64,000 bases of DNA from Rhizobium sp. J15 (GTDB taxonomy: Bacteria; Pseudomonadota; Alphaproteobacteria; Rhizobiales; Rhizobiaceae): assembly GCF_002531825.1 (NCBI RefSeq), contig NZ_NWSX01000028.1:1-64000 (forward strand), written 5' to 3'. Made by a program: the position numbers and the translations under genes. Below, one piece after another: positions 1 to 64,000 of the stretch; the stretch's first letter is position 1, and each line of letters opens with the position of its first letter. The notes beneath the pieces are model-generated. The model did no database searches, was not told the origin of the DNA, and saw only the letters and a program-made list of their open reading frames with translations.

Positions 1-28
1 CAGAGGTGGGGGCATAGGGTTTGGTCAT
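1..28 (-). CDS. Start of an unidentified leftward gene (partial)
   Basis: An ATG at 28-26 on the minus strand begins MTKPYAPTS and leaves the window. A good ribosome binding site (GAAAGGAC, plus-strand positions 36-43) sits seven bases upstream. The same frame stays open upstream to about position 346, with another ATG at 298, but that longer version lacks a ribosome binding site and is an improbable Pro/Ser-rich sequence. I therefore prefer the start at 28. The product cannot be recognised from nine residues. The three promoter-like repeats at 396-700 point toward it, so it may belong to a phage-like element lying to the left. Confidence 0.4.
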
Positions 29-395
29 GGGGTTCGTCCTTTCAGTGACGGTGGGTGTGTGCTCCCAAGGAGGGAGCCGAGAGGGGCTCCGGGGCGACAT
101 GCTCCCAGAGGTAGCCCCTATATTGGGGTTCGGCATGATGCTGGTGGGTGACTGAGCAGCCCTAGGACTGATGATATCTCGGAGGTAGGGCTTCAGTGTG
201 GGCTTGGGGTAGCTCGGGGTTGGCTCGATGGGGCCTAGCAGGGATATGGTCCTATACCCTCGCCCTGACCCTCGAAGGTGTCCCCCTTGGGAGTCCATGG
301 GGTAGGCTACTAGGCTGCTCAAGGCGGGACTTAGAGGTAGACCTCACAGGGACTATGGTGAGAAAGGGTCTAATCCCATATAGGTAAACCTAGAG

Positions 396-430
396 GCTCC
401 CCCTTCTTATAGTCCGTCCTATTTATCCTT
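396..430 (-). repeat. Promoter-like direct repeat, copy 1
   Basis: On the minus strand this reads AAATAG, six variable bases, ACTATAAGAAGGGGG. The pattern is shared with copies 2 and 3: AAWTAG-N6-less-conserved spacer-CTATAWGAAGRGG. The right part resembles promoters of single-subunit phage RNA polymerases; SP6 has ATTTAGGTGACACTATA followed by GAAG. Over those 17 bases this copy matches 11 by eye. TAG and CTA also form a dyad, so a protein-binding site is an alternative. Confidence 0.4.
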
Positions 431-589
431 TTTGGATATGCAAGCTTTCAGCACAACCAAAAGGATAATCCAAACGGAGGAGCGAATAACTCCCCCGTAA
501 GGACTACTAGTTTGGCTTAGCGAGACTGAGGCCGCGCAAAGAGCCACTTTTCCGCGATTGCTCCCGAGGGCAGAGGTAGGCCTGAAGCT

Positions 590-622
590 GGCCCCCTTCA
601 TATAGTCAGCACTAATTTGCGG
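590..622 (-). repeat. Promoter-like direct repeat, copy 2
   Basis: On the minus strand the core is AATTAGTGCTGACTATA followed by TGAAGGGGG. It matches the 17-base SP6 promoter core at 11 positions by my count and keeps the purine-rich start. It shares AAWTAG and CTATAWGAAG with copies 1 and 3, while the central bases differ. It lies about 190 bases from copy 1. Confidence 0.4.
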
Positions 623-667
623 ACTTGCCTCGGGGACAACTTTGCGCATCCTAAGGGCTGACCCGGA

Positions 668-700
668 GCTTCCTCTTCATATAGTGGGTGCTAATTATTT
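668..700 (-). repeat. Promoter-like direct repeat, copy 3
   Basis: On the minus strand the core is AATTAGCACCCACTATA followed by TGAAGAGGAAG. It is the best of the three to the SP6 core (12 of 17 by eye) and lies about 80 bases from copy 2. All three copies face the same way, toward the left edge and away from the recombinase start. Confidence 0.4.
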
Positions 701-795
701 CCGGCCAATTCATTCCTGGAATGGGCAGCCTCGCGAAAAATCTTACCGCTAAGACCCCTGTGCAGTTGGCCGCCGGGAGCGGCCCTGATGGCGGC

Positions 796-1626
796 CTACG
801 CGGACGCCAAGCGCTCCCTAAGCCGGATCACACTTTGAGCTGTCCATTGGCCCCCGCGAGGTGATCGGAAGCCCCTGGCGTTCAACTCCCCGGCCAGCCT
901 CCGGGCGGACATTGCTGATGAGGGGTCTATATCGTTTAGGACTTCGCGGAACTCCTCGGCCCGCTCCTGAGCGCCCGCCTTCACAGTCGCCACTGCCGCC
1001 CCGTTGCCGATCCCCTTGAGGCACGCCGCGCCATTCGGGTTCCCCAAGCGCAAGGGCCGCGTGGTGCCGTCTTCGAGCCGCCTTACCGGCTCTTGCCCCA
1101 GCGCTTCCAGTTGCGCCCGCTCGCGAGCCAAGGCCTCACGCTTGACCCCGAGGGCCGCCTTGGTGCGGGCCTGTATCATCTTCCGCTCATGCTCAGCCAC
1201 CAACGCCAGAACCCCAATCGTTAGGTCGCACGCATCCGGCATATCCGCAGCAACGAACTTTGCGCCGCTGTCCCGCAGAGCCAGCAAGAAGGCGGCATTG
1301 CGGCTGAGGCGGTCGAGCTTGGCGATGATGAGCGTTGCCTTGGCGTGCTTGGCGTGCCTGAGCGCCGCCTGAAGCTGGGGCCGATTGTTCGCCTTGCCGC
1401 TCTCGACCTCGACGTATTCACAAAGGTGATCTGCGGGGCCAAGGGAGCCCGCTGAGCGGCTTCGGATGTAGGCGGCGACTGCTTCGCGCTGGGCGTCGAG
1501 CCCGAGTCCTGAGGCTCCCTGACGGGCTGTAGAGACGCGGAGATACGAGACGTAACGCGGCTGGCTTTCGGGCTGCCCTTTGGCCGGGGCAATGTTGGCG
1601 GGGATTGAAGCTGCTGAGCGTGACAT
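796..1626 (-). CDS. Small serine recombinase (resolvase/invertase family)
   Basis: A 276-residue protein with an N-terminal resolvase-type catalytic domain. The nucleophile motif YLRVSTARQG lies near residues 28-37, so Ser33 or a neighbour is the presumed attacking serine. AKLDRLSRN near 102-110 supplies the conserved arginines, and the region near 150 (AEHERKMIQARTKAAL) fits the long helix of the family. The C-terminal part (GELNARGFRSPRGGQWTAQSVIRLRERL) resembles the helical DNA-binding segment of recombinases. It is too short for a large serine integrase, so resolution or inversion, or DNA mobility of a small element, is more likely. It is divergent from the Abi-like gene at 1802. No target site was recognised, although the downstream repeats at 396-700 are candidates. 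Confidence 0.85.
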   Translation of the reverse strand: MSRSAASIPANIAPAKGQPESQPRYVSYLRVSTARQGASGLGLDAQREAVAAYIRSRSAGSLGPADHLCEYVEVESGKANNRPQLQAALRHAKHAKATLIIAKLDRLSRNAAFLLALRDSGAKFVAADMPDACDLTIGVLALVAEHERKMIQARTKAALGVKREALARERAQLEALGQEPVRRLEDGTTRPLRLGNPNGAACLKGIGNGAAVATVKAGAQERAEEFREVLNDIDPSSAMSARRLAGELNARGFRSPRGGQWTAQSVIRLRERLASA

Positions 1627-1801
1627 GGCGGGCTAGACCTTCATCGTTGATCTATTCCCAAATAGTGTAACGACTGTTAGGCAGTTTGTGAAGGGGAGGC
1701 GACAGATTCGTTTGTCCTGTCAATCGACATATACGTTGATAGACGCCAGCGCTCGAATGTGGCCGAATGTTCCACAATCCAGCGACCGAAAGGCGATTCG
1801 A

Positions 1802-2737
1802 ATGGCCGTGTATGAGTTATACTCAAAGAGGCAGCAGCGGCTTAGCGGTGCCGAGCCCGATGTTTATCGATATGACGTTATACCGCAGAAGCTGCGCGTC
1901 CAGATCATTCATATCCTCGACAAAGCTTTAGGAAGTAGGGAGGACGCAGATAGCAGTCGTGGCCGAATAGAGCATACATATCGTCTAATCGTATCGACAA
2001 TACGGCAGGAACTTGGCGTGTTTCGTCTGCCACCAGCAAGCAGAGAAGGGAACCCGTATACGGAATTGCGAGATTTTTTCCTTGGTGCTACAGAGGCTGA
2101 GACTTGCCTAGATGTAATTGAGCTTGCGTTCCGAGCTATTGATCGCCTAACCCGCACAATCGATTATTCAAATACCAGGGGCTATAACGAGCGCGCCGAT
2201 GAAGCGATTGACGACCTCAACATCAGGTTCAAACAGAATGCGGTCGGATATCAATACATCGATGGGGAAATCGTCCGGGTAGACTCGGAGCTGATACACG
2301 CTGAGGCCGTGAAGCCCGCCTTGCGCCTCTTGAACACCAAGGAATACGCTGGCCCGCATCAGGAGTTCCTGAGCGCCTATGAGCATTACCGCGAGGGCAA
2401 GAACAAGGAGGCCCTGAACGACTGCCTCAAGGCTTTCGAGAGCACCATGAAGGCCATCTGCGACAAGAGGGGCTGGACCTACAAGCCGGGAGACACAGCC
2501 AAGGCGTTGATAGATGTCCTATATGCCGAAGGCCTCGTGCCGCCCTTTTGGCAGACCCATTTCGGCGCTTTACGTGCCTTACTGGAAAGCAGCATTCCCA
2601 CTGGCCGGAACAAGCAGAGCGGACACGGGCAAGGAGCAACTCCCACCGCCGTCCCCGACCATATGGCCGCCTACATGCTGCACATGACGGCCTCGACGCT
2701 CGTCTTCCTGACTACTGCGGAGCAGAGCCTACCTTGA
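1802..2737 (+). CDS. AbiJ/Abi_C-type protein with a HEPN RNase motif
   Basis: A 311-residue protein. I start it at 1802 (MAVYELYSKRQQRL) because that opening is typical of the AbiJ N-terminal domain (STM4504/CBY_0614-type proteins); an upstream ATG at 1688 would add an unconvincing 38 residues. The N-terminal half matches that domain type. The C-terminal half, from about residue 185, looks like the Abi_C domain: AYEHYREGKNKEALNDCLKA, then RNKQSGHGQG. Residues 269-275 (RNKQSGH) fit the R-x4-6-H active site of HEPN ribonucleases. The inferred role is abortive infection by cleaving RNA. Its base composition is lower in GC than the chromosome in the first half. It lies between a recombinase and a membrane protein, which suits a small defence islet. 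Confidence 0.7.
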   Translation: MAVYELYSKRQQRLSGAEPDVYRYDVIPQKLRVQIIHILDKALGSREDADSSRGRIEHTYRLIVSTIRQELGVFRLPPASREGNPYTELRDFFLGATEAETCLDVIELAFRAIDRLTRTIDYSNTRGYNERADEAIDDLNIRFKQNAVGYQYIDGEIVRVDSELIHAEAVKPALRLLNTKEYAGPHQEFLSAYEHYREGKNKEALNDCLKAFESTMKAICDKRGWTYKPGDTAKALIDVLYAEGLVPPFWQTHFGALRALLESSIPTGRNKQSGHGQGATPTAVPDHMAAYMLHMTASTLVFLTTAEQSLP

Positions 2738-2935
2738 GGTAAAAGCTGGGAGGGGTGTGACCTGCTTCAATTGATCGGGTCCCATCGGGGGGCGGCATGG
2801 GGGGAATCGCCGGACAACTGGCACGTAGGTGACCTCTCAAATATGTGACCCCCAAATTTTACTAGGAAGGTGCTGCCGTGGCTGGGCTTAGGGGCATCGC
2901 AAGAAGCAGCTTGTTGTGAGGGTCTGAGAGGGCAA

Positions 2936-3637
2936 ATGGTCGATCATCTAGAGGTGCTTAAACCCCTGAAGGGGGCGTTCGTGGTCACAGAGGACATGCT
3001 CAGAAGGATACACGGACATCTTACTGAGGCGTTCCCCGAGGGCGTCGAGGTTGAATTTGAGTTTGGGAACTCCCGCGCCATCAAATCTCAAGACCTTAAC
3101 GCGATGCTCGCCGATAGCTCGTTGTCAAACTTTGCGCTTAAACGGATAGTTTTCACGGGGCGCAATGCGGCGAACGACCAGAGCTTTGCTCAGGTGCTGA
3201 TGGATGCTGACCGAGGCCGCGCCATATACATATCAATAACAGGAACCCGCCAGTTTGTACTCGGGCTCGAAGATAGCTTAACGAGTGAGATCAACTACGG
3301 CCGTCTGCCGTACGGATGGCTCAACACAGCCACTTGGCCGCCCGTTAGTGCGAACATTGCGATCAACGTTATCAGCCTGATGATTGCGGTGTCGTACCTT
3401 GTCGCCTATAACTGGTTCACCTGGCTAGCTCAGTATGTGTCATTTAAAGTGTTGATTGCGGTGATGTTCTTTTTTCCTCTGGTGGGGTTGATCGGCCCCT
3501 ACATCGCCCCTTCAGTTGCTTTTAGCGTAGGGCGCGGGGGACAAGATTACCGAAGAAGACGAACAATCATCAGCATCATCTTTGGCGCGATAGGCCTCGG
3601 CATCCTCGTGAACATTTTCAGCAGCGCTATCTCTTAG
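2936..3637 (+). CDS. Unknown membrane protein, candidate partner of the Abi-like gene
   Basis: A 233-residue protein of no family I recognise. I start it at 2936 (MVDHLEVLKPL) because GAGAGGG lies just upstream; an in-frame ATG at 2870 would add 22 poor residues. Residues 1-135 look soluble and mixed alpha/beta. About three membrane helices follow, near residues 145-165, 172-192 and 212-230, with an arginine-rich loop (GRGGQDYRRRRT) before the last one. A soluble sensor followed by membrane helices is a layout seen in several phage-defence effectors, but this is inference only. It is co-directional with the HEPN-like gene, 198 bases downstream. Confidence 0.6.
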   Translation: MVDHLEVLKPLKGAFVVTEDMLRRIHGHLTEAFPEGVEVEFEFGNSRAIKSQDLNAMLADSSLSNFALKRIVFTGRNAANDQSFAQVLMDADRGRAIYISITGTRQFVLGLEDSLTSEINYGRLPYGWLNTATWPPVSANIAINVISLMIAVSYLVAYNWFTWLAQYVSFKVLIAVMFFFPLVGLIGPYIAPSVAFSVGRGGQDYRRRRTIISIIFGAIGLGILVNIFSSAIS

Positions 3638-3920
3638 AGCGTGCCTTTGGTCGAGAAGTTTAAACATTGCTCTTTTGGCGATGTGTGGTACACAAGCTTC
3701 GAACGGCTCGGGGATATATCAAGGATATTCAGTGCTTTACGGCTGCGTGCGGCGTTTCTCTTCGGGTGCGCCATTTCTCTTCCCAGTCTGATTTCCAAGT
3801 TCTCGCGGTATTCCGCGCGCAAGGCTGCTTTTATGACCCGATCGAGCAAGAGCTATGCCGCCGGTTGCGATCTGCTGCTGCAACCTGTACCGTCGCTGCA
3901 TATTGCTAATTCGATATTGA
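3638..3920. other. Junction between island and chromosome, no gene seen
   Basis: Open frames overlap on both strands here, but none has a recognisable product or a convincing ribosome binding site. Composition changes from island-like to chromosome-like across this stretch, so the right boundary of the element may lie here. I found no tRNA and no obvious direct repeat that would mark an attachment site. Confidence 0.4.
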
Positions 3921-4391
3921 ATGATGATCAGTTTTCTCCGTATCTTCTGCGCCCTGCTGTGGCGCTCGGTTTTGGTTTTGGCGCTTAACGCCGTGATCAC
4001 CTACTGGCTGTCTCGTCTGGCCAGCTCGCTGCTCGTGCAGACCGACCTCTTGGTGAGGCTTCGACTCTCGCTCTCGTTCCTGCCTGCTGGCATTATCTTC
4101 GCGGTGCTGGCCGCGCGGGTTGGAAATGCAGATAGCGTACTGCTCGAGAGACGATCGCCGCTGCCGCTGGCTCGATGGGGGCAGGCTTATCTTTCCCTGG
4201 CAGGATGCGCGTTCCTGATCGTGGTCATCAGCTGCATTGCGGCGCTGGTCGCGCAGACCGATTTTTGGCTTGCTCTGCGCACAGTGCTTCCACTCCCCAT
4301 GTTTCTGCTTTTCTGGGTCGCAGTGTCTGTTTGGCAGGCAAGATCGCTCAGCGTTCACTCAGGGAGCGATGAGCGGTTCCCTGCAGCCTAG
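3921..4391 (+). CDS. Small four-helix membrane protein, unknown function
   Basis: A 156-residue, strongly hydrophobic protein. I see about four membrane helices, near residues 8-30, 48-68, 88-112 and 118-140, separated by short loops rich in Arg and Ser. The first two codons are both ATG and no strong ribosome binding site is visible, so the exact start is open. A frame of similar length exists on the other strand, but it encodes a charged low-complexity sequence and I treat it as a shadow. No known family is recognised. Confidence 0.55.
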   Translation: MMISFLRIFCALLWRSVLVLALNAVITYWLSRLASSLLVQTDLLVRLRLSLSFLPAGIIFAVLAARVGNADSVLLERRSPLPLARWGQAYLSLAGCAFLIVVISCIAALVAQTDFWLALRTVLPLPMFLLFWVAVSVWQARSLSVHSGSDERFPAA

Positions 4392-4460
4392 TTTCGCGCA
4401 ACCTTCCTGGTGTATCCGCAGGCCTGATGATCTTTGAGGCGCTTTCGGCCGGAGGAATGC

Positions 4461-4781
4461 ATGGCGGTGAGAATTTTTCGGGTTCTGGGCGTCGCGGCGA
4501 TGATGGCGGCTCTTGCTGGCTGCATCGATCGCGCCAACGAGCCCGTGCTCCTGGCCATCGGCGTGCCGGTCAATCCGCCCGGCGTCGCGCACAGCATTTG
4601 CATGACCGACGGCAATGCCATGTATGGCGAGGCGAAGAGGCAATATGAGCTGCGCGCGCAGCTGACCGGCTATGCTCAGGCTGACGCGCTGGAAGCGGAA
4701 ACGATCGCGCGCGCCGCCGCCCACAGGCAATATGTGGCCTGCATCTCCGCCCAGGGCTACCGGACATTGTACGCGAATTGA
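4461..4781 (+). CDS. Small putative lipoprotein
   Basis: A 106-residue protein starting MAVRIFRVLGVAAMMAALAGC. The LAGC at residues 18-21 is a lipobox, so the mature protein would begin with a lipidated cysteine and sit in the envelope. GGAGG directly precedes the start, which chooses this ATG over the in-frame one at 4434. The mature part has two cysteines (SICMTDGN and YVACISAQGY) that could pair. No family is recognised. It is the first of three small exported proteins in tandem. Confidence 0.65.
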   Translation: MAVRIFRVLGVAAMMAALAGCIDRANEPVLLAIGVPVNPPGVAHSICMTDGNAMYGEAKRQYELRAQLTGYAQADALEAETIARAAAHRQYVACISAQGYRTLYAN

Positions 4782-4971
4782 GAATAGAGAATTCGCGTTT
4801 CCTTGCCGCACTGCTTGAGCTCCTGCTTCCGATCGCGACTTTTCACGTTTTTGGGCGATGAAATCACGCCGGATCGCCTGCAATCACGAGTTTTGGAAAC
4901 TGTGCGTGAGCGCGGAACTCCTGATGGCGGGAGGGCATTTTTCCGGGATAAATCCAGAAGGAGGATTTATC

Positions 4972-5343
4972 ATGAAGATGTTCAATCTCGTTCCCTCCAC
5001 CGTCGCGCTTGGCACGCTTCTCGCTCTTGCGTCGATCCCCCCAGCTCAGGCAGCGCCAGCGCAGACGGCTTGGCCGTCTGGTGTCTCCTATGTGAAAACG
5101 GTGCAATTCAAGCCACATGCCGGCACCTGGCACGGCTATCAAGGCTTCCGCACCGAGCACCCCGGCACCCGCCGCCGCTCCGACGGCTACTGGTATCCGC
5201 TTGCCGCGTTCGGCGTCGAGGCCGGCACCACGGGCTCCATTATCCGTCAGCCGGTGAACAGGCCGGCGCCTGCGCCAATGTGCAACCCTACGTTTTCGGG
5301 ATCGATCGGTCCCGGCAGCATGCCCTGCGATAACGGCTATTGA
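4972..5343 (+). CDS. Small secreted protein
   Basis: A 123-residue protein with a clear Sec signal peptide (hydrophobic stretch TVALGTLLALASI, cleavage near PAQAAPAQ). The start at 4972 follows a strong GAAGGAGG. The mature protein has SDGYWYPLAAFG near residue 75, recalling the BA14K-type small exported proteins of rhizobia and brucellae, but the match is too slight to assign it. The end carries two cysteines (MCNPTF and MPCDNGY), an architecture shared with the next gene. A strong terminator follows directly. Confidence 0.65.
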   Translation: MKMFNLVPSTVALGTLLALASIPPAQAAPAQTAWPSGVSYVKTVQFKPHAGTWHGYQGFRTEHPGTRRRSDGYWYPLAAFGVEAGTTGSIIRQPVNRPAPAPMCNPTFSGSIGPGSMPCDNGY

Positions 5344-5358
5344 GCCGGCAAATGAAAG

Positions 5359-5381
5359 AGGCGGCGACGAGCCGCCTTTTT
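5359..5381 (+). terminator. Rho-independent terminator
   Basis: AGGCGGC (5359-5365) and GCCGCCT (5371-5377) form a perfect seven-base stem with a five-base loop and are followed by a T run. It lies 15 bases after the stop of the secreted-protein gene. Confidence 0.9.
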
Positions 5382-5497
5382 CATCGCCGGAGCGCTGCTC
5401 ACATGTTTGTGACCTCCCTTGCGGCGCCGTGGAATGTGACAGATCCGCTCCCTAACTCGTCGGCGTAAATTCGCTACATCCTCCCAAGGAGACGACA

Positions 5498-5803
5498 ATG
5501 ACCACTATCTTCAAGAGCGACCTGGCGGCTGTTGCCTTTGGCGCGATCCTCGGCCTTTCGGCTTTCTCGGCCGGGGCGGCCCCCCTTCAGTCGAGTGCTG
5601 TCGAGCAGCCTGCCGTCGAGCGTCCGGCTGCCCGCGCCGAAACCAGGACGCAGCATGACAGAAGCACGACGGGTTCGATCGGCCAGCGCGCTTCGGAAAC
5701 CAGGGGCTCGTCTATGCCTTACATGATGAACCCGAAGAAGCCGCTGAACATGGATTGCAAGCTCGGCTTCAACCCGACGAGCAGCTCCGGCTGCAACTAC
5801 TGA
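5498..5803 (+). CDS. Small secreted protein related in layout to its upstream neighbour
   Basis: A 101-residue protein with a signal peptide (AAVAFGAILGLSAFSAGAAP) and a good ribosome binding site (AAGGAG). The mature part is rich in Ala, Pro, Glu and Arg, then has DRSTTGSIG and ends PLNMDCKLGFNPTSSSGCNY. The TGSI motif and the closing pair of cysteines are also present in the gene at 4972, so the two may be distant paralogues. The function is unknown; an envelope or periplasmic role is inferred only from the signal peptide. Confidence 0.65.
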   Translation: MTTIFKSDLAAVAFGAILGLSAFSAGAAPLQSSAVEQPAVERPAARAETRTQHDRSTTGSIGQRASETRGSSMPYMMNPKKPLNMDCKLGFNPTSSSGCNY

Positions 5804-5823
5804 GGACGCAGCGGCCTTCGCGA

Positions 5824-5848
5824 AAGGCGGTCTCAGGACCGCCTTTTT
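5824..5848. terminator. Terminator hairpin shared with the end of a convergent gene
   Basis: AAGGCGGTC (5824-5832) and GACCGCCTT (5837-5845) form a nine-base stem with a TCAG loop and a T run on the plus strand. The loop contains the reverse complement of the stop codon of the minus-strand dehydrogenase, so the last codons of that gene form one arm. Confidence 0.85.
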
Positions 5849-6804
5849 CGCTCGGCCTGGGCTGGAAATTCAAGGTCCAGGCGAACACCAGTCAGCCGTT
5901 CCGAAACATCCCACAGCCTGCGCCAGACCGCCCTCTCACACCCGGCCGGAGCGATCTTCGCGAGTTTCGGCGAGCCTTTCATTTCATAAAAGCCGTCCGG
6001 ACCGTACATGACGCCGCCCTCCGCCTCGGTGGCGGTCGCTGCAAACAATGTCGGAAGCGCGCCTGCCGCCGCCGATTGCAAGGCGACAGGTCCCAAAAGC
6101 TCGCTGAGGCGCTGGATGAGGACGGGGCCTTCGCGGCCCATCCGAGGCCCGGTGCTTTGCAGGCCGGTCATCGCAAAACCCGGATGCGCGGCGTTGCTCG
6201 TAAGGTTCCAGCCTCGGCGGCGGGCGAGCTCGTCGAGCTCCAGCGCCAGCATCAGCGTCGCGAGCTTCGATTGGCAATAGGCGACCCAGGGCCGATAGCG
6301 CCGTTCCGCCTGCAGGTCGTCGAAATTGATCCTGCCGGAGCGATGTGCAAGGCTGCTGACGGTGACGACGCGCGGCGCGGGTGCGGCCAGCAGGATCGGC
6401 AGCAGCCGCAGGGTCAGCGCGAAATGCCCGAAATAATTGGCGCCGAGCTGCATCTCGAAGCCGTCTTCCGTGACGTATCGCGTCGGGATCGCCATGACGC
6501 CGGCATTGTTGATCAGGAGATCGATCCGCGGCGCGGCGGCGGCGATGCGCTCGGCGCAGTTGGCGACCGAGGCGAGACTTGCGAGATCGAGCGGCTCGAA
6601 GCTGATCTCCGCCCTTGAATGCGCGGCGCGGATCTCGGCCAGCGCCGCCGCACCCTTTTCGACATTGCGCGAGGCGATGATGACGCGGGCGCCGGCTCCG
6701 GCCAGCGCCTTGGCTGTCTCATAGCCGATGCCGCTGGTGGCGCCGGTGATCACGGCGGTACGGCCGGATTGGTCCGGTATCTGATCGGTGGTCCAACTGC
6801 TCAT
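5833..6804 (-). CDS. Short-chain dehydrogenase/reductase
   Basis: A 323-residue protein of the classical SDR superfamily. The cofactor motif TGATSGIG is near residue 20, NNAG near 98, and the catalytic Tyr-x3-Lys is in WVAYCQSKLA near 178. Its length and the QLGANYFGHFALT segment fit the retinol-dehydrogenase/WWOX-like branch, often annotated as oxidoreductase of unknown substrate. I start it at 6804 (MSSWTTDQIPDQSG), with GGGA upstream, because an earlier in-frame ATG at 6918 adds an unrelated tail. It converges on the secreted-protein gene. Confidence 0.8.
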   Translation of the reverse strand: MSSWTTDQIPDQSGRTAVITGATSGIGYETAKALAGAGARVIIASRNVEKGAAALAEIRAAHSRAEISFEPLDLASLASVANCAERIAAAAPRIDLLINNAGVMAIPTRYVTEDGFEMQLGANYFGHFALTLRLLPILLAAPAPRVVTVSSLAHRSGRINFDDLQAERRYRPWVAYCQSKLATLMLALELDELARRRGWNLTSNAAHPGFAMTGLQSTGPRMGREGPVLIQRLSELLGPVALQSAAAGALPTLFAATATEAEGGVMYGPDGFYEMKGSPKLAKIAPAGCERAVWRRLWDVSERLTGVRLDLEFPAQAERKRRS

Positions 6805-7071
6805 TTGCGTTTTCCCTATTTCGAACCTGCCCGTGGGTGTTCCGGTCGACGCCGTGCAGGGCCGCTCGGTCATTCGCCGCCTCCAAGGCACGCCGAAGAA
6901 ATATTGCGTCAAGTGCAAAAATGCAATAGATATAAAAATACATCGATTGCTTCCCGGGCGAAGTCGTGGGAAAGGTGAGCGCGAAGGGATTGTGGCGTTT
7001 GCCTTGGAATTGCCATGCTCGCCGCGATGGTCGCATTCATAGTCAATCGAATTTCAGACAGGTGGGATATC

Positions 7072-7743
7072 ATGATCGCAAAAACTGCATGCTCCGATTT
7101 CCTGCATTTTTTCCGCTCCTGGATCAGCAATCCTCTTCGCGTCGCCGCCATCGCGCCGTCGGGCGATTCTCTTGCCAGGATCATGACGAGTGAAATTGCC
7201 GCACTGGATGGGCCGATCATCGAACTCGGCCCCGGCACAGGCGTTTTCACCCGCGCGCTTCTGGGGCGCGGCGTGAGCGAAGCCGATCTGACGCTGATCG
7301 AGTACGGCCCGGAATTCATCGCGGCGCTGCAGGCTCGTTTTCCGGAAGCGCGTGTCCTGCAGATGGACGCGGCCCATCTCGCCCAGGCCGATATCTTCGA
7401 GGGCGAACCGGTCGGCGCTGTGATCAGCGGCCTGCCGCTGCTCTCCATGTCGCCGCGCAAGATCGCGTCGATCCTTGCCGGCGCCTTCACCTATATGCGG
7501 CCGGGCGGAGCCGTCTATCAGTTTACCTATGGCCCGCGCTGCCCGGTGCCGCGGCCGATCCTCGATCGCCTCGGCCTGAAGGCGGTGCGCATCGGCGGCA
7601 CGGTGCGGAATCTGCCGCCGGCCTCCGTCTACAGAATTTCGCGCCGCAAACCGCTGGAACTCTCGCGCGAGCGCTTCAGATATCGTAGCAGCGAAGCCGA
7701 GATCGAGGATATCGCCGCCTTTTCCGACCAGACGGGCGGCTGA
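7072..7743 (+). CDS. SAM-dependent methyltransferase, phospholipid N-methyltransferase-like
   Basis: A 223-residue class I methyltransferase. The SAM-binding glycine loop is IIELGPGTGVFTRALL near residue 45, followed by an acidic strand end (LTLIEYGPEF). The N-terminal FFRSWISNPLRVAAIAPSG and the later VISGLPLLSMSP resemble rhizobial Pmt enzymes, which methylate phosphatidylethanolamine toward phosphatidylcholine and are related to rRNA adenine dimethylases. Substrate assignment is by family resemblance. The start at 7072 follows GGTGG. A TetR gene begins 21 bases after the stop, so the two are probably co-transcribed. Confidence 0.7.
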   Translation: MIAKTACSDFLHFFRSWISNPLRVAAIAPSGDSLARIMTSEIAALDGPIIELGPGTGVFTRALLGRGVSEADLTLIEYGPEFIAALQARFPEARVLQMDAAHLAQADIFEGEPVGAVISGLPLLSMSPRKIASILAGAFTYMRPGGAVYQFTYGPRCPVPRPILDRLGLKAVRIGGTVRNLPPASVYRISRRKPLELSRERFRYRSSEAEIEDIAAFSDQTGG

Positions 7744-7764
7744 ACAGAATGATGCCGGGCAGGA

Positions 7765-8400
7765 ATGGCTGAGAGCAAGCGGACGCAATCGACGGAAGGC
7801 AGGCGGGAACGCAAACGGCGGCAGACGCGCGAGCGCATCGAGCAGGCTGCGATGACCCTCTTTCTGGAGCGCGGCTTCGAAGCGACGACGATCGAGGACA
7901 TTACCGAGGCGGCCGATGTCTCCAAGCGCAGCTTCTTCGATTATTTCCCATCCAAGGAAGAGGTCGTTTTCGCCTGGCAGGATTCCTTCGCCGATCGCCT
8001 GATGGCCGCGGTCGCGGCAAGGCCGGCGGAAGAGCCCTCCGTCAAGGCGGTGGAGGCTGCGATCATGGCAACCGTTGTCGCTTCCGCCGACGAGAGCGGC
8101 ATGGCGCTGCATGAGCTCATTCAACGCACGCCGGCCCTGAAGGCCCGCGACCAGCTGAAATACGCCAAGCTCGAGCAGAAGCTCGCCGAGGCGCTGCTTC
8201 GGCGCAAGGGAAACGATCCGGCTGAGGGTCCCCGCATGCGTGTCCTTGCGGCGATCGTCATCGGCGCGATGCGCGTCGGCGGCGAGCTCTGGCAGCAGCG
8301 CCCGCCGGGAGCCTCTCTGCAGGATTTCGCTAAGGAGACTTTCGCCGAACTCTGGAAGACGCTGGCGGAATTCGGCGACGAGGTGAAGAGCAGGCGTTGA
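7765..8400 (+). CDS. TetR-family transcriptional regulator
   Basis: A 211-residue protein. The N-terminal helix-turn-helix is plain (RERIEQAAMTLFLERGFEATTIEDITEAADVSKRSFFDYFPSKEEVV, about residues 20-67), and the C-terminal part is an all-helical ligand domain without a recognisable effector. It follows the methyltransferase closely and precedes an aldo/keto reductase by 321 bases. A perfect palindrome in that gap (8643-8656) could be its operator; this link is inference. Confidence 0.85.
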   Translation: MAESKRTQSTEGRRERKRRQTRERIEQAAMTLFLERGFEATTIEDITEAADVSKRSFFDYFPSKEEVVFAWQDSFADRLMAAVAARPAEEPSVKAVEAAIMATVVASADESGMALHELIQRTPALKARDQLKYAKLEQKLAEALLRRKGNDPAEGPRMRVLAAIVIGAMRVGGELWQQRPPGASLQDFAKETFAELWKTLAEFGDEVKSRR

Positions 8401-8642
8401 CCGAAGCCGCCGGAATATCCGCATGATCTTGCGCGGTGCAGCCGGCCCAAGGCGAGGGCGTTATCGGTTTCCGCCGCGCCGGCGCTCCTGAGGTTTCGCC
8501 TCGCAGGCAATTTTCAGACCCGTCACTGTTATAGGGCTTGGCGCCTTCCTATATGCTCAGGCGTCGCAGCGGCCACATCTCTCATTCTCACCTCGATCGG
8601 CGGGTCATCGCCATGCCGGGCTTCGCCATCGATCAAGCGAAA

Positions 8643-8656
8643 TTTCGAATTCGAAA
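8643..8656. promoter_or_regulatory. Perfect 14-base palindrome upstream of the aldo/keto reductase
   Basis: TTTCGAATTCGAAA lies 66 bases before the start of the aldo/keto reductase, in the 321-base gap after the TetR gene. The rest of that gap shows nothing else I can name. Its position and symmetry suit a repressor site. Confidence 0.4.
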
Positions 8657-8721
8657 AGCATTTCCCGCTTCCGACGGTTCTACCGATTTTGAATGATTTT
8701 TTGACCAGGAGAGGAACGACC

Positions 8722-9603
8722 ATGTCCAGTCATAATGCAGCCAAGTCAGGCACCTTCAAGATCGGCGGCGATATCGAGATCAATCGTCTCGGTTTCGGCG
8801 CCATGCGCGTCACCGGCAAAGGTATCTGGGGCAAGCCGGAGGATCACGACGAGTCCATCCGCACGCTGAAGCGTCTGCCGGATCTCGGCGTCAACTTCAT
8901 CGATACGGCCGATTCCTACGGGCCGGATGTTTCGGAGTGGCTGATCAAGGAGGCGCTGCATCCCTATGGCGGCAAATCCATCATCGCCACCAAGGGCGGC
9001 CTCACCCGCCACGGCCCCGATATCTGGCTGCCGGTCGGCCGGCCCGAATATCTGATCCAGCAGGCGCATAAGAGCCTGCGCAATCTGGGGCTCGAGCAAA
9101 TCGACCTCTGGCAGCTCCACCGCATCGACCCGAAGGTTCCGGCCAAGGAGCAGTTCGATGCGATCAAATCGCTGCTCGATGCCGGTCTCATCCGCCATGC
9201 GGGTCTGAGCGAAGTCTCCGTCGCCGATATCGAGGCCGCCTCGAAGCACTTCAAGGTCGCAACCGTCCAGAACCGCTACAATCTCGTCGACCGCACCAGC
9301 GAGGACGTGCTCGACTACTGCGCCAAGCACAATATCGGTTTCATCCCCTGGTATCCGCTGGCCGCCGGCGATCTCGCCAAGCCGGGCTCGCTGCTCGATA
9401 CGATCGCCAGGAAGTACGGCGCCGCGCCGAGCCAGATCGCGCTCGCCTGGGTGCTGAAGCGCAGCCCGGTGATGCTGCCGATCCCCGGGACCTCCAAGGT
9501 CAAGCATCTCGAGGAAAACGTCGCGGCCGTCGACATCACGCTTTCCGACGAGGAATTTTCGGCGCTGGACGCCGAAGGCAAAAAGCTCTTCAAGGCCGCG
9601 TAA
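8722..9603 (+). CDS. Aldo/keto reductase
   Basis: A 293-residue TIM-barrel NADPH oxidoreductase. The catalytic tetrad is represented by [10 protein letters not shown] (Asp and Tyr near residues 54-60), a lysine in IIATKGG and a histidine in LWQLHRID. The C-terminal cofactor loop is [13 protein letters not shown]. The start at 8722 (MSSHNAAK) follows AGGAGAGG and is preferred to the ATG at 8689. Substrates of this family are small aldehydes and ketones; none can be named here. Two hairpins lie downstream, before the small RNA. Confidence 0.85.
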
Positions 9604-9625
9604 CGACCAAGGCGGAAATCCAAAT

Positions 9626-9678
9626 GGCCGCGCCACGGGCGCGGCCGTCACGCCGATGCATTTATCGGCATTTTTTTT
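9626..9678 (+). terminator. Double hairpin terminator after the aldo/keto reductase
   Basis: First hairpin: GGCCGCGCC/GGCGCGGCC (9626-9646) with a three-base loop. Second hairpin: GCCGAT/ATCGGC (9652-9669), followed by eight Ts at 9671-9678. The second is a standard Rho-independent terminator and separates the reductase from the RNA gene. Confidence 0.85.
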
Positions 9679-9734
9679 GACCAATCGATCAAATATGCCG
9701 CAAAATGAGGCGTCATCTGCTGTTTCGCCCCTAA

Positions 9735-9763
9735 GCATTGCGTGTAATGCATTGCTGCATTGC
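9735..9763. promoter_or_regulatory. Three GCATTGC repeats upstream of the small RNA
   Basis: GCATTGC occurs at 9735-9741, 9749-9755 and 9757-9763. The last two lie within the symmetric AATGCATTGCTGCATT. They sit 50-75 bases before the first hairpin of the RNA, the right region for an activator or repressor site. No known regulator is assigned. Confidence 0.35.
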
Positions 9764-9810
9764 GGTAATTTCGCTATTCCCGATCAAATGAATGGGGTAC
9801 TTATATCTCC

Positions 9811-9928
9811 GTAAGCAGCGCACTCCTCCTCCCAGCGCTCTTACATCGGACTGACAACACTCCTCCTCCCAGTTGTCAGTCAGGATCAAGAGCCTGGCGC
9901 ACCTCCTCCCGCGCCAGGCTCTTTTCTT
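9811..9928 (+). ncRNA. Triple-hairpin small RNA with CCTCCTCCC loops (cuckoo/CcsR type)
   Basis: Three adjacent hairpins each carry CCTCCTCCC in the loop (9825-9833, 9862-9870, 9902-9910), while the stems are unrelated to each other. Hairpin 1 spans 9811-9844 with one bulge. Hairpin 2 is a perfect ten-base stem (9849-9858 with 9872-9881). Hairpin 3 is a perfect 13-base stem (9888-9900 with 9911-9923) followed by T-rich sequence, so it also terminates. This is the described consensus of the alphaproteobacterial cuckoo family (two to four hairpins sharing this loop), known in Rhodobacter as stress-induced CcsR RNAs. The loops are complementary to Shine-Dalgarno sequences, which suggests interaction with mRNA leaders or sequestration. 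The 5' end and promoter are not determined; TTATAT at 9801-9806 region is a possible -10. Confidence 0.85.
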
Positions 9929-10085
9929 TTTCACCGTCGAAATGAATCCATTGCACCCTGCTTGCGAGCGTCATCCTGGCGTAGTCGGAACCGTCACCTG
10001 GCCTTCTCGAAAGCTGGAAGGCCATACGACGGGCGCGATGTCTTCCGCCCCGCCGAACGATTGAACGGGAGGGTCCGTTGGATCC

Positions 10086-10775
10086 TCAAGCCCGGACGAC
10101 CGCAATGTTGAAGTCGAAACTGCCGCCGAGGGCGCCGACCAGCGCGAAGTAGAACTGGGCGTACATCTCGGTGGCGCGCGCCGCCTTGATGCCGCCAAGG
10201 TCGATGATGACATCGGCCGGCCAGCCGAAATCGCGCAGGATGCCCTTGGCCGTTTCCTTGGCCTCGGCATCGTCGCCGGCGACGAAGATGTTGTGCTTGC
10301 CCGGCACCCGCGCCGGGTCGATCATCACCTGCGTGAACACGGTGTTCAGGGTCTTGACGACATGGGCATCGGGAAAGGCGCGCTGAATCCGTTCGCCGAG
10401 GCTGTCGGTGTTGGCGTAGAGCAGCTTCGGCGGCAGCCCCTCGGAGAGATCAAGCGGCATCGCGAGATCGAGGAGAACCTTGCCGGCGAGGTTTGCCGCG
10501 CCGACAGCTTCCAACGCTTGCAGCGAGATTTCGCCCAAAGTGGCGTTGACGATGATCTCGCCATGCATGCCGGCCTCGGCAAACGGCGCCAGGCGCACGG
10601 CGGGATGGGTTTCCTGCCATACGGCGAATGGCGGATTGCCCAAAAAATCCGGCTCGGTCCGCGCAAGTGTCTGTCCGGGGTCCCGCGTCCCGATGACGAC
10701 GTCGTGACCAAGTTCAAGCAGCCGGCCCGCGAGCGCGCGGCCGACCATTCCGGTTCCGATAACGGCGATTTTCAT
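10086..10775 (-). CDS. NADP-dependent oxidoreductase of the F420-reductase-like family
   Basis: A 229-residue protein starting MKIAVIGTGMVGRALAGRL, a dinucleotide-binding fold with GxGxxG at residues 7-12 and a basic segment (IGTRDPG) that favours NADP(H). The family is annotated as NADPH-dependent F420 reductase-like or COG2085, but rhizobia are not known to rely on F420, so an NADP-linked redox role on an unknown substrate is likelier. The start at 10775 is preferred to 10856 because of the fold. It lies 22 bases after the SnoaL-like gene, in the same direction, and probably forms an operon with it and the quinone reductase. Confidence 0.75.
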   Translation of the reverse strand: MKIAVIGTGMVGRALAGRLLELGHDVVIGTRDPGQTLARTEPDFLGNPPFAVWQETHPAVRLAPFAEAGMHGEIIVNATLGEISLQALEAVGAANLAGKVLLDLAMPLDLSEGLPPKLLYANTDSLGERIQRAFPDAHVVKTLNTVFTQVMIDPARVPGKHNIFVAGDDAEAKETAKGILRDFGWPADVIIDLGGIKAARATEMYAQFYFALVGALGGSFDFNIAVVRA

Positions 10776-10797
10776 CTCGAACTCCCGATGGGGCTGA

Positions 10798-11292
10798 TCA
10801 CTGTGCGGCAGCCGCCGGCGTGCTGTTGAAAATGTCGGCGATGACCCTCCATTCACCGTCGATCTTGCGCCAGACGATCACATATTTGCCGACGTCGGTG
10901 ATCGGTCCCTGGGGAAGCGTCGCGGTGAAGCTGTATGTGCCGCGATCATGGGCGAGATCTGCTGACGAGGAGACGAGCAACTGTTCGGATTGGAGACTGA
11001 AATTGAGATCCGGCAACGTGAACTGACGAGCCCAGCGCGCGCCGATCGCTTCGCGTCCGACGACGGCCGGCTCGTTCTGCGGCATCAGGACGGCGTCGTC
11101 GGCATAGATTTGCTCGATGGCGGCCGCGTCCTTGGCTGCGATGAGTTCCTGCCATCGTGTCTTGATCTTCCGGATGGCTTGCTCGTCAGCTGTCGTGGTG
11201 GATTCGGCGGCAATAGAGGTTTGCGCGGAGCCGATTGCCGAAAGCGCCGGCGCGAGGGCGAGGGTCGCCGCAAAAATAAGTCGTCTAACCAT
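10798..11292 (-). CDS. Exported SnoaL/DUF4440-like protein
   Basis: A 164-residue protein with a signal peptide (MVRRLIFAATLALAPALSAIGSAQ). The mature part (DEQAIRKIKTRWQELIAAKDAAAIEQIYADDAVLMPQNEPAVVGREAI) is a typical NTF2-like cone fold of the SgcJ/EcaC or DUF4440 type, ending in WRKIDGEWRVIADIFNS. Such proteins bind small ligands or have isomerase or hydrolase roles; nothing here defines one. I start it at 11292, at the signal peptide. It lies between two redox genes on the same strand. Confidence 0.75.
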   Translation of the reverse strand: MVRRLIFAATLALAPALSAIGSAQTSIAAESTTTADEQAIRKIKTRWQELIAAKDAAAIEQIYADDAVLMPQNEPAVVGREAIGARWARQFTLPDLNFSLQSEQLLVSSSADLAHDRGTYSFTATLPQGPITDVGKYVIVWRKIDGEWRVIADIFNSTPAAAAQ

Positions 11293-11384
11293 CAAGTTCT
11301 CCGCTGGTTCTATCGTGTATTGGATCTGCCACGGCGTGGGGGCGGCGCATCGATTGGGCGGCGATGTTCGGTTTCGGCCGCCGC

Positions 11385-12368
11385 TCAAGGCGCGAGGTAG
11401 AGCTTGCCCTGCGCACGCCGGTTCTCGATGTCGCGGTGTGCATCGGATGCTTGGGAGAGCGGGTACGCTGTCGCGCCATCCAGCCGAAGCCAGCCAGCCT
11501 GAACGGCGGCAATGACCTGCGAGGCGCGGCGTTGCAGCTCTTGGCGGTCGGCGACGTAGCTGAACACCGAACCGCCCGCCAGGCGCAGCGCTTTCACGGT
11601 GAGCTGGGACGGATGAATGGGCGGAATCGGCCCCGACGCGGCGCCGATCGAAACCACGGTGCCGCCCCGGCCCAGCGTCGCGATGGTCTTCACCAGAGTT
11701 TTCTCGCCCAATCCATCGAAGGCGAGATCGACACCCTTGCCGCCGGTCAGCGCCACGATCTCGTCGACGAAGTCATATTCAGAGCCATAAACAACGACGG
11801 CATCGGCGCCGAGGCTGCGAACAGCCGCCGCCTTCTGTTCGCTCGACACGGTGCCGACGACCCAGGCGCCCAGATGTTTGAACCATTGGACCAGAAGTTG
11901 GCCAAGCCCGCCGGCCGCCGCGTGAACCAAGACGCGGTCGCCCGGCTCGACTTTGCGATATTCGTGGACGAGATATTGCGCGGTGAGCGGCTGAAAGAGG
12001 AGGCCCTGGCTGACCGAGAAACTTTCCGGAAGAAGGATCGCTCGATCCAGAGGCACCACTGCCTGGCTTGCATAGGACCCGCGGACATTTATCCATGCGA
12101 CGCGCGCGCCGATCGAAAGGCCCCGAGGTGCGTCCTGCAGTCCTGCGCCCAATGCCCGCACGCGTCCCACGCCCTCAAGGCCGGGCACGAACGGCAGCTC
12201 GACCATGTGTACTCCAGACGTCCCGCCGCGTTGGGTGACATCCAGAAAATTGATGCCGGCGGCCTCGACGTCGACGAGCGCTTCCCCAGGGCCTGGGCTC
12301 GGATCCTGGGCCGCCTCGACGGCCAACTGCTCGGGACCGCCGAATTCGTGGAGCACGATACGCTGCAT
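11385..12368 (-). CDS. Zinc-independent quinone oxidoreductase (MDR superfamily)
   Basis: A 327-residue protein starting MQRIVLHEFGGPEQLAVE. The Rossmann motif is HAAAGGLGQLLVQWFKHLGA near residue 145, and no structural-zinc cysteine cluster is present, which fits the NADPH:quinone reductase branch. It would reduce quinones or enals, protecting against electrophiles. It is divergent from a LysR gene 140 bases away, a classic arrangement of regulator and target. Confidence 0.85.
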   Translation of the reverse strand: MQRIVLHEFGGPEQLAVEAAQDPSPGPGEALVDVEAAGINFLDVTQRGGTSGVHMVELPFVPGLEGVGRVRALGAGLQDAPRGLSIGARVAWINVRGSYASQAVVPLDRAILLPESFSVSQGLLFQPLTAQYLVHEYRKVEPGDRVLVHAAAGGLGQLLVQWFKHLGAWVVGTVSSEQKAAAVRSLGADAVVVYGSEYDFVDEIVALTGGKGVDLAFDGLGEKTLVKTIATLGRGGTVVSIGAASGPIPPIHPSQLTVKALRLAGGSVFSYVADRQELQRRASQVIAAVQAGWLRLDGATAYPLSQASDAHRDIENRRAQGKLYLAP

Positions 12369-12507
12369 CTCTTCTTCCTATGCCTGATGGATGGGCCGGT
12401 AACTGGGAGCTTCTCCGCCGTCCGTTGTGCCGGGAAGGAATGTAGGCCAAAAGGATTTCGCTGATTAGCGCCGTTATGCTACATGAACCTGTGAGGAAAA
12501 TTCAAAA

Positions 12508-13407
12508 ATGGCTTCCCCGCATAATGAGATCGCAGCGTTTCTGGCCGTTGCCCGCGAGCGCAGCTTCACCAAGGCCGCTGCCAAGCTCGGCATCACGCCA
12601 TCAGCGCTCAGTCACGCCGTCCGTGGTCTCGAAGAGCGTTTGGGCATTCGCTTGTTGGCCCGCACGACCCGCAATGTGGCGGCTACGGAAGCCGGCCTCC
12701 ACTTGGCTCAGTCGGTCGGGCCGCTGTTCGATCAGATCGATATTCAGCTTTCCAGTCTCGGAGATTTGCGCGATCGTCCGGCGGGAAAGATCCGCGTCAC
12801 CTGCAACGATTATGTGATCGAAACTATTTTCAGGCCGAAGCTGCGGGAGTTTCTCCCGCTCTATCCTGACATAGAGGTCGAGTTCGTCATCGATTACGGC
12901 TACACCGACATCGTCGAACACGGGATGGATGTCGGCGTGCGTCTGGGCGAGGCGGTCAGCAAGGATATGATCGCCATGCGGATCGGTCCCGATTTCAGAT
13001 TTGTCGTCGTCGGCGCGCCCGCCTATCTCGCGGTGCGGCCGGCACCTCGGACGCCCCAGGATCTGACCGATCTCCCCTGCATCAATCTGCGGTCGGTGAC
13101 AGCCGGTTCATTCTTCCCATGGGAATTCGAAAAGGCCGGCCAGGCCATCAATGTCCGCGTCGGCGGCCAGTTGGCCTTCAACAGCGTCGTGCCGATTGTC
13201 AGCGCCGCTGTCGACGGCTTGGGTCTTGCCTATCTGCCCGAAGATCTCGCCGCCCCCCATATCGCCGAAGGCCGCCTTGCCCTCGTGCTGGAGGAATGGT
13301 GCCCTGTCATACAGGGCTATCACCTCTATTACCCGAACCGTCACCAGGCGTCGCGCGCCTTCGGTCTGTTCGTGGAAGCGGTCCGATACCGGGGCAGTCG
13401 CGGCTGA
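12508..13407 (+). CDS. LysR-family regulator next to the quinone reductase
   Basis: A 299-residue LysR protein. Its N-terminal winged helix (FLAVARERSFTKAAAKLGITPSALSHAVRGLEERLGIRLLARTTRNVAATEAG, about residues 9-61) is followed by a periplasmic-binding-like effector domain. DVGVRLGEAVSKDMIAMRIGPDFRFVVVGAP is typical of the group close to DsdC/PA-type regulators of redox genes. It is transcribed away from the quinone reductase operon, so that operon is its probable target. GAGGAAAA precedes the start. Confidence 0.9.
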   Translation: MASPHNEIAAFLAVARERSFTKAAAKLGITPSALSHAVRGLEERLGIRLLARTTRNVAATEAGLHLAQSVGPLFDQIDIQLSSLGDLRDRPAGKIRVTCNDYVIETIFRPKLREFLPLYPDIEVEFVIDYGYTDIVEHGMDVGVRLGEAVSKDMIAMRIGPDFRFVVVGAPAYLAVRPAPRTPQDLTDLPCINLRSVTAGSFFPWEFEKAGQAINVRVGGQLAFNSVVPIVSAAVDGLGLAYLPEDLAAPHIAEGRLALVLEEWCPVIQGYHLYYPNRHQASRAFGLFVEAVRYRGSRG

Positions 13408-13487
13408 GCGGTTTGACTCGACGGGCGCCGTCGGACTATTTGAACGGGCGCCGCCTGTGCGGTGCGCGCACCGGTTGGAGTTTGATC

Positions 13488-14765
13488 ATGATCGGCAAAT
13501 GGCGCGTCTCCCATGCAGCCATGGCAGGCCTTCTGGCGGCAACGCTGGCGCTCGCCGGCTGCGGCGGCAGGCCGGTCGGTGTCATGCAGGCGGCCGGCAC
13601 GGTGCCGCCGGGCACGTCGAAGGTCGATCTGCTCGTGGCGACGACGCGTGCGGCGGACGACAACCCCGCCGTGCTCTTTTCCGGCGAACGCGGCACCGGG
13701 CTTGCCGTCAATGCCGTCGATGTCTCCATCCCGCCGGATGCCAACCGCAAGGTCGGCCAGGTGCAATGGCCAAAACGCCTGCCGGCCGACCCCTTACGCG
13801 ATTTCGTCACAGTGTCCGTCGATCCGCTGGAAGGCGAGCGGGCGGGCGAGACCTGGCTGAAGACGCATATGCCGAAAAGCCGGCGCGTGCTGGTCTTCGT
13901 ACACGGCTTCAACAATCGCTATGAGGATGCCGTCTACCGCTTCGCCCAGATCGTCCATGATTCCCATGCCGACGTCGCCCCCGTCGTCTTTACCTGGCCT
14001 TCGCGCGCCAGCATCTTCGACTACAATTACGACAAGGAAAGCACCAATTACTCGCGCGACGCGCTGGAGGAACTGCTGACCCGCACCGCCGCCAATCCCG
14101 CCGTCGGCGACATCACCGTCATGGCCCATTCGATGGGCACGTGGCTAACAGTCGAGGCGCTCCGGCAGATGGCGATCCGCAACGGTCACGTCGCCGGCAA
14201 GATCAACAATGTCATCCTCGCCTCGCCGGATCTCGATGTCGACGTCTTCGGCCGCCAGTTCGCAAGCCTCGGCAAGGAACGGCCGCACTTCACCATCTTC
14301 GTCTCGCAGGACGATCGGGCGCTGGCGCTATCGCGCCGCATCTCCGGCAATATCGATCGCCTCGGCCAGATCGACCCTTCGGCCGAGCCCTATCGCAGCA
14401 AGCTGGAAGCGGCCGGCATCACCGTGCTCGACCTCACCAAGCTCAAGGGCGGCGACCGGCTGAACCACGGTAAGTTCGCCGAAAGCCCCGAAGTGGTGAA
14501 GCTGATCGGCGACCGGCTGATCGCCGGCCAGACCATCACCGATTCCAATGTCGGCCTCGGCGAGGCCGTCGGCGCCGTGGCGATGGGCGCTGCGCAGACC
14601 GCCGGAAGCGCGGTCAGCGTCGCCGTCAGCACGCCGATCGCCATCTTCGATCCGCGCACCCGGCGCAACTACGATGCCCAACTCAAACGTCTCGGCCAAT
14701 CGATGAACAATACCGTCGGTTCGGTCGGCGACAGCGTCGGCGCCGGCCTGCCTGAAAGCCAGTAA
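13488..14765 (+). CDS. Lipoprotein alpha/beta hydrolase (DUF900 family)
   Basis: A 425-residue protein with a lipobox (LALAGCGG near residues 20-27). The hydrolase core contains VLVFVHGFNNRYEDAVYRFAQI (oxyanion region), VFTWPSR, the nucleophile elbow VMAHSMGTWL and a later Asp/His pair (DLDVDVFGRQF; RLNHGKF). This is the DUF900 architecture. The C-terminal 100 residues are Gly/Ala rich and amphipathic (GLGEAVGAVAMGAAQTAGSAVSVAV), perhaps membrane-associated. An esterase or lipase-like envelope role is likely; the substrate is unknown. The start at 13488 follows TTGGAG. Confidence 0.8.
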   Translation: MIGKWRVSHAAMAGLLAATLALAGCGGRPVGVMQAAGTVPPGTSKVDLLVATTRAADDNPAVLFSGERGTGLAVNAVDVSIPPDANRKVGQVQWPKRLPADPLRDFVTVSVDPLEGERAGETWLKTHMPKSRRVLVFVHGFNNRYEDAVYRFAQIVHDSHADVAPVVFTWPSRASIFDYNYDKESTNYSRDALEELLTRTAANPAVGDITVMAHSMGTWLTVEALRQMAIRNGHVAGKINNVILASPDLDVDVFGRQFASLGKERPHFTIFVSQDDRALALSRRISGNIDRLGQIDPSAEPYRSKLEAAGITVLDLTKLKGGDRLNHGKFAESPEVVKLIGDRLIAGQTITDSNVGLGEAVGAVAMGAAQTAGSAVSVAVSTPIAIFDPRTRRNYDAQLKRLGQSMNNTVGSVGDSVGAGLPESQ

Positions 14766-14774
14766 AAATCCCAC

Positions 14775-14876
14775 AGAGCAATTCCAGCAAAAGTGCACTG
14801 CGGTTTTGCGTTCGGAATTGCGTGAAAACAAAAAGATAGAGAATTTCCGTGCTTCGGAGAAAACGGAAATTCTCTA
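14775..14876 (+). repeat. RIME-like intergenic palindromic element, copy A
   Basis: A two-part element. The first half reads AGCAATTCCAGCAAAAGTGC..., and the second is a 14-base perfect inverted repeat, TAGAGAATTTCCGT (14837-14850) with ACGGAAATTCTCTA (14863-14876). It begins ten bases after the hydrolase stop. An inverted near-copy is at 50025-50125 and a truncated one at 54493-54561. It resembles the mosaic intergenic repeats known in rhizobia. Confidence 0.8.
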
Positions 14877-14946
14877 GGCATCGCCGCCGATGTGATATAT
14901 CAGAGTCGCTGCGGCAATTCTGTCTGCCGTGTAGTGGGTTGATGAC

Positions 14947-16197
14947 ATGGCGGATGAGACGAAGAAGAGAGTGGCCGTCGTCGGCGCGGGCGTGATCGGC
15001 GCGTCGATCGCTTTCGAGCTACAGCGGCGCGGCCTCACGGTGACGCTGATCGACAAAGGCGAGCCGGGACGCGGCACGTCTTTCGGCAATATGGCGAGCA
15101 TCGCGCTCGATTTCGCCGCCGGTTCCGGCCCTTCGACCTGGAAGAAGCTTCCCGGCTGGCTCATCGATCCGGAAGGCCCGGTCTGGCTGCGGCCCTCCTA
15201 TGCGGCAAAGATGCTGCCCTGGTTCCTGCGCTTCCTCGCCGCCGGCCGGCCTTCGCGTCTGAGCGAGATCGAGGATGCCGGCATGAGCCTGTCGCACCGG
15301 GCGCTCGGCGATGTCAGGGAAATGCTGCAGGCGATCGGCGCACCCGAATTGATGACGGAGGAGGGGTGCCTGGCGATCTACGAGACGGAGGCGGAGTTCG
15401 CCGCCGATCGCGCCCATCTCGCCTTGATGCAGCGTTACGGTCTCGAATTCGAGGTCTTGAGCAACGGCGCCATCCAATATTACGAGCCGGCGCTTTCGCC
15501 TCTCATCGCCAAGGCCGTGCTGCTCCCCGACAACAAGTCGATCCGCGATCCCTACAAGCTCGTTGTGAAGCTCGCCGACGCGGCGTTGGCCGCCGGCGCA
15601 TCCTTCCTCTCGGGCGCCGTCAGGAACATCGAGCGCAGGGGAGACGGCACCGTTATCGTTCTCCTCGAGGATGGCAGCCGCGTCGAAGTCGATTCCGTGG
15701 TGCTGGCCGCCGGCGTCCACACCCGTTTCCTGGCCGCAAAGCTTGGCGAGCCGATCCCGCTCGAAACCGAGCGCGGCTATCACACGCAGATCATGAAGCC
15801 CGGCATATCCATGCGCTATTCGGTGATCTGGCCGCATCGGGCCTTCATGGTGACGCCGACGGCGGGCGGCATCCGCGTCGGCGGCAATGTCGAACTCGCC
15901 GGTCTCGATGCCGCGCCGGATTTTCGCCGTCCGCGGGTGCTGGTGCGCCACGCCCAGCGCGCGCTTCCCGGCCTGAAGGTGGAGGAGGCGACGGAATGGA
16001 TGGGGCATCGCCCGGCGCTGCCCGATACGATCCCGATTATTTCGCCCTCCTCGAAGATGCCGGGCGTCTTCTATGCGACCGGCCACGGCCATCTCGGCCT
16101 GACCTATGCCGCAACGACAGCGCGGATGATCGGCGATATGGTGAGCGGCGTGAAGCCGTCGGTTCATGCGGCCCCGTTCCGTATAGACCGGTACTGA
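14947..16197 (+). CDS. FAD-dependent D-amino acid dehydrogenase-like enzyme
   Basis: A 416-residue flavoprotein with VAVVGAGVIGASIAFELQRRGLTVTLIDKG near residue 10 (FAD Rossmann motif) and the DAO-family closing segment GVFYATGHGHLGLTYAATTARMIGDMVSG. Relatives oxidise D-amino acids or D-hydroxyproline and feed electrons to the respiratory chain. The next gene, 42 bases away, is a proline racemase/hydroxyproline epimerase family member, so a D-hydroxyproline dehydrogenase (HypO-like) role fits: epimerise trans-4-hydroxy-L-proline, then oxidise the D-isomer. The usual downstream pathway genes are not in the window, so the substrate is inference. Confidence 0.75.
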   Translation: MADETKKRVAVVGAGVIGASIAFELQRRGLTVTLIDKGEPGRGTSFGNMASIALDFAAGSGPSTWKKLPGWLIDPEGPVWLRPSYAAKMLPWFLRFLAAGRPSRLSEIEDAGMSLSHRALGDVREMLQAIGAPELMTEEGCLAIYETEAEFAADRAHLALMQRYGLEFEVLSNGAIQYYEPALSPLIAKAVLLPDNKSIRDPYKLVVKLADAALAAGASFLSGAVRNIERRGDGTVIVLLEDGSRVEVDSVVLAAGVHTRFLAAKLGEPIPLETERGYHTQIMKPGISMRYSVIWPHRAFMVTPTAGGIRVGGNVELAGLDAAPDFRRPRVLVRHAQRALPGLKVEEATEWMGHRPALPDTIPIISPSSKMPGVFYATGHGHLGLTYAATTARMIGDMVSGVKPSVHAAPFRIDRY

Positions 16198-16239
16198 TTT
16201 AGAACGATCCGCATCGACTGGTGAACTGGAGGTTTCGAT

Positions 16240-17277
16240 ATGAGATGGAAGCGCACGATCCAGCTTCTCGACGTTCACGCCGAAGGTGAAATCGGCCGCG
16301 TCGCAATCGGCGGCGTTCCGAAAATCCCGGGCGATACCATTGCCGCCCAGCTGCATTGGCTGAACACCGACCCGAAGGGCGACGAGCTTCGCCGCTTCCT
16401 TTGCCTGGAGCCGCGCGGCGCCCCGATCGGCTCCGTCAACCTGCTGCTGCCGGCAAAACACCCGGAAGCGGATGCGGCCTTCATCATCCTGCAGCCCGAT
16501 CAGGCGCATGCGAGTTCCGGCTCGAACTCCATCTGCGTCACCACGGCGCTCCTCGAATCCGGCATCGTCGAGATGAAGGAGCCGGAGACGGTCGTGACGC
16601 TCGAAACAGCTGCCGGCCTCGTCAAGGCGACGGCCACCTGCCGCGACGGGCGCTGCGAGAAGGTCAGGCTCACCATGGTGCCGTCCTTCGTGCATGAACT
16701 CGACGTCGCGATCGACACGCCGCATTGGGGAAAGATCAAGGCCGATATCTGCTATGGTGGCATCTTCTATGCGCTCGTCGATGTCGGCCAGATCAACCTG
16801 ACGATCGAGAAGGCCAATGCCGCCGGTCTCGTCCAGGCCGGCATGATCCTCAAGGATCTGATCAACCGCGACATCAAGGTCGTTCATCCAGAGATCCCGG
16901 CGATCTCAGGCATCGCCTACGTCATGTTCCGCGATACCGAAGCCGACGGCACGGTGCGCACCTGCACCACCATGTGGCCGGGCCGCGCCGACCGCTCGCC
17001 CTGCGGCACCGGCAATTCCGCCAATCTCGCCTCTCTCTATGCCCGCGGCAAGGCCAAGGTCGGCGACAGCTTCACCTCGAAATCGATCATTGGTTCGGAA
17101 TTCGAGGTCGGCCTGCAGGCGGTGACCGAGGTCGCCGGCCGCCCGGCGGTCATCCCCACCATCACCGGCCGCGGCTTCACCTTCGGCCTCACCCAGGTGG
17201 CCCTCGACCCCTTCGACCCGCATCCCGGCGGCTTCGCGCTCACGGATGTCTGGGGGCCGTCGGCGGGGGAGATTTGA
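16240..17277 (+). CDS. Proline racemase/hydroxyproline epimerase family protein, Ser/Cys active site
   Basis: A 345-residue member of the proline racemase superfamily. The second catalytic cysteine is present (DRSPCGTGNSANL, Cys255). At the first catalytic position, usually Cys in MCGH, this protein has ASSGSNSI, so Ser93 replaces Cys and Ser95 replaces His. Ser/Cys pairs are known among 4-hydroxyproline epimerases and 3-hydroxyproline dehydratase relatives, so the enzyme is probably active, but racemisation, epimerisation or dehydration cannot be chosen from sequence. GGAGG precedes the start. It is co-directional with the FAD enzyme and likely shares its pathway. Confidence 0.8.
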   Translation: MRWKRTIQLLDVHAEGEIGRVAIGGVPKIPGDTIAAQLHWLNTDPKGDELRRFLCLEPRGAPIGSVNLLLPAKHPEADAAFIILQPDQAHASSGSNSICVTTALLESGIVEMKEPETVVTLETAAGLVKATATCRDGRCEKVRLTMVPSFVHELDVAIDTPHWGKIKADICYGGIFYALVDVGQINLTIEKANAAGLVQAGMILKDLINRDIKVVHPEIPAISGIAYVMFRDTEADGTVRTCTTMWPGRADRSPCGTGNSANLASLYARGKAKVGDSFTSKSIIGSEFEVGLQAVTEVAGRPAVIPTITGRGFTFGLTQVALDPFDPHPGGFALTDVWGPSAGEI

Positions 17278-17379
17278 TCTTCCGGGGATACATACGGCAC
17301 ACCGATCAGCCCTCGTCCTTCGAGGCTCCTGCGGGGCACCTCACGATGAGGGCGGAGAGAGGGCGGCGCGCCTGCCCCA

Positions 17380-18927
17380 TCAACCGCGCTGCAAAATCCT
17401 GGTGCCGATCTGATCTGCGGTGATTTCCTCGATCGGCGCCGGTCTGCCAAGCAGATATCCCTGGCCGATGTCGCAGCCGAGATCCTGAAGCCGCTGACGC
17501 TGGCTCTCCTCTTCGATGCCTTCGGCCGTTATCGTTACGCCAAGTCCGGTGCCGAGAGCGATGATGGCCTTGATCACCTTGTCCTGCTTATCATTGGTCT
17601 CGAACGAAGCGATGAAACTCCTGTCGATCTTGATCTTGTCGAAGCGGTAGCTCGACAGTTGGGAGAGGCTGGAATAGCCCGTTCCAAAATCGTCGAGCGC
17701 AATCCTGACCCCCGCATTCACCAGATCGTCGAGAACAATGCGGGCAGTGACGGCGTCCTGAATGATGGCGCTCTCCGTCACCTCGAATTCGACCCTGTGC
17801 GCGGGCAGGCCGACATCGCCCAATATCTTCAGAATTCGTAAGCCGAGCAGTCGGTCGCTCAGTTGGATCGGAGAAAGATTGAACGAAAGGACAAGCTCGC
17901 TTGGCCAGGAAAGCGCATCGATGCAGGCACAGCGAAGCAGTTGGTCCGTCAGTTCGACAATCAGGCCGGCTTCCTCTGCCACCGGAATAAATTCGCTCGG
18001 CGGGATGAATTCGCCGGACGCCGTTTTCCAGCGCGCCAGCGCCTCGAAGCCGATAATCTTGTTCGCCTTCAGGTCCACCAGCGGTTGATAATAGGGAACG
18101 ATCTCGGCCTTCCGGATAGCCGCTCGCAGATCGCCTTCTATCCTGATCCGTTTCGCCAACTCGTCCTGCATCGAAGGCACGAAGGCCTTCACTAGATTAC
18201 GGCCCTGCTTCTTCGCGACATACATCGCGCAATCGGAATGCCGGATGACTTGACCGAGCTCATCGCCGTTCTCGGGATAAAGTGCGAAGCCGACACTGGC
18301 GCCGAGATCGACGGCAGCACCATTGAATGTGAACGGTTTTCCGATCGCATTGACGATGCGGTTCCCCAAAGCGACAAGATCGGGATTTCCGATGCGCCGC
18401 GCCAGAATCACAAACTCGTCTCCGCCAAGGCGAAAAACGTGCTCGCGAGGGAAGAGCGACGAGAGCCGCTGAGCGACGGTCTTCAGCACCGCGTCACCGT
18501 GGTCGTGCCCCAAGAGATCGTTGACCTTCTTGAAGGCGTCGAGATCGATGCTGAACACGGCGTAGGTTTCTTCTGCCCTTTGATCGGTCATTGCCCGCGC
18601 GCATATGGAATCCAGAAATCTGCGGTTCGGCAGTTCGGTCAGCGTGTCGTGGCAGGCAATCCAGTCGACGTTCTTTTCGGCCAGCAGCCTGCGATCGACT
18701 TCCCTCGAAAGATCCCGGATCCTGAGTGCGGAGTAGATGAGCCCCAAAAACCCTGAGATATTCAGAGCAAGCAGCGCGTGGTCGAGCGGATATTGGTGAT
18801 GCCGCTCGATAAACTCATCCAGCTCCTCATGCCAATGGAAGCGCCAGGATAGGCAGAAGAGAAGTAGAAAGATCAAGAGCCAGGCCAGTATCTCCATCTG
18901 AGGTCTGGTTGCATGGATGCGGGGCAT
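17380..18927 (-). CDS. GGDEF-EAL cyclic-di-GMP signalling protein
   Basis: A 515-residue protein. One or two membrane helices lie near the N-terminus (LAWLLIFLLLFCLSW; HALLALNISGFLGLIYSAL). A GGDEF domain follows with an intact RLGGDEF, then an EAL domain with GFEALARW, NLSPIQL, EFEVTES, DDFGTGYSSL and AEGIEEE all intact. No RxxD inhibitory site is present before GGDEF (FPRE instead), so product inhibition may be absent. It may make, degrade or sense cyclic di-GMP. The start at 18927 follows AGGAG and is preferred to 19011. It converges on the epimerase gene. Confidence 0.9.
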   Translation of the reverse strand: MPRIHATRPQMEILAWLLIFLLLFCLSWRFHWHEELDEFIERHHQYPLDHALLALNISGFLGLIYSALRIRDLSREVDRRLLAEKNVDWIACHDTLTELPNRRFLDSICARAMTDQRAEETYAVFSIDLDAFKKVNDLLGHDHGDAVLKTVAQRLSSLFPREHVFRLGGDEFVILARRIGNPDLVALGNRIVNAIGKPFTFNGAAVDLGASVGFALYPENGDELGQVIRHSDCAMYVAKKQGRNLVKAFVPSMQDELAKRIRIEGDLRAAIRKAEIVPYYQPLVDLKANKIIGFEALARWKTASGEFIPPSEFIPVAEEAGLIVELTDQLLRCACIDALSWPSELVLSFNLSPIQLSDRLLGLRILKILGDVGLPAHRVEFEVTESAIIQDAVTARIVLDDLVNAGVRIALDDFGTGYSSLSQLSSYRFDKIKIDRSFIASFETNDKQDKVIKAIIALGTGLGVTITAEGIEEESQRQRLQDLGCDIGQGYLLGRPAPIEEITADQIGTRILQRG

Positions 18928-19217
18928 AGAACGGCTCCTGTTGTGTGAAGAGCCCTCATGGCCAGCTCGCAGAACCGCATCGTCCCTGGCGGTGGTCGAA
19001 AACCGCCACAATTCATTCGGGCGGAATTAAGAGGCCGGTTCGCCGTCATTGATCAAGCGCACCGGCCCGTCCAAAGATATCTTTGAACCTCGAAGGTTAA
19101 TGGTGGGTTGCGTGCCCAAAGGTGCGGGCATTTCGCTGCGCACAACGGATAGCTTTCCCGCAAATCGGATGGGCCGCACCGTGGCGCAAGGAGCACTGAA
19201 AGGACATGTGGCGCACT

Positions 19218-19694
19218 TCAGTAAACGAAGGGATCGACTCCGGCCGCCGCCTGCGCGCCCGTCTCCTTCGGATAGATCACGCCCTTGCGCAGGATGATAT
19301 TGGCATAGAGCCTGGGCTCGCTGGTCTGGATCACGGCATGGGCGGCTTTCACCCGGCCGTAGAAATCCGGTCCGACGAGCGGCACCACCTGGCGGTGCGG
19401 CTCGTGGCGGGCGCAGCAGTCGATCATCTCCTCATGCACGGGATCGAGCTTGTCGCGCTCGGCCTTGACGGTCGAGCGGAAGATGGCTTCGGGCACGAAA
19501 TCGTCGATCGGCAGCACGCTGAGCACGGCATTGAGAACCGGGATGAGGCGGTGGCCGTCGAGACGGATCAGCCGGCGCGCATGTTCGACGCCCGGATAAT
19601 TGCCGTCGACGATGGCGATCTCGTCGCCGTGGCCCATGGCGCGCAGCGTGAAAAGCAATTCCGGGCTCAGAAGCGGATCAAGTCCCTTCAGCAT
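19218..19694 (-). CDS. RbsD/FucU-family sugar mutarotase
   Basis: A 158-residue protein starting MLKGLDPLLSPELLFTLRAMGHGDEIAIVDGNYPG, the signature of the RbsD/FucU family. It catalyses anomeric interconversion of free sugars. ERDKLDPVHEEMIDC and the closing LYANIILRKGVIYP fit the FucU branch. A strong AAGGAGG precedes the start, and the gene overlaps the end of frcR by 17 bases, so the two are translated together. A mutarotase serving the fructose or a neighbouring sugar system is inferred. A second family member is at 52988. Confidence 0.85.
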   Translation of the reverse strand: MLKGLDPLLSPELLFTLRAMGHGDEIAIVDGNYPGVEHARRLIRLDGHRLIPVLNAVLSVLPIDDFVPEAIFRSTVKAERDKLDPVHEEMIDCCARHEPHRQVVPLVGPDFYGRVKAAHAVIQTSEPRLYANIILRKGVIYPKETGAQAAAGVDPFVY

Positions 19695-20925
19695 GGTCTA
19701 CCTCCTTGAAGAGTACGTTCTGGTCTGTGAGATAACGCGAAAAGATCGGCAGGCTGGCGCCGCCGATGGCGCGGGCCTGGGCGCCGACCGCGCCTTCGAT
19801 GATTTCGGGCATAACGACGCCCTGCAGGTCGAGCTTGGCGGCTTCGTCGATCGTCGCCTGCACGACGCGGCTGCGCACCCAATGGGGAAAGCCGCCGTCG
19901 ATGACGGCGGCGCTGAAGTCGACGATCGAGGCTGCAGCGACGATCGCCTGCGCCAGCGCCTTGGCGGTGTCCTGGATCCAGATTTCCATCGGCTCGCCGA
20001 AATCCACCCAGTCGTCGGCGGAATACCAGAGCGGCTCGGGGTCGATGCCGCGCTCGCGCAGCATGTTTTCCAAAACGAAGATGGAGGCGATTTCGAGCAA
20101 CTGCTTTGTTTCGCCGTTGCGGTCTCGCACGGGCAGCGGCCCGATGGCGCCCGCCGTCCCGGTGCGGCCGGAAAAGATCGCCGAATTCAACACGATGCCG
20201 CCGCCGATGAAGGAGCCGATGAAGAAATAGACGAAGTCGGGATAGGAGGGACCGACGCCGAAGACGAGCTCGGCGCCGCAGGCGCTGGTCGCATCGTTCT
20301 GCAGGAAGACGGGATGGGAGACGCGCGCAGCGATATCGGCCTGCAGGTCGACATCCCGCCAGACTTCCATGGCGCCGGGCGGCGCGCCGACTTCCTCGGC
20401 CCAGTTCCAGAGCTCGAAGGGAGCGGCGATGCCGAGGCCGGCAATGCGGCTGCGCTGCTTATCGTCGAGCCGGCTCTCGATCTCCTCGATGCCAGCGGTG
20501 ACAAAGGCGAGGATTTCATGCGGCAGCGGATAGGCATAGGTCTGGTGCAGCTGCATGCGGATGCGGCCGACGAAATCCATCAGCACCAGATCGGCGCTGC
20601 GCCGGCCCATCTTCAGGCCGAAGGAATAGACGGCGTCGGGGTTGAGATGCATCGGGATCGACGGCTGGCCGACCCGGCCGCGCACCGGCGCCCCGCGCGA
20701 CAGCAACCCTTCCTTTTCCAGCACCCGCATGATGACCGAGACGGTCTGCGCCGAAAGGCCGCTGCGGCGCGCGATATCGGCCTTCGACAGGGCGCCGTAG
20801 AGGCGCACCAGCGACAGCACGAGCCGTTCGTTATAGGCGCGCACCCTGACCTGGTTCGCACCCCCGGCCGGATTGAGAATTGGCGGCGGGACCGGTGTGT
20901 GTTCCGGCCCATCCAAAGACGACAT
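19678..20925 (-). CDS. frcR: ROK-family repressor of the fructose transporter
   Basis: A 415-residue ROK protein. A winged helix (LVRLYGALSKADIARRSGLSAQTVSVIMRVLEKEGLLSRG, about 35-75) precedes a sugar-kinase-like ROK domain. The start at 20925 follows GGGAGGAG; an in-frame ATG at 21081 is rejected. It is divergent from frcBCAK, the arrangement described for Sinorhizobium meliloti, where the regulator is called FrcR. By family logic it binds sugar or sugar phosphate and releases the shared promoter region 20926-21252. Confidence 0.85.
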   Translation of the reverse strand: MSSLDGPEHTPVPPPILNPAGGANQVRVRAYNERLVLSLVRLYGALSKADIARRSGLSAQTVSVIMRVLEKEGLLSRGAPVRGRVGQPSIPMHLNPDAVYSFGLKMGRRSADLVLMDFVGRIRMQLHQTYAYPLPHEILAFVTAGIEEIESRLDDKQRSRIAGLGIAAPFELWNWAEEVGAPPGAMEVWRDVDLQADIAARVSHPVFLQNDATSACGAELVFGVGPSYPDFVYFFIGSFIGGGIVLNSAIFSGRTGTAGAIGPLPVRDRNGETKQLLEIASIFVLENMLRERGIDPEPLWYSADDWVDFGEPMEIWIQDTAKALAQAIVAAASIVDFSAAVIDGGFPHWVRSRVVQATIDEAAKLDLQGVVMPEIIEGAVGAQARAIGGASLPIFSRYLTDQNVLFKEVDHAEGT

Positions 20926-21060
20926 GGCCGCTCCTCCCGAGCGTTGGCCTCTTGCATGGTCCCTCGGTTCGAAATCGATCCGAGGGTGAATTGCGCAGCA
21001 GCTGAAAGCGGTACGGCGGCCGTCTCTGCGTTTGAAAAGGCGCGACGCCGTACGTCCTAA

Positions 21061-21110
21061 TTCGATTGAAGCATGCCACATCGAATTAATAATTCAATTG
21101 GATTTATTTA
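21061..21110. promoter_or_regulatory. AT-rich symmetric sequence in the frcR-frcB promoter region
   Basis: The 327-base divergent gap between frcR and frcB holds one strongly AT-rich island. It contains the dyad GAATT-AAT-AATTC (21083-21095), with TTCGATTGAA (21061-21070) and further A/T runs beside it. It stands out against the GC-rich surroundings and is placed where a ROK operator would be expected. No direct evidence of binding exists. Confidence 0.4.
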
Positions 21111-21252
21111 TTGACAAGCCGATTTCTTTCGCTCTTAATTGCCGTCGTCAAGGGCACGGGCGGCTTCGGAAGCGGCAGCGACCGAAGCGAAGTGTCACAT
21201 CTCGAAAATTCCGGCCCGCATGGGCGGCGCCGGCAAACTCTGGGAGGAGTTC

Positions 21253-22272
21253 ATGAAGAAATCAGTTCTCGCTTTCGGCGCGCTCGCGCTCGGTGTCGCT
21301 TTCTCTGCACCTGCAATGGCGGCAGACGTTTCCGCCTGCCTCATCACCAAGACCGACACCAACCCCTTCTTCGTCAAGATGAAGGAAGGCGCGACTGCCA
21401 AGGCCAAGGAACTCGGCGTCTCGCTGAAGTCTTACGCCGGCAAGATCGATGGTGACAGCGAAAGCCAGGTCGCCGCGATCGAAAGCTGCATCGCCGACGG
21501 CGCGAAGGGCATCCTGCTCACGGCGTCGGACACCAAGGGCATCGTGCCTGCGGTCAAGAAGGCCCGCGACGCCGGTCTGCTGGTCATCGCACTCGACACG
21601 CCGCTCGAGCCGGCTGACGCCGCCGACGCCACCTTCGCCACCGACAACCTGCTCGCCGGCAAGCTGATCGGCCAGTGGGCCAAGGAAACGCTCGGCGACA
21701 AGGCTGCGGATGCCAAGGTCGGCTTCCTCGACCTGACGCCGTCGCAGCCGACGGTCGACGTTCTCCGCGACCAGGGCTTCATGATCGGTTTCGGCATCGA
21801 CCCGAAGAATCCGGACAAGATCGGCGACGAAGACGACAAGCGCATCGTCGGCCATGACGTGACCAACGGCAATGAAGAAGGCGGCCGCAAGGCCATGGAA
21901 AACCTTCTGCAGAAGGATCCGGGCATCAACGTCATCCATACGATCAACGAGCCGGCCGCTGTCGGCGCCTATCAGGCGCTGAAGGCCGTCGGCATGGAAA
22001 AGAACGTGCTGATCGTATCGGTCGACGGCGGTTGCCCGGGTGTGAAGTCGGTCAAGGAAGGCGTCATCGGCGCCACTTCGCAGCAGTATCCGCTGCTGAT
22101 GGCTTCGCTTGGCATCGAGGCGATCAAGAAGTTCGCCGACTCGGGTGAAAAGCCGAAGCCGACGGAAGGCAAGTCCTTCTTCGACACCGGCGTCTCGCTC
22201 GTCACCGACAAGCCGGTTTCCGGCGTCAAGTCGATCGATACCAAGGAAGGCACCGACAAGTGCTGGGGCTGA
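21253..22272 (+). CDS. frcB: Fructose ABC transporter, periplasmic binding protein
   Basis: A 339-residue ribose-binding-type protein with a Sec signal peptide ([25 protein letters not shown]). The mature part begins [22 protein letters not shown], typical of pentose/hexose-binding proteins, and has an early cysteine and the motif ALDTPLEP. Order, size and the divergent ROK gene match frcB of S. meliloti, the high-affinity fructose (also ribose and mannose) receptor. GGGAGGAG lies directly upstream. A stem-loop follows, which commonly lets the binding-protein mRNA outlast the rest of the operon. Confidence 0.9.
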
Positions 22273-22297
22273 GCCCTGCCTGATTATTGAAGCATAC

Positions 22298-22326
22298 CGG
22301 CCGGGGGCTTGATCCCCGGCCGTTTT
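22298..22326 (+). terminator. Intra-operon stem-loop after frcB
   Basis: CGGCCGGGG (22298-22306) and CCCCGGCCG (22314-22322) form a perfect nine-base stem followed by four Ts. It lies between frcB and frcC and probably acts as partial terminator or 3'-end stabiliser. Confidence 0.75.
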
Positions 22327-22427
22327 GGACGGACGATGTGCCGTCGCCCCACCGGCTAAGCAACGAACGGATGAATATGGGTGGCGGCCTCCGCGCGGGT
22401 TCGGCGCGCGGATGCGGAGGAGGAACC

Positions 22428-23492
22428 ATGACCGGAACTCAGGAATTCGAACGCGTCCTCGACGGCAGCGACAAGAACATCGCCTCCTTCGAGCACCAGA
22501 ATGTCTCGCTGATCAAGCGGATACAGCATTTTCTGCACTCGACTCCGGCCGCCGTGCCGCTGATCGTGCTGCTGCTGTCGATCGTCATCTTCGGGATTGC
22601 GATCCCCGGGCGTTTCTTCTCTTCGTACACTCTGACGCTGATCCTGCAGCAGATTGCCATCGTCGGTATTCTCGGCGCAGCGCAGACGCTGGTGATCCTG
22701 ACGGCGGGCATCGATCTTTCGATCGGCGTCATCATGGTGATTTCGGCCGTCATCATGGGCAATGTCGCCATCACCTACGGCGTACCGACGCCGATCGCGG
22801 TGATAGCGGGCCTTCTGGTCGGCGGCCTGTGCGGCTTCGTGAACGGCGCCCTCGTCGCCTTCATGAAACTGCCGCCATTCATCGTCACGCTCGGCACCTG
22901 GAATATCGTCATGGCGACGAATTTCATCTATTCCGCCAATGAGACGATCCGCGACACGGATGTCGATGAACAGGCGCCGCTGCTGCATCTTTTCGCCGCG
23001 AGCTTCAAGGTCGGCAGCGCCGTTCTGACGCTCGGCGTCATCGCCATGGTGCTGCTCGTCCTCCTGCTCTGGTACATCCTCAATCACACGGCCTGGGGAC
23101 GGCATGTCTATGCGGTCGGCGACGATCCGGAGGCGGCCAAGCTCTCCGGCATCCAGACCAAAAAAGTGCTGCTCACCGTCTATACGATTTCGGGTGTGAT
23201 CGCCGCCTTCGCCGCCTGGGTTTCGATCGGCCGCAACGGCTCGATCTCGCCGTCCTCGGCCGTCACAGACTTTAACCTCCAGGCGATCACCGCAACCGTG
23301 ATCGGCGGCATCTCGCTGTTCGGCGGCCGCGGCTCCATTCTCGGCACGCTCTTCGGCGCCATGATCGTCGGTGTCGTGTCGATGGGTCTCAACATGCTCG
23401 GCGCCGATCCGCAATGGAAAGTCCTGCTGACAGGCGTGCTGATCATCGCCGCCGTCGCGATCGATCAGTGGATCAGAAAGGTTTCGGTGTAA
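22428..23492 (+). CDS. frcC: Fructose ABC transporter, permease
   Basis: A 354-residue RbsC-type inner-membrane permease. After a 40-residue cytoplasmic tail come the usual hydrophobic segments, starting near PLIVLLLSIVIFGIAIPGRFF. ILTAGIDLSIGVIMVISAVI and LPPFIVTLGTWNIV are strongly conserved in this family, as is ISLFGGRGSILGTLFGA. I choose 22428 because GGAGGAGGAA precedes it and the preceding in-frame stretch is unlike protein. Its stop lies two bases before frcA. Confidence 0.9.
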   Translation: MTGTQEFERVLDGSDKNIASFEHQNVSLIKRIQHFLHSTPAAVPLIVLLLSIVIFGIAIPGRFFSSYTLTLILQQIAIVGILGAAQTLVILTAGIDLSIGVIMVISAVIMGNVAITYGVPTPIAVIAGLLVGGLCGFVNGALVAFMKLPPFIVTLGTWNIVMATNFIYSANETIRDTDVDEQAPLLHLFAASFKVGSAVLTLGVIAMVLLVLLLWYILNHTAWGRHVYAVGDDPEAAKLSGIQTKKVLLTVYTISGVIAAFAAWVSIGRNGSISPSSAVTDFNLQAITATVIGGISLFGGRGSILGTLFGAMIVGVVSMGLNMLGADPQWKVLLTGVLIIAAVAIDQWIRKVSV

Positions 23493-23494
23493 TC

Positions 23495-24277
23495 ATGGCT
23501 CAGGAACCCCTTCTCACCGCCCGCGGCCTCGTCAAGCGCTATGGACGCGTGACTGCGCTCGACAATGCCGATTTCGACCTCTATCCGGGCGAAATCCTGG
23601 CCGTCATCGGCGACAACGGCGCCGGCAAGTCCTCGCTGATCAAGGCGATTTCAGGCGCGGTCACTCCCGATGAGGGCGTGATCACGCTCGAAGGTCAGCA
23701 GGTGCATTTCCGCTCGCCGATGGAAGCGCGGGAGGCCGGCATCGAAACGGTCTACCAGAACCTCGCTCTGTCGCCGGCGCTGTCGATCGCCGACAACATG
23801 TTCCTCGGCCGCGAGATCCGTAAAAAGGGTCCGCTCGGCTCGCTCTTCCGCATGCTCGACCGGCCGGCGATGGAAAAGCTGGCGCGCAACAAGCTTTCCG
23901 AACTGGGCCTGATGACCATCCAGAACATCAACCAGGCGGTGGAAACGCTGTCCGGCGGTCAGCGCCAGGGTGTCGCGGTTGCCCGCGCCGCCGCCTTCGG
24001 CTCGAAGGTCATCATCATGGACGAACCGACGGCCGCCCTTGGCGTCAAGGAAAGCCGCCGCGTGCTGGAGCTGATCCTCGATGTGCGTGCCCGCGGTCTG
24101 CCGATCGTGCTGATCTCCCACAACATGCCGCATGTCTTCGAGGTGGCCGACCGGATCCATATCCACCGCCTCGGCCGGCGCCTCACGGTGATCAATCCGA
24201 AGGAATACACCATGTCGGACGCCGTCGCCTTCATGACCGGCGCCAAGGCGGCGCCCACGGAGCCCGTTGCTGCATGA
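23495..24277 (+). CDS. frcA: Fructose ABC transporter, ATP-binding protein
   Basis: A 260-residue single-domain ABC ATPase, in contrast to the two-domain RbsA type at 50132. Walker A is GDNGAGKSS, the signature is LSGGQRQGV, Walker B is VIIMDEPTAAL, and the switch histidine is in VLISHNM. It energises import by FrcBC. It starts two bases after frcC and its last codons overlap frcK by four bases (ATGA), showing translational coupling along the operon. Confidence 0.92.
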   Translation: MAQEPLLTARGLVKRYGRVTALDNADFDLYPGEILAVIGDNGAGKSSLIKAISGAVTPDEGVITLEGQQVHFRSPMEAREAGIETVYQNLALSPALSIADNMFLGREIRKKGPLGSLFRMLDRPAMEKLARNKLSELGLMTIQNINQAVETLSGGQRQGVAVARAAAFGSKVIIMDEPTAALGVKESRRVLELILDVRARGLPIVLISHNMPHVFEVADRIHIHRLGRRLTVINPKEYTMSDAVAFMTGAKAAPTEPVAA

Positions 24278-24906
24278 GTGCACGCATCGATGAAATCGCC
24301 GGCGAGGTGCTTACCCGCGCCGGCGATGCCAAACGGTTCCTCATCGCCATTGCCGGCCCGCCGGGTTCGGGCAAATCGACGATGGCCGACAATCTGGCGG
24401 CGGCGCTGAAAGCCAAGGGCGAAAGCGCCGCAGTCCTGCCGATGGACGGCTTCCATATGGATAACGCCATTCTGATCGAACGCGGCCTGCTGGCGCGCAA
24501 GGGCATTCCCGAGACCTTCGATGTCCGCGGTTTCCTCGATATCGTCCGCGCCGTCAGGCCGGCCGACCAGGAGGTTCTCGTGCCGGTCTTCGACCGCTCG
24601 CGCGAGCTTGCCATCGCTTCGGCCCGGCCGATCGATCCCAAGGACCGTTTCATCATTATCGAGGGCAACTATCTGCTCTTCACGCAGGGCAAATGGGCCG
24701 AACTCGACGGCATCTTCGATTTCTCGGTCATGCTGGCGCCGCCGATCGAAGTGCTCGAAGAGCGCCTCTGGGCGCGCTGGCGCGGCTATAATCTCAGCGA
24801 AGACGCCGCAAGCGCCAAGGTTTACGGCAACGACCTGCCGAACGGCCGCCTGATTCTCGAAAACCGTCGCCCGGCCGATGTGACGCTGGAGATCGCCTTG
24901 GCGTGA
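24274..24906 (+). CDS. frcK: Fructose operon kinase
   Basis: A 210-residue P-loop kinase with IAIAGPPGSGKSTMADNLAAAL (Walker A) near residue 28 and MDGFHMDN shortly after, then IIIEGNYLLF. This is the uridine-kinase/pantothenate-kinase-like fold. In S. meliloti the fourth frc gene encodes such a kinase, FrcK, of uncertain substrate; a separate ribokinase-family fructokinase is at 31085 here. It overlaps frcA by four bases and its stop codon runs into a palindromic repeat. Confidence 0.85.
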   Translation: MSARIDEIAGEVLTRAGDAKRFLIAIAGPPGSGKSTMADNLAAALKAKGESAAVLPMDGFHMDNAILIERGLLARKGIPETFDVRGFLDIVRAVRPADQEVLVPVFDRSRELAIASARPIDPKDRFIIIEGNYLLFTQGKWAELDGIFDFSVMLAPPIEVLEERLWARWRGYNLSEDAASAKVYGNDLPNGRLILENRRPADVTLEIALA

Positions 24907-24955
24907 TGCATGTCGCCCGGAAGTGTGCAGCGGTTCCGGGATAACGACATGCATC
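24905..24955. repeat. Palindromic repeat element after frcK
   Basis: GATGCATGTCG (24905-24915) pairs with CGACATGCATC (24945-24955), and CCCGGAA with TTCCGGG inside it, giving one long hairpin. The following AAAACAAAGAGCTA resembles the tail of a common rhizobial intergenic repeat. It starts inside the frcK stop codon and may also serve as the operon's terminator. Confidence 0.75.
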
Positions 24956-25040
24956 AAAACAAAGAGCTAAGCTGCGGCGATTGTCTTGATATAATGGTTG
25001 ATGGTATCAGGCCGCAGACGCATCGCTTCGGAGGTCTGCC

Positions 25041-26081
25041 ATGCAATCGATCACCATCCGCCGCCCTGACGACTGGCACCTGCATCTGCGCGACGGCGCC
25101 ATGCTGGAAGGCGTAATCGCCGATACGAGCCGCACCTTCGCCCGCGCCATCATCATGCCCAATCTCGTGCCGCCGGTCGTCACCACGGCTGATGCGAGGG
25201 CCTACCGCGAGCGCATCCTCAAGGCGCTGCCGGACGGTCATCGCTTCCAGCCGCTGATGACGCTTTATCTCACCGAGCATACGAACCCGGACGATGTGGA
25301 AGAGGGCGCCAGAAGCGGCCTCATCACCGCCGTCAAGCTCTATCCGGCCGGCGCCACCACCAATTCGCATGGCGGCGTACGCGACATGGAAAAGGCGATG
25401 CCGGTGCTGGAGCGCATGGCGAAGATCGGCCTGCCGCTCTGCGTTCATGGCGAGGTGACGACGCCTGAGGTCGACATCTTCGATCGCGAAGCCGTCTTCA
25501 TCGAGACCGTGCTCGATCCGCTGCGCAAGCGCCTGCCGGAGCTGAAGGTCACGATGGAGCATGTGACGACATCGGACGGCATCGACTACATCAAGGCGGC
25601 CAAGGGCAATCTCGCCGGCTCGATCACCACCCATCATCTGATCATCAACCGCAACGCAATCCTCGTCGGCGGCATCCGCCCGCATTATTACTGCCTGCCG
25701 GTCGCCAAGCGCGAAAATCACCGTCTGGCCTTGCGTGCCGCCGCTGTCAGCGGGGATGCCCGCTTCTTCCTCGGCACGGATTCCGCCCCGCATGTCGATC
25801 CGCTGAAGGAATGCGCCTGCGGCTGCGCCGGCATCTACACCTCGATCAACACGATGAGCTGCCTTGCCCATGTCTTCGAGGAAGAGGGTGCACTGGACAG
25901 GCTCGAAGCCTTCACCTCGCTGAACGGACCGGCCTGGTACGGGCTTGCCCCGAACGAGGAGCGCATCACGCTGTCACGGCAGGCCGAGCCGGTCGTTTTT
26001 CCCGCGAAGATAGAAACCGGAGCCGGTCCGGTGACGGTTTTCGATCCCATGTTTCCGCTGCACTGGCAGCTTTTAACCTAA
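25041..26081 (+). CDS. pyrC: Dihydroorotase
   Basis: A 346-residue type I dihydroorotase, the E. coli length. Metal ligands are in [10 protein letters not shown] (two histidines, residues 13-15), the carboxylated lysine in [13 protein letters not shown], and further histidines in LCVHGEV and MEHVTT; the catalytic aspartate is in FLGTDSAPH. It cyclises carbamoyl-aspartate to dihydroorotate in pyrimidine synthesis. GGAGG precedes the start. It stands apart from an operon but in the same window as pyrE (30333), the next-but-one step. Confidence 0.95.
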
Positions 26082-26257
26082 AATTCACCTCCCATATTCA
26101 ATTTTAAATAGATTTTTGCCGGAAACCTTGCGCGCGGTGTTAAATCCGTAACATTGTTTTGTGCGGTGCATGATTTTTTAACGGAATGCGTCAGACATTC
26201 CGGACACGTGGGCTGTAAACATTATCCGGCGCGGCAGCAGCCGCGGAGATTGAAAGC

Positions 26258-27436
26258 ATGATGCTTGATTACAACTCCCTCCTGCTGGCGCTGGGTGTTT
26301 CGGCGGCATGTCTCGCGGTGACGCTGATGGGCAGCTGGCTTGCCCGCCGGGCCGAAACTGTATTGCTCACCGCAACCATCGGTCTCGTGCTCGTCGTCAG
26401 CGGCATTTTCGTCTACAGCGCCTATGTGAATACGCCCGACAAATGGGCGGGCGTCGCCAATTTCGTGCTGTTCCAAGCCGGTTTCGCCACCATCTGGGGC
26501 GCCGGCCATCAGTTCTGCACCGGTCGCCTGTCCTTCTTTTCCATTTCGCTGCGCGCCCTTGTCGCGATGGCCCTTTCCATTCCGCCGATGATAGCAGGCT
26601 ACGACGGCTTGGCCTTCATGGCTGAAAATCTCGCGATTGCCGCGCTGCTCTTTGCCACCGCGCGGCAATATTGGCTTGCCCGCGCCGAGGCGCCGGCGCC
26701 GATCCTCGGCATCACGGCGCTTTATACGCTGACGGCAATTTCCTTCGTCCTCTGCGCCGCCGTGTTGATCTTCGACGGAAAGCTGGTGCTTGGCAAAGCG
26801 CCCAACAACTGGGCTGAGGATCTGAGCCTTGCCGTCTGCATCGCCGGGATGACGGGGATCGGCGCACTGTCGCTGGCGCTGCATCAGTGGCGGCTCGCAG
26901 CCCGCCATCGTCTCGATGCAATCACCGATCCGCTGACCGGCCTGCTCAATCGCCGCGCCCTCTTCGACGAATACGGCACGCGCCCGATGGGTACGACCAC
27001 CGCTGTCATCGTCTTCGATATCGATCACTTCAAATCCGTCAACGACCGCTTCGGCCACGCCGCCGGCGACCATGTTCTCAAGGTCTTCGCCGCCGAACTC
27101 GCAGCCAATTGCCGCGACGGCGATACCGCCGCCCGTCTCGGCGGCGAAGAATTTGCGCTGGTGATGAAGGAGGTCATGCCCGGCCGGGCGGAACTCGCGG
27201 CCGAGCGTATTCGCCGGGCCTTCCAGGCCCGCGAGATCCCTGTCGACGGCGAGGCGCTGGAATGCACGGTCAGCGTCGGTGTTGCTCCCGGCCGCTCGAC
27301 GCCGTTGGATTTCGACGCCATGCTGAGCGCCGCCGATAAGGCGCTTTATGCAGCCAAGCGCGGCGGGCGCAATCGTGTCGAGCTTGCCGCCTACCTTCAG
27401 GCTGTTCCGGTCGAGGCATCGCGCACGGCGTCTTGA
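26258..27436 (+). CDS. Membrane-anchored diguanylate cyclase
   Basis: A 392-residue protein. The first 210 residues form about six hydrophobic segments, and a GGDEF domain follows from DAITDPLTGLLNRRALF. The active-site loop is RLGGEEFAL, and an inhibitory RxxD site (RDGD) lies five residues before it, so the cyclase is probably active and product-inhibited. The layout is that of AdrA-like enzymes. Two adjacent ATGs (26258, 26261) are possible starts. It stands alone after pyrC. Confidence 0.88.
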   Translation: MMLDYNSLLLALGVSAACLAVTLMGSWLARRAETVLLTATIGLVLVVSGIFVYSAYVNTPDKWAGVANFVLFQAGFATIWGAGHQFCTGRLSFFSISLRALVAMALSIPPMIAGYDGLAFMAENLAIAALLFATARQYWLARAEAPAPILGITALYTLTAISFVLCAAVLIFDGKLVLGKAPNNWAEDLSLAVCIAGMTGIGALSLALHQWRLAARHRLDAITDPLTGLLNRRALFDEYGTRPMGTTTAVIVFDIDHFKSVNDRFGHAAGDHVLKVFAAELAANCRDGDTAARLGGEEFALVMKEVMPGRAELAAERIRRAFQAREIPVDGEALECTVSVGVAPGRSTPLDFDAMLSAADKALYAAKRGGRNRVELAAYLQAVPVEASRTAS

Positions 27437-27625
27437 TTCCTGGCTGGCCCTCTCATAACATCGCTCTTGGCCGGATGCGGCCAGCCGCCCCGCGACGCCT
27501 CGGCGTTATGGTGAATGCATCCAGAAACCGTCCTTCACATCCCTTGCCGTTTGGCGATCGATGGCGAACGGGTCAGCAGACGCGGGCACTGATCTTCCTG
27601 TTTGCCGCCAACGGAAGGATGACAC

Positions 27626-28162
27626 ATGCGCGATTTTCGCGATGCCAAGCTCATGGCAAAGACGCTACGGCAGGCCCTTGCCGGCCGCGATATTTCCCTT
27701 ACCCACAGCGAGACGCTCGAAATCGTCGCCCGGCAGTTCGGGTTCGATCAATGGAATGTGCTCTCGGCGAAGATCGATGCGGCGGACGCTGCCCGATCGG
27801 CGATCGGCATCGAGCCGCCAATGCCGATCTTCCGCATCTTCTCGGTCGAAAAGGCGATGGAATTCTATTGCGGCTTTCTCGGCTTCAGCCTCGATTGGGA
27901 ACATCGCTTCGGCGACAATTTCCCGCTCTATTGCCAGGTCTCGCGGGATGGCATGGCGCTGCATTTGAGCGAACATTCCGGCGATGCGAGCCCCGGCGCC
28001 AAGGCCTTCGTCCGCGTCGCGAATGTGCGGGCCTATCATGCCGAGCTTTCAGGCAAGGACTACCGCTACATGAAGCCCGGCGTGGAGGAAGAACCCTGGG
28101 GGCTCGAGATGACGGTCATCGATCCCTTCAGCAACCGCATCGTCTTCTGCGAGCAGAAATAA
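27626..28162 (+). CDS. Glyoxalase/bleomycin-resistance family protein with N-terminal extension
   Basis: A 178-residue protein. The first 60 residues (KLMAKTLRQALAGRDISLTHSETLEIVARQFGFDQWNVLSAKI) form a small helical domain that occurs fused to such proteins. The rest, from PIFRIFSVEKAMEFYCGFLGFSLDWEHRF, is a single vicinal-oxygen-chelate module. The metal ligands are not clear. It may bind a toxic compound or act as a dioxygenase-like enzyme; I cannot say which. GGAAGGA precedes the start, and a strong hairpin follows four bases after the stop. Confidence 0.75.
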   Translation: MRDFRDAKLMAKTLRQALAGRDISLTHSETLEIVARQFGFDQWNVLSAKIDAADAARSAIGIEPPMPIFRIFSVEKAMEFYCGFLGFSLDWEHRFGDNFPLYCQVSRDGMALHLSEHSGDASPGAKAFVRVANVRAYHAELSGKDYRYMKPGVEEEPWGLEMTVIDPFSNRIVFCEQK

Positions 28163-28165
28163 CGG

Positions 28166-28196
28166 GAAGGCGGAGGAGCATTGCACCTCCGCCTTC
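28166..28196. terminator. Bidirectional terminator hairpin
   Basis: GAAGGCGGAGG (28166-28176) and CCTCCGCCTTC (28186-28196) form a perfect 11-base stem between two convergent genes. It has no long T run on either side. Confidence 0.7.
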
Positions 28197-28679
28197 TCAA
28201 ATCATCATCAGCGCCCTGCCGAAGGCGACCGAAGCGAGCAGGGATGCGATCGTCCGCACGTGGTTCCACCATGTCCAGTCCTTGAGATAGGTGGCCCAGA
28301 GCGCGGCGGCTTCCGTTCCGTTGCCGCCGACCTTCGCCAGCGCATCGTTCATCGGCACGTTGAAGATGATGGTCGAGAGGAACGAGGCAAGGACATAGAG
28401 AGCGGCGCCCGCCAGCATCAGCGCGGATGCCCCACCGCGCCAGTTCATCAGCGCCAGCACTGATATGACAATGCAGAGCATTGCCGTCGGCACGAAAAGC
28501 GCCATGAAGGGCGAGCGCACGATCGTGACGTTGATCGAATTCATCGCGGCGATGCCCTGTTCTGCCGGGATGCGCGAAAAGGCCGCCATGATGAAGGTCG
28601 AGAAGGCGAAGAAGATGCCGGCAACGAGGCCGCTGCCGATCGCAGCGGCGACGAGCGAAAGGATCAGGACGATCTGCAT
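28197..28679 (-). CDS. DUF1772-family membrane protein
   Basis: A 160-residue protein of four membrane helices, beginning MQIVLILSLVAAAIGSGLVAGIFFAFSTFIMAAF. The family is DUF1772 (anthrone-oxygenase-like), with N-terminal FFAFS and RSPFMALFVPTA typical. I start it at 28679 because GGAG lies about nine bases upstream and this start avoids overlap with the previous gene; an ATG at 28694 is the alternative. It follows the NmrA-like gene immediately, and the two are probably one unit controlled by the TetR protein at 29605. Confidence 0.75.
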   Translation of the reverse strand: MQIVLILSLVAAAIGSGLVAGIFFAFSTFIMAAFSRIPAEQGIAAMNSINVTIVRSPFMALFVPTAMLCIVISVLALMNWRGGASALMLAGAALYVLASFLSTIIFNVPMNDALAKVGGNGTEAAALWATYLKDWTWWNHVRTIASLLASVAFGRALMMI

Positions 28680-28681
28680 GG

Positions 28682-29506
28682 TCAGGCGCTCCATATTCCT
28701 GTTGCCGCGGTCCGGCGGGCATAGCGGCGGAAATCGGTGGCGGGGCGGCCGAGAATATCGGCCACGCCACTCATGACGCCGGAATTGCGCCCATCGAGCA
28801 CCTGGCCGAAAAGCTCCTCGAGAAGATCGATCAGAACCTGGGGCAGGCCGGCGGCGGCAAGCCCGCCGGTGAAATCGGCCATTGAAACCTGCTCGTATTC
28901 GATCGGCCGTCCCGCAGCGGCGGCGATTTCGCCGACGGCTTCGCGGAATGTCAGCGCCCGCGGCCCGGTCAGTTCGTAGGCCTTGTTGCGGTGGCGCGGC
29001 TCGATCAAGGCGGCGACGGCGGCATCGGCGATGTCGTCGGCATCGATGAAGGGTTCGCGGATATCGCCCGCCGGCAATTGCAGCCGGCCGGCAAGGATCT
29101 GCTCCAGAAACGCGCCCTCGCTGAAGTTCTGACAGAACCAGGAGGCGCGCAGGATGGTGGTGTCGATGCCGGATGCATTCAGCGCCGTCTCGCTTTGCAG
29201 CGCACCTTCTTCGCCGCGGCCGGAAAGCAGCACGATATGGTCAAGGCCGCATTCCACGGCGGCCTTGGCGAGCGCTCCGATCGCGTCGGCCGCTGAGGCG
29301 ACGGCGAGATCCGGCTGGAAGGCGACATAGGCGCTCGATGCGCCCTGAAGCGCGCCGTGCCAGGTCGACCGATCTTCCCAGTCGAAGGCGCGTTTGCTGG
29401 AGCGTGATGCGGCTCGCACGTTGAAGCCGCGCTGCTCAAGCCGTTTCAGGATGCGGCCGCCGGTCTTTCCCGATCCACCGACGAGGACAATTTCGGAATT
29501 CTGCAT
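28682..29506 (-). CDS. NmrA-like NAD(P)-binding protein
   Basis: A 274-residue atypical SDR. The cofactor motif is EIVLVGGSGKTGGRILKRL, and there is no classical Tyr-x3-Lys site. HIVLLSGRGEEGALQSE and LRASWFCQNFSEG are typical of NmrA/QOR2-like proteins, which act as redox sensors or reductases. It is divergent from a TetR gene across a perfect operator-like dyad, so that repressor probably controls it. It is adjacent to the DUF1772 gene on the same strand. Confidence 0.8.
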   Translation of the reverse strand: MQNSEIVLVGGSGKTGGRILKRLEQRGFNVRAASRSSKRAFDWEDRSTWHGALQGASSAYVAFQPDLAVASAADAIGALAKAAVECGLDHIVLLSGRGEEGALQSETALNASGIDTTILRASWFCQNFSEGAFLEQILAGRLQLPAGDIREPFIDADDIADAAVAALIEPRHRNKAYELTGPRALTFREAVGEIAAAAGRPIEYEQVSMADFTGGLAAAGLPQVLIDLLEELFGQVLDGRNSGVMSGVADILGRPATDFRRYARRTAATGIWSA

Positions 29507-29532
29507 GTCGTGCTCCTTCCTTGATTGAAAAC

Positions 29533-29573
29533 AAGAGAAAATCTCTCATTTGCAAAATGAGATAAACTCTCTT
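29533..29573. promoter_or_regulatory. 41-base dyad between the NmrA-like and TetR genes
   Basis: TCTCATTT (29544-29551) and AAATGAGA (29555-29562) face each other around GCA. A second pair, AAGAGA (29533-29538) and TCTCTT (29568-29573), shares exactly the same centre at 29553. The nested symmetry between divergent genes is what a TetR dimer-of-dimers site looks like. Confidence 0.65.
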
Positions 29574-29604
29574 ATTTTCTTTGTCAACCGTCAAAGGAGA
29601 AGCG

Positions 29605-30258
29605 ATGTCGGAGCAACCAGCCGCAACGCGCAGAAGATCGCCGGAACAGATCGGCCAGCCGCGCCGCATTCCGAGCCAGCAGCGCGGACGCGAGCGCTTC
29701 GAAAAGATCCTCACGGTTGCGTCCGAGCTCATCGAAATTAATGGCAGCGATGCCTTGAAGATGAGCGAGATCGTTGAAAAGGCAGAACTTTCCTTCGGCG
29801 CCCTCTATCAATATTTCCCGGATAAGACCTCGATCATCCGCACCCTGGCCGAGCGCTTCAACGAGCAGGGCCGCCAATGTGTGGCCGACGAATTGGCCAA
29901 GGTGACGGACCCCGAGACTCTGCACGCCGCGCTTTGCACGATCGCGGACGAATATTACGCCTTCTTCCGCCGCGAGCCCGTCATGCGCGATATCTGGCAT
30001 GCGACCCACACGGACAAGCTTCTTCAGCAGGTCGATGCCGAGGACATGGAATTCCATGCGCAAGCCTTATTCTCGGTGCTGCGCCTCTTGTGGCCGGCGC
30101 GGACCGAGGCCGAGCTTCTGGCGATCGCCCGGCTGACGATGCAGCTCCTCGCTGCCGCCGTCCGCTATGCGGTTTCACTGGACGAGGGGGAGGGCGCACA
30201 GGCAATTGCGCTCTTCAAGAAGATGCAGGTTGCGGATATTGGCCGGCTGCTTGCCTGA
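29605..30258 (+). CDS. TetR-family repressor
   Basis: A 217-residue TetR protein. Its N-terminal helix-turn-helix lies in [55 protein letters not shown] (about residues 33-87). The start at 29605 follows AAGGAG. It is divergent from the NmrA-like/DUF1772 pair, and the 41-base dyad lies between them, so it probably represses both directions. The inducer is unknown. Confidence 0.88.
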
Positions 30259-30332
30259 CGGCTCCGTTGTGTCTGGAAACCGCCGGCTCTTGCTGCTATT
30301 GCCGCAGGGAAGCAAAACCGAAGGAGGGCCGT

Positions 30333-31022
30333 ATGATCCAGACCACGTTTCCCGACCGCGCCGTGATGGCCGAACTGGTAGCCAGGATGCTCTGGGAGAT
30401 CAAGGCGGTGCATTTCAATGCCGCACAGCCCTACAAGCTCTCTTCCGGCATGGCGAGCCCCGTTTATATCGATTGCCGCAAGCTGCTCTCCTTCCCGCGC
30501 ATCCGCTCGACGGTGATGGATTTCGCCGCCAGCACGCTGCTGCGCGATGCCGGCTTCGAGCAGTTCGATTGCATCGCCGGCGGCGAGACGGCTGGCATCC
30601 CCTTCGCCGCCCTGCTCGCCGACCGCCTCGGCCTGCCGATGATTTATGTGCGCAAGCAGCCGAAGGGCCATGGCCGCAATGCCCAGATCGAAGGCAATAT
30701 GCCGGAAGGTTCGCGCGTGCTCGTCATTGAAGACCTGACGACGGCGGGCGGCAGCATGTTCAAGTTCATCGATGCGGTCCGCGCTGCCGGCGGCATCGTC
30801 GATCATGGCATCGCCCTGTTCTTCTATGACATCTTCGGCCAACAGCGCTTCACCGACGGCAAGGTCCGGCTGCATCACATCTCCACCTGGCGCAATGTGC
30901 TTGCGGTCGCCAAGGCGCAGAAGCTCTTCGACGACAGGACATTGTCGGAAGTCGAGGCCTTCCTCGATGCACCGCTGGCCTGGTCGGCAAGGAATGGTGG
31001 CGTCAGTGAGCTTTCGCTCTAG
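30333..31022 (+). CDS. pyrE: Orotate phosphoribosyltransferase
   Basis: A 229-residue enzyme with the PRPP-binding motif [14 protein letters not shown] near residue 131 and the catalytic basic loop [17 protein letters not shown]. It converts orotate and PRPP to OMP. AAGGAGGG precedes the start. The type with an extended C-terminus (about 230 residues) is usual in rhizobia. The fructokinase gene follows 62 bases later on the same strand. Confidence 0.95.
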
Positions 31023-31084
31023 CCTTTTGACAAAAGCTCGCTTAAATCGATTGAAGAACGCGTAGGCCCTGTGGGAGGAATTCG

Positions 31085-32011
31085 ATGATTTTGTGCTGCG
31101 GCGAAGCCTTGATCGACATGTTGCCGAGGGACACGACCCTTGGTGAAAAGGGTTTTGCGCCCTATGCCGGCGGCGCGATCTTCAACACCGCGATCGCGCT
31201 CGGACGCCTCGGCATACCCACGGCCTTCTTCACCGGTATTGCCGACGACATGATGGGCGAAATCCTGCTTGCGACGCTGAAGGCGAGCAATGTCGATTAC
31301 AGCCCCTGCGCCATCACGCAGCGCCCCTCGACCATCGCCTTCGTCAAGCTGGTCAACGGCCAGGCGACCTATGCCTTCTACGACGAGGGCACCGCCGGCC
31401 GCATGATCACCGAAGCCGACCTGCCCACCCTCGGTGACGATTGCGAAGCGCTGCATTTCGGCGCGATCAGCCTGATCCCGAGCCCCTGCGGCGAAACCTA
31501 CGAAGCGCTGCTCGACCGCGAAGCGGCCGCGCGCGTCATCTCGCTCGATCCGAATATCCGCCCCGGTTTCATCAAGGACAAGCCGGCGCATATGGCCCGC
31601 ATCAAGCGCATGGCCGCCAAGTCCGACATCGTGAAGTTCTCCGATGAGGACCTCGACTGGTTCGGCCTTTCCGGCGATCATGATACGCTCGCCGCTCATT
31701 GGCTCGATCACGGCGCCAAGCTTGTCGTCATTACCAAGGGCGCCGAGGGCGCTTCCGGCTACACCAGGGATCGCAAGGTGACGGTGCCGAGCGAGCGCGT
31801 CGCAGTGGTCGATACGGTCGGTGCCGGCGACACTTTCGATGCGGGCGTGCTGGCTTCCTTGAAGATGGATGGCCTGCTGACCAAGCTGCAGGTTGCCAAT
31901 TTGGACGAGCAGGCGCTGCGCAACGCCCTGGCGCTCGGCGCCAAAGCCGCCGCCGTCACCGTCTCCCGCGCCGGCGCCAATCCGCCCTGGGCGCGTGAAA
32001 TCGGTCTCTAG
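31085..32011 (+). CDS. frk: Fructokinase (PfkB/ribokinase family)
   Basis: A 308-residue PfkB kinase starting MILCCGEALIDMLPRD. The substrate-binding glycines (PYAGGAIFNTAIALGRLG) and the closing catalytic motif DTVGAGDTFDAGVL are intact. It phosphorylates fructose to fructose-6-phosphate, linking the frc importer to pgi at 34423. GGGAGGAA precedes the start. Identity as fructokinase rather than another sugar kinase is by resemblance and context. Confidence 0.88.
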   Translation: MILCCGEALIDMLPRDTTLGEKGFAPYAGGAIFNTAIALGRLGIPTAFFTGIADDMMGEILLATLKASNVDYSPCAITQRPSTIAFVKLVNGQATYAFYDEGTAGRMITEADLPTLGDDCEALHFGAISLIPSPCGETYEALLDREAAARVISLDPNIRPGFIKDKPAHMARIKRMAAKSDIVKFSDEDLDWFGLSGDHDTLAAHWLDHGAKLVVITKGAEGASGYTRDRKVTVPSERVAVVDTVGAGDTFDAGVLASLKMDGLLTKLQVANLDEQALRNALALGAKAAAVTVSRAGANPPWAREIGL

Positions 32012-32555
32012 AACAAGGCTCAACCGCGCGATTCCCCCTTCTCCCCAGCGGGGAGAAGGTGCCCGTAGGGCGGATGCGGGGGCCGGCCATGCCGGTCTTA
32101 ATAGCGCCCGGCGGATTCAGCCGCGCTGAAATCATTTCGACCTCGTTCAGGACAGCGCGGCATGGAGTTTGGATTAGGTTTGATGTGAGGCTTGTGCCGG
32201 GCGGCCCCCTCATCCGCCTGCCGGCACCTTCTCCCCGATGGGGCTATTAGATTCACACATCGGATAAGATGCAATAATTTCAATAGCTTGCATCCAGATA
32301 AAAAGGTTAGCCGACTATCTTCTTCCGACTCGGAAAATGGGCTCAATACTTCAAAATCAACCGTTATTGGTTGAATAAGACCCCGATACATGAGCTTCAT
32401 TCGGTGCCGAGTTGAGATGTGTGCATCTGATAGACCCATCGGGGAGAAGGGAATATGCCGCAACGTCTCGACGCCCTGTTTCCGGCGCCAACCAGCACAT
32501 GATCTGCAGGAGATTGCATTCTTCGCGCGGTCGCGCCCAGCCATCGACCAAGAGG
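32012..32555. repeat. Repeat-rich gap with nested inverted repeats
   Basis: No gene is seen in these 544 bases. CCTTCTCCCC-AGC-GGGGAGAAGG (32037-32059) is a perfect hairpin that opens a rhizobial GGGGAGAAGGTG-type repeat. An opposite copy lies at about 32199-32236. A second pair, 32227-32261 and 32416-32450, is a 35-base inverted repeat matching at 32 positions. It flanks about 150 bases of AT-rich sequence (32262-32415), which itself contains CAACC-GTTATT-GGTTG. The layout is MITE-like. Confidence 0.75.
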
Positions 32556-33962
32556 CTACCCCTCTGCCCCGCTCCGGTCGGAACTCGGTCCAGCCACCAG
32601 ATCCCTTAGGAAATCTTTGCACCACAGCGACACGTCGTGCGAGAGCAGATGCTCCATCATCATGCGCCAGCGGTCGCGGCGCTCCTCGAGGGACATGGCA
32701 AGGCCCCTGGCGATGGCGTTGGCGGTGCCTTCGACATCATAGGGATTGACGAGCAGCGCGCCCTTCAGCTCGCGTGCGGCGCCGGCAAAGCGTGACAGCA
32801 CCAAGACACCAGGGCGATCCGGATCCTGGGCGGCGACATATTCCTTGGCGACGAGGTTCATACCGTCGCGCAACGGCGTGACGAGCCCGATTGTCGCCAG
32901 CCGGAAGAGGCCGGCAAGCACGTTGCGGCTGATCGAGCGGTTGACGTAGCGGATCGGCACCCAGTCGACCGTTCCGACCGCGCCGTTCACCCGGCCGGCC
33001 TGTTCGGCGACCATCTTCTGCATATGCTCGTATTCGGGAACTTCCGATCGCGATTTCGGCGTGACCTGCAGAAAGGTCACCTTGTTCTGGTAGGCCGGAT
33101 TGCTGGTGATGAAGCGCTCGAACGCTTCCAGCCGCTGAATGATGCCCTTCGAATAATCGAGCCGGTCGACCCCGATGATCATGTCCCGGCCTTCGATGCT
33201 GCGCCGGGTCTTTTGCACCATGACGTTGTTTGCGGCGCCTTCGGCGAATTCGGCAAAGGCGGCGGTTTCGATCCCGATCGGGTAGGCGCCGGCCCTGAAG
33301 ATCCGCCCATGCGATTCGAACAAACCATTTCCGAGGTCGTCGCCGACGCCCTCCCTTCTGAGATATCCGGCGAAATTCTGGAGGTCGTAGTCTGTCTGGA
33401 AGCCGACGAGATCGTAGTGCGAAAGGCCGCGCATGATCTCCTCGTGCACGGGCATCGTGACGAGAATATCGGCCGGTGGCCAGGGAATGTGCAGGAAGAA
33501 GCCGATGCGGTTCTTCAGCCCCATCTGGCGCAGTTCCGCCGCGAGCGGAATGAGATGGTAGTCATGAACCCAGATGATGTCGTCCGGCTGGATCATCGGC
33601 GCCAGCCGGTGCGCGAAGAAGCGGTTGACGCGGAAATAGCCGGCCATTTCCTTCCGCCCATATTCGGCGAGGTCCAGGCGATAATGGCAGATGGGCCAGA
33701 GAACGCGGTTTGCAAAGCCGCGATAATATTCCTCGACGTCGGTGTCGGTGAGATCGGTCAGCGCATAGGTGATGTTGCCCTTTTGCAGCTGCGACAGCGG
33801 GCCGGGCTCCCTGTCTCCGCTCGACTCTCCCGACCATCCCATCCAGATGCCGCCGCGCTCCTGCAGAGCTGCCTGTAGCGCCACGGCGAGACCGCCGGCA
33901 GGCGCACTCCCATCCTTGGCCGGCATGGGAACACGATTGGAAACGACGACAAGACGGCTCAT
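32556..33962 (-). CDS. otsA: Trehalose-6-phosphate synthase
   Basis: A 468-residue GT20 glycosyltransferase starting MSRLVVVSNRVPMPAKDG. The UDP-glucose and glucose-6-phosphate binding segments are present (GGLAVALQAAL; WVHDYHLIPLAAELR; DRLDYSKGIIQRL; LRDGMNLVAKEYVAAQ). It makes trehalose-6-phosphate, an osmotic and desiccation protectant route in rhizobia. The start at 33962 is preferred to 34097. No otsB phosphatase gene is adjacent. Confidence 0.93.
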   Translation of the reverse strand: MSRLVVVSNRVPMPAKDGSAPAGGLAVALQAALQERGGIWMGWSGESSGDREPGPLSQLQKGNITYALTDLTDTDVEEYYRGFANRVLWPICHYRLDLAEYGRKEMAGYFRVNRFFAHRLAPMIQPDDIIWVHDYHLIPLAAELRQMGLKNRIGFFLHIPWPPADILVTMPVHEEIMRGLSHYDLVGFQTDYDLQNFAGYLRREGVGDDLGNGLFESHGRIFRAGAYPIGIETAAFAEFAEGAANNVMVQKTRRSIEGRDMIIGVDRLDYSKGIIQRLEAFERFITSNPAYQNKVTFLQVTPKSRSEVPEYEHMQKMVAEQAGRVNGAVGTVDWVPIRYVNRSISRNVLAGLFRLATIGLVTPLRDGMNLVAKEYVAAQDPDRPGVLVLSRFAGAARELKGALLVNPYDVEGTANAIARGLAMSLEERRDRWRMMMEHLLSHDVSLWCKDFLRDLVAGPSSDRSGAEG

Positions 33963-34422
33963 GAGCTTCCTTTTGCGAAGATGGACATGAAAACGCTGTA
34001 TGACGAGCGCCTTTGGGCATCTTCTGAACTTGGCAGGGACCGTGCAGTGCAGGCGCGGCATCAAACAGCCGACCCGGACGCGAGCGGCCTGGCGCATGCC
34101 AGCGGAAGCAATGAACGGAGCGTTGCCGAACAGAATTTGCTTAAATCTAGGGCGATTTCAGCGGATTGAAAGAATTCTTTCTACGATTTTGCATTAGAAG
34201 AACAATCAATCCGGATTCCGCACGACGAGCGCGTCGCGCGGTCAGGTGCATCAGCACGCCGAAATTTGCGATGTCAGAGGCAGCCGCGAGCTCAAACCCA
34301 TAAGTCGCGGGCTCGAGTCACAGTCCGTCGCGGACGGCTCCAAACGGACAGGTGCGGAGGGCGGGCGGACGGTTGCCCGACCTCTTGGCTAGCATGAGGT
34401 GACGCGCTGTCCCCTCTAGCGC
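33963..34422. other. Gap upstream of otsA holding one perfect palindrome
   Basis: I see no gene in these 460 bases. GAAAGAATTCTTTC (34168-34181) is a perfect 14-base palindrome about 205 bases before the otsA start, in a short AT-rich patch (34141-34210) that may contain its promoter. The remainder toward pgi shows nothing I can identify. Confidence 0.45.
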
Positions 34423-36048
34423 TCACTTCGCCAGCTTCGCCAGCGCCGCAACTAGGCCCTGCGTCGAGGAATCATGTGATGCCGCGCTCTCTTTGCCTTC
34501 CACCACGGGCAGCAGGCCCGTCGCCAGTTCCTTGCCGAGCTCGACGCCCCACTGGTCGAAGGAGTTGATGCGGAAGAGCACGCCTTCGACGAAGACGCGA
34601 TGTTCGTAAAGCGCGATCAGGCGGCCGAGCGCGTAGGGCGTCAGCTTGTCGTAGACGAAGGTGATCGACGGACGGTTGCCCTGGAAGACGCGGTGCGGGG
34701 CAATGAAATCCGCCTTCTTGTCGTCCATGCCCTTGTCGGTCAGCTGCTTCTTGGCTTCCGCGAAGGTGCGGCCCTTCATCAGCGCTTCCGATTGGGCGAG
34801 AACGTTGGAGATCAGCAGCTGGTGCTGATGGCGCAGCTCCGGCTCGAAGGCATTGGCGGCGATCATGAACTCGGCCGGGATGATGCTCGTGCCCTGATGG
34901 ATGAGCTGGTAGAAGGCGTGCTGGCCGTTGGTGCCGGGCTCGCCCCAGACGACCGGGCCGGAATTGCCCTCGACCGGCGTGCCGTCGATCGTCACGCCCT
35001 TGCCGTTCGATTCCATGTCGAGCTGCTGCAAATAAGCCGGGAAGCGCGACAGGCGCTGGTCGTAAGGCAGGATGGCGCGGGTGGGATAACCGAGCACATT
35101 GCGGTGGTAGAAGCCGATCAGGCCAAGCAGCATCGGCAGGTTTTCGGTAACCGGTGCCTTACGGAAGTGATTGTCGATGGCATGGGCGCCGTCGAGGAAC
35201 TTGCCGAAATTCTCAGGCCCGATGGCGATCATCAGCGGCAGGCCGATGGCCGACCAGATCGAATAACGGCCGCCGACCCAATCCCAGAAGCCGAAGACGC
35301 GGGCGCTGTCGATGCCGAAGGCGGCGACCTTGTCGAGCGCCGTCGAGACGGCAGCGAAGTGATGCTGCACGGCCGCCTCGCCGAGCGCCTTGGCGATGAA
35401 ACTGCGCGCCGTCTGCGCATTGGTCATCGTCTCCACTGTCGTGAAGGTCTTCGAGGCGACGATGAAGAGCGTCGTCTCGGGCTGAACGAGCTTCAGGATA
35501 TCGGCGATATGGGCGCCGTCGATATTGGAAACGAAATGGGCGCGCGGGCCGTCATGGAAGGGAGCAAGCGCGAGCGTCGCCATGACAGGGCCGAGATCGG
35601 AGCCGCCGATGCCGATATTGATGACATCGGTGATCGCCTTGCCGGTCGCGCCCTTCAGCGCGCCGGAGCGGATCGCGTCGGCGAATTTGCCCATGGCGGC
35701 GAGCACGGCGTTGACATCGGGCATGACATCCTTGCCCTCGACCAGAACCGGCGTGTTCGACCGGTTGCGCAACGCAGTGTGCAGGACGGCGCGCTCCTCG
35801 GTGAAATTGATCGCCTTGCCGGAGAACATCTCCTCGCGCTTCTTCTCGACACCGCCTTCTTCGGCGAGCTTGACCAGAAGCTTCAGGATCTCGTCGTTCA
35901 CCGCCGTCTTGGAAAAATCCATCAGGAGATCGTCGAGCGAGACGGAGAAACGTGAGAAGCGCTGCGGATCGGCGGCGAAGGCCGCATGGAGATCGGTTGC
36001 CTTGGTGGCATCAGCGGTGCTTTTCAGCTGGTCGACGATGGCGTTCAT
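34423..36048 (-). CDS. pgi: Glucose-6-phosphate isomerase
   Basis: A 541-residue enzyme of normal length. Family motifs are intact: [32 protein letters not shown], the catalytic region [26 protein letters not shown] and the closing [11 protein letters not shown]. It interconverts glucose-6-phosphate and fructose-6-phosphate, between frk and otsA in the pathway. The acyl-CoA ligase gene upstream ends in its own terminator, so pgi probably has a separate promoter in the 140-base gap. Confidence 0.96.
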
Positions 36049-36133
36049 GGGAGGCTCCTTTGGAGGCGGAAAGGGTTGCGGAAACTATTCGCTTTATCGG
36101 GCGCAAATCAAGTTCAGCCGCCGCTCCAATATG

Positions 36134-36165
36134 AAAAAAGCCACCCGCGGCAAGCGGATGGCTTT
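36134..36165 (-). terminator. Terminator of the acyl-CoA ligase gene
   Basis: AAAGCCACCCGC (36137-36148) and GCGGATGGCTTT (36154-36165) pair with one mismatch; on the minus strand the hairpin ends in a run of six Ts. It lies 22 bases after the ligase stop. Confidence 0.85.
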
Positions 36166-36187
36166 AAATTTCATGAGCTTGTCAAAT

Positions 36188-37888
36188 TCAGCCGCGCAGG
36201 TCCTTGCGCAGGATCTTACCAACCGGCGACTTCGGCAGTTCGGTGCGGAATTCGATGAAGCGCGGGCGCTTGTAGTTGGTCAGGTTGGCGGTGCAATGGG
36301 CTTTCACCTCCGCTTCCGTCAGGTTCGGGTCCTTCCTGACGACGAAGAGCTTCACCGCCTCGCCGGAATGTCCGTCCGGCACGCCGATCGCCGCGGCCTC
36401 GAGAATGCCGGCATGCATGGCGGCGACTTCCTCGATCTCATTCGGATAGACGTTGAAGCCCGAGACGAGGATCATGTCCTTCTTGCGGTCGACGATCTTG
36501 GTGTAGCCGCGTTCGTCCATGAAACCCATGTCGCCGGAGCGGAAATAGCCGTCGGCGGTCATCACCCGCGCCGTTTCTTCCGGCTTCTGCCAGTAGCCGG
36601 CCATCACCTGCGGTCCGCGGATGCAGATCTCGCCGATTTCGCCGAGCGGCAGGGATTGACCGGCCTCGTCACGGATGTCGAGTTCGGTGGAAGGGATAGG
36701 CAGGCCGATCGAACCGGTGAATTCAGGCGAATCGAAGCGGTTGGCGGTAGCGACCGGCGACGTCTCGGAAAGGCCGTAGCCTTCCGTTATCGCCGTGCCG
36801 GTCATATCAAGCCAGCGTTCGGCGACTGGACGTTGCACGGCCATGCCGCCGCCGAGCGACATGGTCAGCGAGGAAAAGTCGAGCTTGGCGAAATCGGCAT
36901 TGTTCATCAGCGCGTTGAACAGCGTGTTGAGGCCGGGGAAGATGTGGATGTTCGACTTGCCGAATTCCTTGACGAGGCCGGGAATGTCGCGCGGATTGGC
37001 GATCAGGATATTGTGGGCGCCAAGCGACATGCCCATCAGCGAATTCACCGTCAGCGCGAAGATGTGATAGAGCGGCAAGGCGCAGAGGAAGTTCAGCACC
37101 TCCGGCTGCTTCTTGCGTTCGAAGGCGGATCGGAGCCAGAGCGACAGCTGCAGCTTGTTGGCGAGCAGGTTTTGATGTGTCAGCACAGCGCCCTTGGCGA
37201 CACCAGTCGTCCCCCCCGTATATTGCAGAAAGGCGATGTCGCCGCCGTCAAGTGCAACCGGCTGCAGTTTCTTGCCGGCGCCTTCGCGCAGCACCTGGCC
37301 GAAGCTCCTGTGCTGAGGGATCGACCAGGAGGGAACGAGCTTTTTCACTTTGCGCACGACGAAATTGACGATCAGTCCCTTGGGCCCCAGCATCTCGCCG
37401 AGCGAGGTGACGACGACGTGGCGCAGATCCGTCTTGTTGAGAACCTGCTCGACGGTGCGGGCGAAATTCTCCAGGACGAAGATCGCCTTGGCGCCGGAAT
37501 CCCGCAGCTGGTGCTCGAGCTCGCGCGGTGTATAGAGCGGATTGACGTTCACCACGACGAGGCCGGCGCGCAGGATGCCGTAGGTCGTGATCGGGTTCTG
37601 CAGCACATTCGGCATCATCACAGCCACGCGGTCGCCCTTCTGAAGACCGATGCTCTGCAGCCAGGCGGCGACCTTGCGCGTCTGGCTTTCCAGTTCGCGG
37701 TAGCTCATCGCCTTGCCCATGCTGGAAAAGGCGATTCGGTCGGAGTAATGCGTGCAGGATTTTTCGAGCAGCTCCGCCAGCGATGCATGTTCCGGCGGCG
37801 GAAGCTCGGCGGGAACGATATCCGGATAGGAGGCAAGCCAGGGTTTGTCAGGCTTGGCGCCGTTCGGATGGGCGGAAATGCTGTTCAT
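36188..37888 (-). CDS. fadD: Long-chain fatty acid-CoA ligase
   Basis: A 566-residue adenylate-forming enzyme. The AMP-binding motif is FLQYTGGTTGVAKGAVLTH, followed by GYGLSETSPVA, YFRSGDMGFMDERGY and the closing KSPVGKILRKDLRG with the catalytic lysine. It activates fatty acids for degradation or lipid use. I start at 37888 (MNSISAHPNG) because GGGAGA lies upstream. A palindrome TTGACGTAAACGTCAA overlaps a likely promoter 133 bases upstream and recurs in modified form before the nitronate monooxygenase at 63653. Confidence 0.88.
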   Translation of the reverse strand: MNSISAHPNGAKPDKPWLASYPDIVPAELPPPEHASLAELLEKSCTHYSDRIAFSSMGKAMSYRELESQTRKVAAWLQSIGLQKGDRVAVMMPNVLQNPITTYGILRAGLVVVNVNPLYTPRELEHQLRDSGAKAIFVLENFARTVEQVLNKTDLRHVVVTSLGEMLGPKGLIVNFVVRKVKKLVPSWSIPQHRSFGQVLREGAGKKLQPVALDGGDIAFLQYTGGTTGVAKGAVLTHQNLLANKLQLSLWLRSAFERKKQPEVLNFLCALPLYHIFALTVNSLMGMSLGAHNILIANPRDIPGLVKEFGKSNIHIFPGLNTLFNALMNNADFAKLDFSSLTMSLGGGMAVQRPVAERWLDMTGTAITEGYGLSETSPVATANRFDSPEFTGSIGLPIPSTELDIRDEAGQSLPLGEIGEICIRGPQVMAGYWQKPEETARVMTADGYFRSGDMGFMDERGYTKIVDRKKDMILVSGFNVYPNEIEEVAAMHAGILEAAAIGVPDGHSGEAVKLFVVRKDPNLTEAEVKAHCTANLTNYKRPRFIEFRTELPKSPVGKILRKDLRG

Positions 37889-38020
37889 CGTGTTTTCTCT
37901 CCCTTGCGGCCGCCGCGCCGGCTCTGGCCGGGAATCGACTGGAAGTATCCTCCATCTTCCAGTCCGGCAGCTTATGCCAATGCCTGAATGGTTCAAGCCG
38001 AGATTGAAGCTATACTAACC

Positions 38021-38036
38021 TTGACGTAAACGTCAA
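38021..38036. promoter_or_regulatory. Operator-like palindrome overlapping the acyl-CoA ligase promoter
   Basis: TTGACGT-AA-ACGTCAA has seven-base arms. On the minus strand it supplies TTGACG as a -35 element, with TATAGC as -10 after 16 bases, so a bound repressor would block the ligase promoter. It resembles sites of MerR-type regulators of fatty acid and branched-chain degradation (LiuR-like). A related site is at 63667-63690. Confidence 0.6.
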
Positions 38037-38139
38037 CAATCGCCGTTCGCAAGATGATGGCAAAGACCGGGAACTTTGAATCCGCCATGACGTTTGATTC
38101 TTCATAACTCATCATGAGGAACACCAAAGGAGGTGCACA

Positions 38140-38532
38140 ATGTTGAACGAGGAAACCGATGCCAGCCGCCGCGACCCTGATGTCAAGGATACGCATTCGC
38201 TGATCGCCAGCGACCGCGTCGAAGGCACCCGCGTCTATGGTGCGGATGGCCGGCATATCGGCTCAATCGAACGCCTGATCATCGGGAAGCGCGACGGCCG
38301 CGTCGCCTATGCCGTGCTGAGCTTCGGCGGCTTCCTGGGCATCGGCCACGATCACTATCCGCTTCCCTGGGAAAAGCTGAACTACGACACCCAGCTGGAT
38401 GGCTATCGCATCGACCTGACGAAGGAACAGATCGAAGGCGCACCAAGCTATTCGGACGATGACGACACCTGGTACAACGATAATGGCCGCCGGGTCTATG
38501 ATTACTACGGCGTGCCGCCCTACTGGATGTAA
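38140..38532 (+). CDS. PRC-barrel domain protein
   Basis: A 130-residue soluble protein. Residues 20-85 (SLIASDRVEGTRVYGADGRHIGSIERLIIGKRDGRVAYAVLSFGGFLGIG) form a PRC barrel, followed by DHYPLPWEKLNYD, as in many short stress-linked PRC proteins of rhizobia. The C-terminus is acidic and tyrosine-rich. Its role is unknown. AAAGGAGG precedes the start. It is divergent from the acyl-CoA ligase. Confidence 0.85.
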   Translation: MLNEETDASRRDPDVKDTHSLIASDRVEGTRVYGADGRHIGSIERLIIGKRDGRVAYAVLSFGGFLGIGHDHYPLPWEKLNYDTQLDGYRIDLTKEQIEGAPSYSDDDDTWYNDNGRRVYDYYGVPPYWM

Positions 38533-38556
38533 TTCGCGTCCGATGGACCGAGCTGG

Positions 38557-38583
38557 AAGGGCCCCGTGCGATGCGGGGCCTTT
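38557..38583 (+). terminator. Hairpin after the PRC-barrel gene
   Basis: AAGGGCCCCG and CGGGGCCTT pair with one bulged G and a short T run follows. It is a modest terminator 25 bases after the stop. Confidence 0.6.
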
Positions 38584-38640
38584 GGTATGTGGTAGACGCA
38601 CCTTACGGGGTGCGAGGGACTGGAAGGTCGCGGCGTGTCC

Positions 38641-38662
38641 TCTTCTCCCCGAGGGGAGAAGA
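38641..38662. repeat. Perfect TCTTCTCCCC hairpin of the rhizobial repeat family
   Basis: TCTTCTCCCC (38641-38650) and GGGGAGAAGA (38653-38662) face each other around GA. The same CTTCTCCCC/GGGGAGAAG core occurs at 32037-32059 and 57419-57433. Here it lies at the convergent end of the PRC-barrel and mannosidase genes. Confidence 0.75.
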
Positions 38663-38687
38663 GGGAGTCGAGACGTTGCGGCCGCGT

Positions 38688-41144
38688 TTATTGCCGACCT
38701 GCGAGAAGATCATTGGTCGACCGCAGCACCGTCCCGACCACAATGTCTTCAGCGACGATCACCTTCGCCGTCTTCACCGCAAACACATGGCTCTCGCCCG
38801 GCAGTAGCGTCACAAGCATCGAATCGACGACGGCATCCGGATCCAGCCGATCCGCCATCAGGCAGAGATCCTTGAGGAAAGTCTCAGCGGTTACCTTGAC
38901 GGCAAACCCGCCGTCGATCCCGGCGATATCGACACGCAGCCGGGGCGGCGGCAGGGCAAGCTTGATATCCTCGACGAAATAATGGAAGGCACGCCTGTCG
39001 AGCATGTCGACGACGATGACCTCGTCCTTCGGTAAGCCTGGACTGACGATATCTTCCGGCAGCGGAATTTCCTTCGCTTCGAAGCGGTCGCAGAGCAGCC
39101 GCCAGAATTCGAACTCGGCCAGCACGGTGCCATCGAGCTTCAAACGCTTGCCGCTGATCTTCGCCCGCCAGAACAGCGTCCTTTCATTGACCGTCACTGC
39201 TACAAGTCCGCCGTCGCGCGGCTGGATGGTCAGCAGGCGCGGATCATAGGCGGCCTTCAGCGCATACCAGAGCGGCTTGCGGCGCCCGGCTGAATCGAGC
39301 GCGGCCCAGGAGGTCACCGGCCAACAATCGTTGAACTGCCAGACCACCGCGCCCTTGCAGATATTTCGATGCGAGCGCATGTGCTCGATGCCGAAACGGA
39401 TGGCGCGCGCCTGGTTGAGCTGGGTAGCGAAGTGCCAGTCCTCCATCGTCTTCGGTTGCGGCAGGTGGCCGGCGAGGCCGCGGATCAACTTGTCATTGCC
39501 CTGCGTCGCCTTCTGATGGTGGAAGACACCGTTCGATTGCGGTGTTAGCGGCTGGTCGTGCACGCTTTCTTCGATCGTCGCCCAGTTGGCCGGCGCCTGC
39601 CAGCCGAATTCGGAGCAGAAGCGCGGGATGTAATTGCGGTAGACCTCGTAACCGACGTCGTTCCACACATCCCAGATATGTTTGCAGCCATGTGCATCGG
39701 CATTGGGCTCGATCTCCATCAAGCCGGAATAGGGGCTGCCGGGATAGTAGGGCCGGTCCGGGTCGAGCTCGGCGCAGAGCCTCGGCAGCAGGTCGAGGTA
39801 ATAGCCGAGCCCCCAGCTTTCACCGGCCTTGATGATCGGCCGCCAGCCCCATTCGTCGAAGCCCCAGATATTCTCGTTGTTGCCGTTCCAGAGGATCAGC
39901 GAGGCATGCGGCATCAACCGCACGACATTGTCGCGCACTTCCGCCTCGACCTCGCTCTTCAGCGGCTCCTCTTCGGGATAGGCGGCGCAGGCAAAAAGGA
40001 AATCTTGCCAGACCAGCATGCCCATGCGGTCGCAGGCCTCGTAGAACTCGTCGCGCTCGAAGATGCCGCCGCCCCAGACGCGCAACATGTGGATATTGGC
40101 GGCCTTTGCCTCTTCGATCCGCGCGGCATAACGCTCCGCCGTCACGCGTGAGGGGAAGCAATCGTCCGGAATCCAGTTGGCGCCCGCGATGAAGAGCGGT
40201 ACGTCGTTGATGACGAAGGTGAAGGCCGAGCCGTGTTCGTCGGCCGAGGTATCGAGCCTCAGCGAGCGGAAGCCGAGCGCCTGCCGGTAGGTATCGAGCG
40301 GCTCGCCGCCGGCATCGTCGATGAGTTCAAGCGTTAGGGGATAGAGCGGCTGCGCCCCGAGATGATGCGGCCACCAGAGCTGCGGCGAGGGGAGGGTAAG
40401 CTCGAAAGCGACCTCGTCTTGCCCGGCCGCAATCGCAGTCGTCGTCGTCACGCCGCCGATTTCGGCGACAAGCCTGCACGGCCCATGATCGCCGTGCCGC
40501 GCCAGCCGGGCATAGACCTTCACCAATCCGTCGCCGCCGGCAAGCGTTGCGGACACCCGTGTCTCGGCGAGCCGCGCCCGGTCCCAGCTTTCCAGCCGCA
40601 CCGGTTTCCACAGACCCGCCGTCACCAGGGTCGGCCCCCAGTCCCAGCCGAAATTGCAGGCCATCTTGCGCATCAGATTGCCCGGTCCCGGATAGTTGTT
40701 GGGACGGTAGCCGTAATGTTTCTCCATCTCGGCACCATAGGCGTAAGCCGAGCGGAAGCTGACGGTAAGTTCGTTGGCGCCTGTTTTCAGCAGCCCGGAC
40801 ACATCGAAGCGATAGGTGCGGTGCATGTTGAAGCTGCGGCCGATCTCTTCGCCGTTGAGCGATATCACCGCGATCGTATCGAGCCCGTCGAAGACGAGTT
40901 CCTGCACCCTGCCATCATCGGGCGCGGCCTCGAAGCGGCAGCGATAGGTCCAGTCCGTCTTGCCGATCCAGTCGTTGGTGATCTCGTTGACGTCGATATA
41001 GGGATCGGGGATCAGCCGGTTGGCGAGAAGGTCGAGATGCACGCAGCCCGGCACTGTCGCCGGGATCGTATCCGGCAGGCCGGGCCTTCCTGTATCGTTG
41101 CAGTGGAGCGTCCAGCCGGAATTAAGCTCAGTCTTTTCGATCAT
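38688..41144 (-). CDS. Beta-mannosidase-like glycoside hydrolase, family 2
   Basis: An 818-residue GH2 enzyme. The N-terminal sugar-binding domain (GWTLHCNDTG ... TDWTYRCRFEA) is followed by the immunoglobulin-like domain and the barrel. The acid/base region is LILWNGNNENIWG and the nucleophile region RFCSEFGWQAPANW, both with the expected glutamates. FNFGWDWGPTLVTAG and the overall length fit beta-mannosidase. No signal peptide is seen, so it would act on imported mannosides. The glyoxalase gene upstream is only nine bases away on the same strand. Confidence 0.85.
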   Translation of the reverse strand: MIEKTELNSGWTLHCNDTGRPGLPDTIPATVPGCVHLDLLANRLIPDPYIDVNEITNDWIGKTDWTYRCRFEAAPDDGRVQELVFDGLDTIAVISLNGEEIGRSFNMHRTYRFDVSGLLKTGANELTVSFRSAYAYGAEMEKHYGYRPNNYPGPGNLMRKMACNFGWDWGPTLVTAGLWKPVRLESWDRARLAETRVSATLAGGDGLVKVYARLARHGDHGPCRLVAEIGGVTTTTAIAAGQDEVAFELTLPSPQLWWPHHLGAQPLYPLTLELIDDAGGEPLDTYRQALGFRSLRLDTSADEHGSAFTFVINDVPLFIAGANWIPDDCFPSRVTAERYAARIEEAKAANIHMLRVWGGGIFERDEFYEACDRMGMLVWQDFLFACAAYPEEEPLKSEVEAEVRDNVVRLMPHASLILWNGNNENIWGFDEWGWRPIIKAGESWGLGYYLDLLPRLCAELDPDRPYYPGSPYSGLMEIEPNADAHGCKHIWDVWNDVGYEVYRNYIPRFCSEFGWQAPANWATIEESVHDQPLTPQSNGVFHHQKATQGNDKLIRGLAGHLPQPKTMEDWHFATQLNQARAIRFGIEHMRSHRNICKGAVVWQFNDCWPVTSWAALDSAGRRKPLWYALKAAYDPRLLTIQPRDGGLVAVTVNERTLFWRAKISGKRLKLDGTVLAEFEFWRLLCDRFEAKEIPLPEDIVSPGLPKDEVIVVDMLDRRAFHYFVEDIKLALPPPRLRVDIAGIDGGFAVKVTAETFLKDLCLMADRLDPDAVVDSMLVTLLPGESHVFAVKTAKVIVAEDIVVGTVLRSTNDLLAGRQ

Positions 41145-41153
41145 GAAAGCTTC

Positions 41154-41549
41154 CTAGAGAAACCGGCCGTGGCGCTGCAGCACTTCGATCTTGTAGCCGT
41201 CGGGGTCGCTGATGAAGAAGAACAGGCCGAAGAGCTTGCCGTCGCGATTGAGCTCCACCAGCTCGCCCGGTTTCAGCCCCAGTTTCGCCAGCCGCTCGCG
41301 CTCGACCGCCACTTCCTCGACGGAGACGGCAAGATGGCCATAGGCATTGCCGAGATCGTAAGGCTCGGTTCGGCCTTTGTTGACCGTCAGCTCCAGCTCG
41401 AAGCCGGTCTCGGCACTGCTCATATAGATCAGCGTGAAGGTTTCGAAATCGATGCGGTCGGCGACGGAAAGGCCGAAAGCCTTGCTGTAGAATTCGACCG
41501 AGCGCGCCTCGTCGAGAACGCGGATCATGGAGTGGATCATCTTCGCCAA
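41154..41549 (-). CDS. Glyoxalase I-like protein
   Basis: A 131-residue single-domain glyoxalase with MIHSMIRVLDEARSVEFYSKAFGL, an early histidine, and DPDGYKIEVLQ near the end, as in lactoylglutathione lyase. E in FELELTV and in the final segment are metal-ligand candidates. I start at a TTG at 41549 because GGGAGG lies five bases before it; the ATG at 41540 would be 14 bases from that site. An upstream ATG at 41579 is less likely. Confidence 0.75.
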   Translation of the reverse strand: MAKMIHSMIRVLDEARSVEFYSKAFGLSVADRIDFETFTLIYMSSAETGFELELTVNKGRTEPYDLGNAYGHLAVSVEEVAVERERLAKLGLKPGELVELNRDGKLFGLFFFISDPDGYKIEVLQRHGRFL

Positions 41550-41596
41550 GTCTGCCTCCCATTGCTTTGTCTGTGGCAAACTTGGTAGCGGTCCTG

Positions 41597-42346
41597 TCAG
41601 GCCGCGCGCAAGCCGATTCTTCGCGTGATCGCCGCTTCGATGAGGCCCATGGCGTCATAGATCAGCACCGCCATCAGGCCGACGATCAGCCCGCCCTGCA
41701 GGATGAAGGCGGTATTGTCTGAAATCAGCCCGGCGATGATCACTTCGCCGAGGCCCTTTGCCGCAACCGTCGAGCCGATTGTCGCTGTGCCGATATTGAT
41801 CACGGTCGCGACCTTCAGCCCTTCGAGGATCAGCGGCAGCGCAAGCGGCAGCTCTACGCGGAAGAGCCGCTGCACGCCGTTCATGCCCATGCCGTCGGCG
41901 GCGTCGAGCACCTGCGGCGGCACCTGCTTCAAGCCTGCCACAGTGTTTTCGAAGATCGGCAGCAGCCCGTAGAGAAAAAGCGCGATCAGCGTCGGCATGG
42001 CGCCGAAGCCGGTGGCGGGAACGGCGAGCGCCAGCACCGCGACAGGTGGAAAAGTCTGCCCGGCATTGGCGATGGCGCGCGACAGCGGCAGAAAATCAGC
42101 ACCACTTTCCCGCGTGACGAAGATGCCGCCGAGAACGGCGAGCACGGCGCTGCAGGCGATCGATCCGATGACGAGCTCGAGATGGCCGACGGCGAGCGAG
42201 ACAAGGCTGTTCTGCGTATAGACGGCGGGCGCATTGTTGCTCGTCAGCGGTACGAGCAGGAGAGAAAGCCACTCCGTCCTGAACAGCAGGATGAGCAGCA
42301 GGGCAAGTGCGGCCAGCCGGAAAAGATTGGCGACGACGAGTTTCAT
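41597..42346 (-). CDS. Osmoprotectant-type ABC transporter, permease 2
   Basis: A 249-residue permease of the glycine-betaine/choline OpuC/Yeh type. It has about six helices and the conserved cytoplasmic loop (VPPQVLDAADGMGMNGVQRLFRVELPLALPLILEGLK) that contacts the ATPase. It overlaps the end of the ATPase gene by four bases (ATGA). It works with the genes at 42343, 43284 and 44508. Confidence 0.88.
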   Translation of the reverse strand: MKLVVANLFRLAALALLLILLFRTEWLSLLLVPLTSNNAPAVYTQNSLVSLAVGHLELVIGSIACSAVLAVLGGIFVTRESGADFLPLSRAIANAGQTFPPVAVLALAVPATGFGAMPTLIALFLYGLLPIFENTVAGLKQVPPQVLDAADGMGMNGVQRLFRVELPLALPLILEGLKVATVINIGTATIGSTVAAKGLGEVIIAGLISDNTAFILQGGLIVGLMAVLIYDAMGLIEAAITRRIGLRAA

Positions 42347-43287
42347 GCCTTGCGGCCCAGTTCGAGAAGCCGCGTCATCGAGATCGATCCCACGGGCGCC
42401 TTCTCGGCATCCTGTACGGTCGCCTCGTCGACCCCCTGCCAGATCATTTCGGCCAGCGCATCGCGCAGGCTGAGCGACTGCGGCAGCGCATAGGAAAGAC
42501 CGCTCTTTGCCGGCTCCATGCTCTCCTTCAGCGGCAGCAGCGACATCAGCTTCAGCGCCCGGTCGGAGGTGCCGGTCAAGTGCTGGACGAAGGGATCGGC
42601 GGGTTCGGTCAGGATCTTTTCCGGCGTCGAGCATTGCAGCAATCGGCCCTGGCTCATCACCGCGATCTGATTGCCGAGATGGAAGGCCTCGTCCATGTCG
42701 TGGGTGACGAGGATGATGGTGGTGCCGAATTGTTTCTGGATCGCCAGGAGGTCGTCCTGCGCCTTGCCGCGGATGACGGGATCGAGCGCGCCGAAGGGTT
42801 CGTCCATCAACAGCAGCTCCGGCTCGGCGGCGAGCGCCCGGGCGACGCCGACGCGCTGCTGCTGGCCGCCGGAGAGCTGGTGCGGATACTTTTCGGCAAA
42901 GGTCGCCGGGTCGAGGTTGAAAAGCCCGAGCAGTTCTTCGACCCGCCTGGTAATGCGCGAGGAATCCCAATCGAGAAGCTGCGGCACGGTGGCGATATTC
43001 TGCGCCACGGTCCGGTGTGGGAAGAGGCCGTGCCCCTGGATGGCGTAACCGATCTTGCGGCGAAGCTCGGTCACCTCGACATCGATCACATTCTGCCCGC
43101 CGACGAAGATCTCACCTTCGGTGATCGGCACCAGCCGGTTGATCATCCGCATCAGCGTCGATTTGCCGGAACCCGACGTGCCGACGATGACGGTGATCGA
43201 GCCCTTCTCGACGCTCATCGAGACCTTGTCGACGACGGTGGCTGCGCCATAGCGCTTGGTGACGTTCCTGATCTCGATCATGGTCAT
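42343..43287 (-). CDS. Osmoprotectant-type ABC transporter, ATPase
   Basis: A 314-residue ATPase with Walker A GTSGSGKST, signature LSGGQQQRV and Walker B LLLMDEPFGALD. The last 80 residues (SLSLRDALAEMIWQGVDEATVQDAEKAPVGSIS) look like a CBS-type regulatory domain, as in OpuCA. It overlaps both flanking permease genes by four bases. ATG codons at 43287 and 43281 are both possible starts; coupling favours the first. Confidence 0.9.
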   Translation of the reverse strand: MTMIEIRNVTKRYGAATVVDKVSMSVEKGSITVIVGTSGSGKSTLMRMINRLVPITEGEIFVGGQNVIDVEVTELRRKIGYAIQGHGLFPHRTVAQNIATVPQLLDWDSSRITRRVEELLGLFNLDPATFAEKYPHQLSGGQQQRVGVARALAAEPELLLMDEPFGALDPVIRGKAQDDLLAIQKQFGTTIILVTHDMDEAFHLGNQIAVMSQGRLLQCSTPEKILTEPADPFVQHLTGTSDRALKLMSLLPLKESMEPAKSGLSYALPQSLSLRDALAEMIWQGVDEATVQDAEKAPVGSISMTRLLELGRKA

Positions 43288-44450
43288 GCGGCGGATCCCC
43301 GGATGCTGTCGATGACCGCATCGAGGATGACGGCCGATGAGAAGGCGAAAAAGACGGTCGGCACGGCGCCGAGCAGGACGAGGTCCATGGCCGTCTGGCC
43401 AAGCCCCTGGAAGATGAAGATGCCGAAGCCGCCGCCGCCGATCAGCGCGGCGATCGTCACCATGCCGATCGCCTGCACCAGCACGATGCGGATGCCGGTG
43501 AGGATGACGGGAAAGGCAAGCGGCATGTCGATGCCGGTGAGGATCTGCCGGCGCGTCAATCCCATGCCGGCCGCCGCGTCCCGCACCGAGGGATCGACGC
43601 CCTGCAGACCGACGACGGTGTTGGCGACGATCGGCAGCAGCGAATAGAGCACGAGCGCGATCAATGCCGGCGCCGTGCCGATGCCGCGGATGCCGATGGC
43701 GGCGGCGAGCGGCATATGCGTGGCGAGATAGCCGAGCGGCAGCATCAGCAGCCCGAAGAGCGCCAGACTCGGGATCGTCTGGACGAGGCTCAGGCCCTGC
43801 AGCACGATGGCGCGCAACCGCGGCACCCAGAAGCAGAGGATGCCGAGCGGCAGGCCGAGAACGATGGCGATGGCAAGCGAACCGAGCGCCAGCAGCAGAT
43901 GGGCGATCGCCTCGGTCTCAAACTGCGCTGCGCGTGTCGAGAACTCCTTCATGATCGAAAGGCTGTCGAGCAGGCCGGAAGCGAGCAGAATGCCGAGCAG
44001 CGCCGTATACCCCGCAAGAGCTGCAACCTGCATCCAGGGCGCCAGCTGGATCTTCACCAGCGCATCGGAAATAATGAGCCCGATCACCGCAAACAGGATC
44101 CAGAAGCCGCCGCCGGGGGTCATGCGCGCAACGGTGCTGCCGGGCGGCGTCGCCGCGGTCGAAACCAAACCGATCGCAACGATCAGCGCCGCAAGGCAGA
44201 GGGTGGCGATCGCAAGCCGGCCCGCCGCATTGCGCAGGAACAGCGCGGCGAAGGCGGTGAGCGCGAGAAGGACGGTCAGGACGACGACGGAAGGCTGGGG
44301 AAGAAGCTGCATCAGCAGCATCGGCTTGCCGGCGGCAATGCGGTTCGCCTTCACGTAGATGAAGGGCATCAGCGCCGTCGCCGCGATGCCGCCGGCCACC
44401 AGAACCACGCCGAGCCGGTCCAGCCTGCGGACCGCTGAGGTTTCTTGCAT
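43284..44450 (-). CDS. Osmoprotectant-type ABC transporter, permease 1
   Basis: A 388-residue permease, longer than its partner. The N-terminal 150 residues add several membrane helices, and the C-terminal part is the standard permease core (GLSLVQTIPSLALFGLLMLPLGYL; VDPSVRDAAAGMGLTRRQILTGIDMPLAFPVILTG). Such extended first permeases occur in YehY-like systems. The short gap to the binding-protein gene contains a stem-loop. Confidence 0.88.
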   Translation of the reverse strand: MQETSAVRRLDRLGVVLVAGGIAATALMPFIYVKANRIAAGKPMLLMQLLPQPSVVVLTVLLALTAFAALFLRNAAGRLAIATLCLAALIVAIGLVSTAATPPGSTVARMTPGGGFWILFAVIGLIISDALVKIQLAPWMQVAALAGYTALLGILLASGLLDSLSIMKEFSTRAAQFETEAIAHLLLALGSLAIAIVLGLPLGILCFWVPRLRAIVLQGLSLVQTIPSLALFGLLMLPLGYLATHMPLAAAIGIRGIGTAPALIALVLYSLLPIVANTVVGLQGVDPSVRDAAAGMGLTRRQILTGIDMPLAFPVILTGIRIVLVQAIGMVTIAALIGGGGFGIFIFQGLGQTAMDLVLLGAVPTVFFAFSSAVILDAVIDSIRGSAA

Positions 44451-44475
44451 CGATCCAACCTTATGGGGAAAGGAA

Positions 44476-44499
44476 GCTCCGCCCGCAGCCGGGCGGAGC
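44476..44499 (-). terminator. Stem-loop after the binding-protein gene
   Basis: GCTCCGCCCG (44476-44485) and CGGGCGGAGC (44490-44499) form a perfect ten-base stem with a four-base loop. It follows the binding-protein stop by eight bases inside the operon and probably stabilises that part of the transcript. Confidence 0.75.
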
Positions 44500-44507
44500 G
44501 GCGATGA

Positions 44508-45416
44508 TTATTTCAGGAAGCCTTTTTCCTTAAGATAGGCTTCGGCGACGGATTTTGCCGGCTCGCCATCGACCTGGATCTTGGCGTTGAGCTTGCGCAG
44601 CTCGTCGGCGGTCAGGCTCTTGAAGATCGGCGAAAGAATTTCCTCGATCTTCGGGTTGGCCTTCAGCACCTCTTCGCGGATGATCGGGGTCGGCGCATAG
44701 ACCTGCTGCACGCTCTTGTCGTCCTCGAGAACGGTGAGTTCGGCCGCTTCGATCGCGCCGTCCGTGCCATAGACCATGGCGGTGTTGACGCCGTTCGTCT
44801 GGTCGGCGGCCGCCTTGATCGTCGCCGCCGTGTCGCCGCCGGAGAGAACGACCATCTGGTCGGGCTTCAGCTGGAAGCCGTAGGTCGTCTGGAAGGCGGG
44901 AAGCGCGCCGGCCGAATTGACGAATTCGGCGGAGGCGGCGAGCTTGGCGGAGCCGCCGCCGGCCACCCATTTGCCGAAGTCGGAAAGGGTCTTCAGCTTG
45001 TTCGGCTCGGCGACATCGCTGCGCACGGCGAGCGCCCAGGTGTTGTTGGCGGGCGAGGGCGTCAACCAGACGATCTTGTTGGCGTCGTAGTCGAGCTTCT
45101 TCGCCAGCTCGTAGCCCTGATCGATGTTCTTCCAGGCGACGTCGTCGGCTTTATTGAAGAAGAAGCCGGCATTGCCGGTATATTCGGGATAGATGTCGAT
45201 TTCACCTGCGGTGATCGCCTTGCGCACGACGGGCGTGGCGCCGAGCGCGATGCGGTCCTGCGTTTTGATGCCGTTCGCTTCGAGAGCAAGCGCAATGACG
45301 TTGCCGAGCAGCGTGCCTTCCGTGTCGATCTTCGACGAGACGACGACGTCTGCGGCCTGAACCGCGCCCGCCGCGAAGACGGAGAGCGAAACGGCCAGTG
45401 CGAGTTTCTTCAGCAT
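44508..45416 (-). CDS. Osmoprotectant-type ABC transporter, substrate-binding protein
   Basis: A 302-residue protein with a signal peptide (MLKKLALAVSLSVFAAGAVQA). The body (VVVSSKIDTEGTLLGNVIALALEANGIKT; AGEIDIYPEYTGNAG) is typical of OpuAC/OsmF-like receptors for glycine betaine or choline-like compounds. The aromatic cage is not defined here. It is first in a four-gene operon and divergent from the double-headed LysR gene, its probable regulator. Confidence 0.88.
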   Translation of the reverse strand: MLKKLALAVSLSVFAAGAVQAADVVVSSKIDTEGTLLGNVIALALEANGIKTQDRIALGATPVVRKAITAGEIDIYPEYTGNAGFFFNKADDVAWKNIDQGYELAKKLDYDANKIVWLTPSPANNTWALAVRSDVAEPNKLKTLSDFGKWVAGGGSAKLAASAEFVNSAGALPAFQTTYGFQLKPDQMVVLSGGDTAATIKAAADQTNGVNTAMVYGTDGAIEAAELTVLEDDKSVQQVYAPTPIIREEVLKANPKIEEILSPIFKSLTADELRKLNAKIQVDGEPAKSVAEAYLKEKGFLK

Positions 45417-45838
45417 GGAATATCCCCTTTTGAACACCGTTGATGAGGCGCAAGCCCTTGGCGGGAGGCTTGCGCGCAGGAAAATCCGCCGGCGAGGGCG
45501 ACCAGGCCGCCATCATGCCGGAATTGCGTGCGTCATGGAAATAGCGTGCCCATCCGAAAAATCGATGCAAGCCCCCTCCAGTATTTGCCGTCGCACCGAC
45601 GATTATGGCGACGAACGCATTTGCACGCGCGGAAACGCATTCCCTTTTCCAAGGCCGGTGCGATTTGTTTTTGTCCCCTTGCGTGTTTCCACGGCGATCC
45701 GGTGCTCTTTTCTACGATTTCTCGCCGCCCGGATTTCTATGACGGCAACGATAGCTCGCCTATCCCAAGGCAGGGATATCTTTTTTCCTGAACACATCAT
45801 ATCGTCCGGTTTTTCCAGCGCTTTCCGGAGGTCGCTGT
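45417..45838. other. Divergent promoter region between the ABC operon and a LysR gene
   Basis: A 422-base gap with no gene I can support. A patch between about 45590 and 45800 is lower in GC than its surroundings. ATATCCC at 45419-45425 and GGGATAT at 45774-45780 are inverted, but far apart. No clear LysR box is recognised. Confidence 0.4.
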
Positions 45839-47086
45839 TTGCATCTCGGTGCCCTGTTCATTGCAAACCATGTCCTGACGTCAGGTTCGGTCCGCGATAC
45901 CGCGCGGCGCTTCCAGCTGTCGCCCTCCACTGTCTCGACGGCGATCCGCAATCTCGAAACCGAACTGGCCATGAAGCTCACCGAACGCGCCTCGGGCGAG
46001 TTGGTGACGCTGCTCGCAAGCGACAGAGTGCTGGAAGGGCTGGAGCCGATCGCGGTTGCGATAGCGCAACTGGGTCAGTTGACCGGTCATGACAGCGTGG
46101 CCGCCGATGCCTACCAGGCCTGGGCATCCCGCATTCCGGTCAAGATCGTCACCATCGAGCGCTTCCTCGAAGTCGCCGACCAGGGCAGCATCAATCGCGC
46201 CGCTCGCCGGCTGCGTCTCGGTCAGCCGCAGCTTTCGCTCCAGCTTGCCAATCTTGAGAAATTTCTGGGCGCCCGCCTTTTCGAGCGGCAGGCGCAGGGC
46301 TCGGTGCTGACGGAGGAGGGCAGGCGGGCCTATCAGATCTTCATGACGATCAGCCAGGCGTGGAACGAACTGAAGGCTTCGGCCGATGAACGGTATCGGC
46401 GCACAGCCCGGTCACTGCGCATCGGCTCGATCATCCCGACCGGCTCGGAAAGCTGGGTGGCGCGCTGCCTGGGGTCGCTGGTATCGGAGTGGAACGCTCG
46501 CCGCAGCAACAATACGATCTCGCTGGTCTCGATGACCGCCGACGATCTGCGCGAGGCGCTGAAAAGCGGCCGCATCGATGTAGCGATCCTGGATTCTGTC
46601 TTCGGGCTGGAGAGCTTCCGGCATCGCGAGCTGCTGCGGACCGACATGGTGGTGATCGCGCCGCCGCAAAGCACGGAAATGACGGTCGCCGATCTCGTCG
46701 CGGCTCACGCGATCTGCATGCCGAGCCCGCGCACCGGCCTCGGCCACGCGGCCATGGCCTTCAGCGACGAACGCGCGCCGAACCGGCGGTTCCGCAATCA
46801 GGATATCACCGCGGCGGATTCCCTGCCCGTGATCGTCGACCTCGTCGCCAATCACGGCTACGTCTCCTTCCTCGGCCGCGTCAGCGCCATGCCGATCGCC
46901 GACAAGGTGCGCATCGTCGATCTCGACGAGCATCTGCCGATGGCCTATCACGTCGCCTTCAACCACCGCAAAGCCGCCGCCGATGCCTCTGCCGTCATCA
47001 TCGAGGCGGCGACGAGAATTACGTCGCAATCTCTCTCGCAAGCCATGCGGCAGGCGGACGAGGGCGCCAGGGAGAGTGCAGCATGA
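45839..47086 (+). CDS. LysR-type regulator with two DNA-binding domains
   Basis: A 415-residue protein. Residues 5-62 (LFIANHVLTSGSVRDTARRFQLSPSTVSTAIRNLETEL) form one LysR helix-turn-helix. Residues 105-165 (IERFLEVADQGSINRAARRLRLGQPQLSLQLANLEKFLGARLFER) form a second, closer to consensus. A normal LysR effector domain follows from about 190. Ordinary LysR proteins have one head and about 300 residues. The start codon is TTG at 45839, with GGAGG seven bases upstream. Its stop overlaps cutC by four bases. It is divergent from the osmoprotectant operon. Confidence 0.85.
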   Translation: MHLGALFIANHVLTSGSVRDTARRFQLSPSTVSTAIRNLETELAMKLTERASGELVTLLASDRVLEGLEPIAVAIAQLGQLTGHDSVAADAYQAWASRIPVKIVTIERFLEVADQGSINRAARRLRLGQPQLSLQLANLEKFLGARLFERQAQGSVLTEEGRRAYQIFMTISQAWNELKASADERYRRTARSLRIGSIIPTGSESWVARCLGSLVSEWNARRSNNTISLVSMTADDLREALKSGRIDVAILDSVFGLESFRHRELLRTDMVVIAPPQSTEMTVADLVAAHAICMPSPRTGLGHAAMAFSDERAPNRRFRNQDITAADSLPVIVDLVANHGYVSFLGRVSAMPIADKVRIVDLDEHLPMAYHVAFNHRKAAADASAVIIEAATRITSQSLSQAMRQADEGARESAA

Positions 47087-47808
47087 CGATTTTGCTTGAG
47101 GTCTGCGTCGACAGCGCCGCGGGACTGGCCGCCGCAATCGAAGGCGGCGCCGGCCGCATCGAGCTTTGCTCGGCGCTTGAAGTCGGCGGCCTGACGCCGC
47201 TGCCGAGCCTGATGCGGATCGCCGCCAGAGCGCCCATCCCCGTATACGCGATGATCCGCCCGCATGCCGGCCCCTTCATCTTCGGCAGGACGGACGAGGA
47301 GGCGATGATGCTCGACATCGATGCCGTGCGCGCCGCCGGCCTTGCCGGTGTCGTCATCGGCGCCAACCGGCCGGACGGTACGCTCGACATGCCGCTGATC
47401 CACCGGCTGAAGGCGCATGCGATGGGCCTCGGCTCGACGCTGCATCGCGCTTTCGATCTGGTGCCGGATGCCGATGAGGCGCTGGAACAGGCGGTCGAGC
47501 TCGGCTGCGAACGCATCCTCACCTCCGGCTGCGCGCTGAAGGCCCCAGACGGCCTGGAAACGCTGAAACGCCTTTCGGCGAAGGCCGCCGGCCGCATATC
47601 CATCATGCCCGGCAGCGGCGTTCGCCCGGCCAATGTCGGCGCCATATTGCAGGCAACCGGCGCCCGCGAGGTCCACGGTTCCTGCAGTTCACCCATCGAA
47701 AGCGCCGACCCCCGCGCCGTCGCCTTCGGCTTCGAGGCGAAGAGCACGAACCGGACGGATGTCGCGGTGGTCAGAGAGATGTGCGGGGCGATTGCAGCGG
47801 TGGGTTAG
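47083..47808 (+). CDS. cutC: CutC family protein
   Basis: A 241-residue TIM-barrel protein, [40 protein letters not shown]-type opening, with VYAMIRPHAGPF, VIGANRPDG, STLHRAFDL and ILTSGCALKAPDG. CutC was once tied to copper homeostasis, but its biochemical role is unresolved. It is translationally coupled to the LysR gene (ATGA overlap), so the regulator and CutC are made together. Confidence 0.92.
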   Translation: MTILLEVCVDSAAGLAAAIEGGAGRIELCSALEVGGLTPLPSLMRIAARAPIPVYAMIRPHAGPFIFGRTDEEAMMLDIDAVRAAGLAGVVIGANRPDGTLDMPLIHRLKAHAMGLGSTLHRAFDLVPDADEALEQAVELGCERILTSGCALKAPDGLETLKRLSAKAAGRISIMPGSGVRPANVGAILQATGAREVHGSCSSPIESADPRAVAFGFEAKSTNRTDVAVVREMCGAIAAVG

Positions 47809-47862
47809 CCTCGCCATCTGCCCGTCATACGTCTCCCGGCACTTTTACCGGGGTCGAAGCAC

Positions 47863-47889
47863 GGGTCTCGTCCCGTCCTTCGGACCCCC
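47863..47889. repeat. Fragment of a repeat also found at 57298-57322
   Basis: GGTCTCGTCCCGTCCTTCGG and the following Cs recur at 57298-57322 with two differences. The fragment lies between two convergent genes. Confidence 0.6.
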
Positions 47890-47954
47890 GTTTACAGGGG
47901 CGGCTTGGGTGAGGGGCAGTGGCGCAAACCACTTCCACCCCTCTCAAAGTATTT

Positions 47955-48974
47955 CTAGCCACCAACCCTGATCACCGCCTTGATCAGGCCGTTCTTCTCA
48001 TGCGCCCAGCGCGCAAGGTCGTGCGGCACATCGGCGAGCGTCGTGCGGTGGGTGATGAGTTTGTCGACCGGCACGAGGTCTTTGGCGATCGAATCCGCCA
48101 CGTGCTCGAAATCGGCGCGGGTGGCGTTGCGGCTGCCGATCACCATCATTTCGCGCTTGTGGAACTCCGGATCGGAGAAGCGGATGTCGTCCTTGACGAC
48201 GCTGACCAGCACCAGCGCGCCGCCATGGGCGACGAAGGAAAAGGCCTTCTCCATCGACGGGCCGTAGCCTGTCGCATCGAAGACCACGTCGAAGCCGTCG
48301 CCGCCGGTTATCTCCCGCACGGCATCCGCCGTTTTATCGTTGGCGACGATGCCTGAGGTGAAGCCGAAGCGCTCGGCTGCCATCTGTAGCCGCTCGGTGC
48401 TGGTATCGAGCAGCGTCACCTCGTGGCCTGCGATGCGCGAGAAGATTGCGGCCCCGAGCCCGATCGGCCCGGCGCCGATCACAAGCGAGCGCGCTCCGGC
48501 GCCGGTCATCGAGCGGCGTACCGCATGGGCGCCGATCGCCAGGAATTCGACCGTTGCCGCCGCCTCGAGGCTCAGCCCCTTGGCGGGATAGAGATTGCCT
48601 GCCGGAACCGAAATCTCTTCACAGAAGGCGCCGTCGGTGTGGACGCCGAGCACCTTGATATTGGTGCAGCAGTTGGGCTTGCCGTGGCGGCAGGCGATGC
48701 ATTGGCCACAGGAGAGATAGGGATTGACGATGACCGGCGTGCCGGGCGCCATGGCGACGCCATCGCCGGCCTCCAGCACCGTCGCCGAGATCTCATGCCC
48801 CATCACCCGGGGATATTCGAGGAAAGGATGCTTGCCCTCGAAGATGTGGTAATCCGTGCCGCAGATGCCGACATGACTGACGGCGAGGCGCACCCAGCCG
48901 GCTGCCGGTGCGGCGGGTGACGGACGTTCGGCGATGTCGAGCACGCCGGGCTCCCGGCAAACAACTGCTTTCAT
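47955..48974 (-). CDS. Zinc-binding alcohol dehydrogenase
   Basis: A 339-residue medium-chain dehydrogenase. The catalytic zinc site is in HVGICGTDYHIFEGKHPF and GHEISATV, and the structural zinc is held by four cysteines in SCGQCIACRHGKPNCC. The cofactor motif is VIGAGPIGLGAAIFSRI. It resembles L-idonate, galactonate or related polyol/aldonate dehydrogenases. As last gene of the sugar ABC operon it could oxidise a keto-deoxy acid or sugar alcohol of the same pathway; the substrate is inference. Confidence 0.85.
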   Translation of the reverse strand: MKAVVCREPGVLDIAERPSPAAPAAGWVRLAVSHVGICGTDYHIFEGKHPFLEYPRVMGHEISATVLEAGDGVAMAPGTPVIVNPYLSCGQCIACRHGKPNCCTNIKVLGVHTDGAFCEEISVPAGNLYPAKGLSLEAAATVEFLAIGAHAVRRSMTGAGARSLVIGAGPIGLGAAIFSRIAGHEVTLLDTSTERLQMAAERFGFTSGIVANDKTADAVREITGGDGFDVVFDATGYGPSMEKAFSFVAHGGALVLVSVVKDDIRFSDPEFHKREMMVIGSRNATRADFEHVADSIAKDLVPVDKLITHRTTLADVPHDLARWAHEKNGLIKAVIRVGG

Positions 48975-49002
48975 GACAAATCTCGCATTGCGGGAATAAG
49001 GA

Positions 49003-49026
49003 AGCCGGCCTTCTGGGACCGGCTTT
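49003..49026 (-). terminator. Stem-loop between permease and dehydrogenase genes
   Basis: AAGCCGG (49003-49009) and CCGGCTT (49020-49026) form a seven-base stem in the 60-base gap after the permease. It is short and may only modulate expression of the last gene. Confidence 0.5.
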
Positions 49027-49034
49027 CTCTTTGG

Positions 49035-50009
49035 TCAATTGCTCTTGCGGCGGCGCAGCTGGTCGAAGAAGACGATCACGATGATCAGGAGACCGGTGAT
49101 GATACGCTGCCAGAAGGAGTTGACGTTCAGAAGGTTGGCGCCGTTGTTGATGGTGGCGAGAATGAAGGCGCCGATCAGCGGACCATGCACCGAGCCGACC
49201 GCGCCGAAGAGGCTGGTGCCGCCGATGACCGACGACGCGATCGCCTGCAGTTCCCAGCCGTCGGCCTGCGTCGCATTGCCGATGGCGATGCGCGAGGCGA
49301 GCAGCACGCCGACGAAGGCGGCGAAAGAGGCCGAGAGGATATAGGCAAGGTAGATCATGCCCTTGACGTTGACGCCGGAAAGACGCGCCGCTTCCGCATT
49401 CGAGCCGACCGCGAAGAGATAGCGGCCCCAGCGGCTGAGATGCAGGAAAATGAAGGATGGGATCGCCACCAGGATGACCATCCAGAACAGGCTCGGAATG
49501 CCGAGGAAATCGGCGCGGGCGAAATTGCTGAAACTCTCATCGGTGATGCTGATCGTCGAGCCGTTGGTGATCAGCAGGCCGATGCCGCGCAGCGATGTCA
49601 GCGTCGCCAGGGTGATGATGAAGGGCGGCAGGCCCATATGGACGATGCCGAAGCCGTGGAAGGCGCCGATCGCCACGCCGATCGCGAGCGTCAGCGCGAT
49701 CGCTCCCCAGAGCGGCACGCCCGCCTGCAGCAGCCAGGCGATGATGACGGTGCAGAAGCCGACGATGGCGCCGACCGACAGGTCGATGCCGGCGGTGATG
49801 ATGACGAAGGTCTGGCCGAGCGCGAGGATTGCCGTCATCGCGCCCTGACGCAGCAGGTTCGAGATGTTGAGCGGCGTCCAGAAGGCGTCCGTCCGGATGG
49901 CGAGCACGAGCCAGAGGAAGAGGAGCAGCCCGAGCAAAGTCAGGCCGAACAGGATGTTCATTTTCCGGCGCGGCGGCGGCGCGGCAATTTCGGTGGGGGT
50001 GGTGGTCAT
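49035..50009 (-). CDS. Sugar ABC transporter, permease (RbsC type)
   Basis: A 324-residue membrane protein with the family motifs VIITAGIDLSVGAIVGFCTVI and LPPFIITLATLTSLRGIGLLITNG, and GGTSLFGAVGSVHGPLIGAF. About eight to ten helices are present. It works with the ATPase at 50132 and the receptor at 51789. AGGGAGAG precedes the start. A RIME-like repeat lies between it and the ATPase gene. Confidence 0.92.
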   Translation of the reverse strand: MTTTPTEIAAPPPRRKMNILFGLTLLGLLLFLWLVLAIRTDAFWTPLNISNLLRQGAMTAILALGQTFVIITAGIDLSVGAIVGFCTVIIAWLLQAGVPLWGAIALTLAIGVAIGAFHGFGIVHMGLPPFIITLATLTSLRGIGLLITNGSTISITDESFSNFARADFLGIPSLFWMVILVAIPSFIFLHLSRWGRYLFAVGSNAEAARLSGVNVKGMIYLAYILSASFAAFVGVLLASRIAIGNATQADGWELQAIASSVIGGTSLFGAVGSVHGPLIGAFILATINNGANLLNVNSFWQRIITGLLIIVIVFFDQLRRRKSN

Positions 50010-50024
50010 CAGTTCTCTCCCTCT

Positions 50025-50125
50025 TAGAGCATTTCCGTTTTTCTCCGAACCACGAAAATGCTCTATGTCTTTGTTTTAACGCAATTTCCGGACGCAAAAC
50101 CGCAGTGCACTTTTGCTGGAACTGC
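50025..50125 (-). repeat. RIME-like intergenic element, copy B
   Basis: An inverted near-copy of the element at 14775-14876. On the minus strand it reads AGTTCCAGCAAAAGTGCACT onward and ends in the same paired TAGAGCATTT.../...AAATGCTCTA hairpin. It fills the gap between the ATPase and permease genes, starting seven bases after the ATPase stop. Confidence 0.8.
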
Positions 50126-50131
50126 TGATGC

Positions 50132-51685
50132 TCAGACGCCGATCGCTTCGCTGAGCACTTCTTCATGCGTCGCCGCGTGGAAATCATGGCTGGCGACCAG
50201 CCTGCCGCCGCGGAAGACGTGCAGCCGGTCGGCCAGTTCATAGACCTCCGGCAGGTAGGAGGAGATCAGGATGATGCCCGCGCCCTCCTTCAGAAGCTTG
50301 GCGAAGAGCCGGTAGATTTCCGCCTTGGTGCCGACGTCGACGCCGACCGTCGGCTCGTCGAAGATGAACAGCCTCGCGCCGTGGCTCAGCCACTTGCCGA
50401 TGACGATCTTCTGCTGGTTGCCGCCCGACATGCTCGAAGCGGGAACGCGCCGGCTCGGCGTCTTGATGCTGAGATCGCGGATCTGCTTGTCGGCATTGGC
50501 CGATTCCCGCGCGTGATTGATGACCGGCCCGTGGCTCAACCGCCCGAAGACAGGCAGGTTGATGTTGAGGCCGATCGGCAGGTTGAGGCAAAGCCCCTGG
50601 TCGCGCCGGCTTTCGGGCGCCAGCGCAATGCCGAGCTCCATGGCCGTGCGCTCGTTCCTGATATCGACAGGCTTGCCCATCCACGCGATTTCGCCTGATG
50701 TTTTCGGCTGGCGCCCGTAAAGTCCGAGCGCGAATTCGCTGCGCCCGGCGCCGATCAGGCCATAGAGGCCGACGATCTGCCCTGCCTTGACGCTCAGCGA
50801 CACGTCCTCGAAACCCGGACCGGAAAGGCCGCGGACCTCGACGATCGTTTCGCCGATCGCAATCTCTTCCTTGTGGTAGATCTGCTCGATCGAGCGATTG
50901 ATCATCAGCGCGATCAGTTCGGCCTCGTTGGTTTCGCCGATCGGGCGCGTGCCGACATGCGTGCCGTCGCGCAGCACCGAGACACGGTCGGCAAGCTCGA
51001 AGACCTCCTCCATGCGGTGGCTGATATAGACGATGGTGACGCCTTCGCCCTGCAGGCGGCGGATCAGCTTGAAGAGCTGCGCCGATTCCTGGCGCGTCAG
51101 ATAGGCAGTCGGCTCGTCGAAGATCAGGAACTGCGTGCCGCGCATGGCCGCGCGCGCGGTTGCCACCAGCTGCTGCTGGCCGATCGTCAGCGAGCTCAGG
51201 AGAGCTGCCGCCGGCAGGCCGAAGCCGAGATCGTCGAGCACGGCCTGCGCCAGCTTCTCCATCTGCTTGCGGCGCATCAGGCCGTAACGGTTGACCTCGT
51301 CGCCGAGGAAGAGATTGGCGGCAACCGTCAGGTGCGGGCAGAGCACGACTTCCTGATGCACGGCGTTGATCCCGCGCGCGATCGCCTCGTTCGGCGTCGA
51401 CAGCCCCACCGGCTGGCCGCACCAGAGCACCTCGCCCGCCGTGCGGGTGATGACGCCGGTGAGCAGCTTGATGAGGGTGGATTTGCCGGCGCCATTTTCG
51501 CCGACGATGGCGTGGATTTCGCCGGCAAGGAAGGTCATCGTCGCCGGTTTCAGCGCCTGGACATGACCGTAATTCTTCTGCAGGCCCCTGAGTTCGAGGA
51601 TAGGAGACCCGGTCGGAATCCGATTGGCCTCTTTCAGCGTGGCACTGTCATCATGGCGATGACTGACCTCTTCCAGTCCGATCAT
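50132..51685 (-). CDS. Sugar ABC transporter, two-domain ATPase (RbsA/MglA type)
   Basis: A 517-residue protein of two fused ABC domains. Domain 1 has a full Walker A (GENGAGKSTLIKLLTG), TIGQQQLV in place of the signature, and LIFDEPTAYL. Domain 2 has the altered Walker A usual in this family (GLIGAGRSEFALGLYG), then MSGGNQQKIVIGKWL and FIFDEPTVGVD. It powers the importer with 49035 and 51789. AGGAGGAGAGG precedes the start at 51685. Confidence 0.93.
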   Translation of the reverse strand: MIGLEEVSHRHDDSATLKEANRIPTGSPILELRGLQKNYGHVQALKPATMTFLAGEIHAIVGENGAGKSTLIKLLTGVITRTAGEVLWCGQPVGLSTPNEAIARGINAVHQEVVLCPHLTVAANLFLGDEVNRYGLMRRKQMEKLAQAVLDDLGFGLPAAALLSSLTIGQQQLVATARAAMRGTQFLIFDEPTAYLTRQESAQLFKLIRRLQGEGVTIVYISHRMEEVFELADRVSVLRDGTHVGTRPIGETNEAELIALMINRSIEQIYHKEEIAIGETIVEVRGLSGPGFEDVSLSVKAGQIVGLYGLIGAGRSEFALGLYGRQPKTSGEIAWMGKPVDIRNERTAMELGIALAPESRRDQGLCLNLPIGLNINLPVFGRLSHGPVINHARESANADKQIRDLSIKTPSRRVPASSMSGGNQQKIVIGKWLSHGARLFIFDEPTVGVDVGTKAEIYRLFAKLLKEGAGIILISSYLPEVYELADRLHVFRGGRLVASHDFHAATHEEVLSEAIGV

Positions 51686-51746
51686 GGACCTCTCCTCCTC
51701 TTGTCGCCTCTGCACCACCCTGGGGAAACATACCATGGATGGAAAA

Positions 51747-51778
51747 GGCCGCGCCGGTTTTTGAAAGCCGGCGCGGCC
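51747..51778 (-). terminator. Strong stem-loop after the sugar-binding-protein gene
   Basis: GGCCGCGCCGG (51747-51757) and CCGGCGCGGCC (51768-51778) form a perfect 11-base stem, with Ts following on the minus strand. It lies between receptor and ATPase genes and probably lowers expression of the latter. Confidence 0.8.
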
Positions 51779-51788
51779 CGTTTGTCGG

Positions 51789-52778
51789 TTACTTGATCTT
51801 CGGGTTCAGCAGCGCTTCGATCTTCGGATCGGCCATGTTCGCCTTGGTGACGAGGTTGGCGCCAGTATCGACATTTTCCGGAACCTTTTCGCCCTTGGAG
51901 ACGGCAAGCGCGGTCTTCACGCCGTCATAACCCATGCGATAGGGGTCCTGAACGACGAGGCCGGCGATGGCGCCGTCCTTGAGGAAGCCCACCGTCTTGT
52001 CGTCGCTGTCGAAGCCGATGACCTTGATCTTGTCGCCGAGCTTGTTTTCAGCGATCGCCTGGCCGACGCCCTGCGCCAGGATCAGGTTCGAGGCGAAGAC
52101 GCCGACGAGCTTCGGGTTAGCCGTGATCAGGTCGGTCATCATGTTGAGGCCGGTCGTCGCCTGGCCATCACCATACTTGTCGGCGATGACCTTCAGACCC
52201 GGATATTTGGTCTTGACCTGATCCAGGAAGCCTTCGCGGCGCTGTTCCAGCGAGCCGACGCCGGGAAGATTGGTGAGGATGACGATTTCGCCTTCTTCCT
52301 TGCCCGTCATCTCCTTGATGGCGGCGGCAAGACCGTCAGCGGCGATGCGGCCGCCCTGGACGTTGTCGGTCGTCAGGAACGACTTGAACGACTTGGAGTC
52401 GGCAGCAGAGTCGATGCCGATGATCGGAACGGACTTGGCAGCTTCGTCGATCGGCTTGCCGAGCGCCTTGAATTCCGTCGGCGAGATGACGATGGCGGCG
52501 GGTTTGCCGGCGACGGCATTCTCGAGAATGCTGATCTGGCCGTTGATGTCGGATTCAGCCTGTGCGCCGAGTTCCGGCACATTGACGCCGAGATCCTGGC
52601 CGGCCTTGCGGGCGCCCGCCAGAACAATCTGCCAGTAGAAGGACGTGGTGTCCTTGACGATGATCGGGATCGTCACATCGGCGGCGAAGGACGTGACCGG
52701 CATCGCCGTTGCGATGACGGCTGCCCCGGCGAGCGCGGTAAAGGCGCGGCGGGACAGAATGGATTTCACGATGCTCAT
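51789..52778 (-). CDS. Sugar ABC transporter, periplasmic binding protein
   Basis: A 329-residue ribose-type receptor with a Tat-like or Sec signal (SRRAFTALAGAAVIATAMPVTSFAAD). The mature part begins VTIPIIVKDTTSFYWQIVLAGARKAGQDLG. It has IGIDSAADS, LTTDNVQGGR and VIGFDSDDK, normal for hexose and 6-deoxyhexose receptors. GGAGAA precedes the start at 52778. A perfect AT palindrome (52843-52858) lies 65 bases upstream. Confidence 0.9.
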   Translation of the reverse strand: MSIVKSILSRRAFTALAGAAVIATAMPVTSFAADVTIPIIVKDTTSFYWQIVLAGARKAGQDLGVNVPELGAQAESDINGQISILENAVAGKPAAIVISPTEFKALGKPIDEAAKSVPIIGIDSAADSKSFKSFLTTDNVQGGRIAADGLAAAIKEMTGKEEGEIVILTNLPGVGSLEQRREGFLDQVKTKYPGLKVIADKYGDGQATTGLNMMTDLITANPKLVGVFASNLILAQGVGQAIAENKLGDKIKVIGFDSDDKTVGFLKDGAIAGLVVQDPYRMGYDGVKTALAVSKGEKVPENVDTGANLVTKANMADPKIEALLNPKIK

Positions 52779-52842
52779 AAGGGTTCTCCTCTCAGGGTGC
52801 GTTCTCCTCCTAGGAAATCGTCCGCTGAACGCAGGCGAACGA

Positions 52843-52858
52843 TTTTTATCGATAAAAA
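52843..52858. promoter_or_regulatory. Perfect AT-rich palindrome before the sugar transporter operon
   Basis: TTTTTATCGATAAAAA is a 16-base perfect palindrome, followed by AACATTTG. A similar sequence, TTTTTTATCTACAATAAACA, lies at 56130-56149 before the GntR gene. Both may be bound by that regulator. Confidence 0.55.
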
Positions 52859-52987
52859 ACATTTGCAGACAGAAGCTAGCCGAGGCGCAATCAAATTGCA
52901 AGTGCGCCGATCTCGCTTTTTTGCTCCGGAAAACACCTCCCAAGCAACTGATTTTATTTCAATACCACAAAAACCTAAAATAGGTCG

Positions 52988-53434
52988 TCAGCCGATGTCG
53001 ACTTCATGCGGGTGCACGACACCCTTCTTCAAGATCAGGTTGCCGTACAGCCTGAATTCCGTCGTCGCGACGATATAGGCGGCCTTGCGCGCCATCGCGT
53101 AGAAGGCGAAACGCTCGACCGGCACAATGCGGAAATCGCCGGCGCGCCTGGAAACGATTTCTTGGAACTCCGCGCACACTTCGGGCACCGCACCGGGATC
53201 GCCGACCACCTCCATCCGCCATGCCGTCTCGGGCACGAAAGTGTCGAGCGGCATATGCGTGAGGATCGCCTTGGCCATGTCAGTGGCGCTGACGCCGTCG
53301 GCGCGAATGACGGGCGGCCCCATCGAGCCCGAGGGGAAATTGGCGTCCGAGATCACGATGTCGTCGCCATGCCCCATGGTCTTCAGAGCGTGGAGCAGGT
53401 CGGGCCCGAGCAGCGGATGAATACCCTTCAGCAT
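52988..53434 (-). CDS. RbsD/FucU-family mutarotase
   Basis: A 148-residue protein starting MLKGIHPLLGPDLLHALKTMGHGDDIVISDANFP, the family signature. The FucU-like end (EFRLYGNLILKKGVVHP) is present. It would interconvert sugar anomers, for example beta- and alpha-L-fucose, so that the following dehydrogenase can use them. It lies nine bases after the aldose dehydrogenase gene, on the same strand. The paralogue at 19218 sits next to frcR. Confidence 0.87.
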   Translation of the reverse strand: MLKGIHPLLGPDLLHALKTMGHGDDIVISDANFPSGSMGPPVIRADGVSATDMAKAILTHMPLDTFVPETAWRMEVVGDPGAVPEVCAEFQEIVSRRAGDFRIVPVERFAFYAMARKAAYIVATTEFRLYGNLILKKGVVHPHEVDIG

Positions 53435-53443
53435 TTTCTCTCC

Positions 53444-54466
53444 TCAGACTCGGACCGCTTCGCTGCCAAGCGGCGGCGCGACCAGCGTATAGGGTTCGAA
53501 TTCGGCGTAGATATCGTCGGCAAGCCGCGGCTCGACGATCTCCATGTTGCGCGTCAGGCTCGAGGGCTTCGCTGTGCCGATCAGCACCGAGGCGACGATC
53601 GGATCGCGCAGCGGAAACTGCATGGCGGGGGCCGCAAGCGGCACCCCGTGGCGCTTGGCGATCGCTTCCATCGCACCGACCTTGGCGAGCACATCGTCGG
53701 TTGCCGGCATATAGTCGAAATGCGAACCCGGCACCGGGCCGGTGGCGAGAATGCCAGAGTTGAAGACGCCGCCGACGACCAGCGAGGTACCCTTCTGCCG
53801 GCAGAGCGGCAGCAGTTCGGCGACCGCCGAGCGGTCGAGCAGCGTGTAGCGGCCGGCCAGCAGGATGCAGTCGAGATCGGCATGGCGCATGACGTCGAGG
53901 CAGACCGGCACTTCGTTGACGCCGAGGCCGAAGGCGGAGATTGCACCCGAGGAACGGAGCTCCTCCAGAGCCTTCACGCCGGAATCGAGAAGCTGCTTCT
54001 GATAGACCGCGTTCTTCGCCGCCCCATGCGTATAGACGCCGATATCGTGCACATAGAGAATATCGATGCGGTTGAGGCCGAGGCGGGCATAGCTGAACTC
54101 GACCGAGCGCATGATGCCGTCATAGGAATAGTCGTAATCGGCGTCGAAAGAGAGCGGATCGACATAGCTGTAGTCAGGCACGGTTCCCGTCGGCACCGGC
54201 CTCAGCAGCCGGCCGACCTTCGTGGAGAGCACGTAGGAACCATCCGGCTGATCGCGCAGGAAATCGCCGACGCGCCGTTCGGCCAGGCCGAGCCCGTACC
54301 AGGGCGCAACATCGAAATAGCGGATGCCGCTGTTCCAGGCGGCCTGCAGGGTTTCCATCGCCTGCTCGCGCGGGCAGGCGCGATAGAGGCCGCCCAAGGG
54401 GGCCGCGCCATAGCTGATTTCGGTCACGTCAAGCTTGGTCTTGCCGATCCGTCTCGTCTTCATCAT
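53444..54466 (-). CDS. Aldo/keto reductase, L-fucose/D-threo-aldose dehydrogenase-like
   Basis: A 340-residue aldo/keto reductase. The site is represented by YFDVAPWYGLGLAERRVG (Asp and Tyr) and ILYVHDIGVYTHG. The opening RRIGKTKLDVTEISYGAAPLGGLYRA and the insert DPLSFDADYDYSYDGIMRSVEFS match the subgroup containing D-threo-aldose 1-dehydrogenase/L-fucose dehydrogenase and pyridoxal 4-dehydrogenase. With FucU next door and UxaA upstream, oxidation of fucose to fuconolactone is a fair hypothesis. No lactonase gene is seen. Confidence 0.8.
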   Translation of the reverse strand: MMKTRRIGKTKLDVTEISYGAAPLGGLYRACPREQAMETLQAAWNSGIRYFDVAPWYGLGLAERRVGDFLRDQPDGSYVLSTKVGRLLRPVPTGTVPDYSYVDPLSFDADYDYSYDGIMRSVEFSYARLGLNRIDILYVHDIGVYTHGAAKNAVYQKQLLDSGVKALEELRSSGAISAFGLGVNEVPVCLDVMRHADLDCILLAGRYTLLDRSAVAELLPLCRQKGTSLVVGGVFNSGILATGPVPGSHFDYMPATDDVLAKVGAMEAIAKRHGVPLAAPAMQFPLRDPIVASVLIGTAKPSSLTRNMEIVEPRLADDIYAEFEPYTLVAPPLGSEAVRV

Positions 54467-54492
54467 GCTTCCTCGCCAAGTCTCGGGATTTC

Positions 54493-54561
54493 AGAGCAAT
54501 TCCAGGAAAAATGTGAAGCGGTTTTCACATCCGGAATTGCGTAAAATAAAGGATTAGAGCG
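54493..54561 (+). repeat. RIME-like intergenic element, truncated copy C
   Basis: AGAGCAATTCCAGGAAAAAT onward, with the inner pair GTGAAGCGGTTTTCAC, and CCGGAATTGCG as in copy A. It ends at ATTAGAGCG and lacks the second hairpin of copies A and B. Its end overlaps the stop codon of the dehydratase gene. Confidence 0.75.
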
Positions 54562-56056
54562 TTGCGCCGAGATGCCAGGGCACGAATTCATTATCGCCGT
54601 AGCCGAAGAGCTCGCTCTTCGTCTTCTTGCCCGAGGCCGTATCGACGATGAGCTCGAAGATCTCGCGGCCCTTGCCGCTGATCGTCGCATCACCCGTGGC
54701 GATCGTGCCGCAATCGATGTCCATATCCTCTTCCATCGCGGCATAGAGCGCCGAGTTGCTGGAAAGCTTCAGCGACGGCGCCGGCCGACAGCCGAAGCAG
54801 CTGCCGCGGCCCGTGGTGAAGGCGATCATGTTCGCCCCGCCCGCCACCTGGCCGGTGGCCGAGACCGGGTCGTAGCCGGGTGTGTCCATGAAAACGAGGC
54901 CGGGCGCGGTGACGCGCTCGGCATAGCCATAGACCGCCGTCAGCCGCGAGCGTCCGCCCTTGGCGACGGCGCCGAGTGACTTTTCCAGAATGGTGGTGAG
55001 CCCGCCGCGCTTGTTGCCGGGCGACGGGTTGTTGTCGAGCGAGGCGCCGTGCAGCGCGACGTAATCCTCCCACCAGGCGATCTTCTCGTCGAGCTTCTTC
55101 GCCACCTCGTCGCTGACGGCGCGGCTGCGCAGCAGATGCTCGGCACCATAGATTTCCGAGGTTTCCGACAGGATCGCCGTGCCGCCGGCCGCAGCCAGCA
55201 GGTCGGCGGCGACACCGAGCGCCGGATTGGCGGTGATGCCGGAAAAGCCGTCCGAGCCGCCGCATTGCAGGCCGATGATGATCTCACCGACCGAGATCGG
55301 CACGCGCCGTTCCTTGCCGACATCGGCGGCGATTTCGCGCAGCACGCCCATGGCCCGCTCGACCGCGCGGCGGGAACCGCCGGCATCCTGAATGTTGAAA
55401 TGCCGCTTGGAGGCGCCTGCGCCGCTCTGGCCGTACAGCGTCAGCTGATTGACCTCGCAGCCGAGGCCGATCATCAGCACGCCGCCGAAATTCACATGCC
55501 TGGTGTAGCCAGCAAGCGTCCGGTGCAGCACGTTCATGCCGTCGCCGGTCGAGCTCATGCCGCAGCCCTGGTCGTGGACGATCGGCACGAAGCCATCGAT
55601 ACCCTCGTAATGCGGCAGGATCGTCCGGTTCGCCTCGTCGGCGATCGCCCGGCAGACGGTGGTGGAACAGTTCACGCTGGCGATGATGCCGATATAATTG
55701 CGCGTCGCCGCCCGCCCGTCCGCACGGCGATAGCCCATGAAGGTGCGCGCCCTGTCCTCGGAGGTCGCCGCTTCCGGCGCCGAATTGGCCGTCGCCGCCA
55801 GCCGGTCGTTTTCAAAATGCAAATTGTGGCTGTGAACATGGTCGCCGGCCTTGACCTCGGCCGTCGTACGGCCGATCGCCTGGCCGTATTTGACGACGGG
55901 CGTGCCGAGCGGAATATCGGCAATCGCCACCTTATGGCCGGGATCGATCTTCTGGCGAGCCTCTATGCCGGCAACCGTCGAACCCTGCGAGATGGTGGCC
56001 GTTGCGACCGCGACATTGTCTCCGGCCGAGAGGATGATCCAAGGCTGTTTGTCCAC
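54554..56056 (-). CDS. UxaA-family sugar-acid dehydratase
   Basis: A 500-residue protein of the altronate/galactarate dehydratase family. A short N-terminal SAF-like domain (residues 1-75, including HVHSHNLHFE) is followed by the catalytic region with FMGYRRADGRAATRNYIGIIASVNCS and CGGSDGFSGITANPALG. The start is GTG at 56056, with AGGGAG just upstream; the in-frame ATG at 56107 has no such site. UxaA homologues serve as fuconate dehydratases in the Campylobacter fucose locus, which supports a fuconate-like substrate here. Altronate cannot be excluded. Confidence 0.85.
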   Translation of the reverse strand: MDKQPWIILSAGDNVAVATATISQGSTVAGIEARQKIDPGHKVAIADIPLGTPVVKYGQAIGRTTAEVKAGDHVHSHNLHFENDRLAATANSAPEAATSEDRARTFMGYRRADGRAATRNYIGIIASVNCSTTVCRAIADEANRTILPHYEGIDGFVPIVHDQGCGMSSTGDGMNVLHRTLAGYTRHVNFGGVLMIGLGCEVNQLTLYGQSGAGASKRHFNIQDAGGSRRAVERAMGVLREIAADVGKERRVPISVGEIIIGLQCGGSDGFSGITANPALGVAADLLAAAGGTAILSETSEIYGAEHLLRSRAVSDEVAKKLDEKIAWWEDYVALHGASLDNNPSPGNKRGGLTTILEKSLGAVAKGGRSRLTAVYGYAERVTAPGLVFMDTPGYDPVSATGQVAGGANMIAFTTGRGSCFGCRPAPSLKLSSNSALYAAMEEDMDIDCGTIATGDATISGKGREIFELIVDTASGKKTKSELFGYGDNEFVPWHLGATL

Positions 56057-56129
56057 TCTCTTCTCCCTAGAGCATGACGCCGAAAACTGTGAGCCCGCCC
56101 GCTGCATCGGCGATTGCGCATTGATTTTG

Positions 56130-56152
56130 TTTTTTATCTACAATAAACATTT
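56130..56152. promoter_or_regulatory. AT-rich motif in the UxaA-GntR divergent region
   Basis: TTTTTTATC-TACA-ATAAACATTT resembles the palindrome at 52843-52858 and its flank (TTTTTATCGATAAAAAACATTT). It lies in the 259-base gap between the dehydratase and GntR starts. I read it as a candidate site of the GntR protein. Confidence 0.5.
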
Positions 56153-56315
56153 TCAAGTCAACGGGAATATTGATCCTGTGGACGAGGGAGGCAATGCGCC
56201 GCAGGCGGCCGAAAATGCGATAAAGGTCGTTCGGACAAGCCTTTGGGCTCGGCTTCATCCTGCTTTTCCTAGCGGGAATGGCAGCCGCGGCACCGGGCGG
56301 AAAAGCGGGGGTCTG

Positions 56316-57215
56316 ATGGCAAGGCAGAACACGGTCTTCAAGGAAGCGTATAACCGCTACGCCGCCGCGCTGCGGACGGATACGGCGCTGCCCTCGGAGC
56401 CCGAGATCGCCGCCCAGCTCGGCGTCAGCCGCTCCACCGCACGCGCCATCCTCACACGGTTGAACGAGGAAGGCATCATCCGCTGGAACAAGCGCCAGAA
56501 GATCGTGCTGCGCCAGCCGACGGACCGTGATCTCTTTCCTTCCGAAGAGACGGATTCGCTGCACGACATCATCGAGCGCAGTTTCATGCAGCGCATCCTT
56601 GCGGATGACGCCGCGCCCGGCATGCAGATCAACGAGCTGGAGCTTGCCCGCGAGATCGGCACCGGCACGACGAGCGTGCGCGAATTCCTGATCCGCTTCT
56701 CCCGCTTCGGCCTGATCGAAAAACGTCCCAACAGCCATTGGACGCTGAAAGGCTTTACCCGCGAATTCGCACTCGAGCTTGCCGATGTGCGCGAGATGTT
56801 CGAGCTGCATTCCGCCGCCGAGTTCGGCAGGCTTCCCCGCGACCATCAGGCCTGGGCCGATCTCGCGGCCATGCGCGAGGAACATCTCGCCATGCTTGAC
56901 GACATCAACCAGCGCTTCAAGGATTTTTCCGTCCTCGACGAGCGTTTCCACCTTCTGATCCACCGTGCCTCGAAGAACCGCTTCATCGCCGATTTCTACG
57001 ATGCGATCGCCATCGTCTTCCACTATCACTACCAATGGAACAAGACCGCCGCCCGCGAGCGCAACGAACGCGCCATCCACGAACATCTGGATTATATCGC
57101 GGCGCTCGAATCCGGAAACCAGGCGGCGATCGAAAAAGCCTGCCGCGTCCACCTGCGCTCCGCCCGCCAGACCCTGCTGCAATCCCTGCCGCAGAGTGTG
57201 GGTGAAAGCGTCTGA
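56316..57215 (+). CDS. GntR/FadR-type regulator with two winged helices
   Basis: A 299-residue protein. The first winged helix is LPSEPEIAAQLGVSRSTARAILTRLNEEGII (about residues 24-55). The second, MQINELELAREIGTGTTSVREFLIRFSRFGLIEKRP (about 105-140), directly precedes an FCD effector domain (FTREFALELADVREMFELHSAAEF onward), with metal-ligand candidates in FHLLIHRAS and HEHLDYI. A normal FadR-type protein has one winged helix and about 230 residues. It is divergent from the dehydratase and is the natural regulator of the 48-56 kb locus. The start at 56316 has no strong ribosome binding site. Confidence 0.85.
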   Translation: MARQNTVFKEAYNRYAAALRTDTALPSEPEIAAQLGVSRSTARAILTRLNEEGIIRWNKRQKIVLRQPTDRDLFPSEETDSLHDIIERSFMQRILADDAAPGMQINELELAREIGTGTTSVREFLIRFSRFGLIEKRPNSHWTLKGFTREFALELADVREMFELHSAAEFGRLPRDHQAWADLAAMREEHLAMLDDINQRFKDFSVLDERFHLLIHRASKNRFIADFYDAIAIVFHYHYQWNKTAARERNERAIHEHLDYIAALESGNQAAIEKACRVHLRSARQTLLQSLPQSVGESV

Positions 57216-57497
57216 GTGTAAGCAAAGGGTTACAATGAGAGGCGTGCCGTGCGGCCCCCTCATCCGACCTGCGGCCACCAACCGGGGTTGAGCCGCTGGT
57301 CTCAACCCGTCCTTCGGACCCCGCTGGGGAGAAGAGAGAGCAAGCCGTTTTAGCGCTGCCCAAAGGACCTGTCTATTCAAACGCGTTCGAACCAATGGGT
57401 TGACGACAAAGCCGCGATCTCCCCAGCGGGGAGAAGGTGGCCGCAGGTCGGATGAGGGGGCCGCACGGTATGCGCTTACGACCCGCCTCTCACCCCA
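57216..57497. repeat. MITE-like element with 33-base perfect inverted ends
   Basis: The sequences at 57247-57279 and 57436-57468 are perfect 33-base inverted repeats (GGTGGCCGCAGGTCGGATGA... inward). Between them lie a fragment shared with 47863-47889 and a CTCCCC-AGC-GGGGAG hairpin (57419-57433). No gene is present in this gap between convergent genes. Confidence 0.8.
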
Positions 57498-57842
57498 TCA
57501 ATCTGTATTCATCTCTGGAGGAAGCTGCCCGTAAGCCGTCAGAATAGCCCTGATGAGACCGGGGAAGCGTTCATCCAACTCGGCGCAGCGGGTTTGATTG
57601 CGCATCTCCACGCCCTGGCGCTCGCTTCGGATCAGCCCGGACTCGCGCAGCACCTTGAAGTGGTTCGACAGCGATGATTTGGGAATGGTGCGCTCACCGA
57701 GATCGGCAAGCGCCGAACAGGTTCCGCCGCAGCCGGCGCCGGCAAGCCATGCGAAGATCGCGGCGCGTTCCGGATCGGAAAGCGCATACAATATCGCATC
57801 AGGCCGGATGTCCTCTATTGCCGGATGGAAAAGCGGTCTCAT
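57498..57842 (-). CDS. ArsR-family repressor
   Basis: A 114-residue winged-helix protein (DAILYALSDPERAAIFAWLAGAG ... SSLSNHFKVLRESGLIRSERQGVEMRNQTRCAELDERFPGL). CGGTC near residue 39 and another cysteine near 86 could sense metal or redox state, but the classic CVC motif is absent. It is divergent from an SDR gene, with an inverted repeat over the shared promoter, so it probably represses that gene. Confidence 0.88.
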   Translation of the reverse strand: MRPLFHPAIEDIRPDAILYALSDPERAAIFAWLAGAGCGGTCSALADLGERTIPKSSLSNHFKVLRESGLIRSERQGVEMRNQTRCAELDERFPGLIRAILTAYGQLPPEMNTD

Positions 57843-57862
57843 GAATTTTCATATAGCGACCC

Positions 57863-57905
57863 TTGACATCGAGATCAACAGTTCCGAATTTCTGAACTAC
57901 GGAAC
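57863..57905 (+). promoter_or_regulatory. Promoter with overlapping inverted repeat before the SDR gene
   Basis: TTGACA (57863-57868) and GAATTT (57886-57891), 17 bases apart, make a good sigma-70-type promoter. GTTCCG (57881-57886) and CGGAAC (57900-57905) flank the -10 region symmetrically. Binding there would block the promoter, as expected for ArsR proteins. Confidence 0.65.
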
Positions 57906-57950
57906 AATGGCGCCAATATCGGCGGCAGTCCGAGTCGAAAGGGACGAAGA

Positions 57951-58697
57951 ATGGCTAAGCTCACTGGAAAGGTCGCAGTCGTAACCGGAGCCTCCAAGGG
58001 GATCGGCGCCGCGATTGCCAAGGCGCTCGCGGCCGAAGGCGCTCAAGTGGTGGTCAATTACGCTTCGAGCAAGGCAGGGGCCGACGCCGTGGTCGGTGCG
58101 ATCGAGGCGGCGGGCGGCAAGGCCATCGCGGTGCAGGGCGATGTTTCCAAGGCCGATGGGGCGCAGGGACTGGTCGATGCCGCGGTCAAGGAATTCGGCA
58201 AGCTCGACGTGCTGGTCAACAACTCAGGCGTCTATGAATTTGCACCGATCGAGCAGGTGACCGAGGAGCAGTATCGCCGCATATTCGACGTGAATGTTCT
58301 CGGTGTTCTCCTGACCACTCGGGCAGCGGTCAAGCATCTCGGCGAGGGCAGCAGCGTCATCAACATTTCGTCGGTGGTCACCAGTCTGGCTCCGCCCGAC
58401 ACCTCCGTCTACACGGCCACGAAGGGAGCGGTAGAGGGCATTAACAGCGTGCTCGCCAAGGAGCTTGGGCCGCGCAAGATCCGGGTGAACGCCATCCTCC
58501 CGGGTATCGTCGAGACCGAAGGCACGCACACCGCCGGCGTCATCGGCTCGGATTTCGAGCAGACTTTGGTGGCCCAGACGCCGCTCGGTCGCACCGGCCA
58601 GCCGGACGATATCGCCGATGTCGCGGTCTTCCTCGCATCCGACGATGCCCGCTGGCTGACCGGCGAGCGTTTGGCCGCCAGCGGCGGCTTTCGCTGA
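57951..58697 (+). CDS. Short-chain dehydrogenase, 3-oxoacyl-ACP-reductase-like
   Basis: A 248-residue classical SDR: cofactor motif VVTGASKGIGAAIAKAL, VNNSGVYEF near residue 88, Ser in NISSVV and catalytic VYTATKGAVE, and the usual closing DIADVAVFLASDDARWLTGERLAASGG. It reduces or oxidises a small carbonyl compound; the substrate is unknown. It is divergent from and probably repressed by the ArsR gene. Confidence 0.9.
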   Translation: MAKLTGKVAVVTGASKGIGAAIAKALAAEGAQVVVNYASSKAGADAVVGAIEAAGGKAIAVQGDVSKADGAQGLVDAAVKEFGKLDVLVNNSGVYEFAPIEQVTEEQYRRIFDVNVLGVLLTTRAAVKHLGEGSSVINISSVVTSLAPPDTSVYTATKGAVEGINSVLAKELGPRKIRVNAILPGIVETEGTHTAGVIGSDFEQTLVAQTPLGRTGQPDDIADVAVFLASDDARWLTGERLAASGGFR

Positions 58698-58760
58698 TCG
58701 CTGCGATGGCGGGCGTGCTCCGTCACGGAGCGCGCACCCGGCGCGTCGCATCGATCCAAT

Positions 58761-60251
58761 TCAATGCGACGCCGCCTCGCTTGCCGCGGCCGGCTCCTCG
58801 CGCCGCTTGTCATGGCCGACCGGGATCAGCCAGGTGGTGAAGAAGGTCAGCACGGCGACGACGACGACACCCCAGAAGCTCCAATGCAGTGCGGCATTGA
58901 AGACCAGGCGGGTCGTCGGATCGGCGGCGAGTTCCGAAAGACCGGTCGGCTGGTTCAGCGCCTCATGCAGACCGGCCGCCGCCTCGCCGCTCGCATAGTG
59001 GCTGATGCCGGCGTTGAGGATTGCGCCGAGCACGGTGGCGCCGAGCGTGTTGCCGAGGCTGCGGGCAAAGATGATCGAGGCGGTGGCGCTACCGCGCATC
59101 GACCATTCCACGCTGTCCTGCACCAGCACGATACTGGTGAGGCTGATGAGACCCATGCCGAAGCCCATGAAGAAGGAGCCGGCGCCGGCAAGGACAGGCG
59201 AGCTTTCCGGCGTCAGGAACAGGAGGAAGCCGGCGCCAAAGGGAAACATCAGGCTGCCGACGCGCAAGGTGCGGCGAATGCCGAAAGCCTTGTAGAAGCG
59301 GCTGGAGAGCATGACCGCCATCGGCCAGCCGACGACGAGCATGGTGAGCGTGAAGCCCGCGACGAGCGGCGAGCGGCCGAGCACGCCCTGCACATAGAGC
59401 GGCAGGATGGTCGAAAGCCCGATCAGCGCCATGCCGGCCAGCAGCGTCGCCGCATTGCTGGTCGCAATCAGCCGGCGGCTCCAGAGCGCGATCGAAATGA
59501 TCGGCTCCGGCGCCCGCTTCTCCTGGCCGAGGAAGAGCAGGCCCGCGATGACGAAGACGGCGAAAAGCGACAGCAGGATCCAGGCGCTTGCATCGGTTTC
59601 CGTCAGCATGATGAGCAGGGCGACGATCGAGATCGAAAACAGCACGGCGCCGAGATAATCGATCTTCGCCTGCTTATGCGCCACGTCCTCCTTCAGGAAG
59701 ACCATGAAGGCGATGATCGAGACGATGCCGATCGGCAGATTGATCCAGAAAATCCAGGCCCAGGAGAAGGCATCGACGATGATGCCGCCGGCAAGCGGCC
59801 CGACGACGGCCGACGTCGCCCAGACGGTCGCCATCGCGCCCTGCACCCGGCCGCGTTCCTCGAGCTTGAAGAGATCGCCGATGATGGTCATCGTCACCGG
59901 CTGGATCGCGCCCGCACCCAGCCCCTGCAGCAGCCGGAAAAGCACCAGCGACATCATCGACCAGGCAAAGCCGCAGAGCGCCGAGCCGGCGAGAAAGATC
60001 AGGATGCCGCCGATGAGCACCGGCTTGCGCCCGAAGATGTCGGAAAGCTTGCCGTAGATGACAGTCGTCGTCGACTGCGCCAGCAGGAAGGCCGAAAACA
60101 CCCAGCTGTAATAGGAAAAACCGCCAAGCTGCCCGACGATGCGCGGCATCGCGGTCGCCACGATCGTCGCCTCGATGGCCACCATGAAGGTCGCAAGCAT
60201 GATGGTCGCGACCACAAGCACGCGGTTGGAGCGTTGCGCTGCATTCGACAT
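58761..60251 (-). CDS. MFS efflux pump, DHA2 (14-helix) family
   Basis: A 496-residue transporter with about 14 membrane helices. The opening helix (VLVVATIMLATFMVAIEATIVATAMPRI) and VIYGKLSDIFGRKPVL (motif A-like) identify the EmrB/QacA-type DHA2 family. Helices 4-5 contain RLLQGLGAGAIQPVTMTII. It would export drugs or toxic metabolites by proton antiport. It converges on the SDR gene and has no membrane-fusion partner next to it. Confidence 0.9.
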   Translation of the reverse strand: MSNAAQRSNRVLVVATIMLATFMVAIEATIVATAMPRIVGQLGGFSYYSWVFSAFLLAQSTTTVIYGKLSDIFGRKPVLIGGILIFLAGSALCGFAWSMMSLVLFRLLQGLGAGAIQPVTMTIIGDLFKLEERGRVQGAMATVWATSAVVGPLAGGIIVDAFSWAWIFWINLPIGIVSIIAFMVFLKEDVAHKQAKIDYLGAVLFSISIVALLIMLTETDASAWILLSLFAVFVIAGLLFLGQEKRAPEPIISIALWSRRLIATSNAATLLAGMALIGLSTILPLYVQGVLGRSPLVAGFTLTMLVVGWPMAVMLSSRFYKAFGIRRTLRVGSLMFPFGAGFLLFLTPESSPVLAGAGSFFMGFGMGLISLTSIVLVQDSVEWSMRGSATASIIFARSLGNTLGATVLGAILNAGISHYASGEAAAGLHEALNQPTGLSELAADPTTRLVFNAALHWSFWGVVVVAVLTFFTTWLIPVGHDKRREEPAAASEAASH

Positions 60252-60425
60252 GACGATCCTCTTCGGGTGCTCCGCAGGGCCGGAAAATATCGGCAGGCTG
60301 GCTGGATGGGCGGCGATGCGCCGTTTGCGGAGGGATGCTGTTCTTTTACGACCTGAAAGCCGGCCGGTAAAGCAATTCTCGCGGCAAGTGTCGTTTTGGC
60401 GCCGGTTCAGGACAACAGCCGAAGT

Positions 60426-60454
60426 GAAGGCCCGGCGCCACGCGCCGGACCTTC
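60426..60454 (-). terminator. Terminator hairpin after the Gly/Ser-rich protein gene
   Basis: A 13-base stem with one mismatch (60426-60438 with 60442-60454) and a three-base loop. It lies 32 bases after the stop at 60486. The T run is weak. Confidence 0.6.
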
Positions 60455-60485
60455 ATCCGTCAGGGGGCGGACGGCCGCCCCATCC

Positions 60486-60827
60486 TCATTGCTGGCATGC
60501 TTCGCTGAGCGTACCGGTGCCCGCGGTGCAGCCCGGCACCTGCTGCAGATCCGGATTGACCCCGCCGGGATTGATCGTGCTGCGACCGCTGTCGAGATCG
60601 ACGCCACCAGTGCCGGTCGTGCTGCCGGTGGTGCCGGGATCGGTACCGATGGACCCCGAACCGCCCGCGCCGACACCAGCCGAGCCGGAACCAGAAGTCC
60701 CCGATCCGCCAATAACAGGCGCCACCGAAAGTCGCCCGCTGGAATTCGCGCCACCCGACGTCTGCGCCAACGCCGAGCCGGCAAGGCCGATGGAAAGGAG
60801 GGATATTGCGATGAGCTTACAGGACAT
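60486..60827 (-). CDS. Small secreted Gly/Ser-rich protein
   Basis: A 113-residue protein with a signal peptide (MSCKLIAISLLSIGLAGSALAQ). The mature part is low-complexity, rich in Gly, Ser and Thr (GGSGTSGSGSAGVGAGGSGS; GSTTGTGGV), and ends with two cysteines (VPGCTAGTG; EACQQ). GGAG lies six bases before the ATG at 60827, favouring it over the ATG at 60839. Similar small proteins are common in rhizobia, without known function. Confidence 0.7.
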   Translation of the reverse strand: MSCKLIAISLLSIGLAGSALAQTSGGANSSGRLSVAPVIGGSGTSGSGSAGVGAGGSGSIGTDPGTTGSTTGTGGVDLDSGRSTINPGGVNPDLQQVPGCTAGTGTLSEACQQ

Positions 60828-60948
60828 GATGTTCTCCATCCTTGTTTTCTCAAGGGGAGAACCTGTTCGGCGGCGACGTGTTCCTGGCGAGGTTGCCGAT
60901 TCACGGTCGTGTGATGAGCACCGAGAGAATTCGATGTAAGCCGGCCTG

Positions 60949-61626
60949 CTAAGCCTCATCAAGCTGATTGAAGTCAAGGTGCCTGACGTAGTCGAGGCAG
61001 CGGTCAGTGACATAGTAGACTAGCGAGCCCCAGCCCGACACGGCATCAACCAGCCCGAAACGAAGAAGCGCTCCTGTTGCTTCATAAAAATCTCTGGCAG
61101 TGGTGAAATGTTGGCCGTTATCAACCTCGTAATCAATCTTCCGTTCGCCCCGTTCTTCTTCCACGGATCGGTTGAAGTAACCGGCTTCATCGGCCTTTTT
61201 AAGCAAGGTGAGCACTTTCATGTCGTTAATGTTCAACTGCTCGGTGATTGCCCAGAAATCATTCAGGGCATCCTCGGAGTAAGGCTCTCGAGAGGTCGCA
61301 TTGAAAAAGATACGCGCCATCAGCCGCAGCTTCTTTTTGCCAACTCCTTCGAATGCGGCTCGCCGCACTCGAAGAATAAAGGATGCCAAACGTTCCTCTT
61401 CAATGACATCGTCTTCCAGCACTCGGCCGGCTCGAAGGTCTGCTACTATGGCATCCTCCGCATCCTGAAGGCGTTTTTCGACAACGCGCCTTATCGGGAG
61501 CATCACTGTTTCCGAGAGGCCGCTGGTGGCCATAGCCAAGCCGGCTGACACGTAGTCTATGATTGCCTTGCCCCGCTTCATCTGTTGCGGATCAGAAAGA
61601 TTCTCGGACTGTGCTTCAATATTCAT
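60949..61626 (-). CDS. Unrecognised soluble protein
   Basis: A 225-residue, mostly helical and highly charged protein. I recognise no family with confidence. Features are a GLAMATSGLSETVMLPIRRVVEKRLQD segment near residues 30-55, FILRVRRAAFEGVGKKKLRLMARIFF in the middle, and a C-terminal part that could be a winged helix (DFYEATGALLRFGLVDAVSGWGSLVYYVTDRCLDYVRHL). GGGAGAAGG precedes the start. Its GC content is lower than that of the flanking genes, suggesting transfer. It stands next to another orphan and a tRNA gene. Confidence 0.6.
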   Translation of the reverse strand: MNIEAQSENLSDPQQMKRGKAIIDYVSAGLAMATSGLSETVMLPIRRVVEKRLQDAEDAIVADLRAGRVLEDDVIEEERLASFILRVRRAAFEGVGKKKLRLMARIFFNATSREPYSEDALNDFWAITEQLNINDMKVLTLLKKADEAGYFNRSVEEERGERKIDYEVDNGQHFTTARDFYEATGALLRFGLVDAVSGWGSLVYYVTDRCLDYVRHLDFNQLDEA

Positions 61627-61823
61627 CGATAGCCTTCTCCCTTTGGAGCATGACTGAATTGCTTTTTCCTGTGTGATTATAACACACTCCCCTTCTGATC
61701 CTCCACGGAGACTTGCGCTTGTGTGGGAACTTCACCGGAAATTTGCTGGTACTTTTCCTGGAAATGACAGTTGAAAATCGCCCGACGCCATGCAACTTGC
61801 GAGCGGGGTTAAGGTCGATTCAG

Positions 61824-62384
61824 ATGTTTTCATTTCTCTTCAGCTTGCAGGGCTGGTCGGTCGCGGTGTTGTGCTCGACCGCCGTTCTTCTTCCGACTTC
61901 GAGGGTTCCGGCCGACAAGTGGGCAGAGAAGGTTTTTCCAGATCCTCTCGAATGCGACTTTAAAGAAGGAGCAATATCGTATTACGCCGATGACAAGGCG
62001 ATCAATATTACCGTCGCTGTTCCGAACGAGGTCAAAGCGAGCCTCAAGGCGATGGAAAGCAAGATAAAGGCGACATGCACCCCGAACGGAACGGGGCTCC
62101 TGGATATACCGACAAGCGGCGAATTCTTCGGAAGCAGATATACCCAGTTCAGCATGCCGATCTATGCTCTTGAGACCGGTGGCGGCTGCATGTCGCCCTT
62201 CTACTACAGCTTTTCTTTCCCGGAAAAAGCACAGACGCTACACGACAATATCCTGCAGCACACAGGGAGGGACCTCAAAGTGCTTTCTGGATCCGGACAG
62301 AACGGGTCTATCGATGATCGAGGATGGATTACCGACTACGGCGATCACAGCGTCTATTCCTGCTCCATGGAGGAGGGATTCTGA
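61824..62384 (+). CDS. Unrecognised putative exported protein
   Basis: A 186-residue protein from the ATG at 61824, with a hydrophobic N-terminus (FSFLFSLQGWSVAVLCSTAVLLPTSRVPA) that could be a signal peptide. Earlier in-frame ATGs at 61713 and 61764 give longer but less convincing starts. Four cysteines in the mature part (LECDF, KATCTP, GGGCMS, YSCSM) suggest disulphides. No family is recognised. GC is lower than in neighbours, and it lies 112 bases from the tRNA-Thr gene. Confidence 0.5.
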   Translation: MFSFLFSLQGWSVAVLCSTAVLLPTSRVPADKWAEKVFPDPLECDFKEGAISYYADDKAINITVAVPNEVKASLKAMESKIKATCTPNGTGLLDIPTSGEFFGSRYTQFSMPIYALETGGGCMSPFYYSFSFPEKAQTLHDNILQHTGRDLKVLSGSGQNGSIDDRGWITDYGDHSVYSCSMEEGF

Positions 62385-62496
62385 GATCTTACCGCACGCA
62401 GACCACCTCCAGTCCGAGGCCATAAAACCTCCGGCTAGAGCAGCGTCTAAGCATCGCCATGCTTTGGCGCGCGACATCTGAAATCTGAGAGAAAAA

Positions 62497-62572
62497 TGGT
62501 GCCGCTTACGTGACTCGAACACGTGACCCCATCATTACGAATGATGTGCTCTACCGACTGAGCTAAAGCGGC
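62497..62572 (-). tRNA. tRNA-Thr (anticodon CGT)
   Basis: A 76-base cloverleaf including an encoded CCA. The acceptor stem is GCCGCTT/AAGCGGC with discriminator A, the D-arm is AGCTCAGTCGGTAGAGC-like, and the anticodon stem-loop CATCA-TTCGTAA-TGATG puts CGT at positions 34-36, reading the threonine codon ACG. The T-arm GTTCGAGTC is normal. Confidence 0.97.
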
Positions 62573-62693
62573 ATTTGGCGACCGAAGCGTGCGGCCTGCG
62601 ATTTGCATGGCGCTGATACAGGCATTGTTTGAAGATTTCAAGCGTCCTGTCATGCCTTTGGTAAAAAAGAGGGCGGGGCGTGGAAGATCCCCT

Positions 62694-63653
62694 TCAGAGC
62701 GCCAGCCGGGCGCGGGCGGCCTTGTATTCGGTTTCCAGCCGGTCGACGAGTTTTGCCACCGGCTCGACGGCCTTGATGGCGCCGATGCCCTGGCCGCTGC
62801 CCCAGATATCCTTCCAGGCCTTGGCGCCGCCGACAGCCTGTTCGAAATCCATCTTGGAGGGGTCGGCGACGGGCAGGTTGTCGGGGTCCATGCCGGCGGC
62901 GACGATCGAGGGCTTGAGATAGTTGCCGTGCACGCCGGTGAAATAGTTGGAATAGACGATATCGGCCGCCGCACCCTCGACGATCGCCTGCTTGTAGGCG
63001 TCTGCGGCGCGCGCCTCTTCGGTCGCGATGAAGGGCGAGCCGATATAGGCCATGTCGGCGCCCATCGCCTGCGCGGCGAGGATCGCGCCGCCGGTGGAGA
63101 TCGCGCCGGCAAGCAGCAGCGGCCCGTCGAACCATTCGCGGATCTCCTGGACGAGCGCGAAGGGCGACAGCGTGCCGGCATGGCCGCCGGCGCCCGATGC
63201 CACCGCGATCAGCCCGTCCGCGCCCTTGCGGATCGCCGAATGGGCGTGGCGGTTGTTAATAATGTCGTGCAGCACGATGCCGCCATAGGAATGCACGGCG
63301 GCGTTGACCTCCGGCACGGCGCCGAGCGAGGAGATGACGATCGGCACCTTGTATTTGACGCACAGCATCAGGTCGTGCTCCAGCCGCTTGTTCGACATAT
63401 GCACGATCTGGTTGACGGCAAAGGGGGCCGCCGGCCGCTCCGGATGGGCTGCGTCGTGGCGGGCAAGTTCCTCGGTGATCTCGGCCAGCCATTCGTCGAG
63501 CTGGCTTTCCGGCCGGGCGTTCAGCGCCGGAAAGGCGCCGACGACACCCGCCTTGCATTGCGCCAGCGTCAGTGAGGGATGCGAGATGATGAAGAGCGGC
63601 GAGCCGATGACCGGCAGTCTCAGTTTGTCCTTGAGGATCGGGGGCAGCGCCAT
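62694..63653 (-). CDS. Nitronate monooxygenase (2-nitropropane dioxygenase family)
   Basis: A 319-residue FMN TIM-barrel enzyme starting MALPPILKDKLRLPVIGSPLFIISHPSLTLAQCKAGVVGAFP. VASGAGGHAGTLSPFALVQEI (with the active-site His region) and LAGAISTGGAILAAQAMGADMAYIGSPFIAT, the phosphate-binding part, are typical. It oxidises alkyl nitronates or related compounds. The promoter region carries a palindrome related to that before the acyl-CoA ligase at 37888, suggesting shared control. Confidence 0.9.
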   Translation of the reverse strand: MALPPILKDKLRLPVIGSPLFIISHPSLTLAQCKAGVVGAFPALNARPESQLDEWLAEITEELARHDAAHPERPAAPFAVNQIVHMSNKRLEHDLMLCVKYKVPIVISSLGAVPEVNAAVHSYGGIVLHDIINNRHAHSAIRKGADGLIAVASGAGGHAGTLSPFALVQEIREWFDGPLLLAGAISTGGAILAAQAMGADMAYIGSPFIATEEARAADAYKQAIVEGAAADIVYSNYFTGVHGNYLKPSIVAAGMDPDNLPVADPSKMDFEQAVGGAKAWKDIWGSGQGIGAIKAVEPVAKLVDRLETEYKAARARLAL

Positions 63654-63666
63654 GGTTCACCATTCA

Positions 63667-63690
63667 ATTGACGTTTACGAAAACGTCAAT
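63667..63690. promoter_or_regulatory. Operator-like palindrome before the nitronate monooxygenase
   Basis: ATTGACGTTT (63667-63676) and AAACGTCAAT (63681-63690) are ten-base inverted arms around ACGA, 14 bases before the gene start. The half-site TTGACGT..ACG is the one found at 38021-38036, although the spacing between outer arms differs. Confidence 0.6.
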
Positions 63691-63938
63691 CTCATAACAG
63701 AGATGGAAAGACGATAAAAGAGCGGCTGCCACGCCTTGGTCGATTTCGGTCCGAATATATATTTCCAAGAGATGAAGGAAATGGAGCCAGCAAGTCGTGA
63801 AAGCCGCTCGTTATCCCCGCGGATCAATCGCTGCCCGGCCTGCAAGGCTTGCGGTTTGCCGCGCTTGCCGTTACCGAATTTTGACAGGCGCCGGCAGGGA
63901 TTACCGTCCGCTGCCGGGTTCAAGGTGAAGGACTTGAT

Positions 63939-64000
63939 GTGAGCGGATTAGAAACGGCCATCAGAACAGCGCTCGAGAATTCCGATCGCGACAATCCGGA
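63939..64000 (+). CDS. Start of a conserved-looking gene cut by the window end
   Basis: GTG at 63939 begins VSGLETAIRTALENSDRDNP and stays open to the last base. GAAGGA lies six bases upstream. The first residues resemble a group of conserved rhizobial proteins of unknown function, but 20 residues are too few to assign one. The 240 bases before it show nothing else I can name. Confidence 0.5.
   Translation, partial: MSGLETAIRTALENSDRDNP

Follow-up and report, generated by a model that had tools for sequence, protein, structure and literature searches.

An additional member of the αr14 (NfeR1) small RNA family in Rhizobium sp. J15

Introduction

A cuckoo RNA, as Reinkensmeier and Giegerich reportedly put it in 2015, is a row of two to four adjacent hairpins with CCUCCUCCC in each loop. 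Among the closest described systems are the αr14 RNAs, whose members are ~123-nt, Hfq-independent transcripts that silence mRNAs via their loops. Their founder is NfeR1 (Smr14C2, SmelC397) of Sinorhizobium meliloti, and the family is described as three hairpins with an identical, ultraconserved CCUCCUCCC and highly different stems (PMC10746234). Three- and four-hairpin models, RFMSmelA075 and RFMSmelA099, had been given for RNAs with several copies per genome (Reinkensmeier 2011, PMC3927594); they describe the same family, and nothing of substance differs. S. meliloti has six copies, only one of which was reliably detected by northern blot, and NfeR1-type loops pair with translation initiation regions, some transporter mRNAs being reported as silenced (PMC7143759). 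Silencing of ntrB by the NfeR1 loops in S. meliloti was found in reporter and western assays with loop mutants as control (PMC10746234). A term search of PMC12218461 gave no mention of αr14-type RNAs.

CcsR1-4 of Rhodobacter sphaeroides (RF02791), found with CcaF1 (DUF1127), share the loop word with αr14 but have a two-hairpin model and are processed from a DUF1127 operon (PMC10253847). In alphaproteobacteria, short proteins of the DUF1127 type often go together with CcsR-like RNAs, an association that bears the label CIN1 (PMC10253847).

Here we compare with these systems an RNA locus in a stretch of 64,000 nucleotides from Rhizobium sp. J15, called the window below.

Results

Three hairpins carry one loop word

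A first-pass annotation made from the letters had placed at 9811-9928 three hairpins with unrelated stems and an identical nine-base loop. Word counts and folds confirm the hairpins and their common loop, and the coordinates are correct to within a few bases (Table 1). CCTCCTCCC occurs exactly three times in the window, always on the + strand, and is unpaired in every loop. The chance expectation is 0.85 per window, and three copies anywhere in the window were reached by 3 of 100 shuffles. All three hairpins are stable, with folding z scores of -5.7, -4.2 and -7.6 from the first to the third; for the whole stretch z is -9.75, with none of 200 shuffles equally stable. The stems are indeed unrelated, as their 5′ arms are no closer to each other than shuffled arms (P = 0.78, 0.20 and 1.00).

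Judged by its sequence, hairpin 3 with its T-rich tail is probably an intrinsic terminator. It is missing from the simple terminator scan because its loop has 10 bases and the scan admits loops of 3-8. No promoter was listed at the RNA by the promoter/terminator scan. Two small ORFs cross the RNA, 9731-9934 on the - strand and 9873-10064 on the + strand; the covarying stems described below favour the RNA over both.

Table 1 Features at the RNA locus of the window
Feature	Position	Strand	Basis or remark
Aldo/keto reductase gene (name by reading), the usual upstream neighbour, outside the RNA	8722-9603	+	
Terminator-like site after the reductase gene, separating it from the RNA	9652-9669	+	Terminator scan
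Upstream box TGCG-N6-GCAT (9739-9752), overlapping GCATTGCTGCA (9749-9759); candidate LsrB-type LysR-regulator site	9739-9759	+	
Possible -10 region TACTTATAT	9798-9806	+	Suggested by a reading of the orthologue alignment only
αr14 (NfeR1-type) small RNA, full-length Rfam match	9805-9926	+	RF02344, 118.8 bits, model 1-123 of 123
Hairpin 1, CCTCCTCCC at 9825-9833	9811-9844	+	-12.6 kcal/mol; both-side changes in 2 of 10 pairs (orthologues)
Hairpin 2, CCTCCTCCC at 9862-9870	9849-9881	+	-14.7 kcal/mol; both-side changes in 3 of 10 pairs
Hairpin 3, CCTCCTCCC at 9902-9910, then T-rich tail	9888-9923	+	-26.0 kcal/mol; both-side changes in 3 of 13 pairs

The RNA belongs to αr14

A covariance search, which the first-pass annotation had named as a check, was run by Rfam scan and gave a full-length match to RF02344 (ar14), far above the cut-off of 58.8 bits. 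The CcsR1 model of Rhodobacter (RF02791) came second to ar14 with 31.3 bits, less than half its cut-off of 65.3 bits, over hairpins 1-2 (E = 7.9e-6). Nowhere in the genome does this model reach its cut-off, with four places matching at E 0.01. As a positive control, the SmelA075 place on S. meliloti pSymA matches RF02344 at 1220690-1220808 with 89.9 bits, and its published location is 1220693-1220808 (PMC7143759). Matches to Scr3202, mraW, FsrA, ctRNA_pGA1 and Acido-Lenti-1 at the locus are below their cut-offs and were regarded as chance.

The window RNA consists of adjacent hairpins with CCUCCUCCC loops, as cuckoo RNAs do, and has the αr14 anatomy in full: three hairpins, the word unpaired in all loops, and variable stems. 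With NfeR1 it shares the length, this anatomy and the occurrence of several copies per genome, and its form is that of RFMSmelA075. The RNA at 9805-9926 is thus an αr14 RNA of the NfeR1 family and not a CcsR RNA, CcsR membership having been rejected with a score under the cut-off and no DUF1127 match on the contig of the window (C36). From the earlier reading as a cuckoo/CcsR RNA, the cuckoo type with anti-Shine-Dalgarno loops was retained and the CcsR part dropped. The RNA is real but ordinary, an additional member of an already catalogued rhizobial family.

Loops are kept and stems covary at the locus

Conservation was followed in 87 stretches fetched by the RNA, 7 from the source genome and 80 from relatives; the latter were taken by score from the best matches listed, so that weak copies are under-represented in all counts over 87 and over the 17 described next. 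Seventeen stretches represent the window locus, as recognized by the reductase gene, by a downstream hydrolase gene (names by reading) or by both (12 stretches). Three of them are looser members (L060, L074 and L138), with the reductase partial and distant, or 83-86% identical, and the hydrolase not seen.

All 17 copies have three exact loops. In their stems 99.5% of cells pair, and both-side changes occur in 8 of 33 pairs. The paired cells, the both-side changes and the covariation score were reached by none of 500 shuffles, and the number of pair types by 52 of 500. In slid controls pairing falls to 31-45%, a comparison that favours the unslid version, the structure having been taken from the sequence of the window.

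A second sample was chosen by the reductase protein with the RNA score ignored, which removes the RNA-score bias. It consists of the 30 highest-ranking matches to that protein; for 10 of 40 genomes no locus was fetched there. The RNA is present in 23 of the 30 neighbourhoods, and each of the 23 has three exact loops. Loss of the loop in relatives that keep the stems, which the first-pass annotation had named as refuting its reading, was thus not seen in any of these 69 loops. The other seven neighbourhoods comprise two in which the contig stops shortly after the gene (L345 and L349), one whose RNA is 2.0 kb off and lies outside the fetched flank (L348; compare L060), and four without an RNA within 1.5 kb of the reductase gene (L350, L351, L352 and L359).

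A conserved box lies upstream

GCATNGCTGCA is found 77 bases before loop 1 in 16 of the 17 window-locus copies and 75-77 bases before it in all 18 copies of another locus, named C85 after its contig in the source genome. Overall it occurs in 47 of the 87 copies and in none of 87 control stretches downstream. Taken together, the exact loops in 23 of 23 reductase-chosen copies, the covarying stems and this box point to selection acting at the window locus.

NfeR1 has an LsrB site, TGCA-N6-GCAT, at -72 to -60 (PMC10746234). GCATNGCTGCA overlaps TGC[A/G]-N6-GCAT, which coincides with the NfeR1 site if transcription starts near 9811, as the sequence leads us to infer. The window copy would thus share with NfeR1 an LsrB-like box at matching distance, and LsrB may bind there, by analogy with the published site. 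The exact TGCA-N6-GCAT is present in 6 of 17 window-locus and 8 of 18 C85-locus copies and is one base off in the window; as a pattern it is loose, and at the C37 locus 11 of 20 control stretches have it too.

The NtrC site of NfeR1, TGC-N11-GCA, lies near -101 to -116, has been reported only from symbionts, so that it does not define the family as a whole, and is not evident in the Agrobacterium and Brucella homologues (PMC10746234). At the published place the motif is found in none of the 17 window-locus copies (one has it elsewhere, at -171), whereas 10 of 18 C85-locus copies have it there, counted from the equivalent of a start near 9811. Among the 87 control stretches 6 have it too, and half of these belong to the window locus (3 of 17). 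In the source genome the C85 box reads TGCCGATAATATCGGCA and gives a hint of an NtrC site. The difference between the two loci suggests that the window copy may escape NtrC control. At the C37 locus, TTGCACTGCA stands further upstream instead, in 19 of 20 copies.

The genome holds seven matches

In the 6.67-Mb genome, ar14 matches seven times, once on each of seven contigs. Genome-wide there are 12 pairs of CCTCCTCCC spaced 15-45 nt apart, whereas the reversed pattern gives none. Every one of these pairs falls within or overlaps an ar14 match, with six of the seven matches involved. Three copies (C28, C52 and C81) have an additional 5′ hairpin, which makes four as in RFMSmelA099, and the extra loop on C81 is TTCCTCCC. 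In the C45 match, loops 1 and 3 no longer contain the word.

Matches at E 0.001 were found in all 40 Rhizobium genomes examined (source genome included), 3-9 in each. At the level of the order, searched with stricter filters, 46 of 150 genomes match at E 0.001, and 22 of 150 have a match above the cut-off. Over all copies, loop 2 is exact in 87 of 87, loop 1 in 84 and loop 3 in 67, with the six weakest of 93 matches left out. Exact third loops were counted in 7 of 18 copies at the C85 locus, 12 of 20 at the C37 locus and 17 of 17 at the window locus. Family-wide, then, the word is not fully conserved.

DUF1127 genes adjoin other copies

The first-pass annotation had the RNA standing alone after a reductase terminator, with no DUF1127-type gene beside it, and both points hold: a terminator-like site lies between gene and RNA, DUF1127 has no match on contig C36 (six matches are elsewhere in the genome), and no DUF1127 gene is in the 17 fetched stretches of the window locus. 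(The DUF1127 survey labelled 15 window-locus copies by the reductase alone; the box survey labelled 17 by the reductase or the downstream hydrolase.) The setting was also said to differ from the Rhodobacter prototype. This is true for the window copy but not special to it, as 55 of 87 copies in the genus have no DUF1127 gene in the fetched stretch.

The remaining 32 of the 87 do have one. Of the six other copies in the source genome two are near DUF1127, the C28 copy just downstream of one such gene and the C37 copy upstream of two. In other genera of the family and order, a DUF1127 gene is found at 6 of 10 loci (eight genomes); a single sister genus has, in three genomes, the order DUF1127, then two or three tandem RNAs, then a TrmFO-like gene (name by reading). 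Gene order thus lends support to the αr14-CcsR link. For the window copy, the best reading is that of a family member that has dispersed and stands alone.

At the C37 copy (G000:C37, stretch L040), a further CTTCCTCCC hairpin with a terminator was seen at the 3′ end of the first DUF1127 gene, ~620-735 bases past the first loop of the copy. It gives weak R1-model matches at the C37 copy and in L102, L114 and L133 (22.8-26.6 bits). Possibly it is a remnant of a DUF1127-linked RNA.

Ribosome sites of transporter genes fit the loops

Any loop of this kind would be expected to be complementary to Shine-Dalgarno sites. Genome-wide, GGGAGGAG-N4-11-ATG occurs at 49 sites, against 4 for the pattern read backwards. 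After two alternative starts were dropped from 37 frames, 35 sites open frames of at least 60 codons, among them 12 solute-binding proteins, one amino-acid permease and one ABC ATPase. A control ribosome-site word gave no solute-binding protein and one ABC ATPase in 20 frames; this control is imperfect, as it covers a single word and only the first 30 of its 113 sites, with Pfam matches lacking for 9 of the 20 frames. Solute-binding proteins thus stand at 12/35 against 0/20 (Fisher P = 0.002), at 12/31 against 0/11 among Pfam-annotated frames alone (P = 0.018), and all transport proteins at 14/35 against 1/20 (P = 0.005).

The gene taken as ntrB from its place before ntrC has GGGAGG ahead of its start, where a stronger stretch of 8 nt is described in S. 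meliloti, and may be a weaker target. Incidentally, a GDYXXLXY-family gene upstream of the C37 RNA also has a GGGAGGAG ribosome site (G000:C37:29894-29909).

Discussion

We consider it very probable that the window copy is a stand-alone, trans-acting αr14 RNA with its own promoter, whose loops silence many mRNAs, chiefly those for solute uptake. In such a mechanism the RNA would be transcribed from this promoter to the terminator formed by hairpin 3, any of the three exposed C-rich loops would pair with GGGAGGAGG-like ribosome binding sites, and the pairing would block translation initiation of the target mRNAs. Transcription, loop-mRNA pairing with silencing, and activation by LsrB would be as in NfeR1, from which we infer them for the window copy. 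On the evidence of its upstream sequence it would be free of NtrC control; the place that an NtrC-like box occupies in the C85 copy holds none here. Its position beside the aldo/keto reductase gene may be another difference from NfeR1.

That the locus is instead a silent, decaying paralogue, with its structure inherited and its transcription lost, as may hold for most S. meliloti copies, is unlikely. The single S. meliloti copy detected reliably by northern blot (PMC7143759), the C45 match without the word in two loops, and the 4 of 30 reductase neighbourhoods without an RNA within 1.5 kb would all agree with decay. The window locus looks otherwise: its loops are exact in 23 of 23 cases where the RNA is present, its stems covary, and 16 of 17 copies retain the upstream box. 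The reductase-based sample in particular strengthens the case for selection.

It is very unlikely that the RNA is a CcsR of the Rhodobacter type, processed from a DUF1127 operon and active under heat and oxidative stress. The loop word is the same, the CcsR1 model does match hairpins 1-2, two other copies lie near DUF1127, and in related genomes ar14-like RNAs directly follow a DUF1127 gene. Against this stand the 31.3 bits where 65.3 are needed, the failure of all four genome matches to reach that cut-off, the lack of DUF1127 on the contig and in the 17 window-locus stretches, and the terminator-like site between the RNA and the preceding gene. The same terminator-like site, together with the conserved upstream box, also speaks against a structured repeat (REP-like or mobile) or a 3′ end of the reductase mRNA, either one having no regulatory function of its own. 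Several copies per genome and a same-strand gene ahead of the RNA would suit such an origin, but there are only seven matches, several with neighbours conserved in many species, and we regard it as very improbable.

With a stand-alone αr14 RNA as the preferred reading, one more well-conserved locus joins a family reported to act in nutrient uptake and nodulation. The seven matches, mostly with near-identical loops and with differing upstream boxes, offer a set in which the retention of several copies by rhizobia can be studied, and the DUF1127 genes near other copies connect αr14 with the Rhodobacter CcsR/CIN1 arrangement. The upstream regions differ from copy to copy, with LsrB-like and NtrC-like boxes at C85, an LsrB-like box only in the window, a different box at C37 and two copies beside DUF1127. 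Tentatively, the αr14 copies of one genome might have an interchangeable working end and different inputs, forming one silencing module that reports several stresses and was dispersed from a CcsR-type DUF1127 locus; we hold this to be possible, with doubt prevailing.

Some further observations concern the surroundings of the RNA. The reductase protein is closest, at 96%, to that of Rhizobium vallis among the named records matched, the nearest genomes possibly being omitted. Window positions 9600-9960 resemble 364 plasmid records, mostly of Rhizobium and Sinorhizobium, and the 20 records listed match over the RNA. Directly after the RNA terminator, from 9932/9954 to ~13408, lies a segment of ~3.45 kb with F420-type NADP reductase-like, SnoaL-like, quinone oxidoreductase-like and LysR-like genes (names by reading). 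It was not found in the fetched stretches of the six relatives compared, including the closest, L076, and L079 has ~0.5 kb of other sequence in its place. A tRNA gene is located at 62500-62572 on the - strand.
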